From a bacterium (GTDB lineage Bacteria > UBP6 > UBA1177), in contig JAGCXM010000011.1 in NCBI GenBank assembly GCA_017961325.1, positions 62,001 to 126,000 on the forward strand: DNA of 64,000 nt. Reading direction: 5' to 3'. This document shows, in pieces, positions 1-64,000 of this stretch (within the stretch, counting starts at the first letter, position 1; each line of letters starts with the position of its first letter). Below the pieces are notes generated by a model. That model did not search any database. It was not told the DNA's origin and saw nothing but the letters and a program-made list of their open reading frames with translations. The translations under genes were made by a program, and so were the position numbers.

Positions 1-1230
1 CTTGAGTATGTCGCACTTTTCGCCCGTGACTTCGCCTAAGATCCTGACTGCAAGACCGGGGCCGGGGAAGGGGTGGCGCTTGATGAGTTTTTCGGGAAGG
101 CCGAGTTTAAACCCGAGTTCGCGGACTTCGTCCTTGAAAAGGTCTCTGAGCGGTTCCACAAGTTTCAGCTTCATGTTTTCTGGGAGACCGCCGACATTGT
201 GGTGGCTTTTTATCGTGGTGGAAGCACCTTTTTTGTTGACGGAACTTTCGATTACATCGGGATAAATCGTGCCCTGCGCCAGGAAATCGGCATCGTTGAT
301 TTTGTTTGCTTCCCGCTCGAAAACTTCGATGAATGTGTTTCCGATGATTTTTCTTTTCTTTTCAGGCTCGGTGACGCCTGCCAGTCTGGTAAGAAACTCT
401 TCTCTTGCATCAACTACGATGAGGTTGAGCATGTCCTTGAAGTTTGCTTCGACCTCTTCACGTTCGTTTTTGCGCAGAAGACCGTTGTCAACGAAAATCG
501 CGGTGAGGTTTTTGCCTATCGCCTTTGCCAGAAGCGCCGCGGTTACGGACGAATCTACTCCGCCAGAAAGACCGAGAACGACTTTTTTATTCTGGATCGT
601 GTTTTTGAGGTTTTCGGTCGCGATTTTTATGTAGTTGTCCATTTTCCACTCGGCTTTCGCGCCGCACACTTCGAAGAGGAAGTTGGAAAGCATTTTTCTT
701 CCTTCGAGCGAGTGGTTTACCTCTGGATGGAACTGGACTGCATAGATTTTTTTCTCGTCGTTTCCTATCGCGGCGAAAGGGATCGTGTCGGTTTTTGCAA
801 TCGGATAAAATCCCTGCGGAATCTCCGAAACATAGTCGCTGTGGCTCATCCATACCTGCGTTTTGGGCGAAATTCCCTTGAAAAAAGGAGAGTGCGGAGC
901 GAGGTTTTCGATGTAAGCCCTGCCGTATTCGCGGCTTTTTCCGCTGCTGAGCTTTCCGCCGAGACGCGAGGATGTGAGCTGCATTCCGTAGCAGATGCCG
1001 AGAATCGGGATCCCGAGTTCGAAAATTTTCGGATCGACATCGGGTGCACCTTCATCGTTTACAGATGACGGACCGCCGGAAAAGATTATCCCTTTCGGTG
1101 CAAAATTCTTAATGAAATCAAGCGAAACGTCGAACGGTTTGAGCTCGCAGTAGACATTCATCTCTCTGATTCTTCTCGCGATGAGCTGGTTATACTGTGA
1201 ACCGAAATCCAAAATAAGAATCTTATCCAT
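1..1230 (-). CDS. guaA: GMP synthase (glutamine-hydrolysing), C-terminus cut by window edge
   Basis: GuaA converts XMP to GMP with ATP and glutamine-derived ammonia in purine synthesis. The minus-strand frame runs open from ATG at 1230 to the window edge, giving 410 codons; family members are about 510-525 residues, so roughly the last 100 are outside. The class I amidotransferase part shows the nucleophile motif GICYGMQL and the HPEV motif. The ATP pyrophosphatase part shows the P-loop LSGGVDSS, and the start of the dimerisation domain has the HPFPGPGLAVRILG motif. A GGAGG ribosome site sits 5 nt before the ATG. It is transcribed divergently from hydE. The long plus-strand frames across it are antisense shadows. 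Confidence 0.96.
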   Translation of the reverse strand, partial: MDKILILDFGSQYNQLIARRIREMNVYCELKPFDVSLDFIKNFAPKGIIFSGGPSSVNDEGAPDVDPKIFELGIPILGICYGMQLTSSRLGGKLSSGKSREYGRAYIENLAPHSPFFKGISPKTQVWMSHSDYVSEIPQGFYPIAKTDTIPFAAIGNDEKKIYAVQFHPEVNHSLEGRKMLSNFLFEVCGAKAEWKMDNYIKIATENLKNTIQNKKVVLGLSGGVDSSVTAALLAKAIGKNLTAIFVDNGLLRKNEREEVEANFKDMLNLIVVDAREEFLTRLAGVTEPEKKRKIIGNTFIEVFEREANKINDADFLAQGTIYPDVIESSVNKKGASTTIKSHHNVGGLPENMKLKLVEPLRDLFKDEVRELGFKLGLPEKLIKRHPFPGPGLAVRILGEVTGEKCDILK

Positions 1231-1262
1231 GAAAACCTCCGTAAAACCTCACCCCTTTTGTT

Positions 1263-1285
1263 CCCCTCTCCACTGTGGCGAGGGG
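1263..1285 (-). other. Hairpin in the guaA leader
   Basis: The arms CCCCTC (1263-1268) and GAGGGG (1280-1285) pair, with a second inner CCAC/GTGG complement. It lies about 30 nt upstream of the guaA ribosome site, so it would be in the 5' leader. It has no T-run in the guaA direction, so it does not look like an intrinsic terminator. It could be a leader structure or a remnant of a small palindromic repeat. Confidence 0.4.
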
Positions 1286-1311
1286 GCAAAGATAAGGTTA
1301 AAATCCGCGCT

Positions 1312-1339
1312 TTCTTAGCATAAATGCGCAGGAAAACAA
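1312..1339 (-). promoter_or_regulatory. Possible guaA promoter
   Basis: On the minus strand, TTGTTT (1334-1339) and TAAGAA (1312-1317) are separated by 16 nt. Both hexamers are imperfect. The spacing matches the other promoters in the window. Confidence 0.35.
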
Positions 1340-1364
1340 AGTTTTTTATGAATGCTGAAACATC

Positions 1365-1393
1365 TTGACGATTATCCTCCCTTGTGTTAAAAA
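1365..1393 (+). promoter_or_regulatory. Putative hydE-nadA promoter
   Basis: TTGACG (1365-1370), a 17-nt spacer and TAAAAA (1388-1393). Transcription would begin near 1400, downstream of the GTG at 1384. This supports a hydE start inside the leader rather than at the longest frame. Confidence 0.55.
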
Positions 1394-1422
1394 ACCGCAG
1401 TTTTCGGCTCATGGAGAAACAG

Positions 1423-2475
1423 ATGACAGTTAAGCCCGAAATAACGGAACTTATTGAAAAACTTGCGGAAAAAATAGACCTTGCAGATGAAGAACTTTTC
1501 GTTTTGATCGAGAGCGACGAAGCAACGAAACCTCTCGGAGCTGCAGCGGATAAAGTTCGCAGAAAAATCTATGGTGACGCCGTTTACATCCGCGGACTCA
1601 TCGAGATGACGAACTACTGCAGAAATGACTGTTTCTACTGCGGAATCAGGCGCAGCAACACAAGCGCGACGAGATACAGGCTCACCGAAGACGAAATCAT
1701 GGAGTGCTGCCGCGAAGGTTATGCTCTCGGCTTCAGGACTTTTGTGCTTCAGGGCGGCGAAGACCTCTATTTCAACGACGAAAGAATGTGCGCAATCGTT
1801 GCAGAGATCAGGAAAAACTATCCCGATGTCGCGATAACCCTTTCTCTCGGTGAAAAATCGCGCGAAAGCTATCAGAAACTTTTCGATGCAGGGGCGAACC
1901 GCTATCTTTTGCGCCACGAAACTGCCGACAACGATCATTACCGCAAGATCCATCCGGCGGAACTTTCGCCCGAAAACCGCAAAAAATGCCTTTTCGACCT
2001 CAAGGAAATCGGTTATCAGGTAGGTTCTGGCTTTATGGTGGGCTCACCTTTCCAAACCACGGCGAATCTGGTCGCAGACCTCCGTTTTCTGCAGAAACTT
2101 GACCCGGACATGATCGGAATCGGCCCTTTCATTCCGCATGAAAAGACGCCGTTTGCCGACAAAAAGCAGGGTGAACTCACGCTCGTTCTGAGAATGGTTT
2201 CGATTCTGAGGCTTATGTTCCCGCACGCACTTCTTCCGGCAACGACCGCACTCGGAACGATCCATCCGCAGGGACGCGAACTGGGACTGAAAGCGGGAGC
2301 GAACGTCGTCATGCCGAACCTTTCGCCGGTTTCGGTACGGAAACTTTACGATTTATACGAAAACAAAATATGCACGGGTGAAGAATCGGCGCAGTGCCGC
2401 GGCTGTCTGGAGATGCGCGTCAGAAACGCCGGTTACCGCATCGTTACCGATATTGGAAACGTCAAAAGGAGTTGA
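1423..2475 (+). CDS. hydE: [FeFe] hydrogenase H-cluster maturase HydE (radical SAM)
   Basis: HydE is a radical SAM enzyme that helps build the diiron subcluster of [FeFe] hydrogenase. The SAM-cluster motif is CRNDCFYC (CX3CX2C), followed by GGED-type SAM-binding and LLRHET motifs typical of HydE. Near the C-terminus a CX7CX2C motif (CTGEESAQCRGC) matches the accessory cluster site found in many HydE proteins. The start at 1423 is chosen because GGAGA precedes it by 5 nt; ATG 1411 and GTG 1384 are in frame but lack a ribosome site. The resulting 350 residues match the family. HydF, HydG and hydrogenase genes are not in the window. nadA follows after 3 nt, so the two are co-transcribed. BioB or PylB are less likely on the motif pattern. 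Confidence 0.88.
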   Translation: MTVKPEITELIEKLAEKIDLADEELFVLIESDEATKPLGAAADKVRRKIYGDAVYIRGLIEMTNYCRNDCFYCGIRRSNTSATRYRLTEDEIMECCREGYALGFRTFVLQGGEDLYFNDERMCAIVAEIRKNYPDVAITLSLGEKSRESYQKLFDAGANRYLLRHETADNDHYRKIHPAELSPENRKKCLFDLKEIGYQVGSGFMVGSPFQTTANLVADLRFLQKLDPDMIGIGPFIPHEKTPFADKKQGELTLVLRMVSILRLMFPHALLPATTALGTIHPQGRELGLKAGANVVMPNLSPVSVRKLYDLYENKICTGEESAQCRGCLEMRVRNAGYRIVTDIGNVKRS

Positions 2476-2478
2476 AAA

Positions 2479-3393
2479 ATGAATATCTGCGAACTTCAGC
2501 AGGAGATCCTGCGAATCAAAAAAGAGAATGATGTCTGTGTTCTTGCCCACAGCTATCAGGCGAGAGAAATAACGGAAGTTGCCGATTTTACGGGCGATTC
2601 ATTCCAGCTAAGCGTCAAGGCTAAAGATGCGCCGCAGAAAACTGTCGTTATGTGCGGCGTCAGATTCATGGCTGAAACGGTAAAACTGCTTTCTCCGGGA
2701 AAAACGGTTTATCTCGCAAATCCTACCGCAGGATGTCCGATGGCTGATCAGATGGACAAAGACATAATTTCCGAAGTAAAGAAGGCTTATCCCGACTACA
2801 CCGTCGTCGCCTACATCAACACCACCACTTCTCTCAAGACGATCTGCGACGTCTGCGTAACCTCATCTTCGGCAGTGAAGATCGTGAAAAAGCTTGAAAA
2901 CAAAAACATTCTCTTCATTCCGGACTGCAATCTGGGTGCATTCGTCGCGAAACAGGTTCCCGAAAAGAATTTCAAACTTCTGAACGGCGGCTGTCCGACA
3001 CATGCAAAAATCTCGGCTGACAGCGTCCACAAAGCGAAAGCGGCTCATCCGGACGCACTTGTTCTCGTTCATCCCGAATGCAAACCCGAAGTCACCGAAC
3101 TTGCGGACTACATCGGTTCGACATCAGGAATCATGGACTTTGCAAGAAAATCGGACAAAAACGAATTTATAATCGGCACCGAAATCAGTATCTGCGAGCA
3201 TCTTTCATTCGAATTTCTCGACAAACGTTTCTACCCCCTTTCGCAGAATCTCATCTGCCAGAACATGAAGGCGACGACCCTTGTCGACCTTTACAACGCA
3301 GTCCGGGGAAAAGGCGGCGAAGAAATCAGGCTTGACAGCGAAACGATTGAAAAAGCACGCCTCTGCATCGATAAAATGATCGAACTCGGATAA
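2479..3393 (+). CDS. nadA: Quinolinate synthase
   Basis: NadA condenses iminoaspartate with dihydroxyacetone phosphate to quinolinate, the pyridine precursor of NAD, using an oxygen-sensitive [4Fe-4S] cluster. Three cysteines in conserved contexts supply the cluster: AGCPMADQ, GGCPTH and ICQNMK. The LAHSYQ and GTEISICEH segments are family hallmarks. Length (304 aa) is that of the short NadA type. It starts 3 nt after hydE, and both proteins need iron-sulfur clusters. nadB and nadC are not in view. Confidence 0.95.
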   Translation: MNICELQQEILRIKKENDVCVLAHSYQAREITEVADFTGDSFQLSVKAKDAPQKTVVMCGVRFMAETVKLLSPGKTVYLANPTAGCPMADQMDKDIISEVKKAYPDYTVVAYINTTTSLKTICDVCVTSSSAVKIVKKLENKNILFIPDCNLGAFVAKQVPEKNFKLLNGGCPTHAKISADSVHKAKAAHPDALVLVHPECKPEVTELADYIGSTSGIMDFARKSDKNEFIIGTEISICEHLSFEFLDKRFYPLSQNLICQNMKATTLVDLYNAVRGKGGEEIRLDSETIEKARLCIDKMIELG

Positions 3394-3715
3394 GTTAAAA
3401 GATATATTTTTCTTCTCAAAAATTCATATAAAAGAGGATTAGGGGGACGCATTTTAAAAATATTTTAATAAGAAATTATTTTGAAAAGAACTAAACAAAG
3501 AAGCGTAAAAACGCTGTCGGGGAAAATGCTAAAATGCACCTAAAAACGGCCAAAACCGGCAAACCGATTAAGATCCCCCTACGTAAACGAACAGACAAGT
3601 ATAACCGGATTTTTATAAATTTCAACAAAAATTTTTATATCGGCAAAATCTTTCTTCATAATTTGAGAAAAATCGGTTTTTTAATAAAATCTCCTGTTTT
3701 TTGTAGGAGGAAGAA
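3394..3715. other. AT-rich intergenic region between nadA and polA
   Basis: This 320-base gap has no convincing gene. A short plus-strand frame starting at 3534 runs into polA out of frame and has no ribosome site. The only readable element is the polA promoter at its right end. I see no clear terminator hairpin for nadA. Confidence 0.6.
3663..3690 (+). promoter_or_regulatory. Putative polA promoter with initial T-run
   Basis: TTGAGA (3663-3668), a 16-nt spacer and TAAAAT (3685-3690). CTCC and then TGTTTTTTG follow, leading into the polA ribosome site TAGGAGG. It is one of the clearest examples of the window-wide promoter pattern. Confidence 0.7.
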
Positions 3716-6211
3716 ATGCAGAATGACGGAAAAATTGCGATTCTCGATGTGAGTTCTTATATTTTCAGGGCATTTCATGCGCTGCCGCCGATGTATTCGC
3801 CGAAAGGCGAACCGGTAAACGCGATATACGGCTTCATCAACATGTTTTTGAGGACTATATCGAAGTTCAAAGGTTTTGCGGCGGTCGCGGCGCTTGACAG
3901 CAAGACGGAGACTTTCAGGAAAAAGGCTTATCCAGAATATAAGGCCAACAGAAAGGAGGTCGATCCCGAGCTCAAATCGCAGTTCGAGCTGATCACGCCT
4001 ATGCTTGAGGCACTCAACATTCCGGTTTTCGCGTCCGACGGCTTCGAGGCTGATGACGTCATTGCCTCGATCGTAGCGAATAACCCCGGCAAAGAAATCA
4101 TCATAATCTCTTCCGACAAGGATCTGATGCAGCTTGTCGGAGGGAACGTCCTGATGTATGACAGCATGAAGGACAAAATCATTGATCCGGCGGCCGTGCA
4201 GGAAAAATACGGCGTTATGCCAAGTCAGATGCTCGATTTTCTCGCTCTTTTAGGCGACAGTTCCGACAATGTTCCGGGAATGCCGAAAGTCGGGCTTAAA
4301 ACCGCAGCGGAACTGCTCAACAAATACGGTTCGGCTGACAGCATCTATCAGAATCTTAGTGCTCTGAAACCCGCATTGCAAAAGGTTTTTACGGAAAATA
4401 AGGAGCAGTTTGAATTTTCAAAATTTCTGATCCGCCTCGATTCTTCAGTAAAACTGGAAGGCTGCCGGAAATGCTTTGATCCGTGGACGAATCCCGATAC
4501 TGAAAAAATCGTGAAACTCTGCTCCGATCTGGGTTTTGCGTCGATCCTGAAAAAAGTCGGAAGCGATTTCCCGGCAAATAGGGAACCGGCGCCCGAACCG
4601 AAAAAAACGGTTGAACTTCATGAAAAATGGGAGCCGGGCGAATTTGATGTAAAAAGTGGTGAAACCCTTTATGGAAGCACCTTTTACGGCAGTTTTTATG
4701 TCGCAAAAGACGGGAAATTCATGTCGCTTGAGATTGCAAACCTGCCTCAGGATTCGACGGTCTATTCTTTTGAAGTTAAAGAGTTCCTCGATGCGCCTTT
4801 TCCGAAGGGGATAAAATTCATCGACCTGCAGATCTATTATTTCTGTCACGACAGCGGCAGACACGGTTATTCGCCTGAAGATATAGCCGGGGCGCTGGGT
4901 CTAGGCGATGTCAGCAGAGAGTCTCCAGAGCGGTTTTTTGCATTTTTGGAAAAGCTCCGTGCGAAAATCGAAGAGAAACGTGAAGACAAGTCGTTCCTTC
5001 TTAACGGAATAGAGATGCCGCATCTCGAAGTAGTCAGGGCGATGGAGCAGAACGGAATAAAGGTCGATCTGAATGAAACTGGCAGGCTGAGAAGCGAGTT
5101 TTTAAGCAGAATCAATGATTTGACAAAGCAGATCTATGAGGCTGCAGGAACTGTTTTCAATCCCAATTCGCCGAAACAGCTTGCCGAGATTCTTTTTGAC
5201 AAACTTCAGCTCAAAGGCGGCAAAAAGACAAAAACCGGCTACAGCACAGGTCACGAGGTTCTTGAAAATGTCGCAGAGGAAAACGATCATCCGCTCCCCA
5301 AACTCATAATCGAGAACAGAAAATATTCCAAACTTGTCTCCACTTATCTTGAACCGATTGCTGCAAAGACCGCATCCGACGGCAGGCTGCACACTTCCTA
5401 CATCGTGACTTATGCCGCGACAGGCAGACTCGCGAGCAGGGAACCGAACCTGCAGAATATCCCGACCCGCACTGAGGACGGGCAGAAGATCCGAGGTCTT
5501 TTCGTTGCCGAAGAAGGGTTCAAGCTTCTCTCTCTCGATTATAGCCAGATTGAACTCAGAATTCTGGCGGCACTCAGCCAGGAGCCTGAATTTATTGATG
5601 CTTTCAAGCACGGCGAAGATATCCACAGACGCACCGCAGCCGCAATTTTCGGCACGATACCCGAATTCGTAGACAAAGAGATGCGCCGCAACGCAAAGGC
5701 GGTAAACTTCGGAATAATTTACGGAATGCAGGCATACAAACTTTCGGTCGATACCGGCGTTGACATCGCTTTCGCGAAAAAATATATCGACAACTACTTT
5801 GCGTGCTACCCGAAGATCAAGCAGTTCATCGACGACACTATCAGAAACGCCAGAGAAGAAGGTTTTGTCGAGACATATTTCGGACGCCGCCGCTATATTC
5901 CCGAAATCGCAAATTCAAATAAAAACATCGCGAAATCGGGTGAAAGAATGGCGGTAAACACCGTGATCCAGGGAACTGCGGCCGATGTGATAAAACAGGG
6001 AACGGTTGCAGTCTACAACATGCTGAAGGAAGTCTGCCCCGAAGCGCGGATCCTGCTTCAGATTCACGACGAACTCATAATCGAGTTTCCGGAAAAAAGA
6101 ACTGATATCGCAGAGTTGTGCGCCGAGAAAATGCGGGCAGCAGGCAGGGATTTTGAAGTGCCGCTCGATGTAAACTATTCCGTCGGCGACAACTGGGCTG
6201 ACTTGAAGTAG
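3716..6211 (+). CDS. polA: DNA polymerase I
   Basis: This is a family A polymerase for Okazaki fragment maturation and repair gap filling. Residues 1 to about 290 form the 5'-3' nuclease, with acidic motifs such as FEADDVIAS and SSDKDLMQLV. The middle region (about 290-440) occupies the 3'-5' exonuclease position but lacks the FDTET-type metal-binding motif, so proofreading is probably absent, as in Taq polymerase (832 aa; here 831). The polymerase domain has motif A DYSQIELR (D608), motif B with RRNAKAVNFGIIYG, and motif C QIHDELIIE (H784-D785). The start at 3716 has the strong TAGGAGG site. The next gene follows after 9 nt. Confidence 0.97.
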   Translation: MQNDGKIAILDVSSYIFRAFHALPPMYSPKGEPVNAIYGFINMFLRTISKFKGFAAVAALDSKTETFRKKAYPEYKANRKEVDPELKSQFELITPMLEALNIPVFASDGFEADDVIASIVANNPGKEIIIISSDKDLMQLVGGNVLMYDSMKDKIIDPAAVQEKYGVMPSQMLDFLALLGDSSDNVPGMPKVGLKTAAELLNKYGSADSIYQNLSALKPALQKVFTENKEQFEFSKFLIRLDSSVKLEGCRKCFDPWTNPDTEKIVKLCSDLGFASILKKVGSDFPANREPAPEPKKTVELHEKWEPGEFDVKSGETLYGSTFYGSFYVAKDGKFMSLEIANLPQDSTVYSFEVKEFLDAPFPKGIKFIDLQIYYFCHDSGRHGYSPEDIAGALGLGDVSRESPERFFAFLEKLRAKIEEKREDKSFLLNGIEMPHLEVVRAMEQNGIKVDLNETGRLRSEFLSRINDLTKQIYEAAGTVFNPNSPKQLAEILFDKLQLKGGKKTKTGYSTGHEVLENVAEENDHPLPKLIIENRKYSKLVSTYLEPIAAKTASDGRLHTSYIVTYAATGRLASREPNLQNIPTRTEDGQKIRGLFVAEEGFKLLSLDYSQIELRILAALSQEPEFIDAFKHGEDIHRRTAAAIFGTIPEFVDKEMRRNAKAVNFGIIYGMQAYKLSVDTGVDIAFAKKYIDNYFACYPKIKQFIDDTIRNAREEGFVETYFGRRRYIPEIANSNKNIAKSGERMAVNTVIQGTAADVIKQGTVAVYNMLKEVCPEARILLQIHDELIIEFPEKRTDIAELCAEKMRAAGRDFEVPLDVNYSVGDNWADLK

Positions 6212-6220
6212 GAGGAAAGC

Positions 6221-7516
6221 ATGAAAACCAACACACTGAGTTTAGGTGCCGGTCTCACCGGTCTTTCGGCTGCGTATCATTCAAAAGGGAGGGATTTTCT
6301 TGTCGTCGAGAAAAGTGATCACGTCGGCGGGATATGCACGAGCGAGCATAAAAACGGCTTTGTTTTTGACCAGACAGGGCATTGGTTTCACGTGAAAACA
6401 TCCGAGGTCCGCTCACTGATGACGCGGCTTTTCGGGCAAAATACAGTTGAAATCGAGCGCAAAACTTTTGTCTTTTCGCACAACGTTTTTACGCAGTATC
6501 CGTTTCAGTCAAACACTTTCGGTCTGCCGCCGCAGGTGATAAAGGAGTGCGTTCTGGGTTTTGTAAAGGCATATTACGAAAACGACAAGTCAAGGGCGCA
6601 TGAAAACTTTTACGAATGGTGCATGGCTTATCTCGGAGAGGGGATCTCCAGGCATTTCATGATTCCCTACAACACGAAAATATACACCGTCCACCCGAAG
6701 GATTACGCGAGCCACTGGTGTGACTACTATGTACCGAAACCCACGCTGGAGCAGGTGATAGAAGGTGCAGTCACAGCGCCTGAGCAGAAAAATATCGGCT
6801 ACAATGCGAAGTTTTTCTATCCGAAGGAAAACGGCATCGGAGAGCTGCCGGAACGCCTTTTCGACAGGTGCGAAAAGGAAAAGTTCATCTTCAGCGCAGA
6901 GCCTGTTTCGATCGATGCGGCAAAGAAGCTGGTGAAACTGAGCAACGGCACGGAGATCGAGTATGAAACGCTCATAAACACGATCCCGCTCAATAAATTT
7001 TTGAAACTTCTTACCAATTTGGCAGAGCTTCCGGCACACGAAATTGCAGACAGAATGAAGATCGCGCATGTCAGCTATTTCAACGCCGCTTTCAAAAAGC
7101 CGTGCGGACATCCTGGGCATTGGTTTTACATTCCGGAAGAAAAATTCATGCCTTATCGAGTTGGCTCTTTCTCTAATATTTACAACAAGTTGGCTCCCGT
7201 TGGCAAAGGAAGCGCCTACATAGAATTTACCCATCAGGAAGAGAGTATAGACACTGAAAATTTCAGGCGGAAAAGCATCGAACTCCTTCTTGCAATGGGG
7301 CTAATTTCAACTGAAAACGACATCGAATTCATGGATTACTGCAAAATCGATGCCGGATACGTCATCTACCACAAAGAATATTTCGACGACATGGCACTTA
7401 TCGAAAAATGGTGTGCTCAGAACTCCGTCAGACTTGCCGGAAGGTACGGAAAATGGACCTATTCCGCGATGGAAGACGCCATTCTGGACGGAATGAAAGC
7501 GGTGAAATCCGATTAA
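6221..7516 (+). CDS. FAD-dependent oxidoreductase, UDP-galactopyranose mutase / amine oxidase-like
   Basis: The N-terminus has a Rossmann dinucleotide fold signature (GAGLTGLSAAYHS, then VVEKSDHVGGIC) with the GG doublet typical of the amine oxidase and UDP-galactopyranose mutase superfamily. The segment HENFYEWCMAYLGEGISRHF and the C-terminal KWTYSAMEDAILDG resemble FAD proteins often annotated near polysaccharide or LPS genes. No signal peptide or membrane segment is seen. It has a good ribosome site (AGGAGG) and starts 9 nt after polA, so the two are likely co-transcribed. The substrate cannot be named; alternatives are a protoporphyrinogen-oxidase-like enzyme or a sugar mutase. Confidence 0.7.
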   Translation: MKTNTLSLGAGLTGLSAAYHSKGRDFLVVEKSDHVGGICTSEHKNGFVFDQTGHWFHVKTSEVRSLMTRLFGQNTVEIERKTFVFSHNVFTQYPFQSNTFGLPPQVIKECVLGFVKAYYENDKSRAHENFYEWCMAYLGEGISRHFMIPYNTKIYTVHPKDYASHWCDYYVPKPTLEQVIEGAVTAPEQKNIGYNAKFFYPKENGIGELPERLFDRCEKEKFIFSAEPVSIDAAKKLVKLSNGTEIEYETLINTIPLNKFLKLLTNLAELPAHEIADRMKIAHVSYFNAAFKKPCGHPGHWFYIPEEKFMPYRVGSFSNIYNKLAPVGKGSAYIEFTHQEESIDTENFRRKSIELLLAMGLISTENDIEFMDYCKIDAGYVIYHKEYFDDMALIEKWCAQNSVRLAGRYGKWTYSAMEDAILDGMKAVKSD

Positions 7517-7593
7517 AAAACGATTTCTGCAAAATCAGGGTCAGCACTGTACCGTTAGCACTGCCGGCTGCACATCCTGTAAAGTTTTATTTT

Positions 7594-7621
7594 TTGCATA
7601 AAACGAAACAATGAATATAGT
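7594..7621 (+). promoter_or_regulatory. Putative promoter of the triple-DsbA lipoprotein gene
   Basis: TTGCAT (7594-7599), 16 nt and TATAGT (7616-7621), then TTGC and CTGTTTTTGATTTTTT. It fits the recurrent promoter plus initial T-run pattern. Confidence 0.6.
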
Positions 7622-7653
7622 TTGCCTGTTTTTGATTTTTTATGGAGGATTTG

Positions 7654-9585
7654 ATGAAAAAATTACTTGTTTTTCTTGTTGTCATCGCTGTTTTGATGTC
7701 GTTTGCATGCAGCAAAAAGGAGGAAGTGCAGCCTCAAAAAGAAGCTGTTGCAAAGGAACCGGCTCAAAAAAATGAAATTTACAATGTCGAAATAGGAACG
7801 GCGGTTTTCCGCGGTCCTGAAGACGCACCTGTCACTATCATCAATTTTTCAGATTTCCAGTGCCCTTTTTCAAAACGGAGCGTCGATTACATGGATTCGG
7901 CTTTGAAACGCTATAACGGCAAAATAAGATATGTTTTCAAGCACTTCCCGTTAAGTTTCCACAAAATGGCTAAACCTGCATCCTTGGCGGCGATTGCGGC
8001 GCAGAATCAGGGCAAATTCTGGGAATATTACACAAAACTTTACAGTGACGTGAAAAATGTCACCGAAGAAAATCTTGTCGCATACGCGAAAGAACTCAAA
8101 CTTGATATGGATAAATTCAACGCCGACAGAGTTTCGCCGGAAACGGCGGCGAAGGTTCAGGCCGATATTACGCAGGGTTCTATTTTCGGAGTACGCGGAA
8201 CGCCGACGCTTTTCATAAACGGAGAAAGAATAGTAGGTGCAAATAACGCGAAAATGGAAGAAGTGATCGTCCGTCAGATTGCAGCAGGCGAACAGCTTAA
8301 AGCCAAAGGGATAAAGAATCCTTACGCCGAAATCGTTAAAAACGGAAAAAAGAAATTCATACCGCCGAAAAGAGAAGCTCCGGCAGTATCCACGGATGTC
8401 TACAAAGTCGAAATTCCGGCTCATGCTCCGGTCTGGGGTGCTGAAGACGCGCTTGTCACGATCGTCCTTTTCGACGACTTCGAATGCCCGTTCTGTTCAA
8501 GACTTTATGCAACTTACGAGCAGCTCAAAAAAGATTACGAAGGCAGGATAAGAATTGCTTTCGTAAACCTTCCGCTCGGTTTCCACAAAAAGGCCAAAGA
8601 TGCCGCATATGCAGGCGCAGCGGCGCAGAAACAGGGAAAGTTCTGGGAGGTCTACAGTTTCCTCTTCACAAAGCAGAAAGAGTGGAATCATGCCGAAAAC
8701 TTCAAGGAATGGCTTGAATCGCACAAAGCCGAACTTCCGGTAGACTGGGATCAGTTCAAAAAGGACATGGAAAGCAAGAACATCGAGAATCTTGTCGCCG
8801 AAGACGTCAAAACCGCGACGTCACTCGGCTTGCGCGGAACTCCGGCTTCCTTTATAAACGGCAGGTTCGTAAGCGGTGCGCTTCCGATAGATTCTTTCAA
8901 GAAAGTCATCGACGAAGAGCTCAAAAAAGCTGAAGGCAAGGGCTTGAAAGGCGGCGAACTTTACCGCGAAATCATCAAAGAGGGCAAACCGAGCATCGCG
9001 AAAAGCAACGGCAACAAAGGCGAAAAGGAAGATCCGAACAAAATTTATTCGATAAAACTGAGCGGAAAAGAGGCTGTCAAAGGCAGCAAAAATCCGAAAA
9101 TCACGATAATAGAATTTTCCGATTTCCAGTGCCCTTTCTGCAGCAAGGCTTTCAAGACGGTTGAAGATGTTGCGGGAAAATACAAAAACGATGTGAAAAT
9201 CGTTTACAAGAACTTTCCGCTCAGCTTTCACAAGGAGGCGAAACCGGCGGCTCTTTTCGCTCACGCGGTGAAAAATCTTTACGGTGATGAAAAATTCTTC
9301 CAGCTGGCATCGCTTCTTTACTCGAGACAGAATGATTGGAAAATAAATTCTGAAGAAAAATTCGCGGCTTATGCAAAAGAAATCGGCGCAGACTGGGAGA
9401 AGGTCAAAGCCGAAGCAGCAAAACCGGAAACGGAAGCGGCAGTTTCTGAAGATATCCGGGAGGCGGGAACCCACAATCTCCGCGGCGTTCCGGCATTTTT
9501 CGTAAACGGCAGAAAAGTCGGCGGCGCAAAACCTGCTGAATTTTTTGAATCAATGATAGAATCGATGCTCAAAGAACAAAAGTAA
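7654..9585 (+). CDS. Lipoprotein with three tandem DsbA/thioredoxin-like domains
   Basis: The start at 7654 follows GGAGG; an in-frame ATG at 7642 overlaps that site. The signal peptide ends at a Cys19 lipobox-like site (MSFAC). Three DsbA-type domains follow at about 210-residue spacing. Their active sites are CPFS (Cys70, second Cys replaced by Ser), CPFC (Cys278/281) and CPFC (Cys493/496). Each has the cis-Pro loop: RGTPTLFING, RGTPASFING and RGVPAFFVNG. The family oxidises, isomerises or reduces disulfides in extracytoplasmic proteins. Three fused domains in one lipoprotein are unusual. The first can form mixed disulfides but cannot resolve them in the usual way, hinting at a substrate-holding role. 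The gene appears monocistronic. Confidence 0.85.
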   Translation: MKKLLVFLVVIAVLMSFACSKKEEVQPQKEAVAKEPAQKNEIYNVEIGTAVFRGPEDAPVTIINFSDFQCPFSKRSVDYMDSALKRYNGKIRYVFKHFPLSFHKMAKPASLAAIAAQNQGKFWEYYTKLYSDVKNVTEENLVAYAKELKLDMDKFNADRVSPETAAKVQADITQGSIFGVRGTPTLFINGERIVGANNAKMEEVIVRQIAAGEQLKAKGIKNPYAEIVKNGKKKFIPPKREAPAVSTDVYKVEIPAHAPVWGAEDALVTIVLFDDFECPFCSRLYATYEQLKKDYEGRIRIAFVNLPLGFHKKAKDAAYAGAAAQKQGKFWEVYSFLFTKQKEWNHAENFKEWLESHKAELPVDWDQFKKDMESKNIENLVAEDVKTATSLGLRGTPASFINGRFVSGALPIDSFKKVIDEELKKAEGKGLKGGELYREIIKEGKPSIAKSNGNKGEKEDPNKIYSIKLSGKEAVKGSKNPKITIIEFSDFQCPFCSKAFKTVEDVAGKYKNDVKIVYKNFPLSFHKEAKPAALFAHAVKNLYGDEKFFQLASLLYSRQNDWKINSEEKFAAYAKEIGADWEKVKAEAAKPETEAAVSEDIREAGTHNLRGVPAFFVNGRKVGGAKPAEFFESMIESMLKEQK

Positions 9586-9618
9586 TTTCTGATTTTACAA
9601 AACAATCGAAAGAATCTA

Positions 9619-11553
9619 TTAGAAAACAACGCCCAGATAAACATTCAGATAGTGGAAAAGCGACGTGTCGTGTTCATCGGTGTCAAGTCCTGAGAAAGGA
9701 ACACCGATCTGATATCTCAGACCCGTGCGCATTCCGCTTTTGTTTGCGTAGTCTATTCCTATAAACGGTTCAAGTGCGTTAGGCAGACCTTTTCCGCCCA
9801 GGGAATTGTTCTTTTTGAGAGCCATCGAATATGTCGTGCCGATATAAGCCTTCAAATCGTCAAGGAAGAAGTATGTTGCGGTCAAACTTGCGTAGTAACC
9901 TGCCGTAAATCTGCCAAGATACTGATTCCACAGAGCCGAATTGAAGTTGTAATCCTTGTTGAAACGGAAGTTTTCGACGGTGTGGTCGCTTTTTGTCGAG
10001 GAGTTGTTGATCGAATTCCCGGGAGTATTCCACGAATCGCCCTGAACGTAGTCGGCATCATCCGGAGACGCAATACCCGTGAGAAGACCGATGTGGAATT
10101 TTTTCGGAATCACGCGGAATCCCAGATCAGCCGCCCAACCGACCATCTGCGCCTTGACAGACTGATCTTTGCCGTCTTCAAGACGGATTTTGCCGATGCT
10201 TCCCGTCAAAAATGCAAGTTCCGTTTTGAACGAGAAAATCTTGTAGTGCAGATTGAGCCATGCATCGAGTTTCCAGAGTTTGGCACTTTGTCCGGTGTAG
10301 GCATAGGTTGTATCGGGATCGACTAATTTGTCGTCTGTCGGAACGACATACGAATCTTCATCCGATTTGAACCACTCACCGGAAGAATTGTTTTTCCAGG
10401 AAAACATAACCATCGCACCGACTTCTACAACGGTTTTTTCGTTAAGAATCTTGTTCTCGAGAACTGCCGGATCGTCTTCCTGCATGGTGAACATAAGACT
10501 TACGTTGAAACCGTCATCTTTCTGCGAAGCATCGATAAAATAATCGTGGTATTTGTCCAGAAGCCCTGTTGAAGCGAGGTCGAAAGCGGGAATGATCTTG
10601 AATCCCATAATCGGAATCGTCAGCTGCAGTCTGTCGAGATAGTTGCCGCTGGACAGGGTGTTGAACCTGTTACCGTCGCTGTAAAGGATTCCCAGGCCCC
10701 AGTTGAAAGGCATTCTTCCGACTTTGAGCTGACCTATCGGAATATCGAAAACGCCCCACAAACCTTCGAAAACTATGTTCGCCGAGGTTGAAAGCTGTGC
10801 ATCGCGCAGAAGTCCGTTCTCCTTTTTGTCGAAATCGTAGTTGTCGGCACCCATAGCGGTATTGCCGAAAATCGAAAGTTTCGTGTGGATTTCCATCGTT
10901 TCGGCAATGTTGATGACTGGTTCCAGATGAAGTTTCAGCCAAGCCCAGTTCAGGACATGTTCGTTTGCATCTTCGGTGGTTCTTTCGCCGGTCGTTGAAT
11001 CGGTTACAACGTTTTTGACTGTGTTTCTGTCGGCCATGTAAGGGTTGTTGCCGCTCAGTTTCATATTGTAGGTGAAAGTGTTTGCAACATTGAAATATCC
11101 GTAAAGTTCAAAGAATTTAACGGGTTTCCCCTGCTGAATCTTTACAAGAGGCGCGTCAGCGGTTTCTTCTTCTGCAACGAATTCCTGACCGTCCTGCAAC
11201 TCTTCCTCTTTTTCCTGAGTTTCATTGTTTTCATCCGGAGTTTCGTTGTTTTCATCGGAAGTTTCAGGGGTTTCATCGGAAGTTTCAGGGGTTCCATCCG
11301 GTTCCGGTTCCGCTTCGGCAGGTTTTTCAGGAGCCTGTTCCTCAGCCGTTTCAGGTTCGGCTGCAGGTTTTTCCTGCGCTGTATCTTCCGCCGCCGTGGC
11401 TTCGGCTGCAGGCTCTTCAGCGGGTTTTTCAGCCGTTTCCGCCGTCTGGTTCTCTGGCGGATTACCGGATTCAGCTTTTTCCGAAGAAGCCTCCTGCGGC
11501 AGCAGAATGAAGTTGAATGTAAAAATCACTAAGAAAATCAATACGTTGCGCAT
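9619..11553 (-). CDS. Outer membrane beta-barrel protein with acidic Pro/Ala/Glu-rich N-terminal linker
   Basis: A signal peptide (about residues 1-20) precedes roughly 100 residues of Glu/Ala/Pro/Thr low complexity. About 500 residues follow with alternating aromatic and polar strands, ending in LGVVF with a terminal Phe, as expected for a BAM-inserted barrel. No conserved enzyme motif is visible. The start follows GGGAG, 12 nt after the ACT-domain gene on the same strand, so the two are probably co-transcribed. The linker could span periplasm or peptidoglycan. Ligand and function are unknown. It converges on the DsbA-like gene with 33 nt between stops and no obvious terminator. Confidence 0.75.
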   Translation of the reverse strand: MRNVLIFLVIFTFNFILLPQEASSEKAESGNPPENQTAETAEKPAEEPAAEATAAEDTAQEKPAAEPETAEEQAPEKPAEAEPEPDGTPETSDETPETSDENNETPDENNETQEKEEELQDGQEFVAEEETADAPLVKIQQGKPVKFFELYGYFNVANTFTYNMKLSGNNPYMADRNTVKNVVTDSTTGERTTEDANEHVLNWAWLKLHLEPVINIAETMEIHTKLSIFGNTAMGADNYDFDKKENGLLRDAQLSTSANIVFEGLWGVFDIPIGQLKVGRMPFNWGLGILYSDGNRFNTLSSGNYLDRLQLTIPIMGFKIIPAFDLASTGLLDKYHDYFIDASQKDDGFNVSLMFTMQEDDPAVLENKILNEKTVVEVGAMVMFSWKNNSSGEWFKSDEDSYVVPTDDKLVDPDTTYAYTGQSAKLWKLDAWLNLHYKIFSFKTELAFLTGSIGKIRLEDGKDQSVKAQMVGWAADLGFRVIPKKFHIGLLTGIASPDDADYVQGDSWNTPGNSINNSSTKSDHTVENFRFNKDYNFNSALWNQYLGRFTAGYYASLTATYFFLDDLKAYIGTTYSMALKKNNSLGGKGLPNALEPFIGIDYANKSGMRTGLRYQIGVPFSGLDTDEHDTSLFHYLNVYLGVVF

Positions 11554-11565
11554 AAAACACTCCCG

Positions 11566-11988
11566 CTAATCCATATTTTCAAGAGTTACGATTTTTATTT
11601 TGTTTGCGAGAAGAATTTCTTCAGTAGCATTCATATCCCAGGTTTTTATCGCTATCAAGGCAGAATTGTTGCCGGATGCAAGGGTGTAGATATAGTCGAT
11701 ATTTATGTCGTTTTCGCTGAGAAGACGGGCAATTTCAAGCAGTTTGCCGGGTTTGTCCTGAAGATCGACAACGATAACCTTTACGACATTGTGCGACAGA
11801 TCCATTTTTTTCAAAATATCGCGGGCTTTTTTAGTATCGTTGACGACAAGCCTGAGTTCGCCGAAAGCTGCTGTTTCGTTGATGGTGAGACCCAGAATAT
11901 TGATGTCGCCTTCGCTTATTGATTCAAGGATTTTCTTTAAAACCCCCGGTTCGTTTCTCAAAAGCACCGAAATCTGTTCAACTCTCAT
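11566..11988 (-). CDS. Tandem ACT-domain protein
   Basis: A cytoplasmic protein of 140 residues made of two ACT domains (about 1-68 and 69-140), each opening with a ligand-loop segment: LLRNEPGVLKKIL and LQDKPGKLLEIARLL. ACT domains bind amino acids or small acids. Two-ACT proteins of this size are common in anaerobes, often near phenylacetate-CoA ligase genes, but none is here. ATG 11988 is chosen because GGAGGAAAAA precedes it; an upstream in-frame ATG would lie near the promoter. It heads a two-gene unit with the barrel protein. Confidence 0.8.
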   Translation of the reverse strand: MRVEQISVLLRNEPGVLKKILESISEGDINILGLTINETAAFGELRLVVNDTKKARDILKKMDLSHNVVKVIVVDLQDKPGKLLEIARLLSENDINIDYIYTLASGNNSALIAIKTWDMNATEEILLANKIKIVTLENMD

Positions 11989-12021
11989 TTTTTCCTCCAA
12001 ATTATAAAAAAGCACTCGAAA

Positions 12022-12050
12022 ACATAACACTCAAAAACGGTTTATGTCAA
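12022..12050 (-). promoter_or_regulatory. Putative promoter of the ACT/barrel operon
   Basis: On the minus strand, TTGACA (12045-12050), a 17-nt spacer and TTATGT (12022-12027), with a T-run a few bases further on. It stands back to back with the promoter at 12067. Confidence 0.5.
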
Positions 12051-12066
12051 AATAAAAAAACCGTTC

Positions 12067-12095
12067 TTGACAGAAAAAGGGAGAATTACTAGAAT
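12067..12095 (+). promoter_or_regulatory. Strong putative promoter of the 12.1-16.2 kb operon
   Basis: Perfect TTGACA (12067-12072), a 17-nt spacer and TAGAAT (12090-12095), then TCCC and TGTTTTTTTTAGGAGG leading into the ribosome site. Confidence 0.75.
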
Positions 12096-12120
12096 TCCCT
12101 GTTTTTTTTAGGAGGTTGAA

Positions 12121-12330
12121 ATGTCTGTCAGCAAAGTCGGAGACGATTTGAAGCAAATGCTTTTTCTGGTTTACTTCAAAGACGGCTATGTCAAACCGGT
12201 AATCGGCACGACGCAGGCGCAGGTGCGTGAAATCATTTCTGCGGAAGGTGAAAGAAAGGTTGAAGATATAGACAAAATCGTTTTGGAGCAGAATTATTAT
12301 CCTCAGAACGAAGATTATTACGATATTTAG
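12121..12330 (+). CDS. Small conserved-looking hypothetical protein (69 aa)
   Basis: I do not recognise this protein. It has 69 residues, no signal peptide, an Asp/Tyr-rich acidic C-terminus (YYPQNEDYYDI) and a central segment GTTQAQVREIISAEGE that could form a helix. The gene is credible: it has a perfect TAGGAGG site, a strong promoter, and only 8 nt to the next gene, making it first in a long operon of envelope genes plus pth. A cytosolic regulatory or adaptor role is possible, but nothing in the sequence shows it. Confidence 0.65.
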   Translation: MSVSKVGDDLKQMLFLVYFKDGYVKPVIGTTQAQVREIISAEGERKVEDIDKIVLEQNYYPQNEDYYDI

Positions 12331-12338
12331 GAGGCACT

Positions 12339-13448
12339 ATGAAAAAAATTTTCCTGTTTGTTTTGTTCGTTTCGCTTTTTTGCCTTGCCGGCTGCGGCGA
12401 TGACAAAAATATCTACGACGACAACGATTCTCCGAAACAAGACAGCGACAGCAAAAATGACGATGATGCCGCTACTCATCCGAATGACGACAGCGGCAAA
12501 AATGACGATGACACAGTTGTTCCGGATTCCGGTCAGGATAATACGGAAAACAATAACGATTCCGATGATACGGAAAACGACAGCGATCCAGGCGATACGG
12601 AAAACAACAATGATTCCGACGGCCAGAACGATAAGCAGCCGGACGATTTCTGGAGGACTTGCGAAGGAATTATTGCATGCTCAAAAAACTGTGCGTCAGA
12701 AGATATGAACTGTTTCAGCAGCTGCTACGGCAAGGGTTATGATGAAGAACAGTCCTACTACAGAGCTTGGCGGGATTGTTTTGACGAGAATTGTGCCGAA
12801 GACCAGACGGCGGAATGTTCGGCTGAGCATTGTGCGGAATGGGATGCGCTCTGCAATGTCGCCGAGGCTTTTGAATATGAGCTTAAAATTCCTGCTCCGT
12901 ACGGAAATGCAAGTTTTGCCGGACAATTCTCCTATATTTTAAAACATGTTCCGAATGTGAATACTCCGGAAAATCAAATCATCATGGACGGTTTCGTACA
13001 AGGAACAATTTCAAACACGATGATTACTCCTGCTGCCGGAACGATAGTTTCTTTTGCGAGAATGTTTAGTGACCCTGCCAAGGGAGAAATGGTTGAAGTT
13101 GTCCAGGTTCCCTACAATATCGTCTCTCAAGTTCCCGGCAATCCCGCCGTTCTGCTCAGAATGAAAACCGGCTCAGCAACAAAAGGAACCCGTACGGTAG
13201 GCGTGACTGAAGAAAGCGATGCGGAATTTATCGTTGTGGATATTGATGCCAAATACAATATCATGTGCTATCATGCTTTCGGAATCGGTACTTTCAGTAT
13301 AGATGAGGCGATAATGGAGGCCGGTTCTTCGGGCAAATTTAACTTTAGTGAAGGTTCGGTTGAACTTTTCTATCCGCAGAACATTCCGGAACTGGGCGGT
13401 GATGCACGCGAAATCCTCGGCGTTAAGGCTTGTTCATTGATTGATTGA
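12339..13448 (+). CDS. Cys-rich lipoprotein with Asp/Asn-rich linker
   Basis: The signal peptide ends in a clear lipobox LAGC (Cys19). Residues about 20-100 are a low-complexity Asp/Asn/Ser/Thr tether. A Cys-rich module follows (about 105-165), with spaced cysteines such as CEGIIACSKNC, CFSSC and CAEDQTAEC, probably disulfide bonded. The remaining 200 residues look beta-rich and match no family I know. It is probably exported and surface or outer-membrane anchored. The triple-DsbA lipoprotein nearby could act on such proteins, though that is inference. Spacing to its neighbours in the operon is 8 nt on each side. Confidence 0.75.
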   Translation: MKKIFLFVLFVSLFCLAGCGDDKNIYDDNDSPKQDSDSKNDDDAATHPNDDSGKNDDDTVVPDSGQDNTENNNDSDDTENDSDPGDTENNNDSDGQNDKQPDDFWRTCEGIIACSKNCASEDMNCFSSCYGKGYDEEQSYYRAWRDCFDENCAEDQTAECSAEHCAEWDALCNVAEAFEYELKIPAPYGNASFAGQFSYILKHVPNVNTPENQIIMDGFVQGTISNTMITPAAGTIVSFARMFSDPAKGEMVEVVQVPYNIVSQVPGNPAVLLRMKTGSATKGTRTVGVTEESDAEFIVVDIDAKYNIMCYHAFGIGTFSIDEAIMEAGSSGKFNFSEGSVELFYPQNIPELGGDAREILGVKACSLID

Positions 13449-13456
13449 GGTAAGTT

Positions 13457-14461
13457 ATGAAAAAATCTCTTTGCGTTTTCTGCGGTTTTTTGTGCTGTCT
13501 GTTCATTGCTGCGTGCGGCTCGACAGAAAAAAAGGCTCACGTCAGAAAGGAGCATCCGAAAACTGTTGAAAAAGCCGAAGAGGAACCTAACAACGAAATT
13601 CATGACAGCGGAATCCACAATCTTCCGAACGGCGACAGATATATCGGCGGTTTCAAAGATCACAAAAAATTCGGTGAAGGCGAATACATTTATGCAAACG
13701 GTGACCGTTACAAAGGCAATTTCAAAGACGGCCGCTACAACGGAAACGGCGAACTCAAGCTGAAAGACGGAACGGTTTACTCGGGCGAGTTCAAGGACGG
13801 TCTCCGTCACGGTCAGGGAACGCTCGTTTTCCCGAACGGCGACGTATACGAAGGTTCTTTCGTCCTTGACAAAATCGAAGGAGAAGGTGTGTTCAGATTC
13901 GCTGACGAGAGGGAATACCGCGGAGCTTTCGTCAAGAACAGAAGACACGGCCGCGGCGTGATGCTTTTCCCGAGCGGAGCCAAGTATGAAGGCGACTTCA
14001 ACGGCGACAAACGGAGCGGAAAAGGTGTAATGACCTATCGCAACGGCACGGTTTACAAAGGCGAATTTCTTTACGGAAAACGGGAAGGAATAGGCAAACT
14101 GACTAAATATGACGGTGACGTCTATGAAGGTGAATTCTCAAATGACAATCCGGACGGAATCGGGAGATACACCTATAAAAACGGCGATGTCTACGAAGGT
14201 TCCGTTAAAGCCGGAAAGTTGACGGGTGAGGGCAAACAAACAACAAAATCAGGTGTTTACGAAGGTGAATTCAAGGACGGCATCTATGAGGGAATAGGTA
14301 AATTCTCCGGAAAGAACGGTTCTGTCAGGTACGGAATATGGCACGCCGGCAAATTTGCGAAACAGCTTCCCATGCCTGAACACAGAGAAAACAAAACGGA
14401 CGAGTCCGAAGAACTTGAAAAACTGCTGGAAGAAGACGAACCTTTGGAATCGGAAGAGTAG
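13457..14461 (+). CDS. MORN-repeat lipoprotein
   Basis: Lipobox IAAC (Cys20) follows a Cys-rich signal peptide. From about residue 55 to 300 there are 10-11 MORN repeats of about 23 residues with a Y-x-G-x-F core: RYIGGF, RYKGNF, VYSGEF, VYEGSF, EYRGAF, KYEGDF, VYKGEF, VYEGEF and more. The C-terminal tail is Glu-rich. MORN repeats form elongated beta-hairpin sheets that bind proteins or lipids. In bacterial lipoproteins their partners are mostly unknown. The stop at 14459-14461 is one base from the pth start, so pth translation is likely coupled. Confidence 0.85.
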   Translation: MKKSLCVFCGFLCCLFIAACGSTEKKAHVRKEHPKTVEKAEEEPNNEIHDSGIHNLPNGDRYIGGFKDHKKFGEGEYIYANGDRYKGNFKDGRYNGNGELKLKDGTVYSGEFKDGLRHGQGTLVFPNGDVYEGSFVLDKIEGEGVFRFADEREYRGAFVKNRRHGRGVMLFPSGAKYEGDFNGDKRSGKGVMTYRNGTVYKGEFLYGKREGIGKLTKYDGDVYEGEFSNDNPDGIGRYTYKNGDVYEGSVKAGKLTGEGKQTTKSGVYEGEFKDGIYEGIGKFSGKNGSVRYGIWHAGKFAKQLPMPEHRENKTDESEELEKLLEEDEPLESEE

Positions 14462-14462
14462 C

Positions 14463-14981
14463 ATGCTTGTCGTTTTCCTCGGAAATCCCGGTTCGGAATA
14501 CAAATTCACAAGACACAATTTCGGATTTATCGCGGCCGAGCGGATGAAAATCCTCGGTTCCGCAAAATGGATCGACAAATTCCACGGCAAATTCTCTACC
14601 GTTGATTTTTCTGGCCGCAGGCACTGTTTTTTAAAGCCGGAAACCTTTATGAACTTAAGCGGGAAAAGCGTTCAGGCTGCAAAATCGTTCTTCAAACTTG
14701 CCGAAAGTGAAATAATCGTCGTTCATGACGACATTGAAACCGGATTCGGCAGCGTTGTTTTGAAGGAAGGCGGCGGATTCTCCGGTCACAACGGCTTGAA
14801 ATCAATAGCGAATTCCATAGGCAGCGGAAACTTCAGAAGACTCAGGCTTGGAATAGGCAGGCCTGTGAAAGGCGATGTCGCCTCATTCGTTTTAGGCAGA
14901 TTCACTCCGGAAGAAACGGCATTCATTCCGGCTGTCGTCGAAACCGCCGAAGAAAAACTGCTTGAAATTCTCAAATCTTAG
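14463..14981 (+). CDS. pth: Peptidyl-tRNA hydrolase
   Basis: Pth releases peptides from prematurely dropped peptidyl-tRNA. At 172 aa it is slightly shorter than E. coli Pth. Catalytic and substrate residues are all present: Asn8 in GNPG, the catalytic His18 in RHNF, Asn64 in FMNLSG, Asp89 in VHDDIE and Asn110 in GHNG. ATG 14463 is used because it directly follows the MORN gene stop and gives the canonical N-terminus; a longer frame would overlap the MORN gene by over 100 nt. Placing an essential translation gene inside a lipoprotein operon is unusual. Confidence 0.95.
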   Translation: MLVVFLGNPGSEYKFTRHNFGFIAAERMKILGSAKWIDKFHGKFSTVDFSGRRHCFLKPETFMNLSGKSVQAAKSFFKLAESEIIVVHDDIETGFGSVVLKEGGGFSGHNGLKSIANSIGSGNFRRLRLGIGRPVKGDVASFVLGRFTPEETAFIPAVVETAEEKLLEILKS

Positions 14982-14989
14982 GATTTTTT

Positions 14990-15655
14990 ATGAAAGAAAC
15001 CGCTCTGTTTCTCACAGTTTTTCTTTTTTTCGGCTTTTTGATCGCGGAAGAAGTGCAGATTGGCGAATATACCATTGAAGATGTCACGATAACGCTGTTT
15101 GAAGAAAGAGAGCCTGAGCCAGAACCTGAACCGGAGCCGGAAACGGCGGAAAAGGCTGATTTAAACAAGTCTTTACGAGAGAATCATGTAAAACCGAAGT
15201 TCTTCTATATCCAGCCGGCATTCGGATTCGGAACGGGACTCTCGCTTTATAGAGCTACTATCGCTCTTAATGCCGATTTTCTGGTCGGTCACACACCGAA
15301 AGTTAATTTTTATGTCGGACTGGATCTCGATTTAAGGAAACCGATGTTCAAGTACGATATGTTGAATCCGATAATAGATTCAGCCATCCAGACCAACGGT
15401 GTTGTTGATTTTCAGGTGGGAAATGAGACAGAACTCAGATCGATCAGCATCTGGACGTCATTCGGTTTAGATTTGGCTTATGCCCAGGATTGTGAGAAGG
15501 ATGAAGGCTGCAAACCTGCCACTTTAAGGTATATGCCGGGATGGGGAACCGGTTTTGATTTTGTGTTTGACAACTATGTCGTGTTTGGAATCGGATTAGA
15601 CGGATTTCTCGGATTCTATCCCGATCTGACGCTGCTTGTAGGATACAGGTTCTGA
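14990..15655 (+). CDS. Small outer membrane barrel-like protein with Glu-Pro repeat
   Basis: The protein has a signal peptide, then a Glu-Pro stretch at about residues 40-52, then about 160 residues of predicted beta structure ending in LLVGYRF. The terminal Phe and alternating pattern suggest an 8-stranded-type outer membrane barrel. It is a paralogue of the next gene; both share the closing block FYPDLTLLVGYRF / FYPEPVIGLGYRF and the FYVGLDLDL / IYLGLDLGF segment. Function unknown. It lies 8 nt after pth in the same operon. Confidence 0.7.
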   Translation: MKETALFLTVFLFFGFLIAEEVQIGEYTIEDVTITLFEEREPEPEPEPEPETAEKADLNKSLRENHVKPKFFYIQPAFGFGTGLSLYRATIALNADFLVGHTPKVNFYVGLDLDLRKPMFKYDMLNPIIDSAIQTNGVVDFQVGNETELRSISIWTSFGLDLAYAQDCEKDEGCKPATLRYMPGWGTGFDFVFDNYVVFGIGLDGFLGFYPDLTLLVGYRF

Positions 15656-15672
15656 TCATGAAAGGAGTAAGT

Positions 15673-16227
15673 ATGAAAAAAACACTTCTTTTCCTGGTTA
15701 TATTTTTTCTTTTTCCAATGCTTACTGCAGAAACTGCGAAAGATAGAAAGTTCTATTTCGAGCCGACTCTAGGGATAAAAACAGGGCTTCCGGTCATTTT
15801 TGGTACAGTGCTTGATATGAATTTTGATTTTCTTGTCTACCGCACAGAAAAAATGCACAACATTTATTTGGGGCTTGACCTCGGGTTCAAATATTCACCG
15901 TGGGGAAATTCCGTGTACGATTATTCTTCTAAAAACGCATTGGAGTTTCCTTTTAAAGCAAACATATCTTTTGATTTCAAACGGCATGGTCCTCATGTCG
16001 ATTATATGACTTTGAGGCTTTCCGGCGGAATTGATCTTCTGCTTGAACAGGATGAAAAATATGAAGATCATAAACATGTCTATAGATATTCAGATTTAAA
16101 GTTATATGCGGCATGGGAAATAGAACTTAATATTGTATTCAAAAACAATGTTGTTATGAAATTTGCTTTTGACTCTTCAGGCGGATTCTATCCTGAGCCT
16201 GTAATCGGACTCGGCTACCGTTTTTAA
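15673..16227 (+). CDS. Outer membrane barrel-like protein, paralogue of the preceding gene
   Basis: A 184-residue exported protein with a signal peptide (MKKTLLFLVIFFLFPMLTAE) and a C-terminus GLGYRF. It aligns with the upstream protein through the middle and end but lacks the Glu-Pro linker. ATG 15673 is preferred over 15658 because AAAGGAG precedes it. Two intact copies and one decayed copy in tandem point to local gene duplication. Function unknown. Confidence 0.7.
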   Translation: MKKTLLFLVIFFLFPMLTAETAKDRKFYFEPTLGIKTGLPVIFGTVLDMNFDFLVYRTEKMHNIYLGLDLGFKYSPWGNSVYDYSSKNALEFPFKANISFDFKRHGPHVDYMTLRLSGGIDLLLEQDEKYEDHKHVYRYSDLKLYAAWEIELNIVFKNNVVMKFAFDSSGGFYPEPVIGLGYRF

Positions 16228-16408
16228 AACTCGCTCATTTTTTTGTGAATTTTATAAAAAACGCCAATGGAATCGGTGTGTTAGAAGAAAATGGCGATTT
16301 TTTATTGATTTTTGATTTTTTCTGGGCGCTTTTTTACTCCAAAACTCCTTGAATTTTATCGTGTTATGTGTAAAAAAATCTGTTTGACAGGCGTTGTAGG
16401 TGCTTTTG

Positions 16409-16720
16409 ATGAAGAAACTGCTTCTCTTTTTCACAGTTTTTCTTTTTTCCGGTTTTGGCCAGCACGGTTTTTGATATTGCGCTGCAAAACCAGCCGGTAC
16501 AATCAATAAGTGTAAGAATTTCTTTTGGCGCAAATATGTGGTTTTCACGCATAAACATATCAGCGGCGAACTCTATTCTGATCTTAAATTTGATGCATAT
16601 TATGGTTGAGGAAAAGGATTCGATCTGGTTTTCAAAAACAATATGGTTTTTAAATTCAGCATAGACGAATATTGGATATATTTACCCGATCTGCTTGTCG
16701 GAGTAGGTTACTGCTTTTAG
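16409..16720 (+). pseudogene. Decayed third paralogue of the barrel-like family
   Basis: ATG 16409 opens a signal-peptide-like start (MKKLLLFFTVFLFSGFG) that stops after 21 codons. In a second frame, QSISVRISFGA matches RSISIWTSFGL of the first paralogue. In a third frame, HKHISGELYSDLKFDAY matches HKHVYRYSDLKLYAA of the second. After an in-frame stop, FDLVFKNNMVFKFSIDEY and YLPDLLVGVGYCF match both C-termini. A full copy is about 185 codons and only about 104 codon lengths remain, so frameshifts, a stop and internal deletions have all occurred. Confidence 0.85.
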
Positions 16721-16737
16721 ATATTTCACCAAAAAAA

Positions 16738-16765
16738 TTCCTTAATTTTTCAAGCGTTGTATATT
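16738..16765 (+). promoter_or_regulatory. Putative adk-argS promoter
   Basis: TTCCTT (16738-16743), 16 nt and TATATT (16760-16765), then CGAC and CGTTTTTG. The -35 is poor, but the -10, spacing and T-run fit the recurring pattern. Confidence 0.55.
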
Positions 16766-16801
16766 CGACCGTTTTTGTTTTCTATTTTTCTGGAGGGAAA
16801 A

Positions 16802-17374
16802 ATGACGAATATCGCACTTTTCGGAGTTCCGGGAGCAGGGAAGGGGACTCAGGCCAAACTTTTGGTCGACAAATTCGGATTCTGCCACATTTCGACAGGC
16901 GAGCTCATCCGTCAGGAGATAAGAGGCGGAACTGAACTCGGCAAAAAGGCGAAAGCGATCATTGACAGAGGCGAGCTTCTTGACGACGCAATAATTTCCG
17001 ACATGTTTAAAAGCGAACTCACAAAGAATATCGGCGGCAGGGGATTTCTTTTCGACGGTTATCCCAGAACTTTGAAACAGGCTGAAATCTTTGATAAAAT
17101 GCTTGAAGAACTCGGCATGAAACTCGACTGCATGATTGAAATTCTTCTTTCGGAAGAGGAATCAACGAAAAGAATCCTCAAGAGAGCCGAGATCGAAGGC
17201 CGCTCCGACGACAACGCCGAAACGGTAAAATCACGTTTCGAAGAATACCGCAGCAAGACCGCTCCCATCGCGGATCACTACAAAAAGCTTGGTCTTTACA
17301 AGAGTGTAGACGGTTTCGGAACAGTTGAAGAAGTCTTTGAAAACGTTGAAAAAATCATAGAAATGCTTCATTAA
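16802..17374 (+). CDS. adk: Adenylate kinase (short form)
   Basis: Adk interconverts ATP + AMP and 2 ADP. It has the P-loop GVPGAGKGT, the AMP-site motif STGELIRQEI and the FDGYPRTLKQAE motif. At 190 residues it lacks the inserted zinc or long LID domain. ATG 16802 follows GGAGGGAAAA; the longer frame starts upstream of the putative transcription start. argS follows after 22 nt, so they likely share a transcript. Confidence 0.95.
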   Translation: MTNIALFGVPGAGKGTQAKLLVDKFGFCHISTGELIRQEIRGGTELGKKAKAIIDRGELLDDAIISDMFKSELTKNIGGRGFLFDGYPRTLKQAEIFDKMLEELGMKLDCMIEILLSEEESTKRILKRAEIEGRSDDNAETVKSRFEEYRSKTAPIADHYKKLGLYKSVDGFGTVEEVFENVEKIIEMLH

Positions 17375-17396
17375 AATCCGTAATTCAGGAAAAATC

Positions 17397-19112
17397 ATGG
17401 AACTTTTAAAGATCAGACTCGAAAAACTTTTCAAAGAGGCGGTACGCAGCATCCGTCCCGATTTCGGAGACAGGGAAAAGCTTGTTCTGCAGCCGGCGAC
17501 CGACGAGAAATTCGGCGACTACCAGACCAATTTCGCGATGACGGCTTCAAAAATATTCAGACAGCCGCCTAAAATGATTGCCGAGAGTCTCATTGCAGCG
17601 ATTCCGGAGAACGATCTTACAGAAAAAATCGAAGTCGCGGGACCGGGCTTCATAAACATTTTTCTCAAAAAAGAGGCACTTGCCGAAACGGTTCGGAAAA
17701 CTTTCACCGAAGAGTGGGATTTTTCGCACATAAACACTGACGGAACCGTTGTCATTGACTACTCTTCGCCCAATATCGCAAAGCCGATGCATGTCGGTCA
17801 CCTTAGAACCACAATCATCGGCGACAGCATAAAAAGAATAATGAAATTCGTCGGTTACAACGTAATTGCCGACAACCATCTCGGGGACTGGGGAACGCAG
17901 TTCGGCAAACTTATCGTCGGCTGGGAAAGATGGCTCGACAAGGAGAATTTCGAGAAAGATCCGATCTCGGAGCTTGAGCGCATCTACATAAAATTCGGTG
18001 ACGAAGCCGAAAAGGATCCCGAGCTTGAAGAACTTGCGAGAACGGAACTTAAAAAAGTTCAGGACGGCGATGAAAAAAACTTGGCTCTCTGGAAGAAATT
18101 CGTCGATATAACCCTTACGGAGTGCAAAAAGATTTACGAATATCTTGGAGTGAAATTCGATACTTACTACGGGGAATCATTCTATCATCCGCTTATGCCG
18201 AAGGTCATTGACGAACTCGTCGAAAAAGGACTTGCCGTCGAAAGCGAGGGTGCTTTAGTCGTATTTTTTGATGAAAAAGAGAACCTTCATCCGTGCATTG
18301 TCAGAAAGAAAGACGGCGCTTTCCTCTATGCGACGAGTGACCTTGCCACGATAAAATACAAGTACGAAAACTACAAAATGAACAAGGCGCTTTACGTCAC
18401 AGATGACAGGCAGGCGGTTCACTTCAAGCAGATTTTCAACATTGCCGAGAGAGCCGGCTGGAAGATGGAATTTGCCCACATCCCGTTCGGAGTTCTTTCC
18501 TTCAACGGTGAAATTCTGAAAACCCGCGCCGGAAATACGATAAAGCTTGCAGACCTTTTCAAAGAAGCCGAAAGCAAAGGTTTAAGTGTCGTTGAAGAGA
18601 AAAATCCCGAACTTCCGGCTGAAGAGAAGAAAAAAATCGCAAAAGCTGTCGGCATAGGCGCACTGAAATACTCCGATCTTTCGCAGAACAGAACGAGCAA
18701 CATCGACTTTTCGTGGGAAAAAGCACTCAGTTTTGAAGGAAATACTGCACCTTACCTGCAGTACTCCTACGCAAGAGTGCAGTCGATAAAACGCAAAGCT
18801 GCCGAGAAAGGTATAACACTTGATTTTAACTGCAAAATTTCTTTAGAAAGCGATATAGAAAGATCAATAGCATCAAGCGTTGCAAGATTTCCGGAATGTG
18901 TCGAAAAGGCGGCAGAACTCTATAAACCGAACTTCATCGCAGACCACATTTTCGACCTTGTTCAGAAATTCGGAACATTCTACAATTCGACTCCGATCCT
19001 CAAAGCGGAACCGGAAAAGATGCACTCACGCCTTCTTCTTGCCGAAGCTGTCGCAAGAACAATCAAAACCGGTCTTGACCTTTTAGGTATTGAAGCTCCG
19101 GAAAAAATGTAG
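17397..19112 (+). CDS. argS: Arginyl-tRNA synthetase
   Basis: A class I synthetase charging tRNA-Arg. The protein has an N-terminal Add-1-like domain (about 1-110), the HIGH signature as HVGH in NIAKPMHVGHLRTT, the Rossmann core, and a C-terminal DALR anticodon-binding helical domain (about 460-571). The KMSKS position reads LKTRAGN, the degenerate form normal for most ArgRS. The 571-residue length is typical. It is second in the adk operon and ends 6 nt from the convergent FG-GAP gene. Confidence 0.96.
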   Translation: MELLKIRLEKLFKEAVRSIRPDFGDREKLVLQPATDEKFGDYQTNFAMTASKIFRQPPKMIAESLIAAIPENDLTEKIEVAGPGFINIFLKKEALAETVRKTFTEEWDFSHINTDGTVVIDYSSPNIAKPMHVGHLRTTIIGDSIKRIMKFVGYNVIADNHLGDWGTQFGKLIVGWERWLDKENFEKDPISELERIYIKFGDEAEKDPELEELARTELKKVQDGDEKNLALWKKFVDITLTECKKIYEYLGVKFDTYYGESFYHPLMPKVIDELVEKGLAVESEGALVVFFDEKENLHPCIVRKKDGAFLYATSDLATIKYKYENYKMNKALYVTDDRQAVHFKQIFNIAERAGWKMEFAHIPFGVLSFNGEILKTRAGNTIKLADLFKEAESKGLSVVEEKNPELPAEEKKKIAKAVGIGALKYSDLSQNRTSNIDFSWEKALSFEGNTAPYLQYSYARVQSIKRKAAEKGITLDFNCKISLESDIERSIASSVARFPECVEKAAELYKPNFIADHIFDLVQKFGTFYNSTPILKAEPEKMHSRLLLAEAVARTIKTGLDLLGIEAPEKM

Positions 19113-19118
19113 TAAAAA

Positions 19119-20639
19119 TCAGAACTTGTGAATATATTCAGGCATTCCGACGACAATTTCGCCGTTTTTGTTGTTGAAAACGCTGTTTCCGAAGCCGCCT
19201 GCAGGTGATTCCGGCCGGAATCTGCATGTTTCTGGAGAGGAAACCGTTTTGTTTTTGACTGTGGAACAGTAAATACTGCCGCCGCTTCCGAAATTTTTGC
19301 CTCCGGCCACGAAAAGATCGGTGTCGGCAGATATTTTTATCGTGTCGAAATCGGAAATGCTGCCGTCTTCTGCGTTAAATGTCGGTGGGAAGGAAAAAAC
19401 GCCTGCTTCGGCAAAGTTTTCAGCTGGATCGTAAAATCTGACAGTTCCGTATTTTTCCTCTTTTGAAGCAAGCACAGCGAGATATTTTTTTCCTCCGGTT
19501 TCAATAACTTTCACAGCGCTTCCGAACTGGGAGTCCGCTGTTCCGAAAATTTTGGTTGAAGCCTGCATCTGCCAGTCGGTGCCGCCTAAATAGATGTATA
19601 CTCCGCCTGAATTTGCCGAAGATTCATTCTTCTTCAGGCCCCAGCCGGCAACGACCAGATCGGGCAGATCATCTCCGTTCAAGTCGTCAACGAGCATCGA
19701 ACTGCCGAAATACTGCGCCTTTTCTTCAACTTCGGGAAGCATTACCCGGCTTTCGTTTTCGGAAAGACCTGATGCGCTCCCTTTGAAAAACGCGACCATT
19801 CCCTGACTTCCGCCGCCCGGAAGATCCGGTCCTGCATTCTGTCCGCCGGCGAAAATATCGGCAAAGCCGTCTCCGTCATAGTCGAGGCATGCGAGAGACT
19901 GGCTCATGCTGTCGGCTTTCTGTATATATTCCGCTGAAAGGCGCGAAATCGAATAAGTCTCTTCGTTCCAGCCGTTTGAACTGCCGTAAAAAATTACAAA
20001 TTCGCCGGCCGCATAAAGATCGCCGGACGATGCAAGGTGAGATGAAACGGCTAAGTCGTCAAAACCGTCGCCGTTTATGTCGCACGGAGCAGCCGCAGTG
20101 TAGCCGAAGCCGACATTGAGTGATTTATCAGGGTGATTCAGGACGAAAGCGCTGTCATCAAGCGATTCGACGCGCTTTCCTTTCTCGAAGATATAGAGAC
20201 GGCCGGTTGCCTTATCCCAGTCGAAAGCGGGAATCGATTCATGGATCGCACTTACTGCCCAGTATTTTTCACCGAGAGAAAAGATCGAAAAACCCAAAAA
20301 TCCGCCGTTTCCCAGAATGTTTCTCGACTTCGCGTTTCCAGATTCGTCAAAATCGGAAAAAATGTAAATTCCGCCGGTCTGAAGTTCTTCAAAATCACCG
20401 TCGTCATCAGTCGTATCGCCGTCGTTTTCCACACTGTCTTCATCGGAAAGAGCGGTATCGCCGTCTTTATCCGTTTCTTCACCGGTCTTTTCGGCTGCAG
20501 TGTCGGTATCGGACGGGTCGTAATCTTCCGCCGGCACATTCTCATCGGGAATTTCGTTATTCTCTTCCGGCGCACCGCCGCCGCATGAAACAAAAATAAC
20601 GCAACATAAAATCGAAAAAATTTTTAACATTGCGGACAT
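19119..20639 (-). CDS. FG-GAP repeat lipoprotein
   Basis: The start at 20639 follows GAGGAGG; the longer frame adds residues that would lie before the promoter. Lipobox FVSC gives Cys19. Residues about 22-95 are Asp/Glu/Thr-rich tether. The rest is an integrin-alpha-like propeller with calcium-binding FG-GAP motifs: DINGDGFDDLAVSS, DYDGDGFADIFAGG and DLNGDDLPDLVVAG. Such proteins are usually exposed and bind protein or glycan. It probably sits on the cell surface or in the periplasm. The gene appears monocistronic and converges on argS. Confidence 0.82.
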   Translation of the reverse strand: MSAMLKIFSILCCVIFVSCGGGAPEENNEIPDENVPAEDYDPSDTDTAAEKTGEETDKDGDTALSDEDSVENDGDTTDDDGDFEELQTGGIYIFSDFDESGNAKSRNILGNGGFLGFSIFSLGEKYWAVSAIHESIPAFDWDKATGRLYIFEKGKRVESLDDSAFVLNHPDKSLNVGFGYTAAAPCDINGDGFDDLAVSSHLASSGDLYAAGEFVIFYGSSNGWNEETYSISRLSAEYIQKADSMSQSLACLDYDGDGFADIFAGGQNAGPDLPGGGSQGMVAFFKGSASGLSENESRVMLPEVEEKAQYFGSSMLVDDLNGDDLPDLVVAGWGLKKNESSANSGGVYIYLGGTDWQMQASTKIFGTADSQFGSAVKVIETGGKKYLAVLASKEEKYGTVRFYDPAENFAEAGVFSFPPTFNAEDGSISDFDTIKISADTDLFVAGGKNFGSGGSIYCSTVKNKTVSSPETCRFRPESPAGGFGNSVFNNKNGEIVVGMPEYIHKF

Positions 20640-20672
20640 GATTTCCTCCTCGGTAAAAACAAAAAACGGCGG

Positions 20673-20678
20673 ATTATA
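20673..20678 (-). promoter_or_regulatory. -10 element and T-run of the FG-GAP lipoprotein gene
   Basis: On the minus strand a perfect TATAAT (20673-20678) is followed by CCG and CCGTTTTTTG, then the GAGGAGG site. No good -35 is seen at the expected distance. Confidence 0.5.
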
Positions 20679-20756
20679 CATGTTACCGGAAAAATTTACA
20701 GAAAGCGGAGAAAAAACTGCCGCCTGACAGATTTTTGTTCAGGAAGGCAAAAAAGA

Positions 20757-20784
20757 TTGACTTCAATATGAAAAAACTTAAAAT
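20757..20784 (+). promoter_or_regulatory. Putative promoter of the small Pro-rich protein gene
   Basis: TTGACT (20757-20762), 16 nt and TAAAAT (20779-20784), then GCAG and CGTTTTTTG. It implies that the ATG at 20768 is not the translation start. Confidence 0.5.
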
Positions 20785-20809
20785 GCAGCGTTTTTTGTTG
20801 AGGGACGGA

Positions 20810-20995
20810 ATGAAATTCGCTTTTTATGCAGTTTTAACAGCTTTTCTTATGATTTTTTCACTGGGTGATTTCGATTATTCCCTGCTTTTCCGGCAAATTT
20901 CGATTGTGGCAGGCGCTTACGATCCGCCTCCTTCACCTCCCGGAGATCCGAATCCCGCTCCGCCGCCGCCGCCGGATCCTTTCAGAAAGGCTTGA
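20810..20995 (+). CDS. Small single-span protein with Pro-rich tail (61 aa)
   Basis: I do not recognise this protein. ATG 20810 is chosen because GAGGG precedes it and the promoter at 20757 would put transcription start just upstream. It has one hydrophobic segment (about residues 3-18), a short linker, then a Pro-rich acidic tail (YDPPPSPPGDPNPAPPPPPD). It may be a signal peptide plus a short exported tail, or a membrane-anchored tail. It precedes rdgC by 39 nt. It could also be non-coding leader sequence. Confidence 0.4.
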   Translation: MKFAFYAVLTAFLMIFSLGDFDYSLLFRQISIVAGAYDPPPSPPGDPNPAPPPPPDPFRKA

Positions 20996-21034
20996 TTCTT
21001 GAAAAATATTTATCAGATAAAATCGGGGTTTTAA

Positions 21035-21634
21035 ATGACCAAATTGTTGAAAGGGAGTGTTTCCTTCACGGTGTTCAAACCGGGGAAAGCTCCTGAAAGT
21101 ATTGAAGAAACGCGCAATATTCTCGCAGAACGCGCTTTCCAGAAACTTGAAGCGACCGATCCGCGCGACGAATCGCTCGGCTGGGTAGACGCTCTTCTCT
21201 GTTTTGACAATGAAAATTTTTCGTCTCTCATGCACGACACCTTTTTCGTGTTTGCCCTCCGCGAAGACAAATATTCTTTTTCGGCGGCGCAGCTGCGGCC
21301 TTACATCGAAGAGGCGGAATTCGTCTTCAGGCGTGAGAACAACCTTGAATACATTGCGGCCCAGCAGAAAAAGGAAATCAAGGATCAGGTCGTCCGCCGC
21401 ATGAAAACCAACTCCTATCCGAAGACGACCGTTACTGAAGTCGCATGGGATCTGGATTCTGGACTTGTCTATCTTTTCACGCAGTCTGCGGCGACCATTG
21501 CAAAATTTACCGATATCTTTGAAAAAAGTTTTGAAACGACACTTGAACAGGCATCGCTTTTCGATTCGGTTAAAGAACTCGGCGGCGGCGACAAAATTGA
21601 ACCGATATTTACGAAAATCTGGGGTGAAAAATGA
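21035..21634 (+). CDS. RdgC-like recombination-associated protein
   Basis: The 199 residues match the N-terminal two thirds of RdgC, a ring-forming DNA-binding protein that restrains RecA-dependent recombination. Recognisable features are the GWVD segment near residue 48, the KKEIKDQVVRRM helix and the WDLDSGLVYLFTQSAATIAKF strand-helix unit (compare [20 protein letters not shown] of E. coli). E. coli RdgC is 303 aa. The missing part may be supplied by the next gene, which overlaps by 4 nt (ATGA). Confidence 0.65.
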   Translation: MTKLLKGSVSFTVFKPGKAPESIEETRNILAERAFQKLEATDPRDESLGWVDALLCFDNENFSSLMHDTFFVFALREDKYSFSAAQLRPYIEEAEFVFRRENNLEYIAAQQKKEIKDQVVRRMKTNSYPKTTVTEVAWDLDSGLVYLFTQSAATIAKFTDIFEKSFETTLEQASLFDSVKELGGGDKIEPIFTKIWGEK

Positions 21635-22128
21635 AGAAAGAAAACGGAATCGGATACCTGGGTTCAGAATTTCTGCTCTGGCTCTTTTGGAAAAGTGCCG
21701 AGGATGAGACGATGTCGCTCAACAATTTGGGTTTGGGGGAAATCAGGATTTCGCTCGAAGACTCCATCACGCTCGTGTCGGTGACGGGTGACGGTTACTG
21801 CGAAACGGTAAAATCGCCTGAAATTCTCACCCTGCCGTCTCTCCGTGAATCGATAAAACGCGGAAGACTGCCCGATGCGGCGAAAATCAGAATTTCTTCA
21901 AAGGAACTCGAATGGAGTTTCGTCGTCAAGGCAATGCCTTTTAAAATCAGTTCGGTAAAGCTGCCTATCACCGGCGAAAAAAACGAAAGCGAGATGATTT
22001 CAGTCCGTCTGCTTGCCATGACGAGACTTGAACTTATAATGAAAGCTCTTTTCAATACTTTTTTGCTTGAGCGTGAAACTCCTGATTTTATTAGTGATTT
22101 AAAAGATTTTCTGGGGATTTCGGATTGA
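21631..22128 (+). CDS. Hypothetical partner of the RdgC-like protein
   Basis: A 165-residue protein starting at ATGA overlapping the rdgC-like stop, so translation is coupled. The opening LGSEFLLWLFWKSAED and the later ELEWSFVVKA resemble segments I associate with the C-terminal extension or companion of RdgC-like proteins in deltaproteobacteria; this is a recollection, not a search result. No catalytic motif is visible. It could be the second half of a split gene or a dedicated subunit. Confidence 0.55.
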   Translation: MKKENGIGYLGSEFLLWLFWKSAEDETMSLNNLGLGEIRISLEDSITLVSVTGDGYCETVKSPEILTLPSLRESIKRGRLPDAAKIRISSKELEWSFVVKAMPFKISSVKLPITGEKNESEMISVRLLAMTRLELIMKALFNTFLLERETPDFISDLKDFLGISD

Positions 22129-22904
22129 CCGTAGTTCACATTCTCGCAAGCGGTTCAAAGGCCAACGCCTATATCATCGAAGTCGACAATTCGATGATTC
22201 TTATCGATCAGGGGTTGAGTTTCAAGGAGTTTTCCTGCCGCGCAGACCGGCTCGGAATCGATATTTCACGCATAAAGGGGATTTTTCTCACGCATGAGCA
22301 CGACGACCACATCCGAAGCGTCGCCTACACTGCATACAAACTTGACGCTCCGGTCTTTTCAACGGCAAAAACACTTGAGATTCTTAAAGAAAAATCAGCC
22401 CATCCGATAGTTTGCAGAATCGTTGAACCCGATCGCAGAATCAAATTCGGCTGTTTTGAAATCACTCCTTTTGAAATAATGCACGATGCCGCCGATCCTG
22501 TCGGTTTTCTCATCTCGGCCCAGAACGGAAATTCGGTCTGCATAGCAACTGACACAGGCAAAACCACAGTAAAAATGATGACTTACATAAATCAAGGCAA
22601 CCATATCATTTTAGAGGCAAATCATGATCCCGGGCTGCTTTACAAAAATCTGCACTACCCGCCGCTGCTGAAGGAACGGATACGCGGTCCTTACGGTCAT
22701 CTTTCAAACGAGCAGTCGCTTGAAACACTCGAAAAAATGGGCGACAACCATCCGAAAACCGTTATTTTCAGCCACTTGAGTGAAGAGAACAATTCGCCTG
22801 AAATGCTGAAAAAACTTGTCATCGACTTTAAAAAAGCCCGTTCGCTTGATTTCAAAGCCTTTATTGCAAATCAGAATAACCCGAAATCGATCCTTCTTTC
22901 ATGA
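22125..22904 (+). CDS. WalJ/YycJ-type metallo-beta-lactamase-fold hydrolase
   Basis: The MBL fold has the metal motif THEHDDH (HxHxDH), ASGSKANAYIIE at the N-terminus, an IATDTGK aspartate and the late IFSHLSEENNS histidine. The family (YycJ/WalJ) has been linked to DNA exonuclease activity and cell-wall and replication coordination in Firmicutes. The start is TTG at 22125, whose last two bases form the upstream stop (TTGA); no better start exists. It is coupled to its neighbours on both sides, next to a TatD nuclease and RdgC, which supports a DNA metabolism role. Confidence 0.82.
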   Translation: MTVVHILASGSKANAYIIEVDNSMILIDQGLSFKEFSCRADRLGIDISRIKGIFLTHEHDDHIRSVAYTAYKLDAPVFSTAKTLEILKEKSAHPIVCRIVEPDRRIKFGCFEITPFEIMHDAADPVGFLISAQNGNSVCIATDTGKTTVKMMTYINQGNHIILEANHDPGLLYKNLHYPPLLKERIRGPYGHLSNEQSLETLEKMGDNHPKTVIFSHLSEENNSPEMLKKLVIDFKKARSLDFKAFIANQNNPKSILLS

Positions 22905-23605
22905 TTTCCGACGCCCATCTCCACTTGAAGCAGCTTCTGGAAATTTCGCCTGAACAAGCTGATTTTATTAAAGAAAATGATTTTTTCGGTTTTTGTTCGT
23001 GCCGTAATTCGGAAGAGGTTGAATTTGTTGAAAACTTTATCGCGGAAAATCCGGAAACTGCCGGAAGACTGAAGGTCTCTTTCGGAATCCACCCGCAGGA
23101 TCCGGATGAAAAAGAGTTGAAAACACTGGAAAAACTGATTTCGGAAAACCGAATTGCCGCTGTAGGCGAAATCGGACTTGACCGCTTCAGCGAAGAGTTT
23201 GCAAAAACTTTTGCTCTGCAGAAAAAACTTTTTTCGGCACAGCTTGAGATGGCTGCGGCGGCAAATCTTCCGGTGATTCTGCATGTCCGCAAGGCAGTTC
23301 CTGAAATTTTCGAGTCTATTCAGCTGCTTAAAAAAATAACAAAAGTGATTTTTCATTCCTATTCCGGCACTGCGGAAGAGGCAGGAAGCATTCTGAACCA
23401 CGGCGTAAACGCATGCTTCAGCTTCGGAAACGCGATTTTGAACGGGCATAAAAAGGCGATTCTTGCGGTTCAAACGTTACCGGAAGAGAGGATTCTGACC
23501 GAAACCGATGCTCCTTATCAGCCGAAAAAAGGTGAAACTTTCTCGAAACCGGCCGACATTCCGGAGATTCAGGCGAAGATATCGGAAATTTCCCGAAAAA
23601 TTTAG
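22901..23605 (+). CDS. TatD-family deoxyribonuclease
   Basis: A TIM-barrel metal-dependent hydrolase. Motifs appear in order: DAHLHL (HxH), FGIHPQ, VGEIGLD (bridging Glu), ILHVRKA, FHSYSG and TETDAPY. The 234 residues are slightly short for TatD (about 255-265). It overlaps the WalJ-type gene by 4 nt (ATGA) and ends the rdgC operon. Family members are 3'-5' exonucleases or apurinic endonucleases acting in repair. Confidence 0.85.
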   Translation: MISDAHLHLKQLLEISPEQADFIKENDFFGFCSCRNSEEVEFVENFIAENPETAGRLKVSFGIHPQDPDEKELKTLEKLISENRIAAVGEIGLDRFSEEFAKTFALQKKLFSAQLEMAAAANLPVILHVRKAVPEIFESIQLLKKITKVIFHSYSGTAEEAGSILNHGVNACFSFGNAILNGHKKAILAVQTLPEERILTETDAPYQPKKGETFSKPADIPEIQAKISEISRKI

Positions 23606-23614
23606 GAAGAGGAA

Positions 23615-25081
23615 CTATTTGCAGAGTTCTTTAAGAAGTTCTACCGTAAAATCCCAGACTTTTCCGACAGTTGCAATCTCAAGTCTTTCGTCAGGAGTGT
23701 GCGGGTTTTTGATTGTCGGGCCGAATGAAACCATGTCCATTCCCTCATTTTTCGAGCCGATTATGCCGCATTCAAGTCCTGCGTGGATGATTTCTACTTT
23801 CGGAGCCTTGCCGAAAAGTTTGGTGTAGATTTCGACGCATTTTTTGTTGAGTGCGCTGTCCATATTCGGTTCCCAGCTCGGATAACCGTCGCTTGTCGCC
23901 GTTTTTGCACCTGCCGAAATAGCAATGGCTTCGATTTTTCTCGAAATCCACTCCAATTTGCTTGCAACGGAGCTTCTCTGGCTTGAAAGTATGGAAATTT
24001 TGCCGTTTTCACTTCTGAGAATGCTTTTGCTTGCCGGCATTGTCATCTTGATTGTCGCGAAGTTGTTGGATGTTTCAGGAAGACCTTCGATATCCTTGCT
24101 CATCGCTGCGACGCCGTGAGGCATTGCCATCATTATTCCAATGATTTTCTTCGTATCTTTTAGGCTGAGCTCTTCGCGGTAATTGTTTACGACCGGGGTG
24201 ATGTCGATTTTCATGTTCGGTTCGGCATATCCTATTTCGGTGATTATCTGCTCACGAAGATGCCCCAGAACGGCTGCGACATCCTTGTCTGTCGAGAATA
24301 CGACCTTGGTTTCACGCGGGATTGCGTTATGTGCGCTGCCGCCTTCTACATAGATGAGTTTCGTATCTGCATTTCTTGCCGCTTCGTCAAGAAGTCTTGC
24401 AGCTATGATGTTGGAATTTCCTCTCGGAAGGTTGATGTCAACGCCGCTGTGGCCGCCGGAAAGTCCCCAAACCTTGATTTCATAGGCTTTGTCGCTTGCC
24501 GGAACTTCAACAGGAGTGAATTCGAATTCAATTTTCGTGTCTCTGCCGCCTGCGCAGCCGATCGTGAAAACGCCTTCGTCTTCTGTGTCGATGTTGAGAA
24601 GGATCTTGCCCTTGAGCCAGCCGGGTTTAAGGGTGTTCGCGCCAGTAAGACCGGTCTCTTCGTCGATCGTGAAGAGAAGTTCAAGCGGCGGATGAACGAC
24701 GTCTTTGTCCGTTGCAAGGAGAAGCGCCATTGCAAGAGCGATACCGTCGTCGGCACCGAGCGTCGTGCCGTCAGCCTTCAGCCATTCGCCGTCAACGATG
24801 CATTTGATCGGATCTTTGCTGAAATCGTGAGTGCTTCCCGCGATTTTTTCGCAGACCATGTCCATGTGACCCTGAAGAACGACAATCGGTTTGTCTTCGT
24901 AGCCGGGAGTCGCTGGAGCGTGGATGAGAACATTCATTGATTCGTCTCTTTCTGCTTTGAGACCGTGTTTTTCAGCCCATTCTACAAGCCATACGCTGAT
25001 CTTTTCTTCGTGTTTGCTCTGTCTCGGAACCTTGTCGAGTTCTGCAAACAAATCAAGAACTGCCTGAATTTTGTTGTTCAT
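23615..25081 (-). CDS. pepD: Aminoacyl-histidine dipeptidase (M20, PepD type)
   Basis: A cytosolic zinc peptidase cleaving Xaa-His and related dipeptides. Metal and catalytic motifs are GHMDMVCEK (His72, Asp74), LGADDGIALA, the TIDEETGLTGA Glu pair, a GGHSGVDI dimerisation motif and the late HAGLECGII. Length is 488 aa, as for E. coli PepD. The start has GGAGGG and there is no signal peptide. It has its own divergent promoter and converges on tatD with a 9-nt gap. Confidence 0.93.
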   Translation of the reverse strand: MNNKIQAVLDLFAELDKVPRQSKHEEKISVWLVEWAEKHGLKAERDESMNVLIHAPATPGYEDKPIVVLQGHMDMVCEKIAGSTHDFSKDPIKCIVDGEWLKADGTTLGADDGIALAMALLLATDKDVVHPPLELLFTIDEETGLTGANTLKPGWLKGKILLNIDTEDEGVFTIGCAGGRDTKIEFEFTPVEVPASDKAYEIKVWGLSGGHSGVDINLPRGNSNIIAARLLDEAARNADTKLIYVEGGSAHNAIPRETKVVFSTDKDVAAVLGHLREQIITEIGYAEPNMKIDITPVVNNYREELSLKDTKKIIGIMMAMPHGVAAMSKDIEGLPETSNNFATIKMTMPASKSILRSENGKISILSSQRSSVASKLEWISRKIEAIAISAGAKTATSDGYPSWEPNMDSALNKKCVEIYTKLFGKAPKVEIIHAGLECGIIGSKNEGMDMVSFGPTIKNPHTPDERLEIATVGKVWDFTVELLKELCK

Positions 25082-25122
25082 TTTTCCCTCCGAAATGATT
25101 GTGAAACATCAAAAAACGGATG

Positions 25123-25150
25123 ATTATAGCAATTTTTGAAATCGTTGCAA
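25123..25150 (-). promoter_or_regulatory. Putative pepD promoter
   Basis: On the minus strand, TTGCAA (25145-25150), 16 nt and a perfect TATAAT (25123-25128), then CATC and CGTTTTTTG. A textbook member of the recurrent pattern. Confidence 0.72.
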
Positions 25151-25190
25151 AAAACAACGCGGCAAATTTGCCGGGAAAAACCGAAAAAGT

Positions 25191-25218
25191 TTGAGAAAAT
25201 CAAAAAAACGACTAAACT
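25191..25218 (+). promoter_or_regulatory. Putative promoter of the DUF4412-like exported protein gene
   Basis: TTGAGA (25191-25196), 16 nt and TAAACT (25213-25218), then GTTC and CGTTTTTGATTTTTTT. Back to back with the pepD promoter. Confidence 0.55.
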
Positions 25219-25250
25219 GTTCCGTTTTTGATTTTTTTAGAGGTGTAACT

Positions 25251-25979
25251 ATGAAAAAATTTTCAGTTGTTTTCGTTACGGTTTTTATTTGTGCTTCTCT
25301 TTTTGCCGCCGATGTCTGGGAAACGCGCGAAGTTATTGACATAAACGGGGTAACTTCAGAAAAAAGCGTTGTGATTTCAGACAGCGTAATGAAAGTCGTC
25401 AACACTTCGCCAAACGGCGAAACTGAGACTCTTGTTGATCTCAAAGCCGATAAAATCACGATAGTCACTCACAATCAGAAGAGTTTTCAGACGATAAAAC
25501 TCAGTGAATACGTCAAATTTGCACAGCAGCTTTTCAACGACCTCAAAGAAAAGGGCGGCAGTGTGGATCCAGAAAAGGTTATCCCGAAGGTCACCTTTGA
25601 AAAGCAGGGAAACGATACTGTCGGAAAGTGGAACTGCGAAGTCTGGACAGTTTCAGTTGACGGAAAAGCTTACTCAAGAGTTTGGCTTGCTCCGGAACTT
25701 AAAAATCAGCAGCTTATTGATTTTAAAAACAAATTTTCTGCGGTAATTCCTGAAAACCTTGCAAAATACCGCACTGTTGACGCACAGATCGACGACAATT
25801 TTATTAAAAAGGGAACTGTCGTAAAATCGCTGAAGCTTCCTCAGAATCCCAAAATGCCGGTAGTTACCATCACGCTGAAAGACATTACGAAAGCGGATGT
25901 GAAAAAACTCAATCTGGCAATTCCGTCGAATTATGCCGACAAATCCAATCCCGCAGTATCAAAACCTCAGTCAAAATAG
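25251..25979 (+). CDS. Exported protein, DUF4412-like
   Basis: 242 residues with a cleavable signal peptide (cut after SLFA, about residue 20). The body has a pattern typical of periplasmic proteins with DUF4412-like beta structure: VVISDSVMKVVN, a TLVDLKADKITIVTHNQKSF strand pair, and a later WNCEVWTVSVDGKAYSRVW region. The single Cys lies in that late region. No catalytic motif is visible. ATG 25251 follows AGAGGTG. It is followed after 19 nt by a lipoprotein gene. The specific role is unknown. Confidence 0.6.
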   Translation: MKKFSVVFVTVFICASLFAADVWETREVIDINGVTSEKSVVISDSVMKVVNTSPNGETETLVDLKADKITIVTHNQKSFQTIKLSEYVKFAQQLFNDLKEKGGSVDPEKVIPKVTFEKQGNDTVGKWNCEVWTVSVDGKAYSRVWLAPELKNQQLIDFKNKFSAVIPENLAKYRTVDAQIDDNFIKKGTVVKSLKLPQNPKMPVVTITLKDITKADVKKLNLAIPSNYADKSNPAVSKPQSK

Positions 25980-25998
25980 TTATTTAGGGAGAAAATAA

Positions 25999-26814
25999 AT
26001 GACAAAAAAACTTTCTTTGCTTATTTTTTGCGCGATTTTTTCAATGTTTTTCGTCATTTCGTGCAGCAGTGACGAAGACGAGGATCTGGTAGATACGGAA
26101 ACCGGAAATTCATCTGAAAACGGTGGAAACAACGGCGGTAACGGAACCGGCACCGGAACGGATACCGGCGATACGGCTGCGGATACAGGAACCGATACCA
26201 GCACAGACACCGGTTCAGACACGGGCGCAGATACAGGAACCGATACCGGAACAGACACGGGTACGGATACAGAAACCGATACCGGAACAGACACGGGTTC
26301 TGATACCGGTGCCGACACCGGAACAGATACCGGCGATACGGATGCAGATACGGGCACAGATACCGGTGACACAGGCTCGAATCCCGGCGATGACGGCAAT
26401 CTGAATACCGGCGACACAAGCGGAAATCAGGCACAATCGGGATCTGTCGGAGCTCCATGCACTTCAGACAGTCAGTGTACCCAGAGTTACGGCAGCGGAG
26501 ACAGCGGTCAGGATGCCATTTGTCTTTTTGAATCGTCAGACGGATTTCCGGGCGGATACTGCTCGTTTTTCGGTGACGGAACCGATTCTTCGGCTTGCAA
26601 CAGTACCGGTGAACTTTTCTATAATTTCGGAGGCGGCTGGGGAGGAAACGGTTTGTGTCTGCACAGATGTACAAAACCCTCGGACTGCAGAAAAGACTAC
26701 AGGTGTTCGACCAAAATCAATGCATGTCTGCCGGATTGCAATAAGAACGGATATGAGTGTTCTTACGGGGAATGCGACAAAACGGACGGTGTCTGCCTTA
26801 AAAGCGGTTATTAA
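25999..26814 (+). CDS. Lipoprotein with Thr-Asp-Gly repeat tether and Cys-rich head
   Basis: Lipobox VISC gives Cys22. Residues about 50-140 are a repetitive tether built from TGTD/DTGS/DTGA units. The C-terminal 120 residues hold at least 14 cysteines in an EGF- or dickkopf-like spacing (APCTSDSQCT, LHRCTKPSDC, RKDYRCSTKINAC, CNKNGYECSYGEC), probably all disulfide bonded. It is likely surface displayed. The stop overlaps the first in-frame pgk ATG, so a shared transcript with pgk is likely. Confidence 0.78.
   Translation: MTKKLSLLIFCAIFSMFFVISCSSDEDEDLVDTETGNSSENGGNNGGNGTGTGTDTGDTAADTGTDTSTDTGSDTGADTGTDTGTDTGTDTETDTGTDTGSDTGADTGTDTGDTDADTGTDTGDTGSNPGDDGNLNTGDTSGNQAQSGSVGAPCTSDSQCTQSYGSGDSGQDAICLFESSDGFPGGYCSFFGDGTDSSACNSTGELFYNFGGGWGGNGLCLHRCTKPSDCRKDYRCSTKINACLPDCNKNGYECSYGECDKTDGVCLKSGY
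26155..26385 (+). repeat. Imperfect hexamer-based tandem repeat encoding the Thr-Asp-Gly tether
   Basis: Repeated units around GATACCGG / GACACGGG with wobble changes run through the coding region. The period is a multiple of 3, so length changes would keep the frame. It is a coding minisatellite, not a CRISPR array. Confidence 0.8.
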
Positions 26815-26825
26815 TGGAGAAAATC

Positions 26826-28112
26826 ATGGAAAATCTTACTCTTAAAACTTTGAATGAAGCTGACCTTCAGGGAAAAATCGTTCTCGTCAGAGTTGACCAC
26901 AATGTCGTAAAAAAGGGAAAAATCGAAGATCCGTACAGAATCGATTCGACTTTCGCAACGATCTGCAGGATCTATGCAAAAGGCGGAAAACCGGTACTTA
27001 TGACTCACGTCGGACGTCCGAAAGACAAAAAAACGGGCGAAATCGCGATGGAAGAGAAGACTTCGGTTATTCCGGTCGTCAGATATCTTGAGAAAAAACT
27101 CTCACTCAGAATCAAGGTTCCGGAGTTCAAGGCTGAAGACGCTTTCGGCTACAAGACTCTCTGCAAAGAAGTTATGAATCCGCTTCTTGACGAGCTCAAA
27201 TCGGGCAGGATCGACATGATCTACCTTCCGAACACGCGCTGGTTCGCAGGAGAAGAGGCAAAGGACGAAAAAGCCGACAAACTTGCCGATGAAATGGCTG
27301 CAATCGCCGATGTTTTCGTAAACGACGCTTTCGGTTCGTGGCAGAGCCACACTTCGACAGTCAGAGTTGCGAAAAAACTTCCCGCTTTTGCAGGAATCCT
27401 GATGGAAAAAGAAATTGAGAACCTGAAACGCATATACGAACCGGCACGCCCGTTCCTAGCAGCTGTCGCAGGATCGAAATTCGACACTAAGATAGAGCCT
27501 CTGTCGGCACTTCTGGAAAAGGCCGATAACCTTGTTCTGGGCGGCGTAATCTATAACGCATACCTCTGCGCGAAATACGGCGTGAAGATTGCCGGAGTAG
27601 AGGAGGAAGACGTTGCGGCTGCAAAGAAATTCGTTGATTTCTCGGCTGATTTCCCCGGAAAGATCGTTGAGCTTCCGTATATCGTCGAATCAGACACGAT
27701 GGACGGCAAATTTGAAGGTCAGTACAGAACCGTCGCGCTCAAGGATTTAAAGCCAGGAATGGAACTCAAATTCGTTCTTGATGCTGCACCAGAATCATTT
27801 AAAAATGCTGAAATCATTGATGTTTTTGCAAACGCAAAGACTTTCTTTATCAATGCGGTAATGGGCTTTACCCCGAATTTCGGTGACGGAACGGCTGCAA
27901 TGTATTCGCTTATCGACGCCAACAAGGATGCGAACAAACTTTACGGCGGCGGCGATACTCTGCAGGATTTCAAAAAACTCCTTCCCGGAACTTACATGGC
28001 TGCGCTCGACAACGCGAAATACTACATGTTCACCGGCGGCGGCGCGGTTCTCAAAGCCATCGAAGAAAAGACACCGGCCGGAATGGAACCCGTCAAAATG
28101 CTGCTTAAATAG
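26826..28112 (+). CDS. pgk: Phosphoglycerate kinase, divergent form
   Basis: Pgk transfers phosphate from 1,3-bisphosphoglycerate to ADP in glycolysis. The order of family motifs is intact: VLVRVDHN (usually RVDFN), THVGRP, LPNTRW, FVNDAFGSWQSHTST, GSKFDTKI, GGVIYNAYL, GGGDTL and FTGGGAVL. Several are altered, and the protein is 428 aa against the usual 390-400. The start at 26826 follows GGAGA; the ATG at 26814 overlaps the previous stop. It may be an authentic Pgk of a deep branch or a functionally shifted homologue; no other pgk is in view. Confidence 0.85.
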   Translation: MENLTLKTLNEADLQGKIVLVRVDHNVVKKGKIEDPYRIDSTFATICRIYAKGGKPVLMTHVGRPKDKKTGEIAMEEKTSVIPVVRYLEKKLSLRIKVPEFKAEDAFGYKTLCKEVMNPLLDELKSGRIDMIYLPNTRWFAGEEAKDEKADKLADEMAAIADVFVNDAFGSWQSHTSTVRVAKKLPAFAGILMEKEIENLKRIYEPARPFLAAVAGSKFDTKIEPLSALLEKADNLVLGGVIYNAYLCAKYGVKIAGVEEEDVAAAKKFVDFSADFPGKIVELPYIVESDTMDGKFEGQYRTVALKDLKPGMELKFVLDAAPESFKNAEIIDVFANAKTFFINAVMGFTPNFGDGTAAMYSLIDANKDANKLYGGGDTLQDFKKLLPGTYMAALDNAKYYMFTGGGAVLKAIEEKTPAGMEPVKMLLK

Positions 28113-28135
28113 CCTCTCCTGATTTCGGAAAAGTC

Positions 28136-29125
28136 GTGAAAAACCGTTTTGCCTACGTTGCAGTTCTTGTTATTTCAGTTTTTCTCAATGTTTTTCTGTA
28201 TTTGAATCAGGATTCCGCATCAGTCGAGGAAGACGATGAAAAGCCTTTTGAACTTTATCCTACAGACCATTCGTCACTCGATTTTCCGCTGAGTTACGAT
28301 GCTGATCTGCCGCAGTTCCGGACTTTTTCACCGAAAGGCGACAACATTCTTTTTGCCGATTTAGTGATAAGAGGAACAATAGCCGACTCGTTTTCGCGGA
28401 AATACAACGCAAAGATTCCGCAGCAGATAGTTAAAAACATTCAGGAAATAGTTTACTTCTTAAACGGCTTCAAAATCCGTTTCCGCGAGGGCGATGCTCT
28501 GACTTTTTTCTACGACGAAAAAACGAACGAAATACTTTACCTTAAATACAAAAATTCGACGGCGAGAACTGTTTCCGAGGTTTATCTTTTCGATGCCGGA
28601 AGCGGTGAAAAGTATTTCACTTCTGACGGTTATGAATTGCAGCCGTGCATCACGAACGGTCCTTTCAAAGGATGCCCGAGAGTGAGATTCCTCTATGAAA
28701 ACAACAACTTGGTTCCTGCGTTTGAAATTCCTGTAAACGAAGAAATCCATCTGCCGTTTATGGCAAAACTCATGGAATTCGACCAGTCGCGCGGATTCGG
28801 CGGCACAATGGAACTTGTTTACAGCAACTACGCGACGCGTGCTTTTTTCCGCGGTCTCGCCGAGATCAATCCAGGACTTAGAAAAAGTGCCCTTTACAAG
28901 GAAAAAGCCGTCATCGGCAAGAGCGGCTACATTTTCAGCGACAGAAAAAGCGGAGTCATCTATTACCTGCGCAAATTCGACAATTCAATCGTTTCCCCGT
29001 TCGTTTTCCATCACATTGAAGGACGGCAGCTTCCCGAAAAAAGAGAGCTTAATTTCCAGATTTTGAGAAATTTCTATTCAAAAGCATCCGAATACGCCAG
29101 AAATTTCGAAAAGAGTTATTTCTAA
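28136..29125 (+). CDS. M23/LytM-like protein that has lost its zinc ligands
   Basis: GTG start with a GGAA site. An N-terminal membrane anchor (about residues 6-23) is followed by an OapA/M23-type N-terminal domain: IRGTIADSFSRKY, the LNGFKIRFREGDALTFFYDE block and EVYLFDAGSGEKYFTSDGYE. The last 120 residues follow the LytM order. VIGKSGYIFSDRKSGVIYY lines up with the canonical VIGYVGSTG...GPHLHY block, but HLHY reads VIYY. The YAHL position reads FRGL, and the H-x3-D ligand pair is absent. It is therefore probably a non-catalytic regulator or scaffold in peptidoglycan remodelling, as known for other degenerate LytM proteins. It follows pgk by 23 nt. Confidence 0.65.
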   Translation: MKNRFAYVAVLVISVFLNVFLYLNQDSASVEEDDEKPFELYPTDHSSLDFPLSYDADLPQFRTFSPKGDNILFADLVIRGTIADSFSRKYNAKIPQQIVKNIQEIVYFLNGFKIRFREGDALTFFYDEKTNEILYLKYKNSTARTVSEVYLFDAGSGEKYFTSDGYELQPCITNGPFKGCPRVRFLYENNNLVPAFEIPVNEEIHLPFMAKLMEFDQSRGFGGTMELVYSNYATRAFFRGLAEINPGLRKSALYKEKAVIGKSGYIFSDRKSGVIYYLRKFDNSIVSPFVFHHIEGRQLPEKRELNFQILRNFYSKASEYARNFEKSYF

Positions 29126-29841
29126 AAAACGGTTACCCCGCTTTTTTCAAGAAGCGCCTTGCGCTCGCGCCAGTCCGGCATGAAAACCGAAAGCTGCCGG
29201 TAAAAATCGGGTGAATGATCCGGATGGAGAAAATGGGTGAATTCATGCATGACGACGTATTCGATGCATGATACCGGAACCGAAGCCAGCGCGTAGTTGA
29301 ACGTTATCCTCTGTTTTCTAGGCATGCAGCTTCCCCATCGCGAGATCATGTTTCTGAACTTTATTTCTGGAAACGGAATCCCGTATTTGCCGAATTTCGG
29401 ATAAGCCGCTTCGCAAAGTTTAGTTACGGTCTCGCGGCAGAGATCTCTGAACCACTTGCGGAAAACACTGTGCTTCATCCCGATGTCGAAAGGATCCTTC
29501 ACCCTCAAAATTATGAAAACGCCGTCGCTTTTGACCTCGTTTCCGGCTCCGCGCAGCACTTTCAGCCTCAGATCATGCCCGAAAATGCGGAACGATTCGC
29601 CGTCAACGTACTGTTTTCGAGAGACATCCGTGTTCTCAATTTCAGCATAACGGCTTATCGCCTTGAAGATAAAATCTGCCTTTCCGCGCAGAAAATCATC
29701 AATATATTCAATGGAAACTCTGCTGTTTGCCGAAACCGCGACAGTTCCGTCCCTGCGGATTCTCAGATTCAGATTCTTCACCTTTTTGCGTTCGAGATCG
29801 TATTCAAGGATCCTGCCGGATATTTCGAGCTGCCTAATCAT
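29122..29841 (-). CDS. YgjP-like (DUF45/M48-type) zinc metallopeptidase
   Basis: The C-terminal half carries the zinc motif VMHEFTHFLHPDHSPDFY (HExxH plus a downstream His) and the RNMISRWGSCMPRKQRITFNY block characteristic of YgjP/DUF45 proteins, often found with restriction or stress genes. The N-terminal half is the family beta domain. I prefer ATG 29841, giving 239 aa and preceded by GGTGGGA; an alternative ATG at 29874 adds 11 residues. Its stop overlaps that of the convergent M23-like gene by 4 nt. Role unknown. Confidence 0.82.
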   Translation of the reverse strand: MIRQLEISGRILEYDLERKKVKNLNLRIRRDGTVAVSANSRVSIEYIDDFLRGKADFIFKAISRYAEIENTDVSRKQYVDGESFRIFGHDLRLKVLRGAGNEVKSDGVFIILRVKDPFDIGMKHSVFRKWFRDLCRETVTKLCEAAYPKFGKYGIPFPEIKFRNMISRWGSCMPRKQRITFNYALASVPVSCIEYVVMHEFTHFLHPDHSPDFYRQLSVFMPDWRERKALLEKSGVTVF

Positions 29842-29874
29842 TTTGGGTCCCACCCTTTCTGGCCGTTTTTGCAT

Positions 29875-30229
29875 TTTTCTGTTATTGTACCGATGGATTG
29901 ACTATCTGCGTTCTCCACTTTTACTCCCTCAAAACCGCCGCCGTGGCGGAGTATTGAATGTAAAATATAGTTTTCGCTCGGTTTGTCAAGGTTTATTTTG
30001 GAAATATTTGTAAAAATATAAATTTTATGCTAAAAAAATTCGACATTTTAAATAAAATATTTTATAGTGTACATGCGTTTGTGTGAATTTTATATTCGGA
30101 GACCGCAATGAAAACAAAAGTTCTGAATCAAGCTGTAAAAAGAAATGCCGAAAGGTTTCCTGAAGATTTTCTGGCCGAAAGTTGAAATGCATGGTGCTAG
30201 TTTCGCTGAAAAAGGCAGCAGTTCATTTT
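29875..30229. other. Intergenic region with palindrome and gene remnant
   Basis: This 355-base stretch between divergent and convergent neighbours is AT-rich. It contains a GC palindrome at 29935-29949 (CCGCC, 5-nt loop, GGCGG, flanked by ACTCC/GGAGT) and the ORF6N remnant at 30108. I see no other gene and no RNA gene. Confidence 0.6.
30108..30185 (+). pseudogene. Remnant of an ORF6N-domain (phage-type) gene
   Basis: A 25-codon frame with TKVLNQAVKRN and ERFPEDF matches the opening of ORF6N domains, DNA-binding modules of phage antirepressor-like proteins. The family consensus there is close to TKVLNQAVKRNxxRFPEDFMFQL. The frame then breaks (stop at 30183) and no continuation is seen in the other frames before the MATE gene. 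It marks a past phage or mobile-element visit. Confidence 0.7.
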
Positions 30230-31558
30230 TCAATACCCGTATTTTTTCCGCTTCAGTGCGTAGAAAACGATCGTCACAGTAGCAGCGACCAGTTCAGCCG
30301 CGACAAGCGAAAACCACACTCCGTAAATGCCGAAAATAAGCGGCAGGATGAGGACTGCAGCAGTTTCAAAAACGACAGTCCGCAGAAACGAGATCGCTGC
30401 CGAGACGAAGCCGTCGTTTAGCGCGGTGAAGAAGGAAGAACCGTAGATCGGCACTTCGGCAAGCAGGAAACTGAATGAAAATATCCTGAATCCGCTGACT
30501 GTGAGCCCGGTGAGCCCTTCGTCGTAGCCGACAAATATTTCCGCCATCGGTACTGCCAGAAGTTCCCCGGCAGAAAACATGACAAGTGCGGCAACTGCGA
30601 GAATCTTCAGGCTTTTTTCAAAAATATTTTTGAGTTCGGCTATATTTTTCGCACCGAAATTGAAACTGATTATCGGATCTGTTCCTACGGAATAGCCGAT
30701 GAAAACTGCGAGAAAGAGGAAATTGACGTACATCAGAACGCCGAAAGCCGCAACGCCGTCTTCCCCGCTGTATTTCATGAGCTGCATGTTATAGAGCATG
30801 CTGACGAGCGACATCGAAACGCCCGAAACGAATTCCGACGAGCCGTTCGTGCAGGTTTTGAGAAGTGCGGAAGCATCGAATTCTCCTTTTCCGAGCTTGA
30901 GCAGACTGGTGTTCCTGCGTGAAAAGTAGATAAGCGGGATGAGCCCGCCGGCAAACTGGCTCGCAACTGTCGCAAGGGCTGCGCCCGTCACTCCGTAACG
31001 GAAGAGTGCGACTAAAAGGAAATCGAAAATCATGTTCGTGAAACCTGCCGCCAGGGTCGTGTAAAACCCGAGCTTGGGTTTTTCGGCGGTAACGAAAAGG
31101 CTGTGAAATTCAAACTGCAGCATCACTGCCGGAAGTCCGATGAGATTAAGCCTTCCGTAAAGAACGCAGTCGGGAAGCATCGTTTCGTCGGCTCCCAGAA
31201 GACGGGCAACAGGCTCCATCGAGATCCAGCCGGCGAATGCCAGAACAAAACCGACGAAAATCGTGAAATATACGAGAAACGAAAAGACCGAATTCGCCTT
31301 TTCGCGCCTCCCTTCGCCTAAAAGTTTGCCTATCAGCGCGCTTCCTCCGGTACCGAAAATGAAGCCGAAGACACCTAAAATCATCAGAAACGGATAGATA
31401 AGGTTTATCGCGGCGAAAGGAGTCTTACCCACAAAATTCGAGATGAAAAAGCCGTCCACCATGCCGTAGATAGAAGTGAAGATTATCATCATTATGGTCG
31501 GAAGGGCGAAACGGATCAGCCTGCCGTATGAAAAATGATCGGAAAGTTTGATTTCCAT
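30230..31558 (-). CDS. MATE-family efflux transporter
   Basis: 442 residues with about 12 hydrophobic segments and the MATE pattern: LIRFALPTIMMIIFTSIYGMVDGFFIS at the N-terminus (seen in blocks), GTGGSALIGKLLGEGR after the third helix, and the matching second half with GVLMYVNFLFLAVFIGYSVGTDPIISFNFGA. The spacing of the two halves is typical of MepA/NorM-like Na+ or H+ drug antiporters. The start follows GAGGTG. It stands 83 nt downstream of the M16 gene and may have its own promoter. Substrate not predictable. Confidence 0.9.
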   Translation of the reverse strand: MEIKLSDHFSYGRLIRFALPTIMMIIFTSIYGMVDGFFISNFVGKTPFAAINLIYPFLMILGVFGFIFGTGGSALIGKLLGEGRREKANSVFSFLVYFTIFVGFVLAFAGWISMEPVARLLGADETMLPDCVLYGRLNLIGLPAVMLQFEFHSLFVTAEKPKLGFYTTLAAGFTNMIFDFLLVALFRYGVTGAALATVASQFAGGLIPLIYFSRRNTSLLKLGKGEFDASALLKTCTNGSSEFVSGVSMSLVSMLYNMQLMKYSGEDGVAAFGVLMYVNFLFLAVFIGYSVGTDPIISFNFGAKNIAELKNIFEKSLKILAVAALVMFSAGELLAVPMAEIFVGYDEGLTGLTVSGFRIFSFSFLLAEVPIYGSSFFTALNDGFVSAAISFLRTVVFETAAVLILPLIFGIYGVWFSLVAAELVAATVTIVFYALKRKKYGY

Positions 31559-31641
31559 AAAGCACCTCTAAAAAAACCCAAACAAAAATTCCGGTAAGCG
31601 CCGTTTACAGCCGGAGGCGCATATGGCTGCCATGATTCCGG

Positions 31642-34080
31642 TTATTTCACCGCTCCGCTCAGAATCCATTTTCCGCGCTTCAGCCATCTGTCTGCGGTTT
31701 CGGCAATCATTTGAGGCGTAATCGCGTTCATTCTTTCGACCTGTTTGAGGTAATTGCTTGATTTCATTCCCAGAATTTCGTCGATGGCGAGATTTGCCGC
31801 ATGGAAGCCGCTGCGCTGCACGGCTTTCGCGAAGGATGTCGTCATTGCGTTTTTCGTTTCGCTCAGGCGTTTCGTGTCTATTCCGCCGTTTATGATTTTT
31901 TCAATTGATTCGTCGAAAATTTTCTGCACCGCCGCAACTTTTTCGGGGCTTGTTATCGCAAAAAACATCTCGGAGCCGCCGACAGGGGTGTTCGTTCCGG
32001 CGACGGAAAACGTGTAGACGAGACCGCTTTTTTCCCTAAGTTCTGTAAAAAGCGGCGAGCGTTCGCTTGACATATAGTTTTCAAAAAGACGGATCGTGTC
32101 GAAATCTTCATCAAAGTGGCTGGGCCCCCTGAAGATTTTCGCGATGTAAACCTGATCTTTGCCTTTGACTGGAATTTTCAGGGTTTCGGCGTTCAAAGGC
32201 CCTAGTTTTCCTTTTTTTGCCTCGAATCTTACGGTATTCTGCGGAAAATACGAAAGAAATTTCTTTGCCGTTTCGTCATCGGCAGCGCCTGAAAGTGCAA
32301 TGACGAAGTCATTTCTGCTCATGAAAATCTCTTTGACTCTGCGGACTTCGCCGAGCGTCATTTTTTTCAGGGATTCCGTCGTCCCCTCCAGAATTTCACC
32401 CCACGGAGTGCCGCCGAAAAGTTCGTTCAAGGCAGCTTTCTTGATGAAGTATGAGGGTGATTCTTCGGCGAGGGAAAGATCGGAAACAGCATTCATACGT
32501 TCTGTTTCAAAATCTCTTTCCGATATTTTGTTGTCGAAGAATTTCTTAACGATTTCAACCGCTTCGTCCGCAAAACTGTCACGCACCGAAAACTTCAGGC
32601 CGCCGTAGGAATTGCTGCAGACCGGTTTGATTTTGATGCCGAATTTGTCGATGAATTCGTTCGTTTCGTCGAATGACATTCCGTCGGCTGATGCGAAAAG
32701 CGAAGAAATCGCGAGGTTGAATGATCCGGGAATACCTTCGAGATTCATCAGTGCACCCCCTTTTTTGAGAATGCAGCCGCTGATGAAGGACGAGCCGTCG
32801 AGTTTTCTGACGAAACATTTGGTTTTTCCGTTCTTCAGAATTTTGCAGTTATTTTCAATTGTTGCAGGTTTCGTGACGGGGAATTCAAGCGAATTTACGT
32901 CAAAACTGCATTTCGGTGATTTGGTGAACCCGATGAAAACTTTGCCGAAATTGAGGTTTTCCGCCTTGAAACGGTTGAGATCTTCCGCCGTGAGACGGTT
33001 GAATTCGTAAAAATAATCCCTGTCCAGTTTTTCGGCGTCTTTGAAAATCAGATAGCTTTTAGCCATAAGCGACGGTTTGTCGCCAAGACCTTCCGAATTG
33101 AAGAACTCTTTGCTCAGCAGCACTTCACGCGCTTTTGCGACCTGACTTTGAGTGAATTCAAGCCCGTTCCATATTTCGATCCATTTTTCGATACGCCGTT
33201 TCGCTTTTGATGCGGGGAGGGCGAAAAGCTGCATGAATGACGAACCGAGGACACCGCATTCGATCCCTTCGGCGTATGCATCGAAAATGTTGCTTTCGTA
33301 AACGAGTTTGTTGTAGAGAACGCCGCCGTCCATTCCGTAGGTTATCGCGCTGATGAGCTGAAGAGCCGCTTCGGTTCTGCCAGAATATGCGGGGAGCCTC
33401 CATCCTGCGGCAAAGTAGCATTTGTTCTGTTCGTGAGAGATTTCAAAACGTTTTCTCTCTTCCCAAGGCGTCAGCCTTCCTTTTTGAATCTTGTCACAAA
33501 CATCGATTTTTATTGAGGGTTTGCCTTCGTATCCGCCGGCGATAACGAGAAACGGGGAGTTGCAGACGCGCTTTTCCCAGAATTCTGCGATATCCTTTTT
33601 CGAGGCGTTTCCGACGGTGTTCTGTTCGCCTAAAATTTTCTGTCCGTAAATGTGCGAGGCGAACATGCTGTGCATCAGGGTTTCGCTCAGTCTGTCTGTC
33701 GGATTGTCGTCATACATCGCCATTTCTTCCAGGACGACTTTCCGCTCCTCGTTGAAATCGGTATCGGAAATAGTTGTAAAGCTTTCTGAAAACAGCTTTT
33801 CCAGAAATGATACGACCTTGACGGCATACCTGCTTTGAACTGAAATCTCGAATGCTATCACGTCGTTTGAAGTGTAGGCGTTGCTGCTTCCGCCGAGTTC
33901 CGAGACGAATTCGAAAATCGATCTGCCGTTATGCTTCAGTTTGAACGCCAGATGTTCGCAGAAGTGGGCGAAACCGAGCGTCCTGTCGTCTTCGAGCGAA
34001 CTTCCGCCCGGAAAACAGAGTGTGATTTCGGTATATGAAAAATCTTTTTTATATTCAATTACAGGAATGGCTTTTAACAT
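31642..34080 (-). CDS. M16-family (insulinase/pitrilysin-like) zinc peptidase
   Basis: 812 residues forming two M16 repeat units. The first has the inverted zinc motif HFCEH (His39, Glu42, His43) and the downstream NEERKVVLEEM glutamate. The second unit (from about residue 420) lacks the motif, as expected for the inactive half of fused M16 enzymes, and has the RxxxFxxLREKSGLVY-like segment FTELREKSGLVYTFSV. No signal peptide is apparent. AAGGAG precedes the start. It is last in an operon with LolA and two lipoproteins, suggesting a role in envelope protein turnover, though location is uncertain. Confidence 0.9.
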   Translation of the reverse strand: MLKAIPVIEYKKDFSYTEITLCFPGGSSLEDDRTLGFAHFCEHLAFKLKHNGRSIFEFVSELGGSSNAYTSNDVIAFEISVQSRYAVKVVSFLEKLFSESFTTISDTDFNEERKVVLEEMAMYDDNPTDRLSETLMHSMFASHIYGQKILGEQNTVGNASKKDIAEFWEKRVCNSPFLVIAGGYEGKPSIKIDVCDKIQKGRLTPWEERKRFEISHEQNKCYFAAGWRLPAYSGRTEAALQLISAITYGMDGGVLYNKLVYESNIFDAYAEGIECGVLGSSFMQLFALPASKAKRRIEKWIEIWNGLEFTQSQVAKAREVLLSKEFFNSEGLGDKPSLMAKSYLIFKDAEKLDRDYFYEFNRLTAEDLNRFKAENLNFGKVFIGFTKSPKCSFDVNSLEFPVTKPATIENNCKILKNGKTKCFVRKLDGSSFISGCILKKGGALMNLEGIPGSFNLAISSLFASADGMSFDETNEFIDKFGIKIKPVCSNSYGGLKFSVRDSFADEAVEIVKKFFDNKISERDFETERMNAVSDLSLAEESPSYFIKKAALNELFGGTPWGEILEGTTESLKKMTLGEVRRVKEIFMSRNDFVIALSGAADDETAKKFLSYFPQNTVRFEAKKGKLGPLNAETLKIPVKGKDQVYIAKIFRGPSHFDEDFDTIRLFENYMSSERSPLFTELREKSGLVYTFSVAGTNTPVGGSEMFFAITSPEKVAAVQKIFDESIEKIINGGIDTKRLSETKNAMTTSFAKAVQRSGFHAANLAIDEILGMKSSNYLKQVERMNAITPQMIAETADRWLKRGKWILSGAVK

Positions 34081-34118
34081 TTTAACTCCTTGAAATTTTT
34101 AGTGATTGTTCGTGACTT

Positions 34119-34808
34119 TTAGAATTCCGAGACTTCGAATCCTGCGGGGATGCTCGCTTTGAAATCCTTTTTGTCGAGAGCAGGATTTCGTTTGATGTCG
34201 CTGAAAGTGAACTGGTTTATGTTTTTAAGCTGGTCGATGATGATTACGCTGTCGATTTCGTTGTTTATCGCGGTGATGAAGATGTATTTCACGTTTGCGA
34301 TCGTCGTTTTCGGGGTGAGCTTGAGCATTTTAGAACCGTCTTTTATCACCATTCCGGTCTTTTTTGCCTTTTCGATCGTCGCCGTTGAATCGCCGATCGT
34401 GAATTTCTTGCCGACTTCGTCAAGACCTTTGAGGAAAGAGAGGTATTCCGCCGCTTCGTTTGCCGATTTCTTGACCATCGCGCTCTTTTTTTCAAGATAG
34501 AGAAGGGTTGTTTTTTCGGAATCGACGAAAGTCTGCTCTATCATTTTCCCGCCGGAGAAAGTGTCCATTCTGATGTCGCTTGGAGCGATGAAAAGTATCG
34601 TTCCGTTGTCATGGCTTTTCTTTTTGGTGGAACTCTGGGTGAAAACGCGTTCGTACTTCGCCGAAAAACTTTTGAGGCCGTTGTATTGCCCGAGAATCGC
34701 AGAAGCGATGTTTTCAGCTTCGTTTTTCTGATCGTTTTTCGGTGCCTCGGCTGCAAAAAGCGAGGAAAGCGAGAAAACCATTAAAAAAAGAATTTTTGTT
34801 AATTTCAT
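34119..34808 (-). CDS. LolA-like periplasmic lipoprotein carrier
   Basis: LolA shuttles lipoproteins from the inner to the outer membrane. A signal peptide (cleavage after SSLFA, about residue 19) is followed by the LolA fold: ILGQYNGLKSFSAKYERVFTQ at the start, GTILFIAPSDIRMDTFSG, and the closing FTFSDIKRNPALDKKDFKA, a LolA hallmark region. 229 aa is normal. AGGAG precedes the start. It sits 12 nt after one lipoprotein gene and just upstream of the M16 peptidase gene, a sensible context for lipoprotein handling. Confidence 0.85.
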   Translation of the reverse strand: MKLTKILFLMVFSLSSLFAAEAPKNDQKNEAENIASAILGQYNGLKSFSAKYERVFTQSSTKKKSHDNGTILFIAPSDIRMDTFSGGKMIEQTFVDSEKTTLLYLEKKSAMVKKSANEAAEYLSFLKGLDEVGKKFTIGDSTATIEKAKKTGMVIKDGSKMLKLTPKTTIANVKYIFITAINNEIDSVIIIDQLKNINQFTFSDIKRNPALDKKDFKASIPAGFEVSEF

Positions 34809-34820
34809 TGCAAGCTCCTG

Positions 34821-36473
34821 TTATTTGTAAACTTGTTCTACAGTGTCGTTATACATGTCGTATTCGATGAATCTTCTTGTTAAAGATGAAAATCCCAAAA
34901 ATGTCAGTAGTGCCGGATTTTGCATTTCTGTAAGTATGTCCGCCGACGAAAAACCGACGAACGGAACGCTCTGTCTGATCGAAATATAGAACGATGTTTC
35001 AGGTTCTGTCTCAAAATCGTCGTCTGAACGGCGGATGACTATCGAAATGTAATCGTCTTCAAAGGATTTTGTCTCTCCGGAATCGCCGCTTTTCAGCTCT
35101 TTTGCCGTTCCCGCAAAGACTTTTTCACCGAATGTTTCGCGTGTTACAGTGTAAGTTCCTTTCTCAAAAGTCCCGTCGTCAGAAAGCCCTTCGTAAACGA
35201 ACCGGTATGTGACAGGCGAAGTCAGGCCCCGTATCACGTCGACCGATTCGATGAACGGAGCGTTTTCGTAAGTCGTTTCGCTGTTTTTGGGATACGAAAT
35301 GTGGGATGCTGACAGGTATGGTCTCATTTCAAGCTCGTAGGTCGACGAAGCTTTCGGATCAAAAGGTGCGACAAGCCAGCTCGAAGCCGTGAAATCATAC
35401 GCCCTGACGTATCCGTTTTCCATTCCTATCCAGATTATGTCATGATCCGTGGCTTCGACTGTTTCCCACGAGGATGAAACGGAGATGTTTGCATCGGAAA
35501 GCGCGTCCTTTTCCTCATCTGTGAGACTTTTGTTGAAAACCTGAATCTTTTCGGCTATTTTTTCGTCATCGAACCTTCTGTATTTGTAGTCCTTGCCGTA
35601 ATAAAACGCGTTGACGGTCGAAATATTGAAGCCTTCAGGGGTTTCAAGCGTATTCAGCTGATTGAGTTCGTAATCAAAAATTCCGAGCCTGTTGTCCTTG
35701 AAAAAAGCAAGCCTACCGCCCTGTATTTTGACCATTTTCCCTTCTTTGTAATCGTCAAGAACGGCAGCTTCTTCGGTCGAAAGCTCCTTGTCAGCTTTGT
35801 AGATTTTTCCGGTGAATTCGTCGAAAAGATAGATATATTCTCCGATAACCGCTATTTCCGAAACGGGGAAATCAACTTCCGCAGTGTCTCCCTGACCTTC
35901 AAGGTCGACAAAACCGATGTAAAATTTCTCAAAATCCGATCCGGAAAAGAAAAAGCCTTCCTTGTTGAAACTTTTTACTTTTTCAGGGTAGAAATCGAGC
36001 AGAAAACTGCGGTTGAAGTCTTTTTCGTGTTCGATTTCGTTGTTGAATTTTCTGAAAACGATCCTTCCCTTGTGCGGAGCGAGCCGCATAGCCTCCTTTT
36101 CGTTGTCTTTCCAGTGGTCTGCCGTTACCTGACCGGTGGATGCCGTCGCGGTAACCGCCTCGCCGTCAACGATGATGTGGGCGATCGAAACGCCGGTTCC
36201 TCCGACATAAACCCCCTTTTTCTTGTCGCGTTTGTCCTTCAGTTTTTTGTCTATTTTTTGCATGCAGCCGCTTATTTTTTTTATTCTCGCGCCGTATTTC
36301 TTAGTGTTGTCAACGACAAAAGTCGCATATGAAGAATTACCGTTTCTGCATATCGTGCTGCCGACGGTCGTGAAAGCGGCAGGTCTTTCAAAGAAATAGT
36401 CTGAACCGCTTTTGTCGCAAGCGCAAAGTGCGCAGAACAGGACAATTACGGAGAAAAATTTCAACAATCTCAT
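34821..36473 (-). CDS. Lipoprotein of unknown function (550 aa)
   Basis: Lipobox LCAC gives Cys19, with Asp at +2 (CDKS), a residue that favours inner-membrane retention in enterobacteria. The body is beta-rich with propeller-like strands (EIAVIGEYIYLFDEFTGKIYK and HDIIWIGMENGYVRAYDF) and matches no enzyme. The start overlaps the preceding gene's stop by 4 nt (ATGA), with CGGAG upstream, so the two lipoproteins are translated together and may form a complex. Function not recognised. Confidence 0.72.
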   Translation of the reverse strand: MRLLKFFSVIVLFCALCACDKSGSDYFFERPAAFTTVGSTICRNGNSSYATFVVDNTKKYGARIKKISGCMQKIDKKLKDKRDKKKGVYVGGTGVSIAHIIVDGEAVTATASTGQVTADHWKDNEKEAMRLAPHKGRIVFRKFNNEIEHEKDFNRSFLLDFYPEKVKSFNKEGFFFSGSDFEKFYIGFVDLEGQGDTAEVDFPVSEIAVIGEYIYLFDEFTGKIYKADKELSTEEAAVLDDYKEGKMVKIQGGRLAFFKDNRLGIFDYELNQLNTLETPEGFNISTVNAFYYGKDYKYRRFDDEKIAEKIQVFNKSLTDEEKDALSDANISVSSSWETVEATDHDIIWIGMENGYVRAYDFTASSWLVAPFDPKASSTYELEMRPYLSASHISYPKNSETTYENAPFIESVDVIRGLTSPVTYRFVYEGLSDDGTFEKGTYTVTRETFGEKVFAGTAKELKSGDSGETKSFEDDYISIVIRRSDDDFETEPETSFYISIRQSVPFVGFSSADILTEMQNPALLTFLGFSSLTRRFIEYDMYNDTVEQVYK

Positions 36474-37771
36474 TCAAGAACTCCGATTTTTTCAACAATC
36501 TGTTCTGACGCTAAATCTATTTTATAAATATAGACCCTGTCGTTCTGGAAACACGAAACGAAAAGATAACCGCTTGTATTTCCTAAATTTTTTGCATAAA
36601 GCTGATAAGGTTTGCAATCTTTTTCGTCGTCTTTGTATGAGATTTCGTCACGAATGCTGTTTCTTGCCGAATCTATCATTATCACTTTTTCATCGTTCGG
36701 AACCGATACGAAAATCAGATCTCCGATTCGTCCGCCGGCCTTTGTTCCGCTGGTGCTGCCGTCAGCGGTATCAGAATCGTCGGCGTCCTCGGAATCGTCA
36801 AGGACATCGGAATCGTCAGCGTCATCGGAATTATCCGAATCATCGGAAGTTTCGGTGCTGTATGCGAAAACCGCCATTTCGCCGAGGTTGCCGCTTAAAG
36901 CCAGGGTGTTTACCGTTTCCAGCGAGTTGTTCTCAAGTTTGAGCGTCACAATCTGCGGAGCGGTGTCTTCCTCGGAAGCATTGGTGTATGGATCTTCGCT
37001 GCCGGTATTCTGGAATGCTGCATAGAAAAGCTTTCCGTCACCCGAGTGTTTCATCGACCGGACGTCGTAGCCTTTCGTCGGCAGATCAATCGGAATTTCT
37101 TTGACGGCTACAACGAAATCATCCAAGGTTTCTTTGGCTTCGATAAGTGAAATATTGCCTGAACTCTTGTGAGAGGCGAGAAAGTAATCGGAGTTGGCGT
37201 CATAAAGAATTTCTGTTACGCCGTATTTCAGCTTTGCTGTTTTTATTACTTCCCATTTTTGAGTGTCGATTACGGAAAGTTCGCCGTTTAGGACGTGGGT
37301 TACAAGAAGCTTTGATTCGTCCGCATTTAAAGTCAGCGCATAAGGTTCCTTTTTTGTTTTGAGAATTTCGGGATAGTCGCCTTTTGTCCCCTCTTCGTAT
37401 TGAATTTTGTAAGAACCCGGTTTTCCTGATATTTTTGCTTTTACGACGCCGTTTTTGTCACGTGTTGTTATGAAAACTGATTTTTCGTCAGACGAAACCG
37501 TCATTTTTCCGGAAATTGACGGAACAAGCAGTGATTCCTGAAAAACCGGATCGCCTTCGTCGTCAAACCGCATAAGAACCAGTTCGCCGAAGTCATATTT
37601 CCGGTTCATGTTGCTGCTGAGATATAGAAATGTTCTGCCGTCGTTGAAAAGATAAAAATCGGTGACGCGGTTTACGAGAGTTTCAGGCGGGTAAATCAGC
37701 TTTGATTCAGAATCGCACGACGCTGAAAATAAAACGAAAAACACTAAAAGTAGAGGAAAAAGCCTTTTCAT
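36470..37771 (-). CDS. Lipoprotein with YVTN/YncE-like propeller and Asp/Ser insert
   Basis: Lipobox SASC gives Cys19 with Asp at +2. A seven-blade-type propeller is suggested by repeats such as YALTLNADESKLLVTHV, ELSVIDTQKWEVIKTAKL and MIDSARNSIRDEI. A low-complexity Asp/Ser/Ala loop (about residues 305-340) interrupts it. GGAGGCGGAAATG gives the start. It follows the acyltransferase by 11 nt and overlaps the next lipoprotein by 4 nt. A ligand-binding or scaffolding role is likely; no catalysis is indicated. Confidence 0.75.
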   Translation of the reverse strand: MKRLFPLLLVFFVLFSASCDSESKLIYPPETLVNRVTDFYLFNDGRTFLYLSSNMNRKYDFGELVLMRFDDEGDPVFQESLLVPSISGKMTVSSDEKSVFITTRDKNGVVKAKISGKPGSYKIQYEEGTKGDYPEILKTKKEPYALTLNADESKLLVTHVLNGELSVIDTQKWEVIKTAKLKYGVTEILYDANSDYFLASHKSSGNISLIEAKETLDDFVVAVKEIPIDLPTKGYDVRSMKHSGDGKLFYAAFQNTGSEDPYTNASEEDTAPQIVTLKLENNSLETVNTLALSGNLGEMAVFAYSTETSDDSDNSDDADDSDVLDDSEDADDSDTADGSTSGTKAGGRIGDLIFVSVPNDEKVIMIDSARNSIRDEISYKDDEKDCKPYQLYAKNLGNTSGYLFVSCFQNDRVYIYKIDLASEQIVEKIGVLE

Positions 37772-37782
37772 TTCCGCCTCCG

Positions 37783-38688
37783 CTATTTATAGACGCCGCG
37801 AAGATCTTCCGGATGAAGAGCAGCGACCTTTCTTCCGAGATAATCCATAAAAACCTGTTTTATGCCTTGGGCTTCGCCTATTTTGTTAATAATGTCGGAT
37901 ACATATTCGGCTTCGCCGACGTTTATTCTGATGTCTGCCGTATGGAGCACGCCTTGCGAAACGGGAAGTAATTTTTCACCGCCGAGTATTGAAACGGGCT
38001 GAACGAGAACATTTTCGTCAGTGTCGATCATTCTGTAGACGCCGGCAAGGAAGTGATCCATTTTGCCGTCACGGCTTCTTTTGCCTTCAGGGAAGACGAG
38101 AAAGATTTTTACACGCGCTTTGATGTCTTCAACGACTTTTGCCGCGGCACGCGCGATAACGCGTATCGGATAGGCTACCGGAACCGTCGCAACCGTCTGC
38201 GACTGGGCGATCAGCAGCGAGTTGAAGTGCATGCTTGCGAATTTTCTGACCGGATGCGAAAAAACTTTCGGTCCGGCGATTACGGCAAGGTCTCCGCCGA
38301 AACCGTTTTTCGAAAAGTTGTCATCGAAAACTGTCGCGAAAATGTTCGCATCAGAATAACTGACATGATTTGCGACGAAAACCAGCCTGTCGGCCCCGCC
38401 GTCTGCCAGAATTTTCAGTGCGGCATCTATATTTTCAGTGCCCGTTATGTCGAATTTCAGCATTTTGTTGAGAATCAGGTGCATGATTTCCCTGACAAAA
38501 ACCGAGCCTTCGGAAAATCCCCAGTCAATGCCGGCAACTTCGTACTTTTTCAGAAAGTCGGCAATAAGGCCGTCGCTTGCGTTTTCAACGAATTTTTGAA
38601 CGGGCTGAACAAGATTTTCGGGAATCGCCTTTTCCCATCCTTCGAGAATTTTATAAAGCTGTTCTTTTTCCGACACTATTTTCTCCAT
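37783..38688 (-). CDS. PlsC-like glycerolipid acyltransferase
   Basis: The acyltransferase motifs are present: NHVSYSDANIFA (motif I, NHxSxxD), a middle GPKVFSHPVRKFASMHF block and FPEGKRSRDGKM (motif III). This family acylates glycerol-3-phosphate, lysophosphatidate or related lipids. It is a soluble-looking 301-residue protein with a helical N-terminus. ATG 38688 is preferred over TTG 38709 because the likely -10 at 38712-38717 puts transcription start at about 38705; no good ribosome site precedes either. It is first in the operon leading to lolA and M16. It could equally be a GPAT-type enzyme. Confidence 0.78.
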   Translation of the reverse strand: MEKIVSEKEQLYKILEGWEKAIPENLVQPVQKFVENASDGLIADFLKKYEVAGIDWGFSEGSVFVREIMHLILNKMLKFDITGTENIDAALKILADGGADRLVFVANHVSYSDANIFATVFDDNFSKNGFGGDLAVIAGPKVFSHPVRKFASMHFNSLLIAQSQTVATVPVAYPIRVIARAAAKVVEDIKARVKIFLVFPEGKRSRDGKMDHFLAGVYRMIDTDENVLVQPVSILGGEKLLPVSQGVLHTADIRINVGEAEYVSDIINKIGEAQGIKQVFMDYLGRKVAALHPEDLRGVYK

Positions 38689-38711
38689 GTCAACAAATAA
38701 AAGCCGCAATT

Positions 38712-38738
38712 TTTATATGAAGCGCGTTTAAAAATCAA
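38712..38738 (-). promoter_or_regulatory. Possible promoter of the acyltransferase-LolA-M16 operon
   Basis: On the minus strand, TTGATT (38733-38738), 15 nt and TATAAA (38712-38717). The transcript leader would be only about 17 nt. Confidence 0.4.
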
Positions 38739-38810
38739 GAAATACTTTCTTTTCCGGCAGTTTGTCACTCTTGTTTTTTGCCCTTATTTGCGTGTCGATT
38801 CAAAAAAAAG

Positions 38811-38838
38811 TTGCTTTTTGGGCAAAAATGTCTATAAT
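38811..38838 (+). promoter_or_regulatory. Putative promoter of rpmB
   Basis: TTGCTT (38811-38816), 16 nt and a perfect TATAAT (38833-38838), then AACCG and CGTTTTTTTG. Strong fit to the recurrent pattern. Confidence 0.7.
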
Positions 38839-38881
38839 AACCGCGTTTTTTTGTTTGTTGTCTATTTTTATGGAGAAAGCC

Positions 38882-39073
38882 ATGTCACGCAAATGTGAAA
38901 TATGCGGAAAAAAACCTTTGTTCGGTCACAATGTAAGCCACTCGAACAACAGAACGCAAAAAATTCAGAATCCCAATATTCAGAAGGTTAAAATCGTTGA
39001 GAACGGTTCGGTAAAAACAGTTACCGTCTGCTCGCGCTGCCTTCGTTCCGGCAAAGTTCAAAAAGCTGTTTAA
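38882..39073 (+). CDS. rpmB: 50S ribosomal protein L28 (zinc-ribbon form)
   Basis: 63 residues beginning MSRKCEICGKKP, with the second Cys pair in VCSRCLRSGKV, i.e. the four-Cys (C+) L28. The HNVSHSNNRTQK segment is typical. The start is ATG 38882 after GGAGAAAG; longer in-frame starts lie upstream of the transcription start. It leads a block with yceD, rpmF and plsX. Confidence 0.95.
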   Translation: MSRKCEICGKKPLFGHNVSHSNNRTQKIQNPNIQKVKIVENGSVKTVTVCSRCLRSGKVQKAV

Positions 39074-39096
39074 ACAATTTTTCATCTGTTTTTCCC

Positions 39097-39534
39097 ATGT
39101 TGCTCTATCTTAACGAAATCACTGAATCCAAAGTCGTAAAAAACGTCGAATACGTGATTGCCGGCGACGAGTTCGGAGAGAGCGCAAAGGTGAAAAACGT
39201 CGCGCTCAAAGTTGAATTTTACCGCGCAGCCGAAGCGGTTTCACTCAGATTTTTCGGCAATGCGACCGTTCAGACCGTGTGCGACAGATGCCTTACTGAT
39301 CTTGAACTTGAAATGGATATTGACGAAAATTACTATCTTTTTCCCGAAAATACGCCGGATGTCGACTATTTTTATTCAGGTGAAGAGATAGAACTTGACG
39401 GTTTTGTCAGAGAAACACTTGTTATGAACATGCCGGGGAAAGTGCTTTGCAGCGAGGATTGCAAAGGACTGTGTCCGAAGTGCGGCGCAGACCTCAACCA
39501 GGGAGATTGCGGCTGCAGGGATTCCGGCGAATAA
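39097..39534 (+). CDS. yceD: YceD/DUF177 protein
   Basis: A 145-residue protein of the YceD family, almost always encoded just before rpmF and linked to 23S rRNA or ribosome assembly. It shows the VCDRCLTDLE Cys pair in the middle and a C-terminal CSEDCKGLCPKCGADLN cluster that would bind zinc. No good ribosome site precedes the ATG; translation may be helped by the short 23-nt gap from rpmB. Confidence 0.88.
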   Translation: MLLYLNEITESKVVKNVEYVIAGDEFGESAKVKNVALKVEFYRAAEAVSLRFFGNATVQTVCDRCLTDLELEMDIDENYYLFPENTPDVDYFYSGEEIELDGFVRETLVMNMPGKVLCSEDCKGLCPKCGADLNQGDCGCRDSGE

Positions 39535-39556
39535 ACTGTAAAATTAGGAGGATACG

Positions 39557-39739
39557 ATGGTTCCAAAGAGAAAACACTGTTCAGCTCGTTCGAAAAAAAG
39601 AAGAGGCGGACACCTTAAATCAAACCCGATGACCACGATAGCTTGTCCGAAATGCGGCGAACCGATGCTTCCGCATCGCATTTGTCCGAGCTGCGGCAAC
39701 TATAAGGGTAAAGAGATAATCTCCGTTTCCGAACAATAA
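39557..39739 (+). CDS. rpmF: 50S ribosomal protein L32
   Basis: 60 residues: MVPKRKHCSARSKKRR followed by the zinc ribbon ACPKCGEPMLPHRICPSCG. Both Cys pairs are kept, so this is the zinc form. The ribosome site is TTAGGAGG. It lies between yceD and plsX, the conserved gene order across bacteria. Confidence 0.96.
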   Translation: MVPKRKHCSARSKKRRGGHLKSNPMTTIACPKCGEPMLPHRICPSCGNYKGKEIISVSEQ

Positions 39740-39746
39740 TTAAAAG

Positions 39747-40760
39747 ATGACATCAACTGTCATTGTTGATGCTATGGGTGGGGACAACGCTCCTGTTGTT
39801 CCCGTTTTTTCATCTCTTGAAGTCTGCAGTGAAAATCCTGACATAAAAATTCTGCTTGTCGGTTCTGAAAGTCTTGTCAGAGAACAGACCGGTCAGGCGA
39901 AAATACCGGATAATCTGGAAATCGTCGATGCGGGTGAAAACATAACGATGGATGATTCTCCTGCCTCGGCGTTCCGCAGGAAAGGAAACTCTTCAATTCA
40001 CATCGGGATGGATCTTCTGGTTGAAGGGAAGGGTGACGCCTTTTTTTCGGCGGGAAACACCGGTGCCATCGTGACGGCTGCATACTTCAAAAGCGGCGTT
40101 ATCCCGAACATAACGCGACCGGCTCTGGCAACAAGCTATCCTTCCGTCGACAAGCACAAACTCATAATTCTGGATTTGGGGGCTACTATCGATCCTAAAT
40201 CGGAAAACCTTTTTGATTTCGGTGTGTTGGGTGAGGCCTACCGCTTTTTTATGACGGGACTTGAAGACTCCAGAATTTCTATTCTTAACGTCGGCACGGA
40301 AGAAAACAAAGGAAATAAAAAACTTGTTGAAGCTGCTGAAATGATTAAGGAATCAACGCTTAATTACAACGGCTTCATAGAAAGCAACATCCTTTTTTCG
40401 CATCCTGAAACCGATGTCGTAGTAACTGATGCTTTCACAGGAAATGTCGCCCTTAAAACGGTTGAAGGGCTTGCCGAAACGATTTCGCAGCTGATCAAGG
40501 CGAAGATCGCGCCGTCACAGCTCCCTAAAATCCAGACTTTTCTTTTCAACAGAATCTTCGGTGAAGTTTTCAGAATGTTTCAGTACAACCTTTACGGCAC
40601 GGCGTTTCTGCTCGGCATGAATCATTTTATCGGCATAGGCCACGGCAGAAGCGACAAAAAGGCGTTCAAAAACGCGATTTTGAGGTTGAAAAGATATTCC
40701 GAACGCAATTTTACTAAAAAAATCGCCGACAGGGTTCAGGCGGTAAAAAAGAGTTCCTAA
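39747..40760 (+). CDS. plsX: Phosphate acyltransferase PlsX
   Basis: PlsX makes acyl-phosphate from acyl-ACP for phosphatidate synthesis. Diagnostic segments are VDAMGGDNAP at the N-terminus, FSAGNTGAIVTAAYF, LDLGATIDPKSENL and VVTDAFTGNVALKT. 337 aa is typical. It starts 7 nt after rpmF with a weak ribosome site, so translation is likely coupled. In many genomes fabH follows; here nudC does. Confidence 0.95.
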   Translation: MTSTVIVDAMGGDNAPVVPVFSSLEVCSENPDIKILLVGSESLVREQTGQAKIPDNLEIVDAGENITMDDSPASAFRRKGNSSIHIGMDLLVEGKGDAFFSAGNTGAIVTAAYFKSGVIPNITRPALATSYPSVDKHKLIILDLGATIDPKSENLFDFGVLGEAYRFFMTGLEDSRISILNVGTEENKGNKKLVEAAEMIKESTLNYNGFIESNILFSHPETDVVVTDAFTGNVALKTVEGLAETISQLIKAKIAPSQLPKIQTFLFNRIFGEVFRMFQYNLYGTAFLLGMNHFIGIGHGRSDKKAFKNAILRLKRYSERNFTKKIADRVQAVKKSS

Positions 40761-40811
40761 CTGTATTTTTGGAAAAATTATTCAATGATTTTATCTGCTT
40801 AGGATAGTAAC

Positions 40812-41636
40812 ATGATTCAGGACATAGAACCGGCCAGATTCGATATAAGTTTCAAAAACCTAAGGCCGGAAAGCCGTGATTTTGTTATGCTTTTTAACAA
40901 GAACGGTGAAATTACGGTCAAAGCGGAAGAGAACCGTCTTTTGTTCCCGGAAACAAAGGATTTGCCGGTTTCGGAACAAATCATTTACCTGTTTTCAGCG
41001 GATGAAAAACGCTACTTCCTCTCGCTAACTCAGGATGAAATTTCGCTATCAGGCTTTAGCTATCAGGGGTTGCGCCGGCTGCGCGGAACCTGTAAAAATA
41101 TTGATCTGCTTGCCGCATTCACCGCATATCACCTGTGGCGCTGGTACACGGACAACCGTTTCTGCGGAAGATGCGCCGCAGAACTTTCCTTTTCCAGGAC
41201 CGAAAGGGCTTTAGTCTGCAAAAAATGCGGAAACACCGTCTATCCGCGTATAAATCCGGCAGTCATCGTGGCAGTCACGAAAGGAGATTCGCTCCTCATC
41301 ACGCGCTACCGCAACGGTTACAACCACAACGCTCTTGTCGCAGGTTTTACCGAGATCGGCGAGACTCTGGAACAGACCGTGGCCCGCGAAGTGATGGAAG
41401 AGACCGGCATAAAAGTCAAAAATATCCGCTACTACAAATCGCAGCCGTGGGGCATCGCGCAGGATATTCTGGTCGGCTACTTCTGCGAAGCCGACGGCGA
41501 TGACGAAATCCGCCTTGATGAAAACGAACTGAAGTTTGCGCAGTGGCTCAAACGCGATGAGATCGAACTGCAGCCGGACAGCATCAGCCTGACTAACGAA
41601 ATGATGAAATTGTTTAAAGATGGGAAAAATCCCTAA
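40812..41636 (+). CDS. nudC: NAD(H) pyrophosphatase / NAD-RNA decapping Nudix hydrolase
   Basis: NudC cleaves NADH to NMNH + AMP and removes NAD caps from RNA. It has a zinc ribbon (FCGRC, then VCKKCG), the Nudix box GFTEIGETLEQTVAREVMEE plus TGI, and the NudC-specific SQPW motif (YKSQPWGIAQD). 274 aa is near the E. coli length (257). A TAGGAT site precedes the ATG. It is the last gene on the left flank of the ATPase-TOPRIM island. Confidence 0.9.
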   Translation: MIQDIEPARFDISFKNLRPESRDFVMLFNKNGEITVKAEENRLLFPETKDLPVSEQIIYLFSADEKRYFLSLTQDEISLSGFSYQGLRRLRGTCKNIDLLAAFTAYHLWRWYTDNRFCGRCAAELSFSRTERALVCKKCGNTVYPRINPAVIVAVTKGDSLLITRYRNGYNHNALVAGFTEIGETLEQTVAREVMEETGIKVKNIRYYKSQPWGIAQDILVGYFCEADGDDEIRLDENELKFAQWLKRDEIELQPDSISLTNEMMKLFKDGKNP

Positions 41637-41749
41637 ATCCAGTCTTCAAGTTCATCATTCACAAATCGTTCAAACGGAGCAATACCGTTTTTATAAACCG
41701 CGTCGAAAGTGTCATTGTTCACCGCTATTTTGTGCATGTCATGGGACAT
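41633..41749 (-). CDS. Short antisense frame, possible gene remnant (38 aa)
   Basis: A 38-codon frame (MSHDMHKIAVNNDTFDAVYK... ending FVNDELEDWI) on the minus strand in the gap between nudC and the ATPase gene, with AAGGG a few bases before the ATG. Its acidic amphipathic character recalls antitoxin-like small proteins, but I recognise no family. It may be a relic of the left edge of the acquired island, or chance. Confidence 0.25.
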   Translation of the reverse strand: MSHDMHKIAVNNDTFDAVYKNGIAPFERFVNDELEDWI

Positions 41750-41838
41750 AATTTACCCTTAACTTATGAAAATTTTCTGCAGGGGAAGATGATACAAACG
41801 TTATACAGAAACATTTTGTTCCGAAAATTGGTTTTCTG

Positions 41839-41866
41839 TTGACATTTTCGCAAAAGATACTATGCT
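41839..41866 (+). promoter_or_regulatory. Putative promoter of the ATPase-TOPRIM operon
   Basis: Perfect TTGACA (41839-41844), 16 nt and TATGCT (41861-41866), then GCGG and CGTTTTGGTT before GGAGG. A near-host-type promoter on acquired-looking genes. Confidence 0.6.
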
Positions 41867-41895
41867 GCGGCGTTTTGGTTGGAGGATCATTAAAC

Positions 41896-43278
41896 ATGAA
41901 AGATGCAACTGTAAGACTGGAAAGTATAGAAATTAAAGATTTCAAAAATGTCCGCTACGGCAAGCTGACACTGGAAAATTCAAGGAAATTCTACAATTCA
42001 AGTATTTTGGGGCTGTATGGTCAGAATGGTTCTGGTAAAACTGCTTTGATTGACGCCATTTTACTCCTTAAATTTGCTCTTGCAGGTCAACCGATGCCGT
42101 CTCAGTTCGCTGATTATGTCAATATAGATGCTTCTTTTGCCAACTTAAAATACTGCTTTAAGGTGAAAAATATTGAAATAGATGCAGAATATGATGTTGT
42201 CTATGAATTTAATATCCGTAAAGAAATAAGTGAATCTTCCCCGGGATACAGAGCTGTTATATTCGATGAAATTCTTTCATATTCTTATGAATCAAAAGAT
42301 GAAAAATTAAAACTTCAACCGATTATAAACACACGGACTAACGATGTTTTTGGTCCGGTCAGCAAATATAACGATCTTGTCGGAAGCGGTAAAGAAACTA
42401 AGGCAAGCCTGCTTGCAAATAGAAAATTTGCACATATTTCTTCAAAATCTTTCGTATTTTCAAAAGAATTGCTTGATACTCTTCACAGAAATTGCAAAGA
42501 AAAACGCCATCTCTTTCTTATTGAGAACTTGGTGTTGTATGGTAATTTCGAACTTTTTGTAATCAATACGGCAAACACCTGTATGATTACTGTCAACGGA
42601 CTTCCGTTGAACTTCAAATATGAAGAAAAGGGTGAAATATCAATCGGAAATTTCATGATTAACCTGAACGAACCGACATCGTTTTCTGAAAAACAGTTTG
42701 ATGTCGTAAAGAAGGTTATTGAAAATATGAACATTGTTCTGGCACAACTTGTCCCGGGACTGACTATAGGGATTAGAAATCTTGGAACCGAACTCTCGGA
42801 AGATGCCTCTCAAAAAATCCGAATTCAATTGGTTTCCAAAAAAAACAATAAAGAGATTCCGTTGAAATACGAGTCCGAAGGAATAAAAAAAATAATTTCT
42901 GTGCTTCAGCTGCTGATTGTTGTCTATAACAATCCGTCAGTTACGGTTGCGATTGATGAACTTGATTCCGGAATTTTTGAGTATCTTTTGGGCGAAATCC
43001 TTAGAATTATTTCGGAAAAGGGATTGGGACAGTTGATTTTCACTTCGCACAATCTCCGCCCGCTTGAAACGATTGACCGCGGCTTTATCGCATTCACAAC
43101 GACAGATCCAAAAGAACGCTATATTCGTCTTGCCAACATCAAAACCAACAATAATTTACGTGATTTTTACTATCGTGATATCGTTCTCGGCGAGCAGAGA
43201 AAACCAGTTTATGATTCTACTAACAATTATGAAATTGATTTAGCATTTATGGAAGCAGGAGAGACAAGTGGCTCGTAA
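41896..43278 (+). CDS. ABC/AAA15-type ATPase of a candidate defence pair
   Basis: 460 residues of the SMC/ABC-like AAA_15/AAA_21 class used in OLD, AbiL, PARIS and Septu systems. The N-terminus LESIEIKDFKNVRYGKLTL is the usual first strand. Walker A is GQNGSGKT (residues 42-49), an ABC-signature-like SEGIKKI precedes Walker B VAIDELD (Asp354-Glu355), and FTSHN supplies the switch His. ATG 41896 follows GGAGGATCAT; the longer frame begins inside the promoter. The next gene overlaps by 11 nt. Codon use is visibly more AT-rich than in nudC or plsX, which suggests horizontal transfer. No membrane segment is seen. Confidence 0.8.
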   Translation: MKDATVRLESIEIKDFKNVRYGKLTLENSRKFYNSSILGLYGQNGSGKTALIDAILLLKFALAGQPMPSQFADYVNIDASFANLKYCFKVKNIEIDAEYDVVYEFNIRKEISESSPGYRAVIFDEILSYSYESKDEKLKLQPIINTRTNDVFGPVSKYNDLVGSGKETKASLLANRKFAHISSKSFVFSKELLDTLHRNCKEKRHLFLIENLVLYGNFELFVINTANTCMITVNGLPLNFKYEEKGEISIGNFMINLNEPTSFSEKQFDVVKKVIENMNIVLAQLVPGLTIGIRNLGTELSEDASQKIRIQLVSKKNNKEIPLKYESEGIKKIISVLQLLIVVYNNPSVTVAIDELDSGIFEYLLGEILRIISEKGLGQLIFTSHNLRPLETIDRGFIAFTTTDPKERYIRLANIKTNNNLRDFYYRDIVLGEQRKPVYDSTNNYEIDLAFMEAGETSGS

Positions 43279-44275
43279 AAAAATTATTTTTGTCATTGTT
43301 GAAGGTCCTTCAGACGAAACTGCCCTCGGCGTTATTTTAAATAAGATTTATGACAGCAACAGCGTTTATATTCATATTATTCATGGGGACATCACAACGA
43401 AAAACGGAGTTTCTTCAGACAACATACTTTCAAAAATAAGGGCAGAAATAACATGTTATGCCAACTCCAACCACTACAACAAATCCGATTTCAAAGGGAT
43501 TATTCATATTGTCGATATGGACGGGGCGTATATTTCGGACGCAAATATCATTGAAGACACAAGTGTGGCTGGAACAGTTTATTCACTGACAAGCATCACA
43601 ACGAGCAACAAATCGAATATCATTAAAAGAAACCGACAAAAAACTGCAAATGTCAACAAAATATGCACAATCTCTACAGTTTGGGATATTCCTTACAGAG
43701 TTTTTTATATGTCGTGCAATTTGGACCATGTTCTGCACAACAAAATCAACAGCACACAGAGAGACAAACAACGCGATTCATTTGAATTCGCCAAAAAATA
43801 TGAAAAAAATGTTACAGGATTTCTCTCGTTTATTTCGGAGTCTGATTTTTCCGTGAAGATGCCTTACGACGAATCGTGGGATTTTATCAAGAAAGAATTG
43901 CATTCTCTCGAACGTCACACAAATTTCGGAATTTGTTTTAATATGATCGCTTACTGCGGCTTAAACTGCGGAAAATGCGACGCGTACATCGCGACAAAAA
44001 ACAACGACGACGCTCTGCGTGAAAAGACCGCAAAACTCTGGAGCGAACTGAACCATACCACCATTCTTCCGGAACACATCAACTGCTCTGGTTGCCGCGC
44101 TGACGGAGTAAAGACCGTTTTCTGCGAAAGTATCTGCGCTGTCCGCAAATGCGCTATGCAAAAGGGGCTCGAAAGCTGCGGCGACTGTCCCGAGATGAAA
44201 AAATGCCCGATTCTCGGAGCCATTACCGCGAACAATCCCGATGCGTTGAAAAATCTGAAGAAAAGTTTGTCGTAG
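43268..44275 (+). CDS. TOPRIM-like nuclease fused in frame to a DUF3795 Cys-rich domain
   Basis: GTG start with GGAGA, overlapping the ATPase gene by 11 nt. Residues 1-225 look like a TOPRIM-type protein: IIFVIVEGPSDETAL (Glu12) and IVDMDGAYI (Asp83-x-Asp85), the acidic triad of OLD/AbiL/PARIS partner nucleases. The segment SWDFIKKELHSLERHTNF resembles the natural C-terminus of such proteins. From Met226 (43943) the frame continues as a complete DUF3795 protein: MIAYCGLNCGKCDAYIATK, INCSGCRADG and CGDCPEMKKCPILGA. Base composition rises in G+C at the junction. DUF3795 proteins normally stand alone, so this looks like a transfer-created chimera; no ribosome site precedes Met226. Confidence 0.72.
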   Translation: MARKKIIFVIVEGPSDETALGVILNKIYDSNSVYIHIIHGDITTKNGVSSDNILSKIRAEITCYANSNHYNKSDFKGIIHIVDMDGAYISDANIIEDTSVAGTVYSLTSITTSNKSNIIKRNRQKTANVNKICTISTVWDIPYRVFYMSCNLDHVLHNKINSTQRDKQRDSFEFAKKYEKNVTGFLSFISESDFSVKMPYDESWDFIKKELHSLERHTNFGICFNMIAYCGLNCGKCDAYIATKNNDDALREKTAKLWSELNHTTILPEHINCSGCRADGVKTVFCESICAVRKCAMQKGLESCGDCPEMKKCPILGAITANNPDALKNLKKSLS

Positions 44276-44363
44276 CCGGCAAATATCAGGGAAAACAGGA
44301 AAATGTCTGCAAATATTCCTTTTGTTTGAGATGAAAGTTTGTAAATAAATCCGGCCGAAAACA

Positions 44364-44391
44364 TTCCAATCACCGGAAAAACCGTTATAGT
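44364..44391 (+). promoter_or_regulatory. Putative promoter of the PAP2 phosphatase gene
   Basis: TTCCAA (44364-44369), 16 nt and TATAGT (44386-44391), then GCCGGG and TGTTTTTTG. The same bases can fold weakly (CACCGG with CCGGGTG) ahead of the T-run and might alternatively end the upstream transcript. Confidence 0.5.
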
Positions 44392-44429
44392 GCCGGGTGT
44401 TTTTTGCTGATGTATTATTTGGAGATAAG

Positions 44430-44486
44430 ATGAAAACGGAAAGAGATCGAAGGCTTGCAGATTCCGAAATGATGCGGAGAATTTGA
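44430..44486 (+). CDS. Possible 18-aa leader peptide
   Basis: ATG 44430 follows GGAGATAA and encodes 18 residues rich in Arg and Glu (MKTERDRRLADSEMMRRI). It ends 13 nt before the PAP2 start. With its own ribosome site it could be translated, but it may be chance. Confidence 0.2.
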   Translation: MKTERDRRLADSEMMRRI

Positions 44487-44499
44487 CGGAGAAAATTTG

Positions 44500-45333
44500 A
44501 TGAAAAAAATCCTCTGCATATTCCTTCTGATTTTGATGACACTTCCTCTGTTTGCGGAAGAAAACAAAGAGAAAAGCGGTGAAAAATTCAACATCCTGGG
44601 AAGCGGAAAATTTTTTGCACTTGATCCGCTGACCGACGGACTTCTGCTCGGAACGGGCATTCTGCTTTCGGGAAGCGACCTGCTTTTCGACAATATGCTG
44701 GAACTCAACCGCCAGAAATACGATGACAGAATTTACAACAGAGACGATGTGAACGCTTTTGACCGCAAACTGATGCGCCGTTATTCGGAAATTCACGACG
44801 GTGCGGCGGATTTTCTCCTCATAGCTTCAGCGGTAACGCCGGTCATGCTGCTCTCGACCGACAAAGAGGAGTGGTTCACTAACGGCGTGATGTACGTTGA
44901 AACGCTTTTGATTGCCAACGGCTTGAAGGAACTGATGAAACTCGCCGTAAACCGTGCGCGTCCCTATATGTATTTCGACCGCGAAACATTCCCAGAGGGT
45001 GAACTCAACAGCGGCGGCCTGGCAAAATCCATGCCTTCCGGACACACGGCTTTAGCCTTCGCAAGCGCAACCTTTCTGACCTACACTTTCTGCAGATATT
45101 TCCGGAATTCACCGTGGCGGATTCCCGTTTCCATCGGCAGTTACGCCCTGGCATCCGGTATCGCAGCTTTGAGAGTCTCCGGCGGAAGTCACTTTTTAAG
45201 CGATGTTCTTGCCGGAGCCGCCATCGGAAGCGCTGTCGGATTTTTAGTGCCTTTCCTACACACTTTAAACACCAAAAGCGACATGAGCGTCGCCGTTACT
45301 GGAAACGGTCTCGGTTTCACGATGAAGTTTTGA
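44500..45333 (+). CDS. Exported PAP2-family phosphatase
   Basis: A signal peptide (about 1-20) is followed by a PAP2 superfamily domain with all three acid phosphatase motifs: KLAVNRARPY (KX6RP), PSGHT, and RVSGGSHFLSDVLAG (SRX5HX3D-type). Several hydrophobic helices lie around the motifs. Such enzymes dephosphorylate lipid pyrophosphates (undecaprenyl-PP), phosphatidate or lipid A. The closing NTKSDMSVAVTGNGLGFTMKF reads like an outer-membrane strand ending in Phe, an uncommon addition. The start at 44500 follows ACGGAG. Confidence 0.82.
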   Translation: MKKILCIFLLILMTLPLFAEENKEKSGEKFNILGSGKFFALDPLTDGLLLGTGILLSGSDLLFDNMLELNRQKYDDRIYNRDDVNAFDRKLMRRYSEIHDGAADFLLIASAVTPVMLLSTDKEEWFTNGVMYVETLLIANGLKELMKLAVNRARPYMYFDRETFPEGELNSGGLAKSMPSGHTALAFASATFLTYTFCRYFRNSPWRIPVSIGSYALASGIAALRVSGGSHFLSDVLAGAAIGSAVGFLVPFLHTLNTKSDMSVAVTGNGLGFTMKF

Positions 45334-45362
45334 TGGTTTTGCTAAAAAAATGCGGAAAAAAA

Positions 45363-45395
45363 TTGACTTAAACGAATTCGGCATTTTGCTATAGT
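45363..45395 (+). promoter_or_regulatory. Putative promoter of the small lipoprotein-coaE unit
   Basis: TATAGT (45390-45395) is followed directly by CGTTTTTTG and the GCGGAGG site. TTGACT at 45363 is 21 nt away, too far; TTAAAC (45368-45373) gives the usual 16-nt spacer but is a poor -35. Confidence 0.4.
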
Positions 45396-45415
45396 CGTTT
45401 TTTGCGGAGGTGGAA

Positions 45416-45706
45416 ATGCGTTTGTTTTTTATTGCGATTTCGCTATTTTTCTTAATGTTTTTATGTGGTTGTGAAGTTGAACCTCAGCTTCCCTACAATG
45501 CGGTCGTCTTGGAGCAGGTGATTTATGTCGACGAGGTCAAGGAGGGGATCCCTCAGACTGTCCAGATGCCCAACGGCAAAGTCGTAACCTACAAAATGCC
45601 GATGAAACTCAAAGACAAGCAGCTTCTGAAGGTGCGCGAAGTTGAAGGTGAGCCGCCTTACTACATCCGTGTCATGCTGCGGGAACGCGATGCAAAGTCA
45701 AAATAA
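45416..45706 (+). CDS. Small lipoprotein (96 aa)
   Basis: Lipobox LCGC gives Cys19. The mature part (about 77 residues) contains IPQTVQMPNGKVVTYKMPMK, then KDKQLLKVREVEGEPPYYIRV. That order faintly recalls the C-terminal peptide-binding fold of DnaJ proteins, but the similarity is too weak to name. ATG 45416 follows GCGGAGG at good spacing. The coaE start overlaps its end by 17 nt, so the two are co-translated. Confidence 0.65.
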   Translation: MRLFFIAISLFFLMFLCGCEVEPQLPYNAVVLEQVIYVDEVKEGIPQTVQMPNGKVVTYKMPMKLKDKQLLKVREVEGEPPYYIRVMLRERDAKSK

Positions 45707-46307
45707 AAATGCCGTCGCCGCGCTTACAGGCTCGATCGGGACGGGGAAAACGGTCGTTCTCGACTATTTCCGCGACAATCTGGGTTTTAAGACCGTTTCA
45801 GCAGACGCAATCGGCCATGAAGTCTTACAAAAACCTGAAATTATTGATAAAGTTGTAAAGACTTTCGGTGAAGGCGTTCTGAAAAACGGCGGAATAGACC
45901 GTGCCGCTTTGGGAAAAATAGTCTTTTCCGATAAAGCCGCACTTTTAAGACTGAACGAACTGACGCATCCTGCAATTCTGAAGCAAACATTCGAAATCAT
46001 TAATGAATTGTCACAAAAATCGCCAGTTATTCTAGAAGCTGCAATCCTTATCGAAGCCGGCTGGCATAAATATTTCGATACGGTAATGCTTGTCTACTGC
46101 AAGCCCGAAATCCAGCTTTACCGTTTGATGACGCGTGACGGAATCAGCCGTGAAGAGGCTGAAAAAAAGATAGGAAGCCAGATGAGTTTTGAAGCGAAAA
46201 AGCCTTTTGCAACCTATCTTATCGATACGAGTTTCGGAATAGAAGTCACGAAAATTACCCTCGAAAAAATCGCGGCGGATTTGATAAATCGTGATGTGTT
46301 TTCATGA
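45690..46307 (+). CDS. coaE: Dephospho-CoA kinase
   Basis: The last step of CoA synthesis, phosphorylating the 3'-OH of dephospho-CoA. P-loop LTGSIGTGKT, then VSADAIGHEVL (DxxxH region), ELTHPAIL and the LIEAGWHKYFDTVMLVYC block typical of CoaE. 205 aa is normal. ATG 45690 lies within the preceding lipoprotein gene, with GGGAA upstream, so expression depends on that gene. It is convergent with the aminotransferase. Confidence 0.9.
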   Translation: MQSQNKNAVAALTGSIGTGKTVVLDYFRDNLGFKTVSADAIGHEVLQKPEIIDKVVKTFGEGVLKNGGIDRAALGKIVFSDKAALLRLNELTHPAILKQTFEIINELSQKSPVILEAAILIEAGWHKYFDTVMLVYCKPEIQLYRLMTRDGISREEAEKKIGSQMSFEAKKPFATYLIDTSFGIEVTKITLEKIAADLINRDVFS

Positions 46308-46332
46308 AACGTCTTGTAAAATAAATCAAAAA

Positions 46333-47532
46333 TTATTTGTTGAGTTCGAGATATCTTTCGAGTCCGAGTTTGAGGACGTTCATCGCTCTCTTCGTCTTTT
46401 CTTCATTGAGGACGAACGCGATTCTTGCTTCGTTTCTGCCGAGTCCCGGAGTTGAGTAGAAACCTTCAGCCGGAGCGAGCATTACCGTTTCGCCGTTGAC
46501 GTCGAAATCGGTGAGGAGCCAGATTATGAAGTCTTCAGCGTTTTTGACCGGAAGTTTGATGACGATGTAGAAAGCGCCGTTCGGAACTCTGAATTCAACG
46601 CCTTTCATCTCTTTGAGCGTTGCGAGAACCGCGTCTCTTCTTCTTTTGTATTCGCCGACGACGGTTTCATAGTATTTGTCGTCAAGATCAGCCGATTTTA
46701 CAGCCATCATCTGGTCGATTGTCGGCGGGCAGAGACGAGCCTGACCGTATGCAAGGGCGGCTTTCATGATTTCTTTGTTGTAGCTTACGAAAGCGCCGAT
46801 TCTTGCGCCGCAGGATGAGAATCTTTTCGAAATGCTGTCCATGACGACGACTCTCTCCTTAGCCTCTTCGAAGCTGAGAAGGCTGACGTGTTTTTCGCCG
46901 TTGAAGATGAATTCACGGTAAACTTCGTCCGCGAAAATGAAGAGGTCCTTTTTTATCGCGAGCTGGACGATCTTCGAAAGTTCTTCTCTCGAGTAAACCT
47001 TGCCGGTCGGGTTGTTCGGGTTGCAGATCATGACGGCTTTCGTGTTCGGAGTGACGAGCTTTTCGATCTCTTCAACAGCCGGAATTTCCCAGTCGTTGTC
47101 GATTTTCGTCGTGATCGGAACGATTTTTACGCCGGTAGCGGTCGCGAAACCGTTGTAGTTCGTGTAGAAAGGTTCCGGAATGAGGACTTCGTCGCCCGCG
47201 TCAAGGCAGACCGTGTAAGCCATGATGATGGCTTCGCTGCCGCCGGTAGTAACCATGATGTTCTCTCTCGTGAGCGGAATATCATATCTTGCGTAGTATT
47301 TTACAAGAGCGTCCTGATATTCGGGAATACCCTGGCTCGGTCCGTAAGCGATGACTTTAGTCTTGATTTCATTCAAAACCTTGAGCATCTCTTCGGGAGT
47401 CTCGACATCGGGCTGACCGATATTGAAGTGATAGACCGTTTTGCCTTTTGCCTTCGCATCGTTTGCATACGGCGCAAGTTTTCTGATCGGTGAAAGGGGC
47501 ATCGACTGTCCTCTGACGGAAATGTGTCTCAT
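46333..47532 (-). CDS. PLP-dependent aminotransferase, class I
   Basis: Fold-type I aminotransferase (aspartate/alanine/aromatic group). PLP lysine is in DSISKRFSSCGARIG; NPNNPTG and DEVYREF bind the cofactor. VYHFNIGQPD and the YGPSQGIPEY segment are family marks. The 399 residues from ATG 47532 follow a good GGAGG site. No linked pathway gene indicates the substrate. The gene has its own upstream region shared with the divergent cyclic-DPG-synthetase-like gene. Confidence 0.88.
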   Translation of the reverse strand: MRHISVRGQSMPLSPIRKLAPYANDAKAKGKTVYHFNIGQPDVETPEEMLKVLNEIKTKVIAYGPSQGIPEYQDALVKYYARYDIPLTRENIMVTTGGSEAIIMAYTVCLDAGDEVLIPEPFYTNYNGFATATGVKIVPITTKIDNDWEIPAVEEIEKLVTPNTKAVMICNPNNPTGKVYSREELSKIVQLAIKKDLFIFADEVYREFIFNGEKHVSLLSFEEAKERVVVMDSISKRFSSCGARIGAFVSYNKEIMKAALAYGQARLCPPTIDQMMAVKSADLDDKYYETVVGEYKRRRDAVLATLKEMKGVEFRVPNGAFYIVIKLPVKNAEDFIIWLLTDFDVNGETVMLAPAEGFYSTPGLGRNEARIAFVLNEEKTKRAMNVLKLGLERYLELNK

Positions 47533-47662
47533 TTTATCCTCCATAAAAAGTTAAAAAACAGTGTCTGCGCCGTTGTAGCACTTAAAACGGCAAAAGCAAG
47601 AAAAAGAAGTCGTTTTGCTGCTGGAACCGTACTTGATTCGCTTAAATTTATTCCATTTCCGC

Positions 47663-47690
47663 TTGACATAGATTTTCAGTGTGATATTTT
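47663..47690 (+). promoter_or_regulatory. Putative promoter of the cyclic-DPG-synthetase-like gene
   Basis: TTGACA (47663-47668), 16 nt and TATTTT (47685-47690). Just downstream lie two 20-bp direct repeats. Confidence 0.5.
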
Positions 47691-47694
47691 TCGC

Positions 47695-47734
47695 CGCCGT
47701 TGACTGTGTCCGGCCGCCGTTGACCTTGTCCGGC
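47695..47734 (+). repeat. Two 20-bp direct repeats in the leader
   Basis: Copies at 47695-47714 and 47715-47734 read CGCCGTTGACTGTGTCCGGC and CGCCGTTGACCTTGTCCGGC, differing at two positions. They begin 4 nt after the putative -10, so they sit at or just after the transcription start. They could be a tandem operator or a transcript element. Confidence 0.7.
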
Positions 47735-47765
47735 CGTTTTAATAACTTAACATTTGGAGGATCAA

Positions 47766-49127
47766 ATGACCAGAAAGAAAGTTCTCATCATGGGTGCTGC
47801 CGGTAGAGATTTCCACAATTTCAACACCTATTTCAGACACAATCCCGAGTACGAAGTAGTTGCTTTCACCGCTACTCAGATTCCTGACATCGACGGAAGA
47901 AAGTATCCGAAAGAACTCGCAGGTGAAGACCTTTACCCGAACGGTATTCCTATTTATGACGAAACCGAACTTCCGAGACTCGTTAAGGAACTTGGCGTTG
48001 AAGTATGCGTATTCGCTTACAGCGACATTTATTATCCGATAGTTATGAACAAGAGCGCTCTCGTCAACTCTCTCGGCGCTGACTTCGTTCTTATGGGCTA
48101 TGACAAGACGAAGATCAAATCATGCAAACCGATCATCTCGATCTGCGCTGTCAGAACGGGCTGCGGCAAAAGCCAGACCACAAGATTCATCTATGATATT
48201 TTCAAGAAAATGGGCAAAAAGGTCGTTGCAGTACGTCACCCGATGCCTTACGATCCCGACCTCAACAAACAGGCTGTTCAGCGCTTCGCGAAGATCGAAG
48301 ACCTCAAAGCCAACAACTGCACCATCGAAGAAATGGAAGAGTACGAGCCGCACATTGCTGCAGGCAACGTAATCTATGCAGGCGTTGACTACGAAGCTAT
48401 CCTTCGTCAGGCTGAAAAAGATGTCGATGGCGAACCCGATGTCATCCTCTGGGACGGCGGAAACAACGATTTCCCGTTCTATGAATCAGACCTCAAGATC
48501 GTTGTCGTAGATCCTCTCAGACCGGGTCACGAATGCCTTTACTATCCGGGCGAAGTCAATGTCCTTATGGCTGACGTCATCGTCATCAACAAGATGGACA
48601 GCGCGAAACCGGAAGACATCGAAACAGTTAAGGCTAATTGCAAGAGACTCGCTCCGAACGCAGTCGTTATCGAAGCTGACTCCGAACTTACCGTTGACGG
48701 CGACATCAAAGGAAAGAGAGTCCTCATCGTTGAAGACGGCCCGACACTTACCCACGGCGGCATGAAGACCGGTGCTGCAAAAGTCGCTGCACAGAGAAAC
48801 GGCGTGAAAGAGATGGTTGACCCGAAACCGGCAGCTGTCGGCAAAATCGCTTTCACCTACAGAAAGTACCCGAACATCGGCGAAGGCATCCTTCCGGCTA
48901 TGGGATACGGCGAAGAGCAGATGAGAGACCTTGAGACCACGATCAATGCAATCGATGCTGACCTCGTTCTCAGCGGTACCCCGATCGACCTCGGCAGAGT
49001 CGTAAAAGTCAACAAACCGATCGTACGCGTCGGCTACGAACTTGCTCCGAGAGGAGACGGTGCAGAAATGCTCAAGAAAGTTATTGTTGACAAACTTTTC
49101 GGCGGATGCAAAGGCTGCTGCAAATAG
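47766..49127 (+). CDS. Cyclic 2,3-diphosphoglycerate synthetase-family GTPase-like protein
   Basis: 453 residues of the family named for archaeal cyclic 2,3-diphosphoglycerate synthetase. The bacterial branch, with the opening MGAAGRDFHNFNTYF and the AFTATQIPDIDGRKYP block, has no settled function. A P-loop-like CAVRTGCGKSQTTR lies near residue 125, WDGGNNDFPF and INKMDSAKPEDIE (NKxD-like) follow. The C-terminus has a Cys cluster (GCKGCCK). Strong GGAGG and very regular codon choice suggest high expression. It is followed by a terminator and then carbamate kinase, an association I recall from other anaerobes. Confidence 0.78.
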   Translation: MTRKKVLIMGAAGRDFHNFNTYFRHNPEYEVVAFTATQIPDIDGRKYPKELAGEDLYPNGIPIYDETELPRLVKELGVEVCVFAYSDIYYPIVMNKSALVNSLGADFVLMGYDKTKIKSCKPIISICAVRTGCGKSQTTRFIYDIFKKMGKKVVAVRHPMPYDPDLNKQAVQRFAKIEDLKANNCTIEEMEEYEPHIAAGNVIYAGVDYEAILRQAEKDVDGEPDVILWDGGNNDFPFYESDLKIVVVDPLRPGHECLYYPGEVNVLMADVIVINKMDSAKPEDIETVKANCKRLAPNAVVIEADSELTVDGDIKGKRVLIVEDGPTLTHGGMKTGAAKVAAQRNGVKEMVDPKPAAVGKIAFTYRKYPNIGEGILPAMGYGEEQMRDLETTINAIDADLVLSGTPIDLGRVVKVNKPIVRVGYELAPRGDGAEMLKKVIVDKLFGGCKGCCK

Positions 49128-49148
49128 TTTTTTGTAACTGATTTTTTC

Positions 49149-49182
49149 AAAGAGGGGGCGGTTGTCCCCTCTTTCTTTTTTT
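49149..49182 (+). terminator. Strong intrinsic terminator
   Basis: A perfect 9-bp stem (AAAGAGGGG at 49149-49157 with CCCCTCTTT at 49166-49174), 8-nt loop, then C and seven T. It lies between the cyclic-DPG-synthetase-like gene and arcC, directly before the arcC ribosome site. Confidence 0.9.
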
Positions 49183-49194
49183 GATGGAGTTTTT

Positions 49195-50133
49195 ATGAAA
49201 ATAGTGATCGCGCTCGGCGGCAATGCCCTGATAAAACCGGGAGACAAAGGAACTGTCGAAGATCAGGAAAGAAATATCCGCGCTTCAATGGACGGCATCG
49301 TCCAGCTTATAAAGGAAGGACATCAGGTTGTAATCACTCACGGAAACGGTCCGCAGGCGGGAGCAAGACTCATCCGCAACGAAATGGCTGAGACCGAAGT
49401 TTATCCAGATCCGCTCGTCGTATGCGTCGCAGACACGCAGGGCAGCATGGGATACATGATCGAGCAGGGGCTTATGAACTGCCTCAGCAAGGCGGGATCG
49501 AGGGCGAAAGTTGCGACTTTAGTCACTCAGATCGAAGTCAATCCGCTTGATCCGGCATTCAAAAAGCCGACAAAACCGGTCGGTCCTTTCTACAATCAGC
49601 AGAAGGCTCTGATGAAGATGAAAAACGGCTGGAAAATGGTGGAAGACAGCGGCCGCGGCTACCGCAGGGTCGTTCCTTCGCCGATGCCTCTCAGAGTTCT
49701 CAATCCGGAAGCCATGAACGCCCTCATTGATGCTGGTTTCACCGTTATCACGGGCGGCGGCGGCGGAATTCCGGTTTACAGAAGCAAGGATAAATCGGGT
49801 TATCAGGGGATTGACGCCGTTATCGACAAAGACTTGGCTAGCGTAATGATCGCGCAGACTATCGATGCCGACATGGTCGTAATTCTTACCGGCGTTGAAA
49901 AAGTCGCGGTAAACTTCAAATCCGATAAACCGACATGGCTTGACCGGATGACTTCAGCAGAAGCCGAAAAATATCTGGCTCAGGGCGAATTTCCGGCAGG
50001 AAGCATGGGACCGAAGATCAAAGCGGCGATAGATTTCGTCAAAAACGACCGAAATAAAGTCGTCATCATCACTTCCGAAGACAAACTTACCGAGGCAATG
50101 GAAGGAAAAACGGGAACGAGAATAGTTCACTAA
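49195..50133 (+). CDS. arcC: Carbamate kinase
   Basis: ArcC makes ATP from carbamoyl phosphate in arginine, agmatine or purine fermentation. Motifs: IALGGNALI, THGNGPQAG, VITGGGGGIPV, DAVIDKDLASVMIA and GSMGPKIKAAI. 312 aa is typical. ATG 49195 follows GGAG only 4 nt past the T-run of the terminator, leaving no room for a promoter after it. Expression must come from read-through or a promoter inside the upstream gene. No arcA or arcB is in view; the carbamoyl phosphate source is unknown. Confidence 0.95.
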   Translation: MKIVIALGGNALIKPGDKGTVEDQERNIRASMDGIVQLIKEGHQVVITHGNGPQAGARLIRNEMAETEVYPDPLVVCVADTQGSMGYMIEQGLMNCLSKAGSRAKVATLVTQIEVNPLDPAFKKPTKPVGPFYNQQKALMKMKNGWKMVEDSGRGYRRVVPSPMPLRVLNPEAMNALIDAGFTVITGGGGGIPVYRSKDKSGYQGIDAVIDKDLASVMIAQTIDADMVVILTGVEKVAVNFKSDKPTWLDRMTSAEAEKYLAQGEFPAGSMGPKIKAAIDFVKNDRNKVVIITSEDKLTEAMEGKTGTRIVH

Positions 50134-50225
50134 TCGCTATTTCCTCCATATCTCGTGATGTCAAAATCATGGTCGATATTCCGATACGTTAAGATTTTGT
50201 GATATCGCTGTTTTTTTCAACTTTT

Positions 50226-50253
50226 TTGACAATAGTTAAAAAAAAACTAGGAT
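50226..50253 (+). promoter_or_regulatory. Putative promoter of the secreted metallopeptidase gene
   Basis: TTGACA (50226-50231), 16 nt and TAGGAT (50248-50253); GATAAT at 50251 is an alternative. Unlike most promoters here it lacks the long T-run after the -10. Confidence 0.55.
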
Positions 50254-50296
50254 AATTCGTTCCCTTTGTTTCTTATTATCAACTTCGGAGGTTCTT

Positions 50297-52948
50297 ATGA
50301 AAAAATTTTTGGTCGTTTTTGCTCTCCTGCTGTTTGTTTTGACAGTTTCGGCAGAGCAGAAAAATCTTTTTGCTGCGGCTTCGGTCAAGAAAATCGACGG
50401 TGTCACGGCAATGGTTTCAGGGCTTGACATTCAGGTCAAAGCGGATGCCGATTCTCTGAAAAAATTCATTAAAAACGATTTTTACAAGGCTTTCAACATC
50501 GGAAAAAATGTTGAGCCCGAGCTTTTCCGCGCCGTTAAAATCGACGATGCTTCAATTTACAAGTTCGTTCCTTTCTACAAAGGGATCAAAGTCGACGGAG
50601 TCTACACCGTCATCACGATGAGAAACGGAAAAATCGACAAAATCAGCAACGGTCTTTCCGACATCGACATTGACATCACGAAGATGATTCCCGAAACTCA
50701 GGCACTCAAATCGGCTATGGCAGCCAGACACATGAAAGTAACGCCGGCACATTATGACATTGAAAAAATCATAACGCGTCATTTCGGTAAATTCGTTCCC
50801 GCTTACAGAGTCAGATTCGCTCCGATCACACTTGCAGACAGCCGCTATCATCTTGTCAACGCGCTGACCGGCAAAGTCATCAAATCGAGCCACTCGACAT
50901 ACTTTGAAGACCCTGAAGATCCGATATCTCCGGATGATCCTGCAGATTCCGATGTGCCCGATACCGGCGACACTGCTCCGGATCCTGCAGATTCCGATGT
51001 GCCCGATACCGGCGACACTGCCCCGGATCCTGCGGATACCGGCGATACGGAAGAGCCGTCCGAACCCAAGTTCGTCTGCGACGGCAGTGAGACCAACAAG
51101 GCGAAAATCTGGAAGTTCAATCCTATAATCACTCCTGAACTTGAAGAAGTAGAGCTTCCTTGGGTAGCATCATACGATGACAGCGAACTTACCCCGGAAC
51201 TTTTGGGAACGCTTATCACCGGGCAGGATGACAGTGGAATAAGAAAAATCAGAGCTTACAACTGCCCTGATGACGGAACGAAAATAGGTTTCTCTGGAAT
51301 GTTCGAGATTGACACATGCCATCCGATGCCGCTTGCAAACAAATGCGAAAACGGCAGTTTCATATATGATGACTGCGACGGCGGACATGAGTTTTCTCTA
51401 GAAAATATGACGATTGAGAAGATTGACCGCTGTGCCGAAATCTCAATGTACTACCATGCTTCCAAAATTTATGATTACGTAGGCAGGCTTTATACTGACA
51501 TATCCGGAGAAAAGGATTTCCACCTTCAGCACAATGACGCGGAGAAGCCGCTCAACGTCATCAGCAACTTTGTAATGCCGAATTTGAGTGCTCTGATGGG
51601 TGGCGGAAGCGATGGAGATGACAAACTCGTTCCGTTCGACAATGCCTTTTTCACTGAGGAGCAGCCGATGCTGACAATGCTTCTCGGACAATTCGGCGTC
51701 AACGGCGACCTTCTTGTTTTCGGACAGGGAACAAAAGCTGATCTCGGATATGACGGCGATGTCGTTTACCACGAATTCGGTCATGCAACGATCTACACTG
51801 CCGGAATCACCGGTCTTGAATATACCGACAAATACGGCATGACCGTTGAGCCGGGCTCGCTTCACGAAGGTATGGCCGATACATTCGCTTTCATTATGAC
51901 AGACAACACCTGCACCGGCGAATACGCATCTGAAGGTTTCATAAAGGCTGACGAGAGATACAAGGCCACGATGGATACAGAGGGCGAGGGCGACAAGAAA
52001 GTTTACTGCATGAGAAGCGCTCTCAACAAGAACAAGGTTTTTGAAGATTTTGTCGGAGAAGTGCATTTTGACGGCAAACCGCTTCTCGCTTCGAACTGGG
52101 ATATTTACCAGCTTATAAAGGGAGAAGACAAAGATACGGAGATACCTCGCAAAAATCTGGCTAAACTTTTCCTTAAGACACTCTATGCTATAGGCGATGC
52201 GGATGCTTCCTACAAACTTTGGGCTGAAACCCTTATGTCCGAAGTCGAAAAGGATGACAACTTCAAAGACAAAGCTGCTGAAATCAGGAAAATTCTTGAA
52301 GAGAGAAATTTCTTTGAGGAAGTCAGAGCACGCAGCGTAAACGAACAGATAAAGGATACGATGTATATTCCCGCCGGCGGCAGCAACGGTATGGGAGGCA
52401 GTGATCCGACCGGCGGCATGCTCGGCGGCGGAGAGAGCGGAATCACTGTTATAGACGGCGACAAGGAAGTACAGGTCGGACCGGCTTACATCCAGTATTA
52501 CTTCGATGTTCCTGCTGATGCAGAGAAGGACGCGCTTAAACTCTCGGCGACTGTTGTATCGAACGGTTCGGAGTCCATGCTCGGTATGGGTGGCGACAGC
52601 AACTCAGACCCCAAGCTGGAAATTTATTACAGAAAGGGCGCTCCTGTTGAATATTCGGAAGACGGTGAAGTCAAAAAAGACGGAAAATCGGCAGGCGATC
52701 CTTCAAAAGGCTGGTTTGTACGCGATGTCGAAAAAGGTGCGAGATATTACATTCAGTTCGTGAACGTTTCACCGAACGCTGCAGTGGCTACGGCTATTTC
52801 AGTTGTGTCTTCCGATGCTCCGGTAGAAGAGTCGGATACTGACGGGGAAGAAGAGGTCAGCGACGACGAAATGAGTTACGAAGACGATGCAAACCAGAAA
52901 GAGGATAAAAAAGGCGGCAGTTCAAGCGGCTGTTCGCTTACCCTTTAA
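50297..52948 (+). CDS. Secreted gluzincin (thermolysin/fungalysin-like) metallopeptidase
   Basis: 883 residues. Signal peptide (about 1-20), a propeptide-like FTP/PepSY region ending with YRVRFAPITLADSRYHLVNA, then an acidic linker of DPADSDVPDTGDTA repeats (about 214-251). A catalytic region follows with zinc motif HEFGH and the downstream EGMADTFAF glutamate, as in the M4/M36 group. A later domain (about 690-840) looks beta-rich. The C-terminus is a Glu/Asp stretch closing with KKGGSSSGCSLTL, which recalls short Gly/Ser-Cys sorting tails but lacks a following membrane helix. The start has CGGAGG. Probably secreted or surface linked. Confidence 0.83.
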   Translation: MKKFLVVFALLLFVLTVSAEQKNLFAAASVKKIDGVTAMVSGLDIQVKADADSLKKFIKNDFYKAFNIGKNVEPELFRAVKIDDASIYKFVPFYKGIKVDGVYTVITMRNGKIDKISNGLSDIDIDITKMIPETQALKSAMAARHMKVTPAHYDIEKIITRHFGKFVPAYRVRFAPITLADSRYHLVNALTGKVIKSSHSTYFEDPEDPISPDDPADSDVPDTGDTAPDPADSDVPDTGDTAPDPADTGDTEEPSEPKFVCDGSETNKAKIWKFNPIITPELEEVELPWVASYDDSELTPELLGTLITGQDDSGIRKIRAYNCPDDGTKIGFSGMFEIDTCHPMPLANKCENGSFIYDDCDGGHEFSLENMTIEKIDRCAEISMYYHASKIYDYVGRLYTDISGEKDFHLQHNDAEKPLNVISNFVMPNLSALMGGGSDGDDKLVPFDNAFFTEEQPMLTMLLGQFGVNGDLLVFGQGTKADLGYDGDVVYHEFGHATIYTAGITGLEYTDKYGMTVEPGSLHEGMADTFAFIMTDNTCTGEYASEGFIKADERYKATMDTEGEGDKKVYCMRSALNKNKVFEDFVGEVHFDGKPLLASNWDIYQLIKGEDKDTEIPRKNLAKLFLKTLYAIGDADASYKLWAETLMSEVEKDDNFKDKAAEIRKILEERNFFEEVRARSVNEQIKDTMYIPAGGSNGMGGSDPTGGMLGGGESGITVIDGDKEVQVGPAYIQYYFDVPADAEKDALKLSATVVSNGSESMLGMGGDSNSDPKLEIYYRKGAPVEYSEDGEVKKDGKSAGDPSKGWFVRDVEKGARYYIQFVNVSPNAAVATAISVVSSDAPVEESDTDGEEEVSDDEMSYEDDANQKEDKKGGSSSGCSLTL
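50936..51049 (+). repeat. 45-bp tandem repeat in the peptidase linker
   Basis: Two nearly identical 45-bp copies (50936-50980, 50981-51025) and a partial third (to 51049) encode DPADSDVPDTGDTAP. Only one base differs between the full copies, pointing to recent duplication; the length keeps the frame. Confidence 0.88.
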
Positions 52949-53023
52949 TCCGCATTTCTAAAATCCGTTCGGCAAATCAACACTTTAACCTCTTGAAATT
53001 AAACAGAAATCTGCTGAAACACC

Positions 53024-53051
53024 TTGACAAATCAAGAGTTTTGAGTATAAT
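53024..53051 (+). promoter_or_regulatory. Strong putative carD promoter
   Basis: Perfect TTGACA (53024-53029), 16 nt and perfect TATAAT (53046-53051), then GCGCG and CGTTTTTG. The best match in the window to the general pattern. Confidence 0.8.
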
Positions 53052-53088
53052 GCGCGCGTTTTTGTTCTTAGTTTTCGGAGGTTTTTAA

Positions 53089-53589
53089 ATGAATCAGTTC
53101 AAACCCGGCGATTTGGCGGTTTATCCCAATTACGGTGTCGGAAAAGTCGTTTCCGTCGAATCAAGGACGATGGGGGATTCAGAGGTTTCCTGTTATGTCG
53201 TCAGTATTCTTTCCGACGGTTCAAAAGTTATCGTTCCCGTTGACACTGCGGAACAGGCCGGGCTCAGGAATCTGATAAGTCTTGAGGTCGCAAAAGAGGT
53301 TTACGACTGTTTCAAATTCAGGAATCTCGATCTTTTGAAGATGAACTGGAACAAGCGTTACAGATTTCTTCAGGAAAAAATGAAAATCGGCAAGGTCACG
53401 GATGTCGCTACCGTAATTTCCGACCTGATGTTTCTGAAGAGAAAGAAAGGTTTGAGTTACGGCGAAGAGCGGCTTTTGAACGATGCCGAAAACATTCTTG
53501 CGACCGAGCTTTCGATCACCGAAAACCTTCCAAAAGAAGAAGTCGTCAATAAAATCCACAACAGTTTCAAGACAAAAGCAAATTCATAA
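53089..53589 (+). CDS. CarD-family RNA polymerase-binding regulator
   Basis: 166 residues. The N-terminal Tudor-like RNAP-interaction domain begins FKPGDLAVYPNYGVGKVVSVE, with the IVPVD segment. The helical C-terminal domain includes WNKRYRFLQEKMKIGKVTDVA and SYGEERLLNDAENILATEL, the CarD/CdnL hallmark. CarD proteins stabilise the open complex at housekeeping promoters. It has a strong promoter and GGAGG site. The next gene starts right after its stop. Confidence 0.92.
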   Translation: MNQFKPGDLAVYPNYGVGKVVSVESRTMGDSEVSCYVVSILSDGSKVIVPVDTAEQAGLRNLISLEVAKEVYDCFKFRNLDLLKMNWNKRYRFLQEKMKIGKVTDVATVISDLMFLKRKKGLSYGEERLLNDAENILATELSITENLPKEEVVNKIHNSFKTKANS

Positions 53590-53946
53590 ATGATTTCCGT
53601 TCAGCCGGACACACTGGTTACCGGAATCGACAGATGGTATCTCGAAAAACTGCTCGATTCTGATTTTTTCTGGTACGCAACTCCCTTTGAGCATTCGAAA
53701 TCGCTCGGTTTTATCTTGCCGGAGAAGGGCATTCCGGCAAAAATTCCGATGACTGTGGTTGTCGATTTAAGTGAAATCGAAAAAGATCGGATTTTATCGT
53801 TTGATCCTGCGAAAACCGTCTTTTATTCGGAAGAATGGCGCGATAACGCATCGGTTGCCGCATCTTTCGTGAAAAATATCGTCAATTTCCGCAACGGAAA
53901 ACCCGATTTCGTCAAAAAGGACTATAGAATAACGACGTTTGCCTGA
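53590..53946 (+). CDS. Hypothetical protein downstream of carD (118 aa)
   Basis: I do not recognise this protein. Its ATG follows the carD stop codon directly, so translation is coupled. It has no signal peptide or membrane segment. Segments VVVDLSEIEKDRILSF and TVFYSEEWRDNASVAASF suggest an alpha/beta fold with amphipathic helices. It might partner CarD or be an unrelated cytosolic protein. Its stop abuts the end of the convergent kinase gene. Confidence 0.6.
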   Translation: MISVQPDTLVTGIDRWYLEKLLDSDFFWYATPFEHSKSLGFILPEKGIPAKIPMTVVVDLSEIEKDRILSFDPAKTVFYSEEWRDNASVAASFVKNIVNFRNGKPDFVKKDYRITTFA

Positions 53947-56900
53947 TTATTCGCTTTTCGGAATCTCCAGATAAAAATCGTTGAGTTTCATTCCGGCTTC
54001 TTTCTCCATTCTGCGCAGAAGTTCAAAGGCCGGAAGGTTCAGATCCGGAGCTTCGATCGGGTAAAATTTCAGATTTTCTCCGTCGCATATTCCGGTAAGG
54101 TTCTGTTCCGGCTCGAAGAAAACGCAGGCGGGTTCTTTGTCCGTCGGAATTGCGAAAATAAGTTTGTGTTCATTTACGTCCCAGATTCTGACTGCGGCGT
54201 TTTCATCTGTCGTCGCTACGAAAAGTCCGTCTTCCGAGACGGCGATTTTTGCAGTTTCGTCGAGTTTCCCTCTGAAATCGATGATTGAATTGTTTGAAGT
54301 GTCGATATGGCTCAGAGTCCCTTTGTCAAAACCGACCGCAATATTTGAATTCCGTATAAACTCCAGGGATTGCGCGTTTCTTCCTTCTATTCCGATTTTA
54401 TTTTCTTCAATTAGTTCCGGAATGGAGAAAAATCTTATCTCACCTGAACAGATTGCCGCCAGTTTTTTGCCGTCCGGCGCGAAACCGAGCCCCTGCAAAG
54501 CCGGATTTCCGCATTCGGCAGTTTTTGTTTCAAAGTTTTCAAGCCGCACGAGACGGATTTTTTCTCCGCATGAAAGTGAAACAAAAGCAGAATCAGGCGA
54601 AATTTTTACAGACAGAATCTCTTCATTACCGGTTTTCAGTTCTTTTGTCTCTTTTTTTTCTCTGTCGTAAAGTTTCAAAATGCCGTTCTTCCCTGCGACA
54701 GCGAGGAATCTGCCGTCTTTTGAGACGTGGAAATCGGAGATCGGGAAATTTTCTTCATATTCTTCGGACAGAAAACCGTCATTTTTTGAAACAATCGATA
54801 TTTTGTTTTCACCGTTTTGCGTAACTGCCGTGAAACCCTTAACCAGTAAGGCTTTTCTCAGACCTGAGAATGTCGATTTAAACAGGCCGGTCTCTTTTTT
54901 TACATATTTTTTCCAAATTCTCAGAAATCCCTCTTCTCCGGCCGTAGCGATAAAGTCGTTTCCTATGAAAAAAGCAGATACGACGGCTGAATCGTGACCG
55001 TCTATTGCAAAGAGCGGAATAAGTTTCAGCAAGTCCCAGACTACGGCCTTACCCTCTTTTGAAGCTGTTATGAAAAGGTTTTCACTGCTTCGGCAGCTTA
55101 TGCTTAAGATGGGTGAAGACCTGAAGGAAAGGGTGTTTGATATTTCGCCGGTTTCAGATGAAAAAACGGCGATATGTCCTTTTTCGGTTCCCGCGATTAA
55201 CGATTTTCCGTAAGAACAGGGCGCCGCTGAGGTTATAAAATCGTTTTCTTTTTGATACAAATTCGATTTTGCCGCTTCAAGAACGGCTGAATCGGCTTCA
55301 AACCCTTTTCCGACCGATGCAGTTACGGTCTTTTCGACAATGTTTATTTCGGCGGCCTCGCTGTTTGAAAGGAGAACTTCCAGTTTTTCTCCGTCCGGTG
55401 AAAAGCGGAACTCTTTCACAGCGTTTCTCAAATCGAATTTGTAAATCCTGGACAAATCAGGAAAACTGAAAAGAGTGACTTCGCCGCCCCTGCAGCCTGT
55501 TGCAATGACTTTTCCGTCTTCGGACGCCGCTGCAGCTGAAATTCTGCAGCCCGTGAAGGTATCCTTTTCAAAAACTGCACCGCGGTGGAAGTTTTTCATA
55601 TAAAATTTTGAAACTGCGCTTGAAAGTATGTCTATGCCCTCATCTGAATTTACCGAAAAATCCGGGTTGTATTCAGGACTTTTTTTGTTGAGCGGGTTGT
55701 AATACATCGCAGCCGCCGCATACACCCTTGATGCGATGTAGCTTTTCCCTGCTTCCAGCTTGTCCGATTTTTCGCTGAACGCCTGAGCCGTACGGTAGTT
55801 TGCCATCATTCTGCCGTGTTCGGCCTCTTCTCTTGCTTTGGTTTCGCGGTTCAGGGCCATCATAATGTAAATTGCGGCGATAACGGCGACGGCAAGGATT
55901 ATGAAGGATGATGTGGCTACTGCTTTGTGGCGCGAAGCGGCGAATTTCAGGCTTTCGAAGAGCGAATAGCGGTAGACCCTGACTTTTCTGCCCGAAAGGT
56001 AGGAGGAAAGATCTTCAAGCATTTCTCCTACCGCAGCGTAACGTTCCTTTTTCTTTTTTGAAAGCGCCTTCCCGGCTATTGCGGCAAGCTCCGGCGGAAT
56101 GTCTTTGTTCCTTTTCGTGGCGTTTTCGACCTTTTCGGTTAGAACTTTTCTGATGATTTCATCGACGGATTTGCCTGAAAAAGGAGGAATGCCAGTCAAA
56201 ATCTGATAAAGTATCGCCCCGAGCGAATAGATATCGGAAAGTTCATCGATTTCTTCGATTTTGCCTTCAGCCTGTTCCGGCGGCATGTACGACGGAGTTC
56301 CTATAGCCTGACCGACGATGGTTTCGCCTACTCCGAAATTTTCGTACTGCATGAAAATCATTTCATCGGAACCCTTGAGTTTGGCAAGTCCCCAGTCGAG
56401 AACGACGGTTTCACCGAATTCTCCTATCATTACGTTCGACGGTTTCAGGTCGCGGTTGATAACACCTTTGCTGTGAGAATACGCCACGGCGTTGCAGACA
56501 TTGTAAAAATAGGGGAGAAGTTCCAGTCTTTCTTCGAGAGAGTCACATTTTCTGATTGCCTGAAGAAGAGTTTTTCCCTTGATGAGCCGCATCGTGTAAT
56601 AAAACGTGCCGTTTTGATGCCTGCCGATTTCATAAACGGGAATTATCGCCGGATGTTCGAGTCTTCCGGTCAGTTTCGCCTCGCGCAGGAAGCGGTTTCT
56701 CATCGCCGTTTTTTGCGGATCTTCGTTTTCCGAAGGCGGTTTTACGGAATCGGACAAAAGTTCCTTCATTGCGATTTTGCGTCCTATGTGACGGTCCATA
56801 ACGCCCAAAACCCTGCCTGAACCGCCGCGTGCAAGCTCTTCGATGATTTCGTATCTTCCCTCCGATTCGTCCGTGACCGTCTTGTCTCCGTCCGTTTCTG

Positions 56901-56979
56901 TAATCAGATCGGATTTTTCGATTAAAAATTCTATCGTTTTGTTACTTTTTTCCTGATTTTTTTCCTTTTTCATCTTCAT
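53947..56979 (-). CDS. Membrane-anchored Ser/Thr protein kinase with WD40-like propeller
   Basis: 1010 residues. The cytoplasmic kinase domain (about 43-330) has a Gly loop ARGGSGRV, Lys72 in IAMKEL, catalytic loop VINRDLKPSNVMIG, DWGLAK (Asp195) and GTPSYMPPEQ. The HRD His is replaced by Asn175 while Asp177 remains, so catalysis is still plausible. One transmembrane helix (about 354-376) and a short coiled-coil stretch lead to a roughly 600-residue propeller of WD40-like repeats (FLRIWKKY, AAVRIWDVNEHKLIF), placed outside the membrane. ATG 56979 overlaps recC by 38 nt. It is the last gene of the repair operon. Confidence 0.88.
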   Translation of the reverse strand: MKMKKEKNQEKSNKTIEFLIEKSDLITETDGDKTVTDESEGRYEIIEELARGGSGRVLGVMDRHIGRKIAMKELLSDSVKPPSENEDPQKTAMRNRFLREAKLTGRLEHPAIIPVYEIGRHQNGTFYYTMRLIKGKTLLQAIRKCDSLEERLELLPYFYNVCNAVAYSHSKGVINRDLKPSNVMIGEFGETVVLDWGLAKLKGSDEMIFMQYENFGVGETIVGQAIGTPSYMPPEQAEGKIEEIDELSDIYSLGAILYQILTGIPPFSGKSVDEIIRKVLTEKVENATKRNKDIPPELAAIAGKALSKKKKERYAAVGEMLEDLSSYLSGRKVRVYRYSLFESLKFAASRHKAVATSSFIILAVAVIAAIYIMMALNRETKAREEAEHGRMMANYRTAQAFSEKSDKLEAGKSYIASRVYAAAAMYYNPLNKKSPEYNPDFSVNSDEGIDILSSAVSKFYMKNFHRGAVFEKDTFTGCRISAAAASEDGKVIATGCRGGEVTLFSFPDLSRIYKFDLRNAVKEFRFSPDGEKLEVLLSNSEAAEINIVEKTVTASVGKGFEADSAVLEAAKSNLYQKENDFITSAAPCSYGKSLIAGTEKGHIAVFSSETGEISNTLSFRSSPILSISCRSSENLFITASKEGKAVVWDLLKLIPLFAIDGHDSAVVSAFFIGNDFIATAGEEGFLRIWKKYVKKETGLFKSTFSGLRKALLVKGFTAVTQNGENKISIVSKNDGFLSEEYEENFPISDFHVSKDGRFLAVAGKNGILKLYDREKKETKELKTGNEEILSVKISPDSAFVSLSCGEKIRLVRLENFETKTAECGNPALQGLGFAPDGKKLAAICSGEIRFFSIPELIEENKIGIEGRNAQSLEFIRNSNIAVGFDKGTLSHIDTSNNSIIDFRGKLDETAKIAVSEDGLFVATTDENAAVRIWDVNEHKLIFAIPTDKEPACVFFEPEQNLTGICDGENLKFYPIEAPDLNLPAFELLRRMEKEAGMKLNDFYLEIPKSE

Positions 56980-59900
56980 TTTTTGTAAACTCTTTCAAAA
57001 ATTCGGAAATCCCGCAGATTTCCGTTTCGGGAAATCTTTCCAGAAACCGTTCCCGGTTCTTTTTGAACTGTTCCGCAGCAAGAAGAAAGTAATCGCCAGT
57101 AAATTGGCCGTTTTCCGTTTTTTCTATTGCTGAAGTGATAAAATCGCCGTCGATAATCTTGTCTTTGCTTACGGCAATCCTGAAATCTTCAATGATATCC
57201 GGGGTGTAAAGCGGCATTTCAGTTCGTGCCGAAAGGTAAAGCCTTATGAACGCGGAGAGTTTTTCTTCTGCGGATTCCCTGTCAAGCGGTCTTAAAATAT
57301 TTTTTTTGTCTATTTTGACGGCGAAAACTTCGGTCTCCACCCTGCCGATTTCCGCATTCGCCGCATAGTGTCTGATCAGAGTTTCGATTTTGTATTTCGT
57401 TTTCCATGACGATACGAAAGCCAGAACCATCTTTGTTTTGTTTTTGCGCAAACCGTTGATTCTGCCTGAAAGAGAAACATTGAGTTCTTCAAAATTTACA
57501 GTAAAATCAACGTGTTCCGGTTCTTCGGCATAAAAATTCCCAGCGATTTCCCAGATTCCGGCATCGTTCACAACACTCTTCAGTTTTTCTTCTCCGATTA
57601 TGCCGGGCGGAATTTTTCCTTCACCGCCGGTACGCCTGATGAAATTTTCGTCAGCGGCTGCTTTGTCCGGCATTCCGCGCGACATTTCAAAGTATGTCCT
57701 GCGCAGACTGTAGTTCATCAGATTGTCGTCGTAGTCGAATATTTCTTCGTCTTCCTTTTCATTTTCCGTTTTCGGCAGAGTCAGACCGAGATTTTTTTTG
57801 AAGTAGTGTTCCTGCGGATCCTTGAAAAATTTTACCAACTCTTCAAGAGAGATTTCAATGTGTTTCCCTGAATCGTTTTTTTGTTCTGAAACCTCGGTTG
57901 AATAAGGCTTTCGTGCCGATGTTTCACGTGAAACAAAATTCTTTGCCGCGGCAAAATCTCTCTTTGAAAAAGTTCTGAAACCGCTTTTTTCATTGAAAAA
58001 GTATTCGGGTGAAAAAGATAGAACCGGTTGTTTCGTTTCAATTCTTTCGCTTGAAGTTTCATTCCATTCATCAGTTTCAGCTGCAGTTTTCTTCAGGATG
58101 TATTTTTCGAGGATCTGCACCGGAATTGCGGTTTTCCGGTGTTTTTTTGAATCTTCGCGAAGATCTCCTGCATCGTAGCTTAAAATCAGCTTTCTTCCGG
58201 CGGCAGCGATTGACTCCAGAAACAGATGGAAATCGTTTTCTCTGCGGGAAGCGGTTTCCGGTTCGTCTCCCATTGCCGCAACCGCATGCGTCAGATCGAA
58301 AGCGTATTCCGAATCCTTTCCGGGGAAAGATTCAGTATCCATCCCGATGAGACAAATCACTTTGAAAGGAATGCCGCACATACTTTTTATCGGTGAAAAG
58401 CTCAGTTCCGCGCCGGATGAAACTCTGCCTGAAGCCGCGTTTCCGATTTCGTCTTCAAGGTAGCTCCTCACTGCGTCAAAAGATATTTTTACGGAATATT
58501 TTCCGGCATTTTCGGCAAAATTGGCGACAATATTTCTGATACGCCTTATCTCTTCGCTTCCCTCTTCCCGGACGAAGAAGAAATCAATCATATTTTCGAT
58601 TGAATATTTGAATTCCTCAGCTGTTTTTTCAGTTTTTATCTCTTCCGAAAAGCGGAAAAGTTCTTTTGTAAAGGTCAGAAACCCTTCGATTCCGGCAATT
58701 CTGTCGCCTGAAAAATTTTCCAGAGGGAGAATTCCTTCAAAGCTTTTTCCGTCTTCCGAAAACGGGAGAAAAAAACTCATCAGGATTCTTTTCAATCCGA
58801 AATCCCAGCTGTTCTGCCCCGAAATTCCCCTTTTTATGCTGCTTTCATCTATGATTTTTTCGATTTCGGCAAAATTTTCACGCCTGATTCCGAATTTTTC
58901 GCAGATAAACGGTTCTTTGAAGATAGAAAGGATGTCAGATTTCGTGAAATTTCCTGAATTGAGGCCGATTATTTTAAGAAAAGCCGCCGAAATCCCGTTC
59001 TCCGGAGTCTGTTTCCCGCCTGAAAAGGTGAATGGAATGAAGGTTCTGTCGTTTTGCGGAGTACTTCCGAAAACGGCATTGATGTATGGAACGTAGCTTC
59101 TGATGTCGGGGCAGAAAACGGCGATGTCGCCGGGTGCCAGAGTTCCGTCATCGTTGAAAAGCTGAAGCAGAGAATCCTTCAGAACCTCGATTTCCCTCAT
59201 TTTCCCGCAGCATGCCGAAATTTTCAGGGAATCGTCAGACTCTGTATTTTCCGGGTTTTCTTCATCATTCAGAATGTCGCGCTGAATGGAGGCGAGCAGT
59301 GTTCCGATTTTGGGTTCGATAAAAATTTCGCTCTCTTCAAAAGGGGGATATTCGGCAAAAAAATCGTTGATTCCGATACCGGCAGCGCAGAATCTTCTGA
59401 AAAAAGTCTCTTTTCCGGGTTTGTCTACGTATTCCTTGCTCGGCTGCAGCGCGAAAATGTGAACCGGAAAAAGGCGGGAAAGATGGCGGAACATATTCAG
59501 ATGATACTTGTTCATTCGTGAAATGCCGAATAAAATCAGCGATGTCGGAAAATCATTGCTGAGGCAGGCATTTTCGCATTTTTCAATGAAAAGTTTCGCA
59601 AAATCATGCTCGAAACGGTATTTTTCCCGCAAAGCCGTAAAGATCTCTTTCTGCCAGATTTCGTCCGGACTGCCGGTGCAGAGAGAGTTGCGAAGCCAGT
59701 TTTCGAATATGTGCGGGCGGTAAACCGCATATTTTTCAAAAAGCGCGGCTATTCTGCGGCAAAGCGGAAAACAAAGGGTTCCATTGTTTTTTATGTAATT
59801 TCTGACCGGTTCAAGTTCGGGTTTTTCCAGAAAATCGGATTTAAAAAGGGTGAAAACGGCCCATTCAAGATTCTTTCTGGTGAAAACTGAGTTTCTCGTA

Positions 59901-60160
59901 TCGATTTTGAAATGTTTTTCTGCGAAGGTTCTTAAAAATTCGTCCGGCGAGACGACGCCGATGTTTGCTGAAATTCCTGTTTCCTCCGCCGTCCGAAGTG
60001 CCAGCCATCTGCCTAAAATGCCGTTCTGAACAACGACGAACTTTTTTTCAAAAGGATTTTTGAGTGATATTTTATTAATTATTTCAATCGTTTTCGGCAG
60101 AAAAGCCAGCAAAGAGTTGCTTTTGTAAAGGTGGAGTTCGTAATTTTCCGGTTTTTCCAT
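56942..60160 (-). CDS. recC: Exodeoxyribonuclease V gamma subunit
   Basis: RecC is the Chi-recognition and scaffold subunit of RecBCD, which processes double-strand breaks and degrades foreign DNA. The 1072 residues match E. coli RecC length (1122) and its order: N-terminal LARWLAL-like GILGRWLALRTAEE, FGISRMNKYHLNMFRHLSRLF (helicase-like motifs), GDIAVFCPDI, FKVICLIGMDTESFPGK, and a degenerate PD-(D/E)XK C-terminal region. recB and recD are not next to it here. It follows a phosphorylase-like gene by 9 nt and overlaps the kinase gene. Confidence 0.88.
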   Translation of the reverse strand: MEKPENYELHLYKSNSLLAFLPKTIEIINKISLKNPFEKKFVVVQNGILGRWLALRTAEETGISANIGVVSPDEFLRTFAEKHFKIDTRNSVFTRKNLEWAVFTLFKSDFLEKPELEPVRNYIKNNGTLCFPLCRRIAALFEKYAVYRPHIFENWLRNSLCTGSPDEIWQKEIFTALREKYRFEHDFAKLFIEKCENACLSNDFPTSLILFGISRMNKYHLNMFRHLSRLFPVHIFALQPSKEYVDKPGKETFFRRFCAAGIGINDFFAEYPPFEESEIFIEPKIGTLLASIQRDILNDEENPENTESDDSLKISACCGKMREIEVLKDSLLQLFNDDGTLAPGDIAVFCPDIRSYVPYINAVFGSTPQNDRTFIPFTFSGGKQTPENGISAAFLKIIGLNSGNFTKSDILSIFKEPFICEKFGIRRENFAEIEKIIDESSIKRGISGQNSWDFGLKRILMSFFLPFSEDGKSFEGILPLENFSGDRIAGIEGFLTFTKELFRFSEEIKTEKTAEEFKYSIENMIDFFFVREEGSEEIRRIRNIVANFAENAGKYSVKISFDAVRSYLEDEIGNAASGRVSSGAELSFSPIKSMCGIPFKVICLIGMDTESFPGKDSEYAFDLTHAVAAMGDEPETASRRENDFHLFLESIAAAGRKLILSYDAGDLREDSKKHRKTAIPVQILEKYILKKTAAETDEWNETSSERIETKQPVLSFSPEYFFNEKSGFRTFSKRDFAAAKNFVSRETSARKPYSTEVSEQKNDSGKHIEISLEELVKFFKDPQEHYFKKNLGLTLPKTENEKEDEEIFDYDDNLMNYSLRRTYFEMSRGMPDKAAADENFIRRTGGEGKIPPGIIGEEKLKSVVNDAGIWEIAGNFYAEEPEHVDFTVNFEELNVSLSGRINGLRKNKTKMVLAFVSSWKTKYKIETLIRHYAANAEIGRVETEVFAVKIDKKNILRPLDRESAEEKLSAFIRLYLSARTEMPLYTPDIIEDFRIAVSKDKIIDGDFITSAIEKTENGQFTGDYFLLAAEQFKKNRERFLERFPETEICGISEFLKEFTKNEDEKGKKSGKK

Positions 60161-60169
60161 TCTTTCCCT

Positions 60170-60718
60170 TCAGACCGTCAAATCCGAGAAAATCCGGCGG
60201 ATTTCCCTTCTTGCCTTTTCCAGTTCACGCACTACCTGTTCCCTGATGTCTCCGCAGCCGTTGTCGGTTGCAAGTCTTATTGAACGGAAATTTTTGTTAA
60301 ATTCAAGCGTTACGCTTCTGAACCGCAGTGTTTCCATAGTGTAAAGCAGCGGTATTTCAAGACGGTCCGCCCAATCGTATTTCCCGCCGGTGTAGAGTTC
60401 ATCGCTGCCGGTAACTGCAGCAGCAGGAAGATTTGTCGATTTTTGCGAGACAGAGAAATTCCCGTCGGAATCGCAGAAAGTCGTGCATTCATATATTTTC
60501 CCTACAGTTCCTTTTGAAACTGCAGCAGCAGTGCCGAACTCAAAAACAGTATTGATTTCAGTATGTTCTTCAAGAACTTTTCTTAAATTTGCTACTCCTG
60601 AAGAGCCCGTTCCGGAGCAGCAGAGCAGAGTTTTTTCATTCATTTTTGAAACCGAACCCGTCGGAACCCTTGTCGGAAAAGGGTTTTCGTGTCTGAGCGG
60701 AAAAACGACGAGATTCAT
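60170..60718 (-). CDS. Phosphorylase-superfamily-like protein (short)
   Basis: 182 residues with a CCSGTGSSGVANLRKVLEE loop and FEFGTAAAVSKGTVGKIYEC, matching the PNP/MTAN nucleoside phosphorylase fold around the G-x-G and GxAG sites. VTGSDELYTGGKYDWAD lines up with the later nucleoside-site block. It is shorter than typical MTAN (about 230 aa) and the catalytic Glu/Asp pair is not obvious, so activity is uncertain. AGGAGA precedes the start, which overlaps the DUF4416 stop by 4 nt. Futalosine or 5'-methylthioadenosine hydrolysis are possible family roles. Confidence 0.5.
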   Translation of the reverse strand: MNLVVFPLRHENPFPTRVPTGSVSKMNEKTLLCCSGTGSSGVANLRKVLEEHTEINTVFEFGTAAAVSKGTVGKIYECTTFCDSDGNFSVSQKSTNLPAAAVTGSDELYTGGKYDWADRLEIPLLYTMETLRFRSVTLEFNKNFRSIRLATDNGCGDIREQVVRELEKARREIRRIFSDLTV

Positions 60719-61272
60719 AAACTCTCCTTCTGCGATTTTAAAATCGACTCTCTTTTTATGCGGTAAAGTTCGCGGACTTTCAGCAGAAACGAGCGTGCCG
60801 GCTCAAAAAGATAGTCGCGGTAGGTCCACGGAAGTTCCTTTATCACGTTTTTTTTGCCGAACATCAGGGTAACTTCGGCGAAAACCCCTTTTCCGAGATA
60901 AATTCTGTGACTGTAGTTTTTTCCTGTCGCCAGAATGAAGTTTTCAAGCGTGAGTAGTCCGGGATCGAGGTTTATAAGCCGGTTTCCGTTTTCCGAATAT
61001 TTTTTTTCGGTTTTTGCGCAGAACAGTTTGACTTTCGTTAAAATTTCACGCGGGACCGGTTCTTTGAAGCTGAAAACGACTTTTCTGATGCCGCTGCCCA
61101 TTTCAGGGTCGTAGTAGGGAGAAATAGAAGAAAAATCGTAAGTGTCTGAAACGGCATCAATTTCTCCGAATTTATTTTCTAACAGCTTGCGTATTTTTTC
61201 GAGAAGTTTTTCATCTTTAAACATTACCGAAACTGTCAGGTTCGCCTTTATAGGATCCAAAAGTTCGCTCAT
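60715..61272 (-). CDS. DUF4416 family protein
   Basis: 185 residues matching DUF4416, a conserved uncharacterised family common in deltaproteobacteria and anaerobes. Key parts: VSVMFKDEKLLEKIRKLLE at the N-terminus, YYDPEMGSGIRKVVFSF, LDPGLLTLENFILATGKNY, and HRIYLGKGVFAEVTLMF followed by PWTYRDY. No catalytic signature is obvious. It lies 13 nt after the glycosylase and overlaps the phosphorylase-like gene by 4 nt. Confidence 0.85.
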   Translation of the reverse strand: MSELLDPIKANLTVSVMFKDEKLLEKIRKLLENKFGEIDAVSDTYDFSSISPYYDPEMGSGIRKVVFSFKEPVPREILTKVKLFCAKTEKKYSENGNRLINLDPGLLTLENFILATGKNYSHRIYLGKGVFAEVTLMFGKKNVIKELPWTYRDYLFEPARSFLLKVRELYRIKRESILKSQKESL

Positions 61273-61285
61273 TTTTTACCTTCGA

Positions 61286-61879
61286 TCATGGTTTTGAAAC
61301 AAATTTGCTGCCGGCGATGTATTTTCGCCACGGTTTGTCTTTAAATTCACCTGCGTAGTCGATGTTTACTCTCGGAGCCGAAACTATGGTAAAATCAGGA
61401 AGCTGCAGATTCTGCTCGATAAAAAGCTCTTTTCCTCTGACAAGGTCGCAGCCGTTCAGGGTTTTATCGATAAGAAGAGCTTTCGCCAACTTTCCCGGTC
61501 CGTTAGTGAGATCTGTATCCTTAACTATTCCCTTGCGGTTTTCTTTAATAAAATCAATTCCTTCCAACGGTTCAACGGCACGTATGAGCACAGCCTGCGG
61601 ATCATCTTTTCCGGCAGAGACGACATTCAGGCAGAAGTTCATGCCGTAAATCATGTAGATGTATGCGTGACCGCCGGGCAGAAACATCGCCTCAGTCCGT
61701 TCCGTCCGCCGTCCGCCGAAGGTATGGCAGCCTTTGTCTTCGACGCCGCAGTAGGCTTCGGTCTCGACGATTTTTGTTACAATTCTCCTGTTTCCTATCC
61801 GGCGTACCAGAAAATGACCGAGCAGCGCTTCCGCAACGGCCAAGGCGTCCTGCATGAAAAAAGATGGTTTGAAACGCAT
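61286..61879 (-). CDS. DNA-3-methyladenine glycosylase (AAG/MPG type)
   Basis: A base-excision repair enzyme removing alkylated purines. Diagnostic segments are KIVETEAYCGVEDKGCHTF with the catalytic Glu, GRRTERTEAMFLPGG, AYIYMIYGMNFCLNVV, LIRAVEPLEG and NGPGKLAKALLI. 197 aa is typical for bacterial MPG. It heads the operon that ends with recC and the kinase, so the transcript begins as a DNA repair unit. Confidence 0.92.
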   Translation of the reverse strand: MRFKPSFFMQDALAVAEALLGHFLVRRIGNRRIVTKIVETEAYCGVEDKGCHTFGGRRTERTEAMFLPGGHAYIYMIYGMNFCLNVVSAGKDDPQAVLIRAVEPLEGIDFIKENRKGIVKDTDLTNGPGKLAKALLIDKTLNGCDLVRGKELFIEQNLQLPDFTIVSAPRVNIDYAGEFKDKPWRKYIAGSKFVSKP

Positions 61880-61910
61880 ATTCCACCCGAAAAAGACAAC
61901 AAAACGGAGT

Positions 61911-61940
61911 ATTATAGCGATTAAATCAACAAATTGTCAA
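61911..61940 (-). promoter_or_regulatory. Putative promoter of the glycosylase-recC-kinase operon
   Basis: On the minus strand, TTGACA (61935-61940), 18 nt and TATAAT (61911-61916), then ACTC and CGTTTTGTTG. Confidence 0.7.
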
Positions 61941-61965
61941 AATTCGTGACTGAACCTGTATGAAT

Positions 61966-61993
61966 TTGACAAATTTCAATATTTAAGCATAGT
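61966..61993 (+). promoter_or_regulatory. Putative pssA promoter
   Basis: TTGACA (61966-61971), 16 nt and CATAGT (61988-61993), then TTTC and CGATTTTTTGCGC. Back to back with the glycosylase operon promoter. Confidence 0.6.
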
Positions 61994-62036
61994 TTTCCGA
62001 TTTTTTGCGCTTTAACAACTTTTTCAAGAGGTTTTT

Positions 62037-62810
62037 ATGCTGAAGGAAAATCCGAAGATACTTATTCCGAATTTTTTTACCGGAATGAATATGTTTATCG
62101 GTCTTGTTTCGATTTTCTACTCGATAAGCGGAGATTACATCAATGCCGCATGGCTGGTTTTGCTCTGCACCGTCATGGACAAGCTTGACGGCACGACGGC
62201 GCGTCTTTTCAAGGCTTCAAGCGATTTCGGAGTTGAGTTCGATTCCTTTTCCGACTTTGTTTCGTTTTCGCTTGCTCCGGCAGTTCTCGTCTTTTCATAC
62301 TTCAGCAAAGAAATTCCTGGAGACAAAATACTGGAACATCCTTATTTTGTCGCGATAGTTCCGCTTTATGTCATCTTCTGTGCCGTGCGTCTCGCCAGAT
62401 ACAATTCATTCCAAAGCGATGACCACGACTATTTCAGCGGTCTCACTTCGACTCAGTCAGGCGGAATGCTTGCGGCATATATGGCTTTTGCCATCGAAAC
62501 TCCGAGTTTCAGTTTTCTCCTTTCGACAGACATCGTCGCCGGAATGATGCTGCTCCAGGCTTGTCTCATGCTGCTTCCGTTCAAATATCCGAAAGTAAAG
62601 GTTCCGAAAAATAAAATCGCAAGAATTTTAGGTGTTTCATACTTTCTTTTTCTCTGCGGTCTGATTTTCATGCGCAGACTTCCCTGGCTTCTTTGGATTT
62701 CTAGTGTCCTTTTCGTTCTGATCGGTTCTCTCATAACGCGCAAGATTGCCGTTTCACTCAATAATTCTGCAGATTTTAATCCTGAAGAAAGGCCGGAGGA
62801 GCAGAATTGA
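62037..62810 (+). CDS. pssA: CDP-diacylglycerol-serine O-phosphatidyltransferase
   Basis: A membrane CDP-alcohol phosphotransferase with several hydrophobic helices. The catalytic motif DG-x2-AR-x8-G-x3-D-x3-D is complete, starting DGTTARLF and ending VEFDSFSD. The N-terminal LIPNFFTGMNMFIGL and the RLARYNSF segment are typical of the PssA branch (Bacillus/Helicobacter type). 257 aa. AAGAGG precedes the ATG. The next gene begins at the stop (TTGA). Confidence 0.9.
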   Translation: MLKENPKILIPNFFTGMNMFIGLVSIFYSISGDYINAAWLVLLCTVMDKLDGTTARLFKASSDFGVEFDSFSDFVSFSLAPAVLVFSYFSKEIPGDKILEHPYFVAIVPLYVIFCAVRLARYNSFQSDDHDYFSGLTSTQSGGMLAAYMAFAIETPSFSFLLSTDIVAGMMLLQACLMLLPFKYPKVKVPKNKIARILGVSYFLFLCGLIFMRRLPWLLWISSVLFVLIGSLITRKIAVSLNNSADFNPEERPEEQN

Positions 62811-63982
62811 ACTCCAGGAAAAAACTGCTTCAGGGAATAGATTCTTTCGATTTTTCATCGCTCAAAGGGCGCAGAGTCGCCGTTATTGCGAACTATACTT
62901 CCATTGATAAAAACGGTGTTTCGCTCGTAGAAAAGATGACGGGTTACGGGTTGAACATAACAGTGATTTTCAGCCCGGAACACGGATATTTCCCGGTAGC
63001 ACAGGATATGGAATGTGTCGGAACAGAGAATAAAGTCAGCAACATACCTGTTATTTCGCTTTACGGAAACACTGTTGAGACTCTTGCACCGAAAGATGAA
63101 TTTTTTGATCTTTTCGATACCGTCGTCTACGACATTCAGGATATCGGATCACGTTATTACACATACCTTGCGACTCTTGCGATTTTTATGGACAGACTGC
63201 AGGAAAATCCGCGCGAACTCATCGTTCTGGACAGGATGAATCCGATAGGCGGCACATTCGAAGGCGCACTTCTCGATGATGCAACCTACAAAAGTTTTGT
63301 CGGATATATCCCTCTTTTCCACCGTCACGGCATGACTTCTGGAGAAATAGCAGCATATTACTACAAACTGAAAAAATACGGTTTTCCCTTTAAAATAGCA
63401 AAGTTGCATGGCTGGAGCAGAAATTCTTTCGCCGACGGTTACGACTATCCGTGGCTTCCGACTTCGCCAAACATGCCGACTCTCGATACCGCGGTACTTT
63501 ATCCGGGCGGCTGCCTTCTTGAAGGAACGGAACTTTCTGAAGGCCGCGGCACTACGATGCCCTTTCTTCTTGCCGGAACACACGGACTTGATCCGTTCAA
63601 ACTGAAAAAGGAGCTCGATCAAGCAAACATCCCAGGAATAACATTCATTCCGATGGAATTCCGTCCGATGTTCCAGAAACAGGCTATGAAACGCTGCGGC
63701 GGCGTATATATCGCACTTGCCGACCGCGAAAAAGTAAGGCCCCTCCGCTCCTACATCTCGATAATCCAGATTTTCCGGACAATGCTCGGTGATGAAGGAT
63801 TTTTCAGGGCCAAACCTTATGAATTTATTAATAAAATTCCGGCTATAGAACTGCTTTTGGGCGATAAAGCGCTTATCGACATGTTCTATAACTTTGCCGA
63901 TTGCCGCGAAATTGATTCGTATCTCGGTAAATGTGAAGAAAATTTTGAAAAACAGTTCAGCGAATTCAGGTTCTACGATTGA
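62807..63982 (+). CDS. DUF1343 / NamZ-like exo-beta-N-acetylmuramidase
   Basis: 391 residues of the DUF1343 family, in which NamZ was shown to release MurNAc from muropeptide ends. Signature blocks: FSPEHGYF, VYDIQDIGSRYYTYL, VLDRMNPIGG, FHRHGMTSGEIAAYY, and GTELSEGRGTTMPF. No signal peptide is seen, so it may act in the cytosol on recycled cell wall. The start is TTG at 62807 with CCGGAGG upstream, overlapping the pssA stop (TTGA), hence coupled translation. Confidence 0.88.
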   Translation: MNSRKKLLQGIDSFDFSSLKGRRVAVIANYTSIDKNGVSLVEKMTGYGLNITVIFSPEHGYFPVAQDMECVGTENKVSNIPVISLYGNTVETLAPKDEFFDLFDTVVYDIQDIGSRYYTYLATLAIFMDRLQENPRELIVLDRMNPIGGTFEGALLDDATYKSFVGYIPLFHRHGMTSGEIAAYYYKLKKYGFPFKIAKLHGWSRNSFADGYDYPWLPTSPNMPTLDTAVLYPGGCLLEGTELSEGRGTTMPFLLAGTHGLDPFKLKKELDQANIPGITFIPMEFRPMFQKQAMKRCGGVYIALADREKVRPLRSYISIIQIFRTMLGDEGFFRAKPYEFINKIPAIELLLGDKALIDMFYNFADCREIDSYLGKCEENFEKQFSEFRFYD

Positions 63983-64000
63983 TTTTCGACCAAAGCCAAC

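Follow-up and report, generated by a model that had tools for sequence, protein, structure and literature searches.

The gene at position 7654 of the 64,000-nucleotide stretch of DNA analyzed here (the window) raises the question of what a DsbA-like protein might do when the first of its three active sites has a Ser in place of the second Cys. An earlier note on this DNA had described three DsbA-type domains in one lipoprotein, with active sites CPFS, CPFC and CPFC and a cis-Pro loop in each, and had suggested a relay or isomerase specialized for Cys-dense surface lipoproteins. The described architecture is borne out by the open frame, by Pfam and by the alignment of orthologs, and the suggested role is supported in part.

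Domain layout and predicted fold

The reading frame stays open for 643 codons and ends in a stop codon. A ribosome-binding-like GGAGGA at 7644-7649 precedes the ATG at 7654; a second possible ATG, at 7642, stands immediately 5′ of GGAGGA. The −3 position of the lipobox, SFAC, is atypical, and a Cys is kept at the place of Cys19 in at least 90% of orthologs; the protein is probably lipidated at this residue. Of the six Cys in the translation, one is the predicted lipidation site, one belongs to domain 1, and the other four are split evenly between domains 2 and 3. The three domains are 36-43% identical to one another in pairs, and the sole match of the protein in its own genome at E <= 0.001 is itself.

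Table 1. Positions, in the window, of the DsbA-like gene, its parts and two candidate client genes
Feature	Position	Strand	Basis
Gene, three-domain DsbA-like predicted lipoprotein, 643 aa	7654..9585	+	open frame, GGAGGA, PF13462 x3, PF01323 x3
Signal peptide and predicted lipidation Cys19, residues 1-19	7654..7710	+	hydrophobic N-terminus ending SFAC
Domain 1, residues 40-226, monothiol DsbA-like	7771..8331	+	AlphaFold2 model of the domain alone, DsbA fold, conservation
CPFS active site of domain 1, residues 70-73	7861-7872	+	TGC CCT TTT TCA
cis-Pro loop of domain 1, Thr183-Pro184	8200..8205	+	T and P invariant in 23/23 orthologs
Domain 2, residues 250-426, CPFC	8401..8931	+	Pfam stretch; high confidence in full model
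CPFC active site of domain 2, residues 278-281	8485-8496	+	nucleophile C278 in 23/23
Domain 3, residues 466-643, CPFC	9049..9582	+	Pfam stretch; high confidence in full model
CPFC active site of domain 3, residues 493-496	9130-9141	+	nucleophile C493 in 23/23
Candidate client, Cys-rich predicted lipoprotein, 12 mature Cys	12339..13448	+	matches in 25/25 genomes of order
Candidate client, Cys-rich predicted lipoprotein, 14 mature Cys	25999..26814	+	Cys content

The top profile of the protein is PF13462, which matches three stretches (269.8 bits, cut-off 23.2), as does PF01323 (188.3 bits, cut-off 25.6). The PDI-type thioredoxin profile PF00085 scores 22.2 bits, below its cut-off of 23.5, and the glutaredoxin profile PF00462 reaches 33.3 bits over the whole protein (cut-off 22.9), with no single stretch passing and far below PF13462; the CGFS motif of monothiol glutaredoxins is absent from the three-domain protein, the motif of domain 1 being CPFS. 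Profile score, fold, and the CXXC and cis-Pro of domains 2 and 3 are all those of the DsbA-like superfamily, whereas domain 1, with CPFS in every ortholog, departs from its CXXC. The top NCBIfam match is NF041057, the Rcas_1661 family thioredoxin-like (seleno)lipoprotein (207.9 bits, cut-off 190, the score being the sum of three stretches); unlike that family, the window protein has no selenocysteine codon at any of its three sites.

AlphaFold2 modeling of domain 1 alone, a check proposed in the earlier note, gave a confident structure (pLDDT 94.8, pTM 0.89), which matches many DsbA-type structures with Z 15-22; that is, the domain is predicted to have the DsbA fold. In the full model, domains 2 and 3 are of high confidence and residues 16-38 of low confidence, and with a pTM of 0.43 the relative placement of the three domains is not predicted. 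The trimeric isomerases CcScsC, PmScsC and alpha-DsbA2 are among the nearest folds (Z 21-24, domain 1 and full models), the matches to the full model mostly covering domain 3. BdbD ties with ScsC in the comparison of domain 1, and the modeled fold does not tell an isomerase from an oxidase. UGGT, a tandem thioredoxin-like folding sensor that Foldseek matched to the whole model, was set aside (rmsd 10-26 Å; TM 0.23-0.29 by query length).

The closest solved sequence is DsbA/TsdA of Corynebacterium diphtheriae (4pwo, 7unn), for which domain 2 is the best stretch (E 1.2e-21); by Foldseek it is 35-36% identical to the full model and 27% identical to domain 1. Its chains of 245-250 residues differ in consisting of one domain, and the Cys-to-Ser substitution in 7uno (C129S) is engineered, whereas the CPFS of the window protein is natural.

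The monothiol site and its conservation

The 40 frames collected reduced to 25 distinct ones, 24 of them real, after loci fetched under two names were merged. Left out were a false minus-strand frame in L013, and L013/L092, which is without domain 1 at a contig edge; L097, whose N-terminus is missing at a contig edge, was kept, with all three domains present. The resulting 23 orthologs with all three domains come from 8 genera and 3 families of one order, UBP6 genomes included. These are little-known bacteria, many of them from ruminant guts. No match to the three-domain protein was found in G002, a genome that is 59% complete.

Is CPFS, then, conserved in domain 1, as the earlier note had wished to know? 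It is: Ser73 is invariant in 23/23 orthologs, among which all four TCN codons (TCA, TCC, TCT and TCG) are used. The sequencing error that the note had considered at this codon is ruled out, because the Ser is found in 23 distinct gene copies from different assemblies; the Ser codon is genuine. Read-through or selenocysteine at the site is also ruled out, by TCN Ser codons in all 23. The nucleophilic Cys is kept in 69/69 domains, and the Pro of the cis-Pro loop, its position set by alignment, in each of the three domains of every ortholog. Preceding this Pro is a Thr in the first two domains and, in most cases, a Val in the third. Beyond Cys70, domain 1 contains no Cys that is invariant among the 23 orthologs.

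Mean pairwise identity among the orthologs is 0.65 for domain 1, 0.57 for domain 2 and 0.53 for domain 3, and invariant core columns number 40 (of 147), 21 and 16, respectively. Of the 253 ortholog pairs, 233 resemble each other more closely in domain 1 than in domain 2, and 249 more closely in domain 1 than in domain 3. Among the three, the monothiol domain is the best conserved.

The earlier note had placed the Cys-to-Ser change in domain 1 only, which holds for the window protein but not across the family. The second Cys is replaced by Ser in domain 2 of 4/23 orthologs and in domain 3 of 1/23, CXXC being retained in the other 19 and 22; across all domains this position is occupied by Cys or Ser and nothing else. 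One ortholog, L103, is monothiol in all three domains, with no CXXC anywhere. The codons of these later losses are TCT (L016 domain 2, L103 domain 3), AGT (L097 and L103 domain 2) and AGC (L100 domain 2). Parsimony on a quick tree, in which the L103 branch is long, requires at least two changes in domain 2, and the losses in L016 and L097 may be separate events, since these are sister rows and yet use TCT and AGT, respectively.

The earlier note had called a single domain normal for DsbA proteins, but DsbA-like proteins that contain two or three DSBA domains were already on record in 2009 (PMC2757866). Other multi-DsbA proteins do exist, in Nannocystis, in the genome G055 and in f4, a family of the same phylum, with two to four DsbA-like domains per chain. 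These arrays differ in having CxxC in every domain read, in standing apart in the tree, and in the presence of VKOR. Outside the order, CxxC was found in 120/121 domains with a readable motif; four more had none readable. In a quick, midpoint-rooted tree with many weak branches, each of the order's three domains falls into a group of its own, distinct from the arrays of f4 and Nannocystis, with support of 99 for domain 1, 99 for domain 3, and 96 for domain 2 without L103 (69 with it). A single shared origin for all tandem DsbA proteins is not supported, the domain groups being separate in this tree. In the titles and abstract openings searched, where most subscription papers were outside reach, we found neither a natural CXXS DsbA domain nor this protein.

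Cys-rich lipoproteins, neighboring genes and redox partners

The Cys-rich exported proteins invoked in the earlier note are not peculiar to this locus. In a 0.75-Mb sample of the protein's own genome, about a third of it, predicted lipoproteins contain 4.03% Cys, and Cys-rich ones occur throughout it. Those with at least six Cys have an even Cys count in 29/37 cases (p = 0.00075), or in 17/22 when one lipoprotein per cluster is counted (p = 0.017). In the same sample, lipoproteins with 1-5 Cys have no such excess (9/17 even), and other secreted proteins, at 1.42% Cys and with 13/22 even, have neither enrichment nor a significant excess. The lipoproteins encoded at 12339 and 25999 are plausible clients of the three-domain protein. 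The closeness of the 12339 gene to the DsbA gene, however, is not conserved: its family is matched several times in many of the order's genomes and, among the matches listed, the best one in other genomes sits on a different contig from the DsbA gene. We therefore discount this closeness as evidence.

Neighboring genes were compared at 23 other loci, 14 with 5 kb on both sides and the remainder with shorter flanks. In 21 of these the DsbA gene alone was recovered from among the genes of the window, and no partner gene was found; a distant relative (26-27% identity) of the Cys-rich lipoprotein lies near the DsbA gene in L014 and L094. Among 22 other loci compared with one another, a glutamine--tRNA ligase gene adjoins the DsbA gene in 9, all of its own genus. 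In other genera an elongation factor G-like gene recurs in 6 loci, a LeuD-like gene in 4, and a phosphatidylglycerophosphatase A-like gene, below the NCBIfam cut-off, in 3. The recurring neighbors are housekeeping genes, and suggest no redox partner.

Nor did the genomes yield the DsbB or DsbD partners that the earlier note had hoped for. Profile searches of assembled metagenome genomes, which a very divergent partner could escape, matched DsbB in 0/25 genomes of the order (6/14 control genomes positive), VKOR in 0/25 (3/14 controls positive) and cytochrome bd in 0/25. The DsbD/CcdA profiles DsbD_TM and DsbD_2 matched 0/15 genomes of the protein's own genus; across the order they matched 7/25 and 8/25, respectively. 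The genome does encode TlpA-like proteins that have CXXC and either a signal or a membrane anchor. VKOR is present in 7/7 hand-picked genomes outside the order, six of which have tandem DsbA proteins or belong to f4, and in 3/3 same-phylum relatives with CPFC domains; the link between missing VKOR and CPFS amounts to one evolutionary event.

Proposed function and its alternatives

We propose, as a reading whose chances we put at about even, that the three-domain protein is a disulfide isomerase in a single chain, anchored to the membrane, which also serves as a covalent folding helper for the many Cys-dense lipoproteins of the cell. Domain 1 would carry out the isomerase or holdase chemistry with its one thiol: Cys70 would attack a wrong disulfide, or take up a small-molecule disulfide, and form a mixed disulfide with the client, which would then be resolved not by a second Cys of the domain itself but by a further Cys of the client. 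As a client Cys would resolve the mixed disulfide, the release step at domain 1 would need no membrane partner. Domains 2 and 3, with CXXC in most species, may add or remove disulfides on the same client, and oxidation would presumably proceed by way of low-molecular-weight disulfides. That domain 3 mostly has Val before its cis-Pro, where domains 1 and 2 have Thr, hints at a division of labor.

An isomerase role fits somewhat better than an oxidase role. The invariant CPFS, the conservation of domain 1, the missing DsbB and VKOR matches and the even-Cys excess of the Cys-rich lipoproteins speak for the proposed reading. Against it count the two CXXC domains that remain in most species, the lack of an even excess in lipoproteins with 1-5 Cys, the want of Cys enrichment in other secreted proteins, the single event behind the VKOR link and the housekeeping nature of the recurring neighbors. 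To our knowledge, the CXXC domains of an isomerase must stay reduced, and without DsbD we know of nothing that would keep domains 2 and 3 so.

By analogy, the protein is best read as the single-chain equivalent of the DsbA-fold isomerases that form trimers (ScsC in Proteus mirabilis and Caulobacter, alpha-DsbA2 in Wolbachia), which likewise have three DsbA-fold catalytic domains per molecule. In those proteins the domains belong to three subunits, whereas the window protein is a single chain, a predicted lipoprotein with a CPFS first domain; a DsbD/ScsB-type reductant is expected for them, whereas the genus of the window protein has no DsbD-type match. PmScsC and alpha-DsbA2 without their oligomerizing N-terminus are reported to lose isomerase activity and become dithiol oxidases, weak in the case of alpha-DsbA2 (PMC5524982, PMC6450060). 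A natural CXXS-type site is shared by domain 1 and the CXXS PDIs of the ER (ERp44, AGR2, AGR3, TMX5), which are described as holdases with longer client binding (PMC12384036; PMC11443168), and CXXS forms of PDI are reported to isomerize without oxidation or reduction (PMC12384036). These are eukaryotic members of the PDI family, not DsbA-like, and the analogy is one of mechanism alone.

The protein might instead be in essence a DsbA oxidase, whose domains 2 and 3 insert disulfides and are re-oxidized by another partner or by small-molecule disulfides, while domain 1 docks unfolded clients. The retention of CXXC in most orthologs speaks for this, as do the even-Cys lipoproteins, which require an oxidation step, and the DsbA of C. 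botulinum, which is reported to work without a partner in E. coli, recycled by glutathione disulfide and, as tested, not by cystine (PMC12453122). Docking alone, however, leaves the invariant nucleophile and invariant Ser of domain 1 unexplained, L103 lacks CXXC altogether, and DsbB and VKOR are unmatched in the order; we think such an oxidase rather unlikely. Less likely still is that Cys70 hands on a disulfide received from a small molecule, as a monothiol oxidant like SdbA of Streptococcus gordonii. SdbA is cited as being without a regenerating partner and is reported to oxidize with one Cys of its CXXC (PMC12453122), and an order without DsbB, VKOR or cytochrome bd matches would suit such a mechanism; SdbA belongs, however, to the AhpC/TSA family rather than the DsbA-like proteins, and its natural motif is CXXC (PMC12453122).

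A reductase or repair enzyme that acts, for example, on sulfenic acids or on mixed disulfides with small molecules when the anaerobe encounters oxygen would be in keeping with monothiol thioredoxin-fold proteins that reduce glutathione mixed disulfides (PMC2757866), and the anchored or exported TlpA-like proteins could donate electrons. The DsbD/CcdA electron supply is unmatched in the 15 genomes of the genus, however, and we consider this role improbable. That domain 1 is a metal or Fe-S site, as in copper-binding ScsC or CGFS glutaredoxins, is very hard to credit, for although Caulobacter ScsC binds copper(I) (PMC8900818), domain 1 has a single thiol, and the recurring neighbors identified are not metal genes. 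We give least credence to decay of domain 1 after duplication: loss of the second Cys alone would be its first step, but the domain is the one most alike between orthologs and richest in invariant columns.

Returning to disulfide reshuffling, it is possible, if doubtful, that this order, with no match to DsbB, VKOR or cytochrome bd, folds its Cys-dense lipoproteome oxidatively in the absence of any known re-oxidase in the membrane. The DsbA lipoprotein, with three sites on one chain of which the first is obligately monothiol (in the one genome of family f2, all three are), would gather disulfides from small molecules or misfolded clients and reshuffle them on the tethered client. If this is true, the CXXS holdase PDIs would have a counterpart in bacteria, and anaerobes an isomerase-first route to disulfides.

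A tendency to keep Cys out of exported proteins is ascribed to obligate anaerobes, and some anaerobes without a regenerating partner are said to make fewer disulfide-bonded proteins (PMC12453122). The Cys-rich lipoproteins of this presumed anaerobe run opposite to that trend and, since no known re-oxidase was found, make the host a clear test of disulfide making without DsbB or VKOR. Conserved in three families, the natural CXXS DsbA domain is, in effect, an evolved substrate trap that could show its clients directly.

Architecture and conservation of the three-domain protein

The window protein is encoded by an open frame of 643 residues, whose start is supported by a ribosome-binding-like GGAGGA at 7644-7649, and begins with a signal-like stretch ending at Cys19. 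The frame and the domain matches bear out the earlier note, which had described three DsbA-type domains with the active sites CPFS, CPFC and CPFC, in that order; their pairwise identity is 36-43%. A search of the source genome (2.35 Mb in 48 contigs, completeness 97.9%) gave no second match to the protein at E <= 0.001. Relatives that share 75-83% identity with the gene were found in metagenome assemblies, several of ruminant stomachs or guts, and two of them (loci L007 and L009) carry the name UBP6. The genomes compared were 15 from the same genus, 19 from the family and 25 from the order. Merging of duplicate loci left 24 orthologs, from 8 genera in 3 families of the order, and 23 of these have all three domains.

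The earlier note had also asked whether CPFS is conserved in domain 1. It is, in 23 of 23 three-domain orthologs, and the Ser codon is TCA in 14, TCC in 5, TCT in 2 and TCG in 2; that is, silent sites have changed while the Ser was kept. Domain 1 is moreover the most conserved of the three, with a mean pairwise identity of 0.648, versus 0.569 for domain 2 and 0.531 for domain 3. Its identity exceeds that of domain 2 in 233 and that of domain 3 in 249 of the 253 ortholog pairs, and invariant core columns number 40/147, 21/153 and 16/152 in domains 1, 2 and 3. The window protein is a real feature and is strongly conserved. Decay of domain 1 was considered and set aside, as such conservation would not be expected of a decaying domain.

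The first active-site Cys is kept in all 69 ortholog domains, and the second-Cys position holds either Cys or Ser, and nothing else. Ser replaces the second Cys of domain 2 in loci L016, L097, L100 and L103, and that of domain 3 in L103; the codons at these later losses are TCT, AGT and AGC. L103, from the only genome of family f2 (G019), thus has three monothiol domains (CPFS, CPHS, CPYS) and no CXXC. This ortholog sits on a long branch. Judging from the alignments, the second Cys appears to be dispensable and the first not. The loci examined outside the order yielded 121 distinct domains whose motif could be read, and 120 of them have CxxC. This set, assembled chiefly through resemblance to the window protein, is not a random sample; its sole CxxS is in L043, a single-domain CPFS protein of a Bacteriovorax assembly, at 4044 (+ frame, 498 aa).

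Features discussed in the text
Feature	Location	Strand	Remarks
Three-domain DsbA-like protein gene	7654-9585	+	open frame, 643 residues
Cys-rich predicted lipoprotein	12339-13448		N-terminal tail rich in Asp/Asn/Ser
TlpA-like protein with CEPC or CGAC	L216 730-1419		
TlpA-like protein with CEPC or CGAC	L218 676-1200		
TlpA-like protein with CEPC or CGAC	L217 572-1054		

Genomic neighbours and redox partners

The genes around the window's DsbA gene do not recur beside it in the compared loci, except that distant relatives of the window's Cys-rich lipoprotein lie near it in L014 and L094, with Cys positions that align in part. The recurring neighbours elsewhere are housekeeping genes: glutamine--tRNA ligase lies beside the DsbA gene in 9 loci within the same genus, and in other genera an elongation factor G-like gene recurs in 6 loci and a LeuD-like gene in 4; none of those identified is a redox gene.

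The DsbB or DsbD partners hoped for in the earlier note did not materialize. In profile searches of draft genomes, DsbB and VKOR matched 0 of the 25 genomes of the order (6 and 3 of 14 control genomes being positive), and DsbD_TM and DsbD_2 matched 7 and 8 of the 25 but none of the 15 of the same genus. Seven of seven hand-picked genomes from beyond the order have VKOR; they comprise G055, G035, two of Nannocystis and three of family f4, which belongs to the same phylum. None of the seven matched the DsbB profile, and the VKOR contrast amounts to one event on the tree. Cytochrome bd was likewise matched in 0/25 genomes, versus 10/14 controls, and because of this absence and the habitat the host is presumed to be an obligate anaerobe. 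Redoxin-family matches occur at four places in the source genome, three of which hold TlpA-like proteins carrying either a signal or a membrane anchor; the fourth looks like a peroxiredoxin. These anchored or exported TlpA-like proteins are present although the genus has no DsbD/CcdA match.

Candidate clients and proposed function

Candidate clients were sought in 747,716 bases of the source genome (the window and 38 stretches, L122-L141 and L192-L209), in which a simple gene finder called 508 genes of at least 150 aa. A lipobox pattern identified 59 of these as predicted lipoproteins, whose mature part contains 4.03% Cys, compared with 1.42% in 276 cytoplasmic, 1.33% in 103 membrane and 1.42% in 70 other secreted proteins; 32 of the 59 have at least 3% Cys. 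The two Cys-rich genes singled out by the earlier note (12339 and 25999) indeed encode 12 and 14 mature Cys, and the former has matches in 25/25 genomes of the order, several per genome in many. An even Cys count in an exported protein has been read as an indication of disulfides (PMC12453122). Among proteins with at least 6 Cys, the number is even in 29 of 37 predicted lipoproteins (p = 0.00075; 17/22 with one per similarity cluster, p = 0.017), 51/85 cytoplasmic (p = 0.08), 21/41 membrane and 13/22 other secreted proteins, and lipoproteins with 1-5 Cys show no even excess (9/17). The parity signal is thus limited to lipoproteins with many Cys, and other secreted proteins lack it. Such Cys-rich, even-Cys lipoproteins are unexpected for a presumed rumen anaerobe. 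Smaller samples gave 9 lipoproteins in the all-monothiol G019, with an even count in all 6 of those with at least 6 Cys, and just 4 predicted lipoproteins in G026 (family f4).

The AlphaFold2 model of the full-length protein (pLDDT 88.1, pTM 0.43) does not, at this pTM, fix the mutual placement of the domains; domain 1 folded alone reaches pLDDT 94.8 and pTM 0.89. Its best solved matches, tied at Z 21-22, are 3gyk, Caulobacter ScsC, BdbD, Wolbachia alpha-DsbA2 and Proteus ScsC, and isomerases (ScsC, alpha-DsbA2) and oxidases (BdbD) cannot be told apart by fold alone. Among solved chains, those nearest in sequence are of DsbA/TsdA from Corynebacterium diphtheriae. DsbC has Thr before the cis-Pro, and E. 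coli DsbA has Val. In the orthologs the residue at this place is Thr in 23/23 domains 1 and 23/23 domains 2, and Val in 19/23 domains 3. This is only a hint, because Thr apparently also precedes the cis-Pro in the DsbA of S. aureus and Wolbachia, as the mutant names T153V and T172V imply.

The window protein is probably a DsbA-fold disulfide exchange protein with isomerase activity. Isomerase chemistry is indicated by the behaviour of Proteus ScsC and Wolbachia alpha-DsbA2, which are described as isomerases when trimeric and as dithiol oxidases (weak for alpha-DsbA2) once the oligomerising N-terminus is removed (PMC5524982, PMC6450060), and by that of PDI, whose CXXS form reportedly isomerises but neither oxidises nor reduces (PMC12384036). 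Natural CXXS PDIs are described there as holdases. A tethered isomerase/holdase would fit three DsbA sites per chain, the first of them monothiol, and the abundance of Cys-dense lipoproteins in these cells. The substrate trap envisaged by the earlier note finds its closest counterpart in TMX5, called a natural trapping mutant (PMC11443168). Domains 2 and 3 could instead act as an oxidase, and two CXXC domains do persist in most species. The simplest guess is that small-molecule disulfides would supply the oxidising power; C. botulinum DsbA expressed in E. coli is reported to be oxidised by glutathione disulfide and, as tested, not by cystine (PMC12453122). The unusual setting of this three-domain protein makes an open question testable.

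Origin of tandem DsbA arrays

An atlas of the thioredoxin fold (PMC2757866) had already recorded DsbA-like sequences from bacteria that carry two or three DSBA domains. A quick tree of 96 domains, many of whose branches are weak, places the domains 1 of the order in one group and its domains 3 in another (support 99 each); its domains 2 also form a group, with support 96 if the long-branched L103 is left out and 69 if it is included. Nannocystis and family f4 arrays are placed elsewhere than the order's domains, and on this weakly resolved tree tandem DsbA arrays appear to have more than one origin. In Nannocystis (L017-L022), three adjoining genes encode two, three and two DsbA-like domains. 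Family f4 has four-domain DsbA-like proteins with CPFC (L105 and L106, in G026 and G027, genomes with VKOR), and in L106 two of the four domains are nearly identical.
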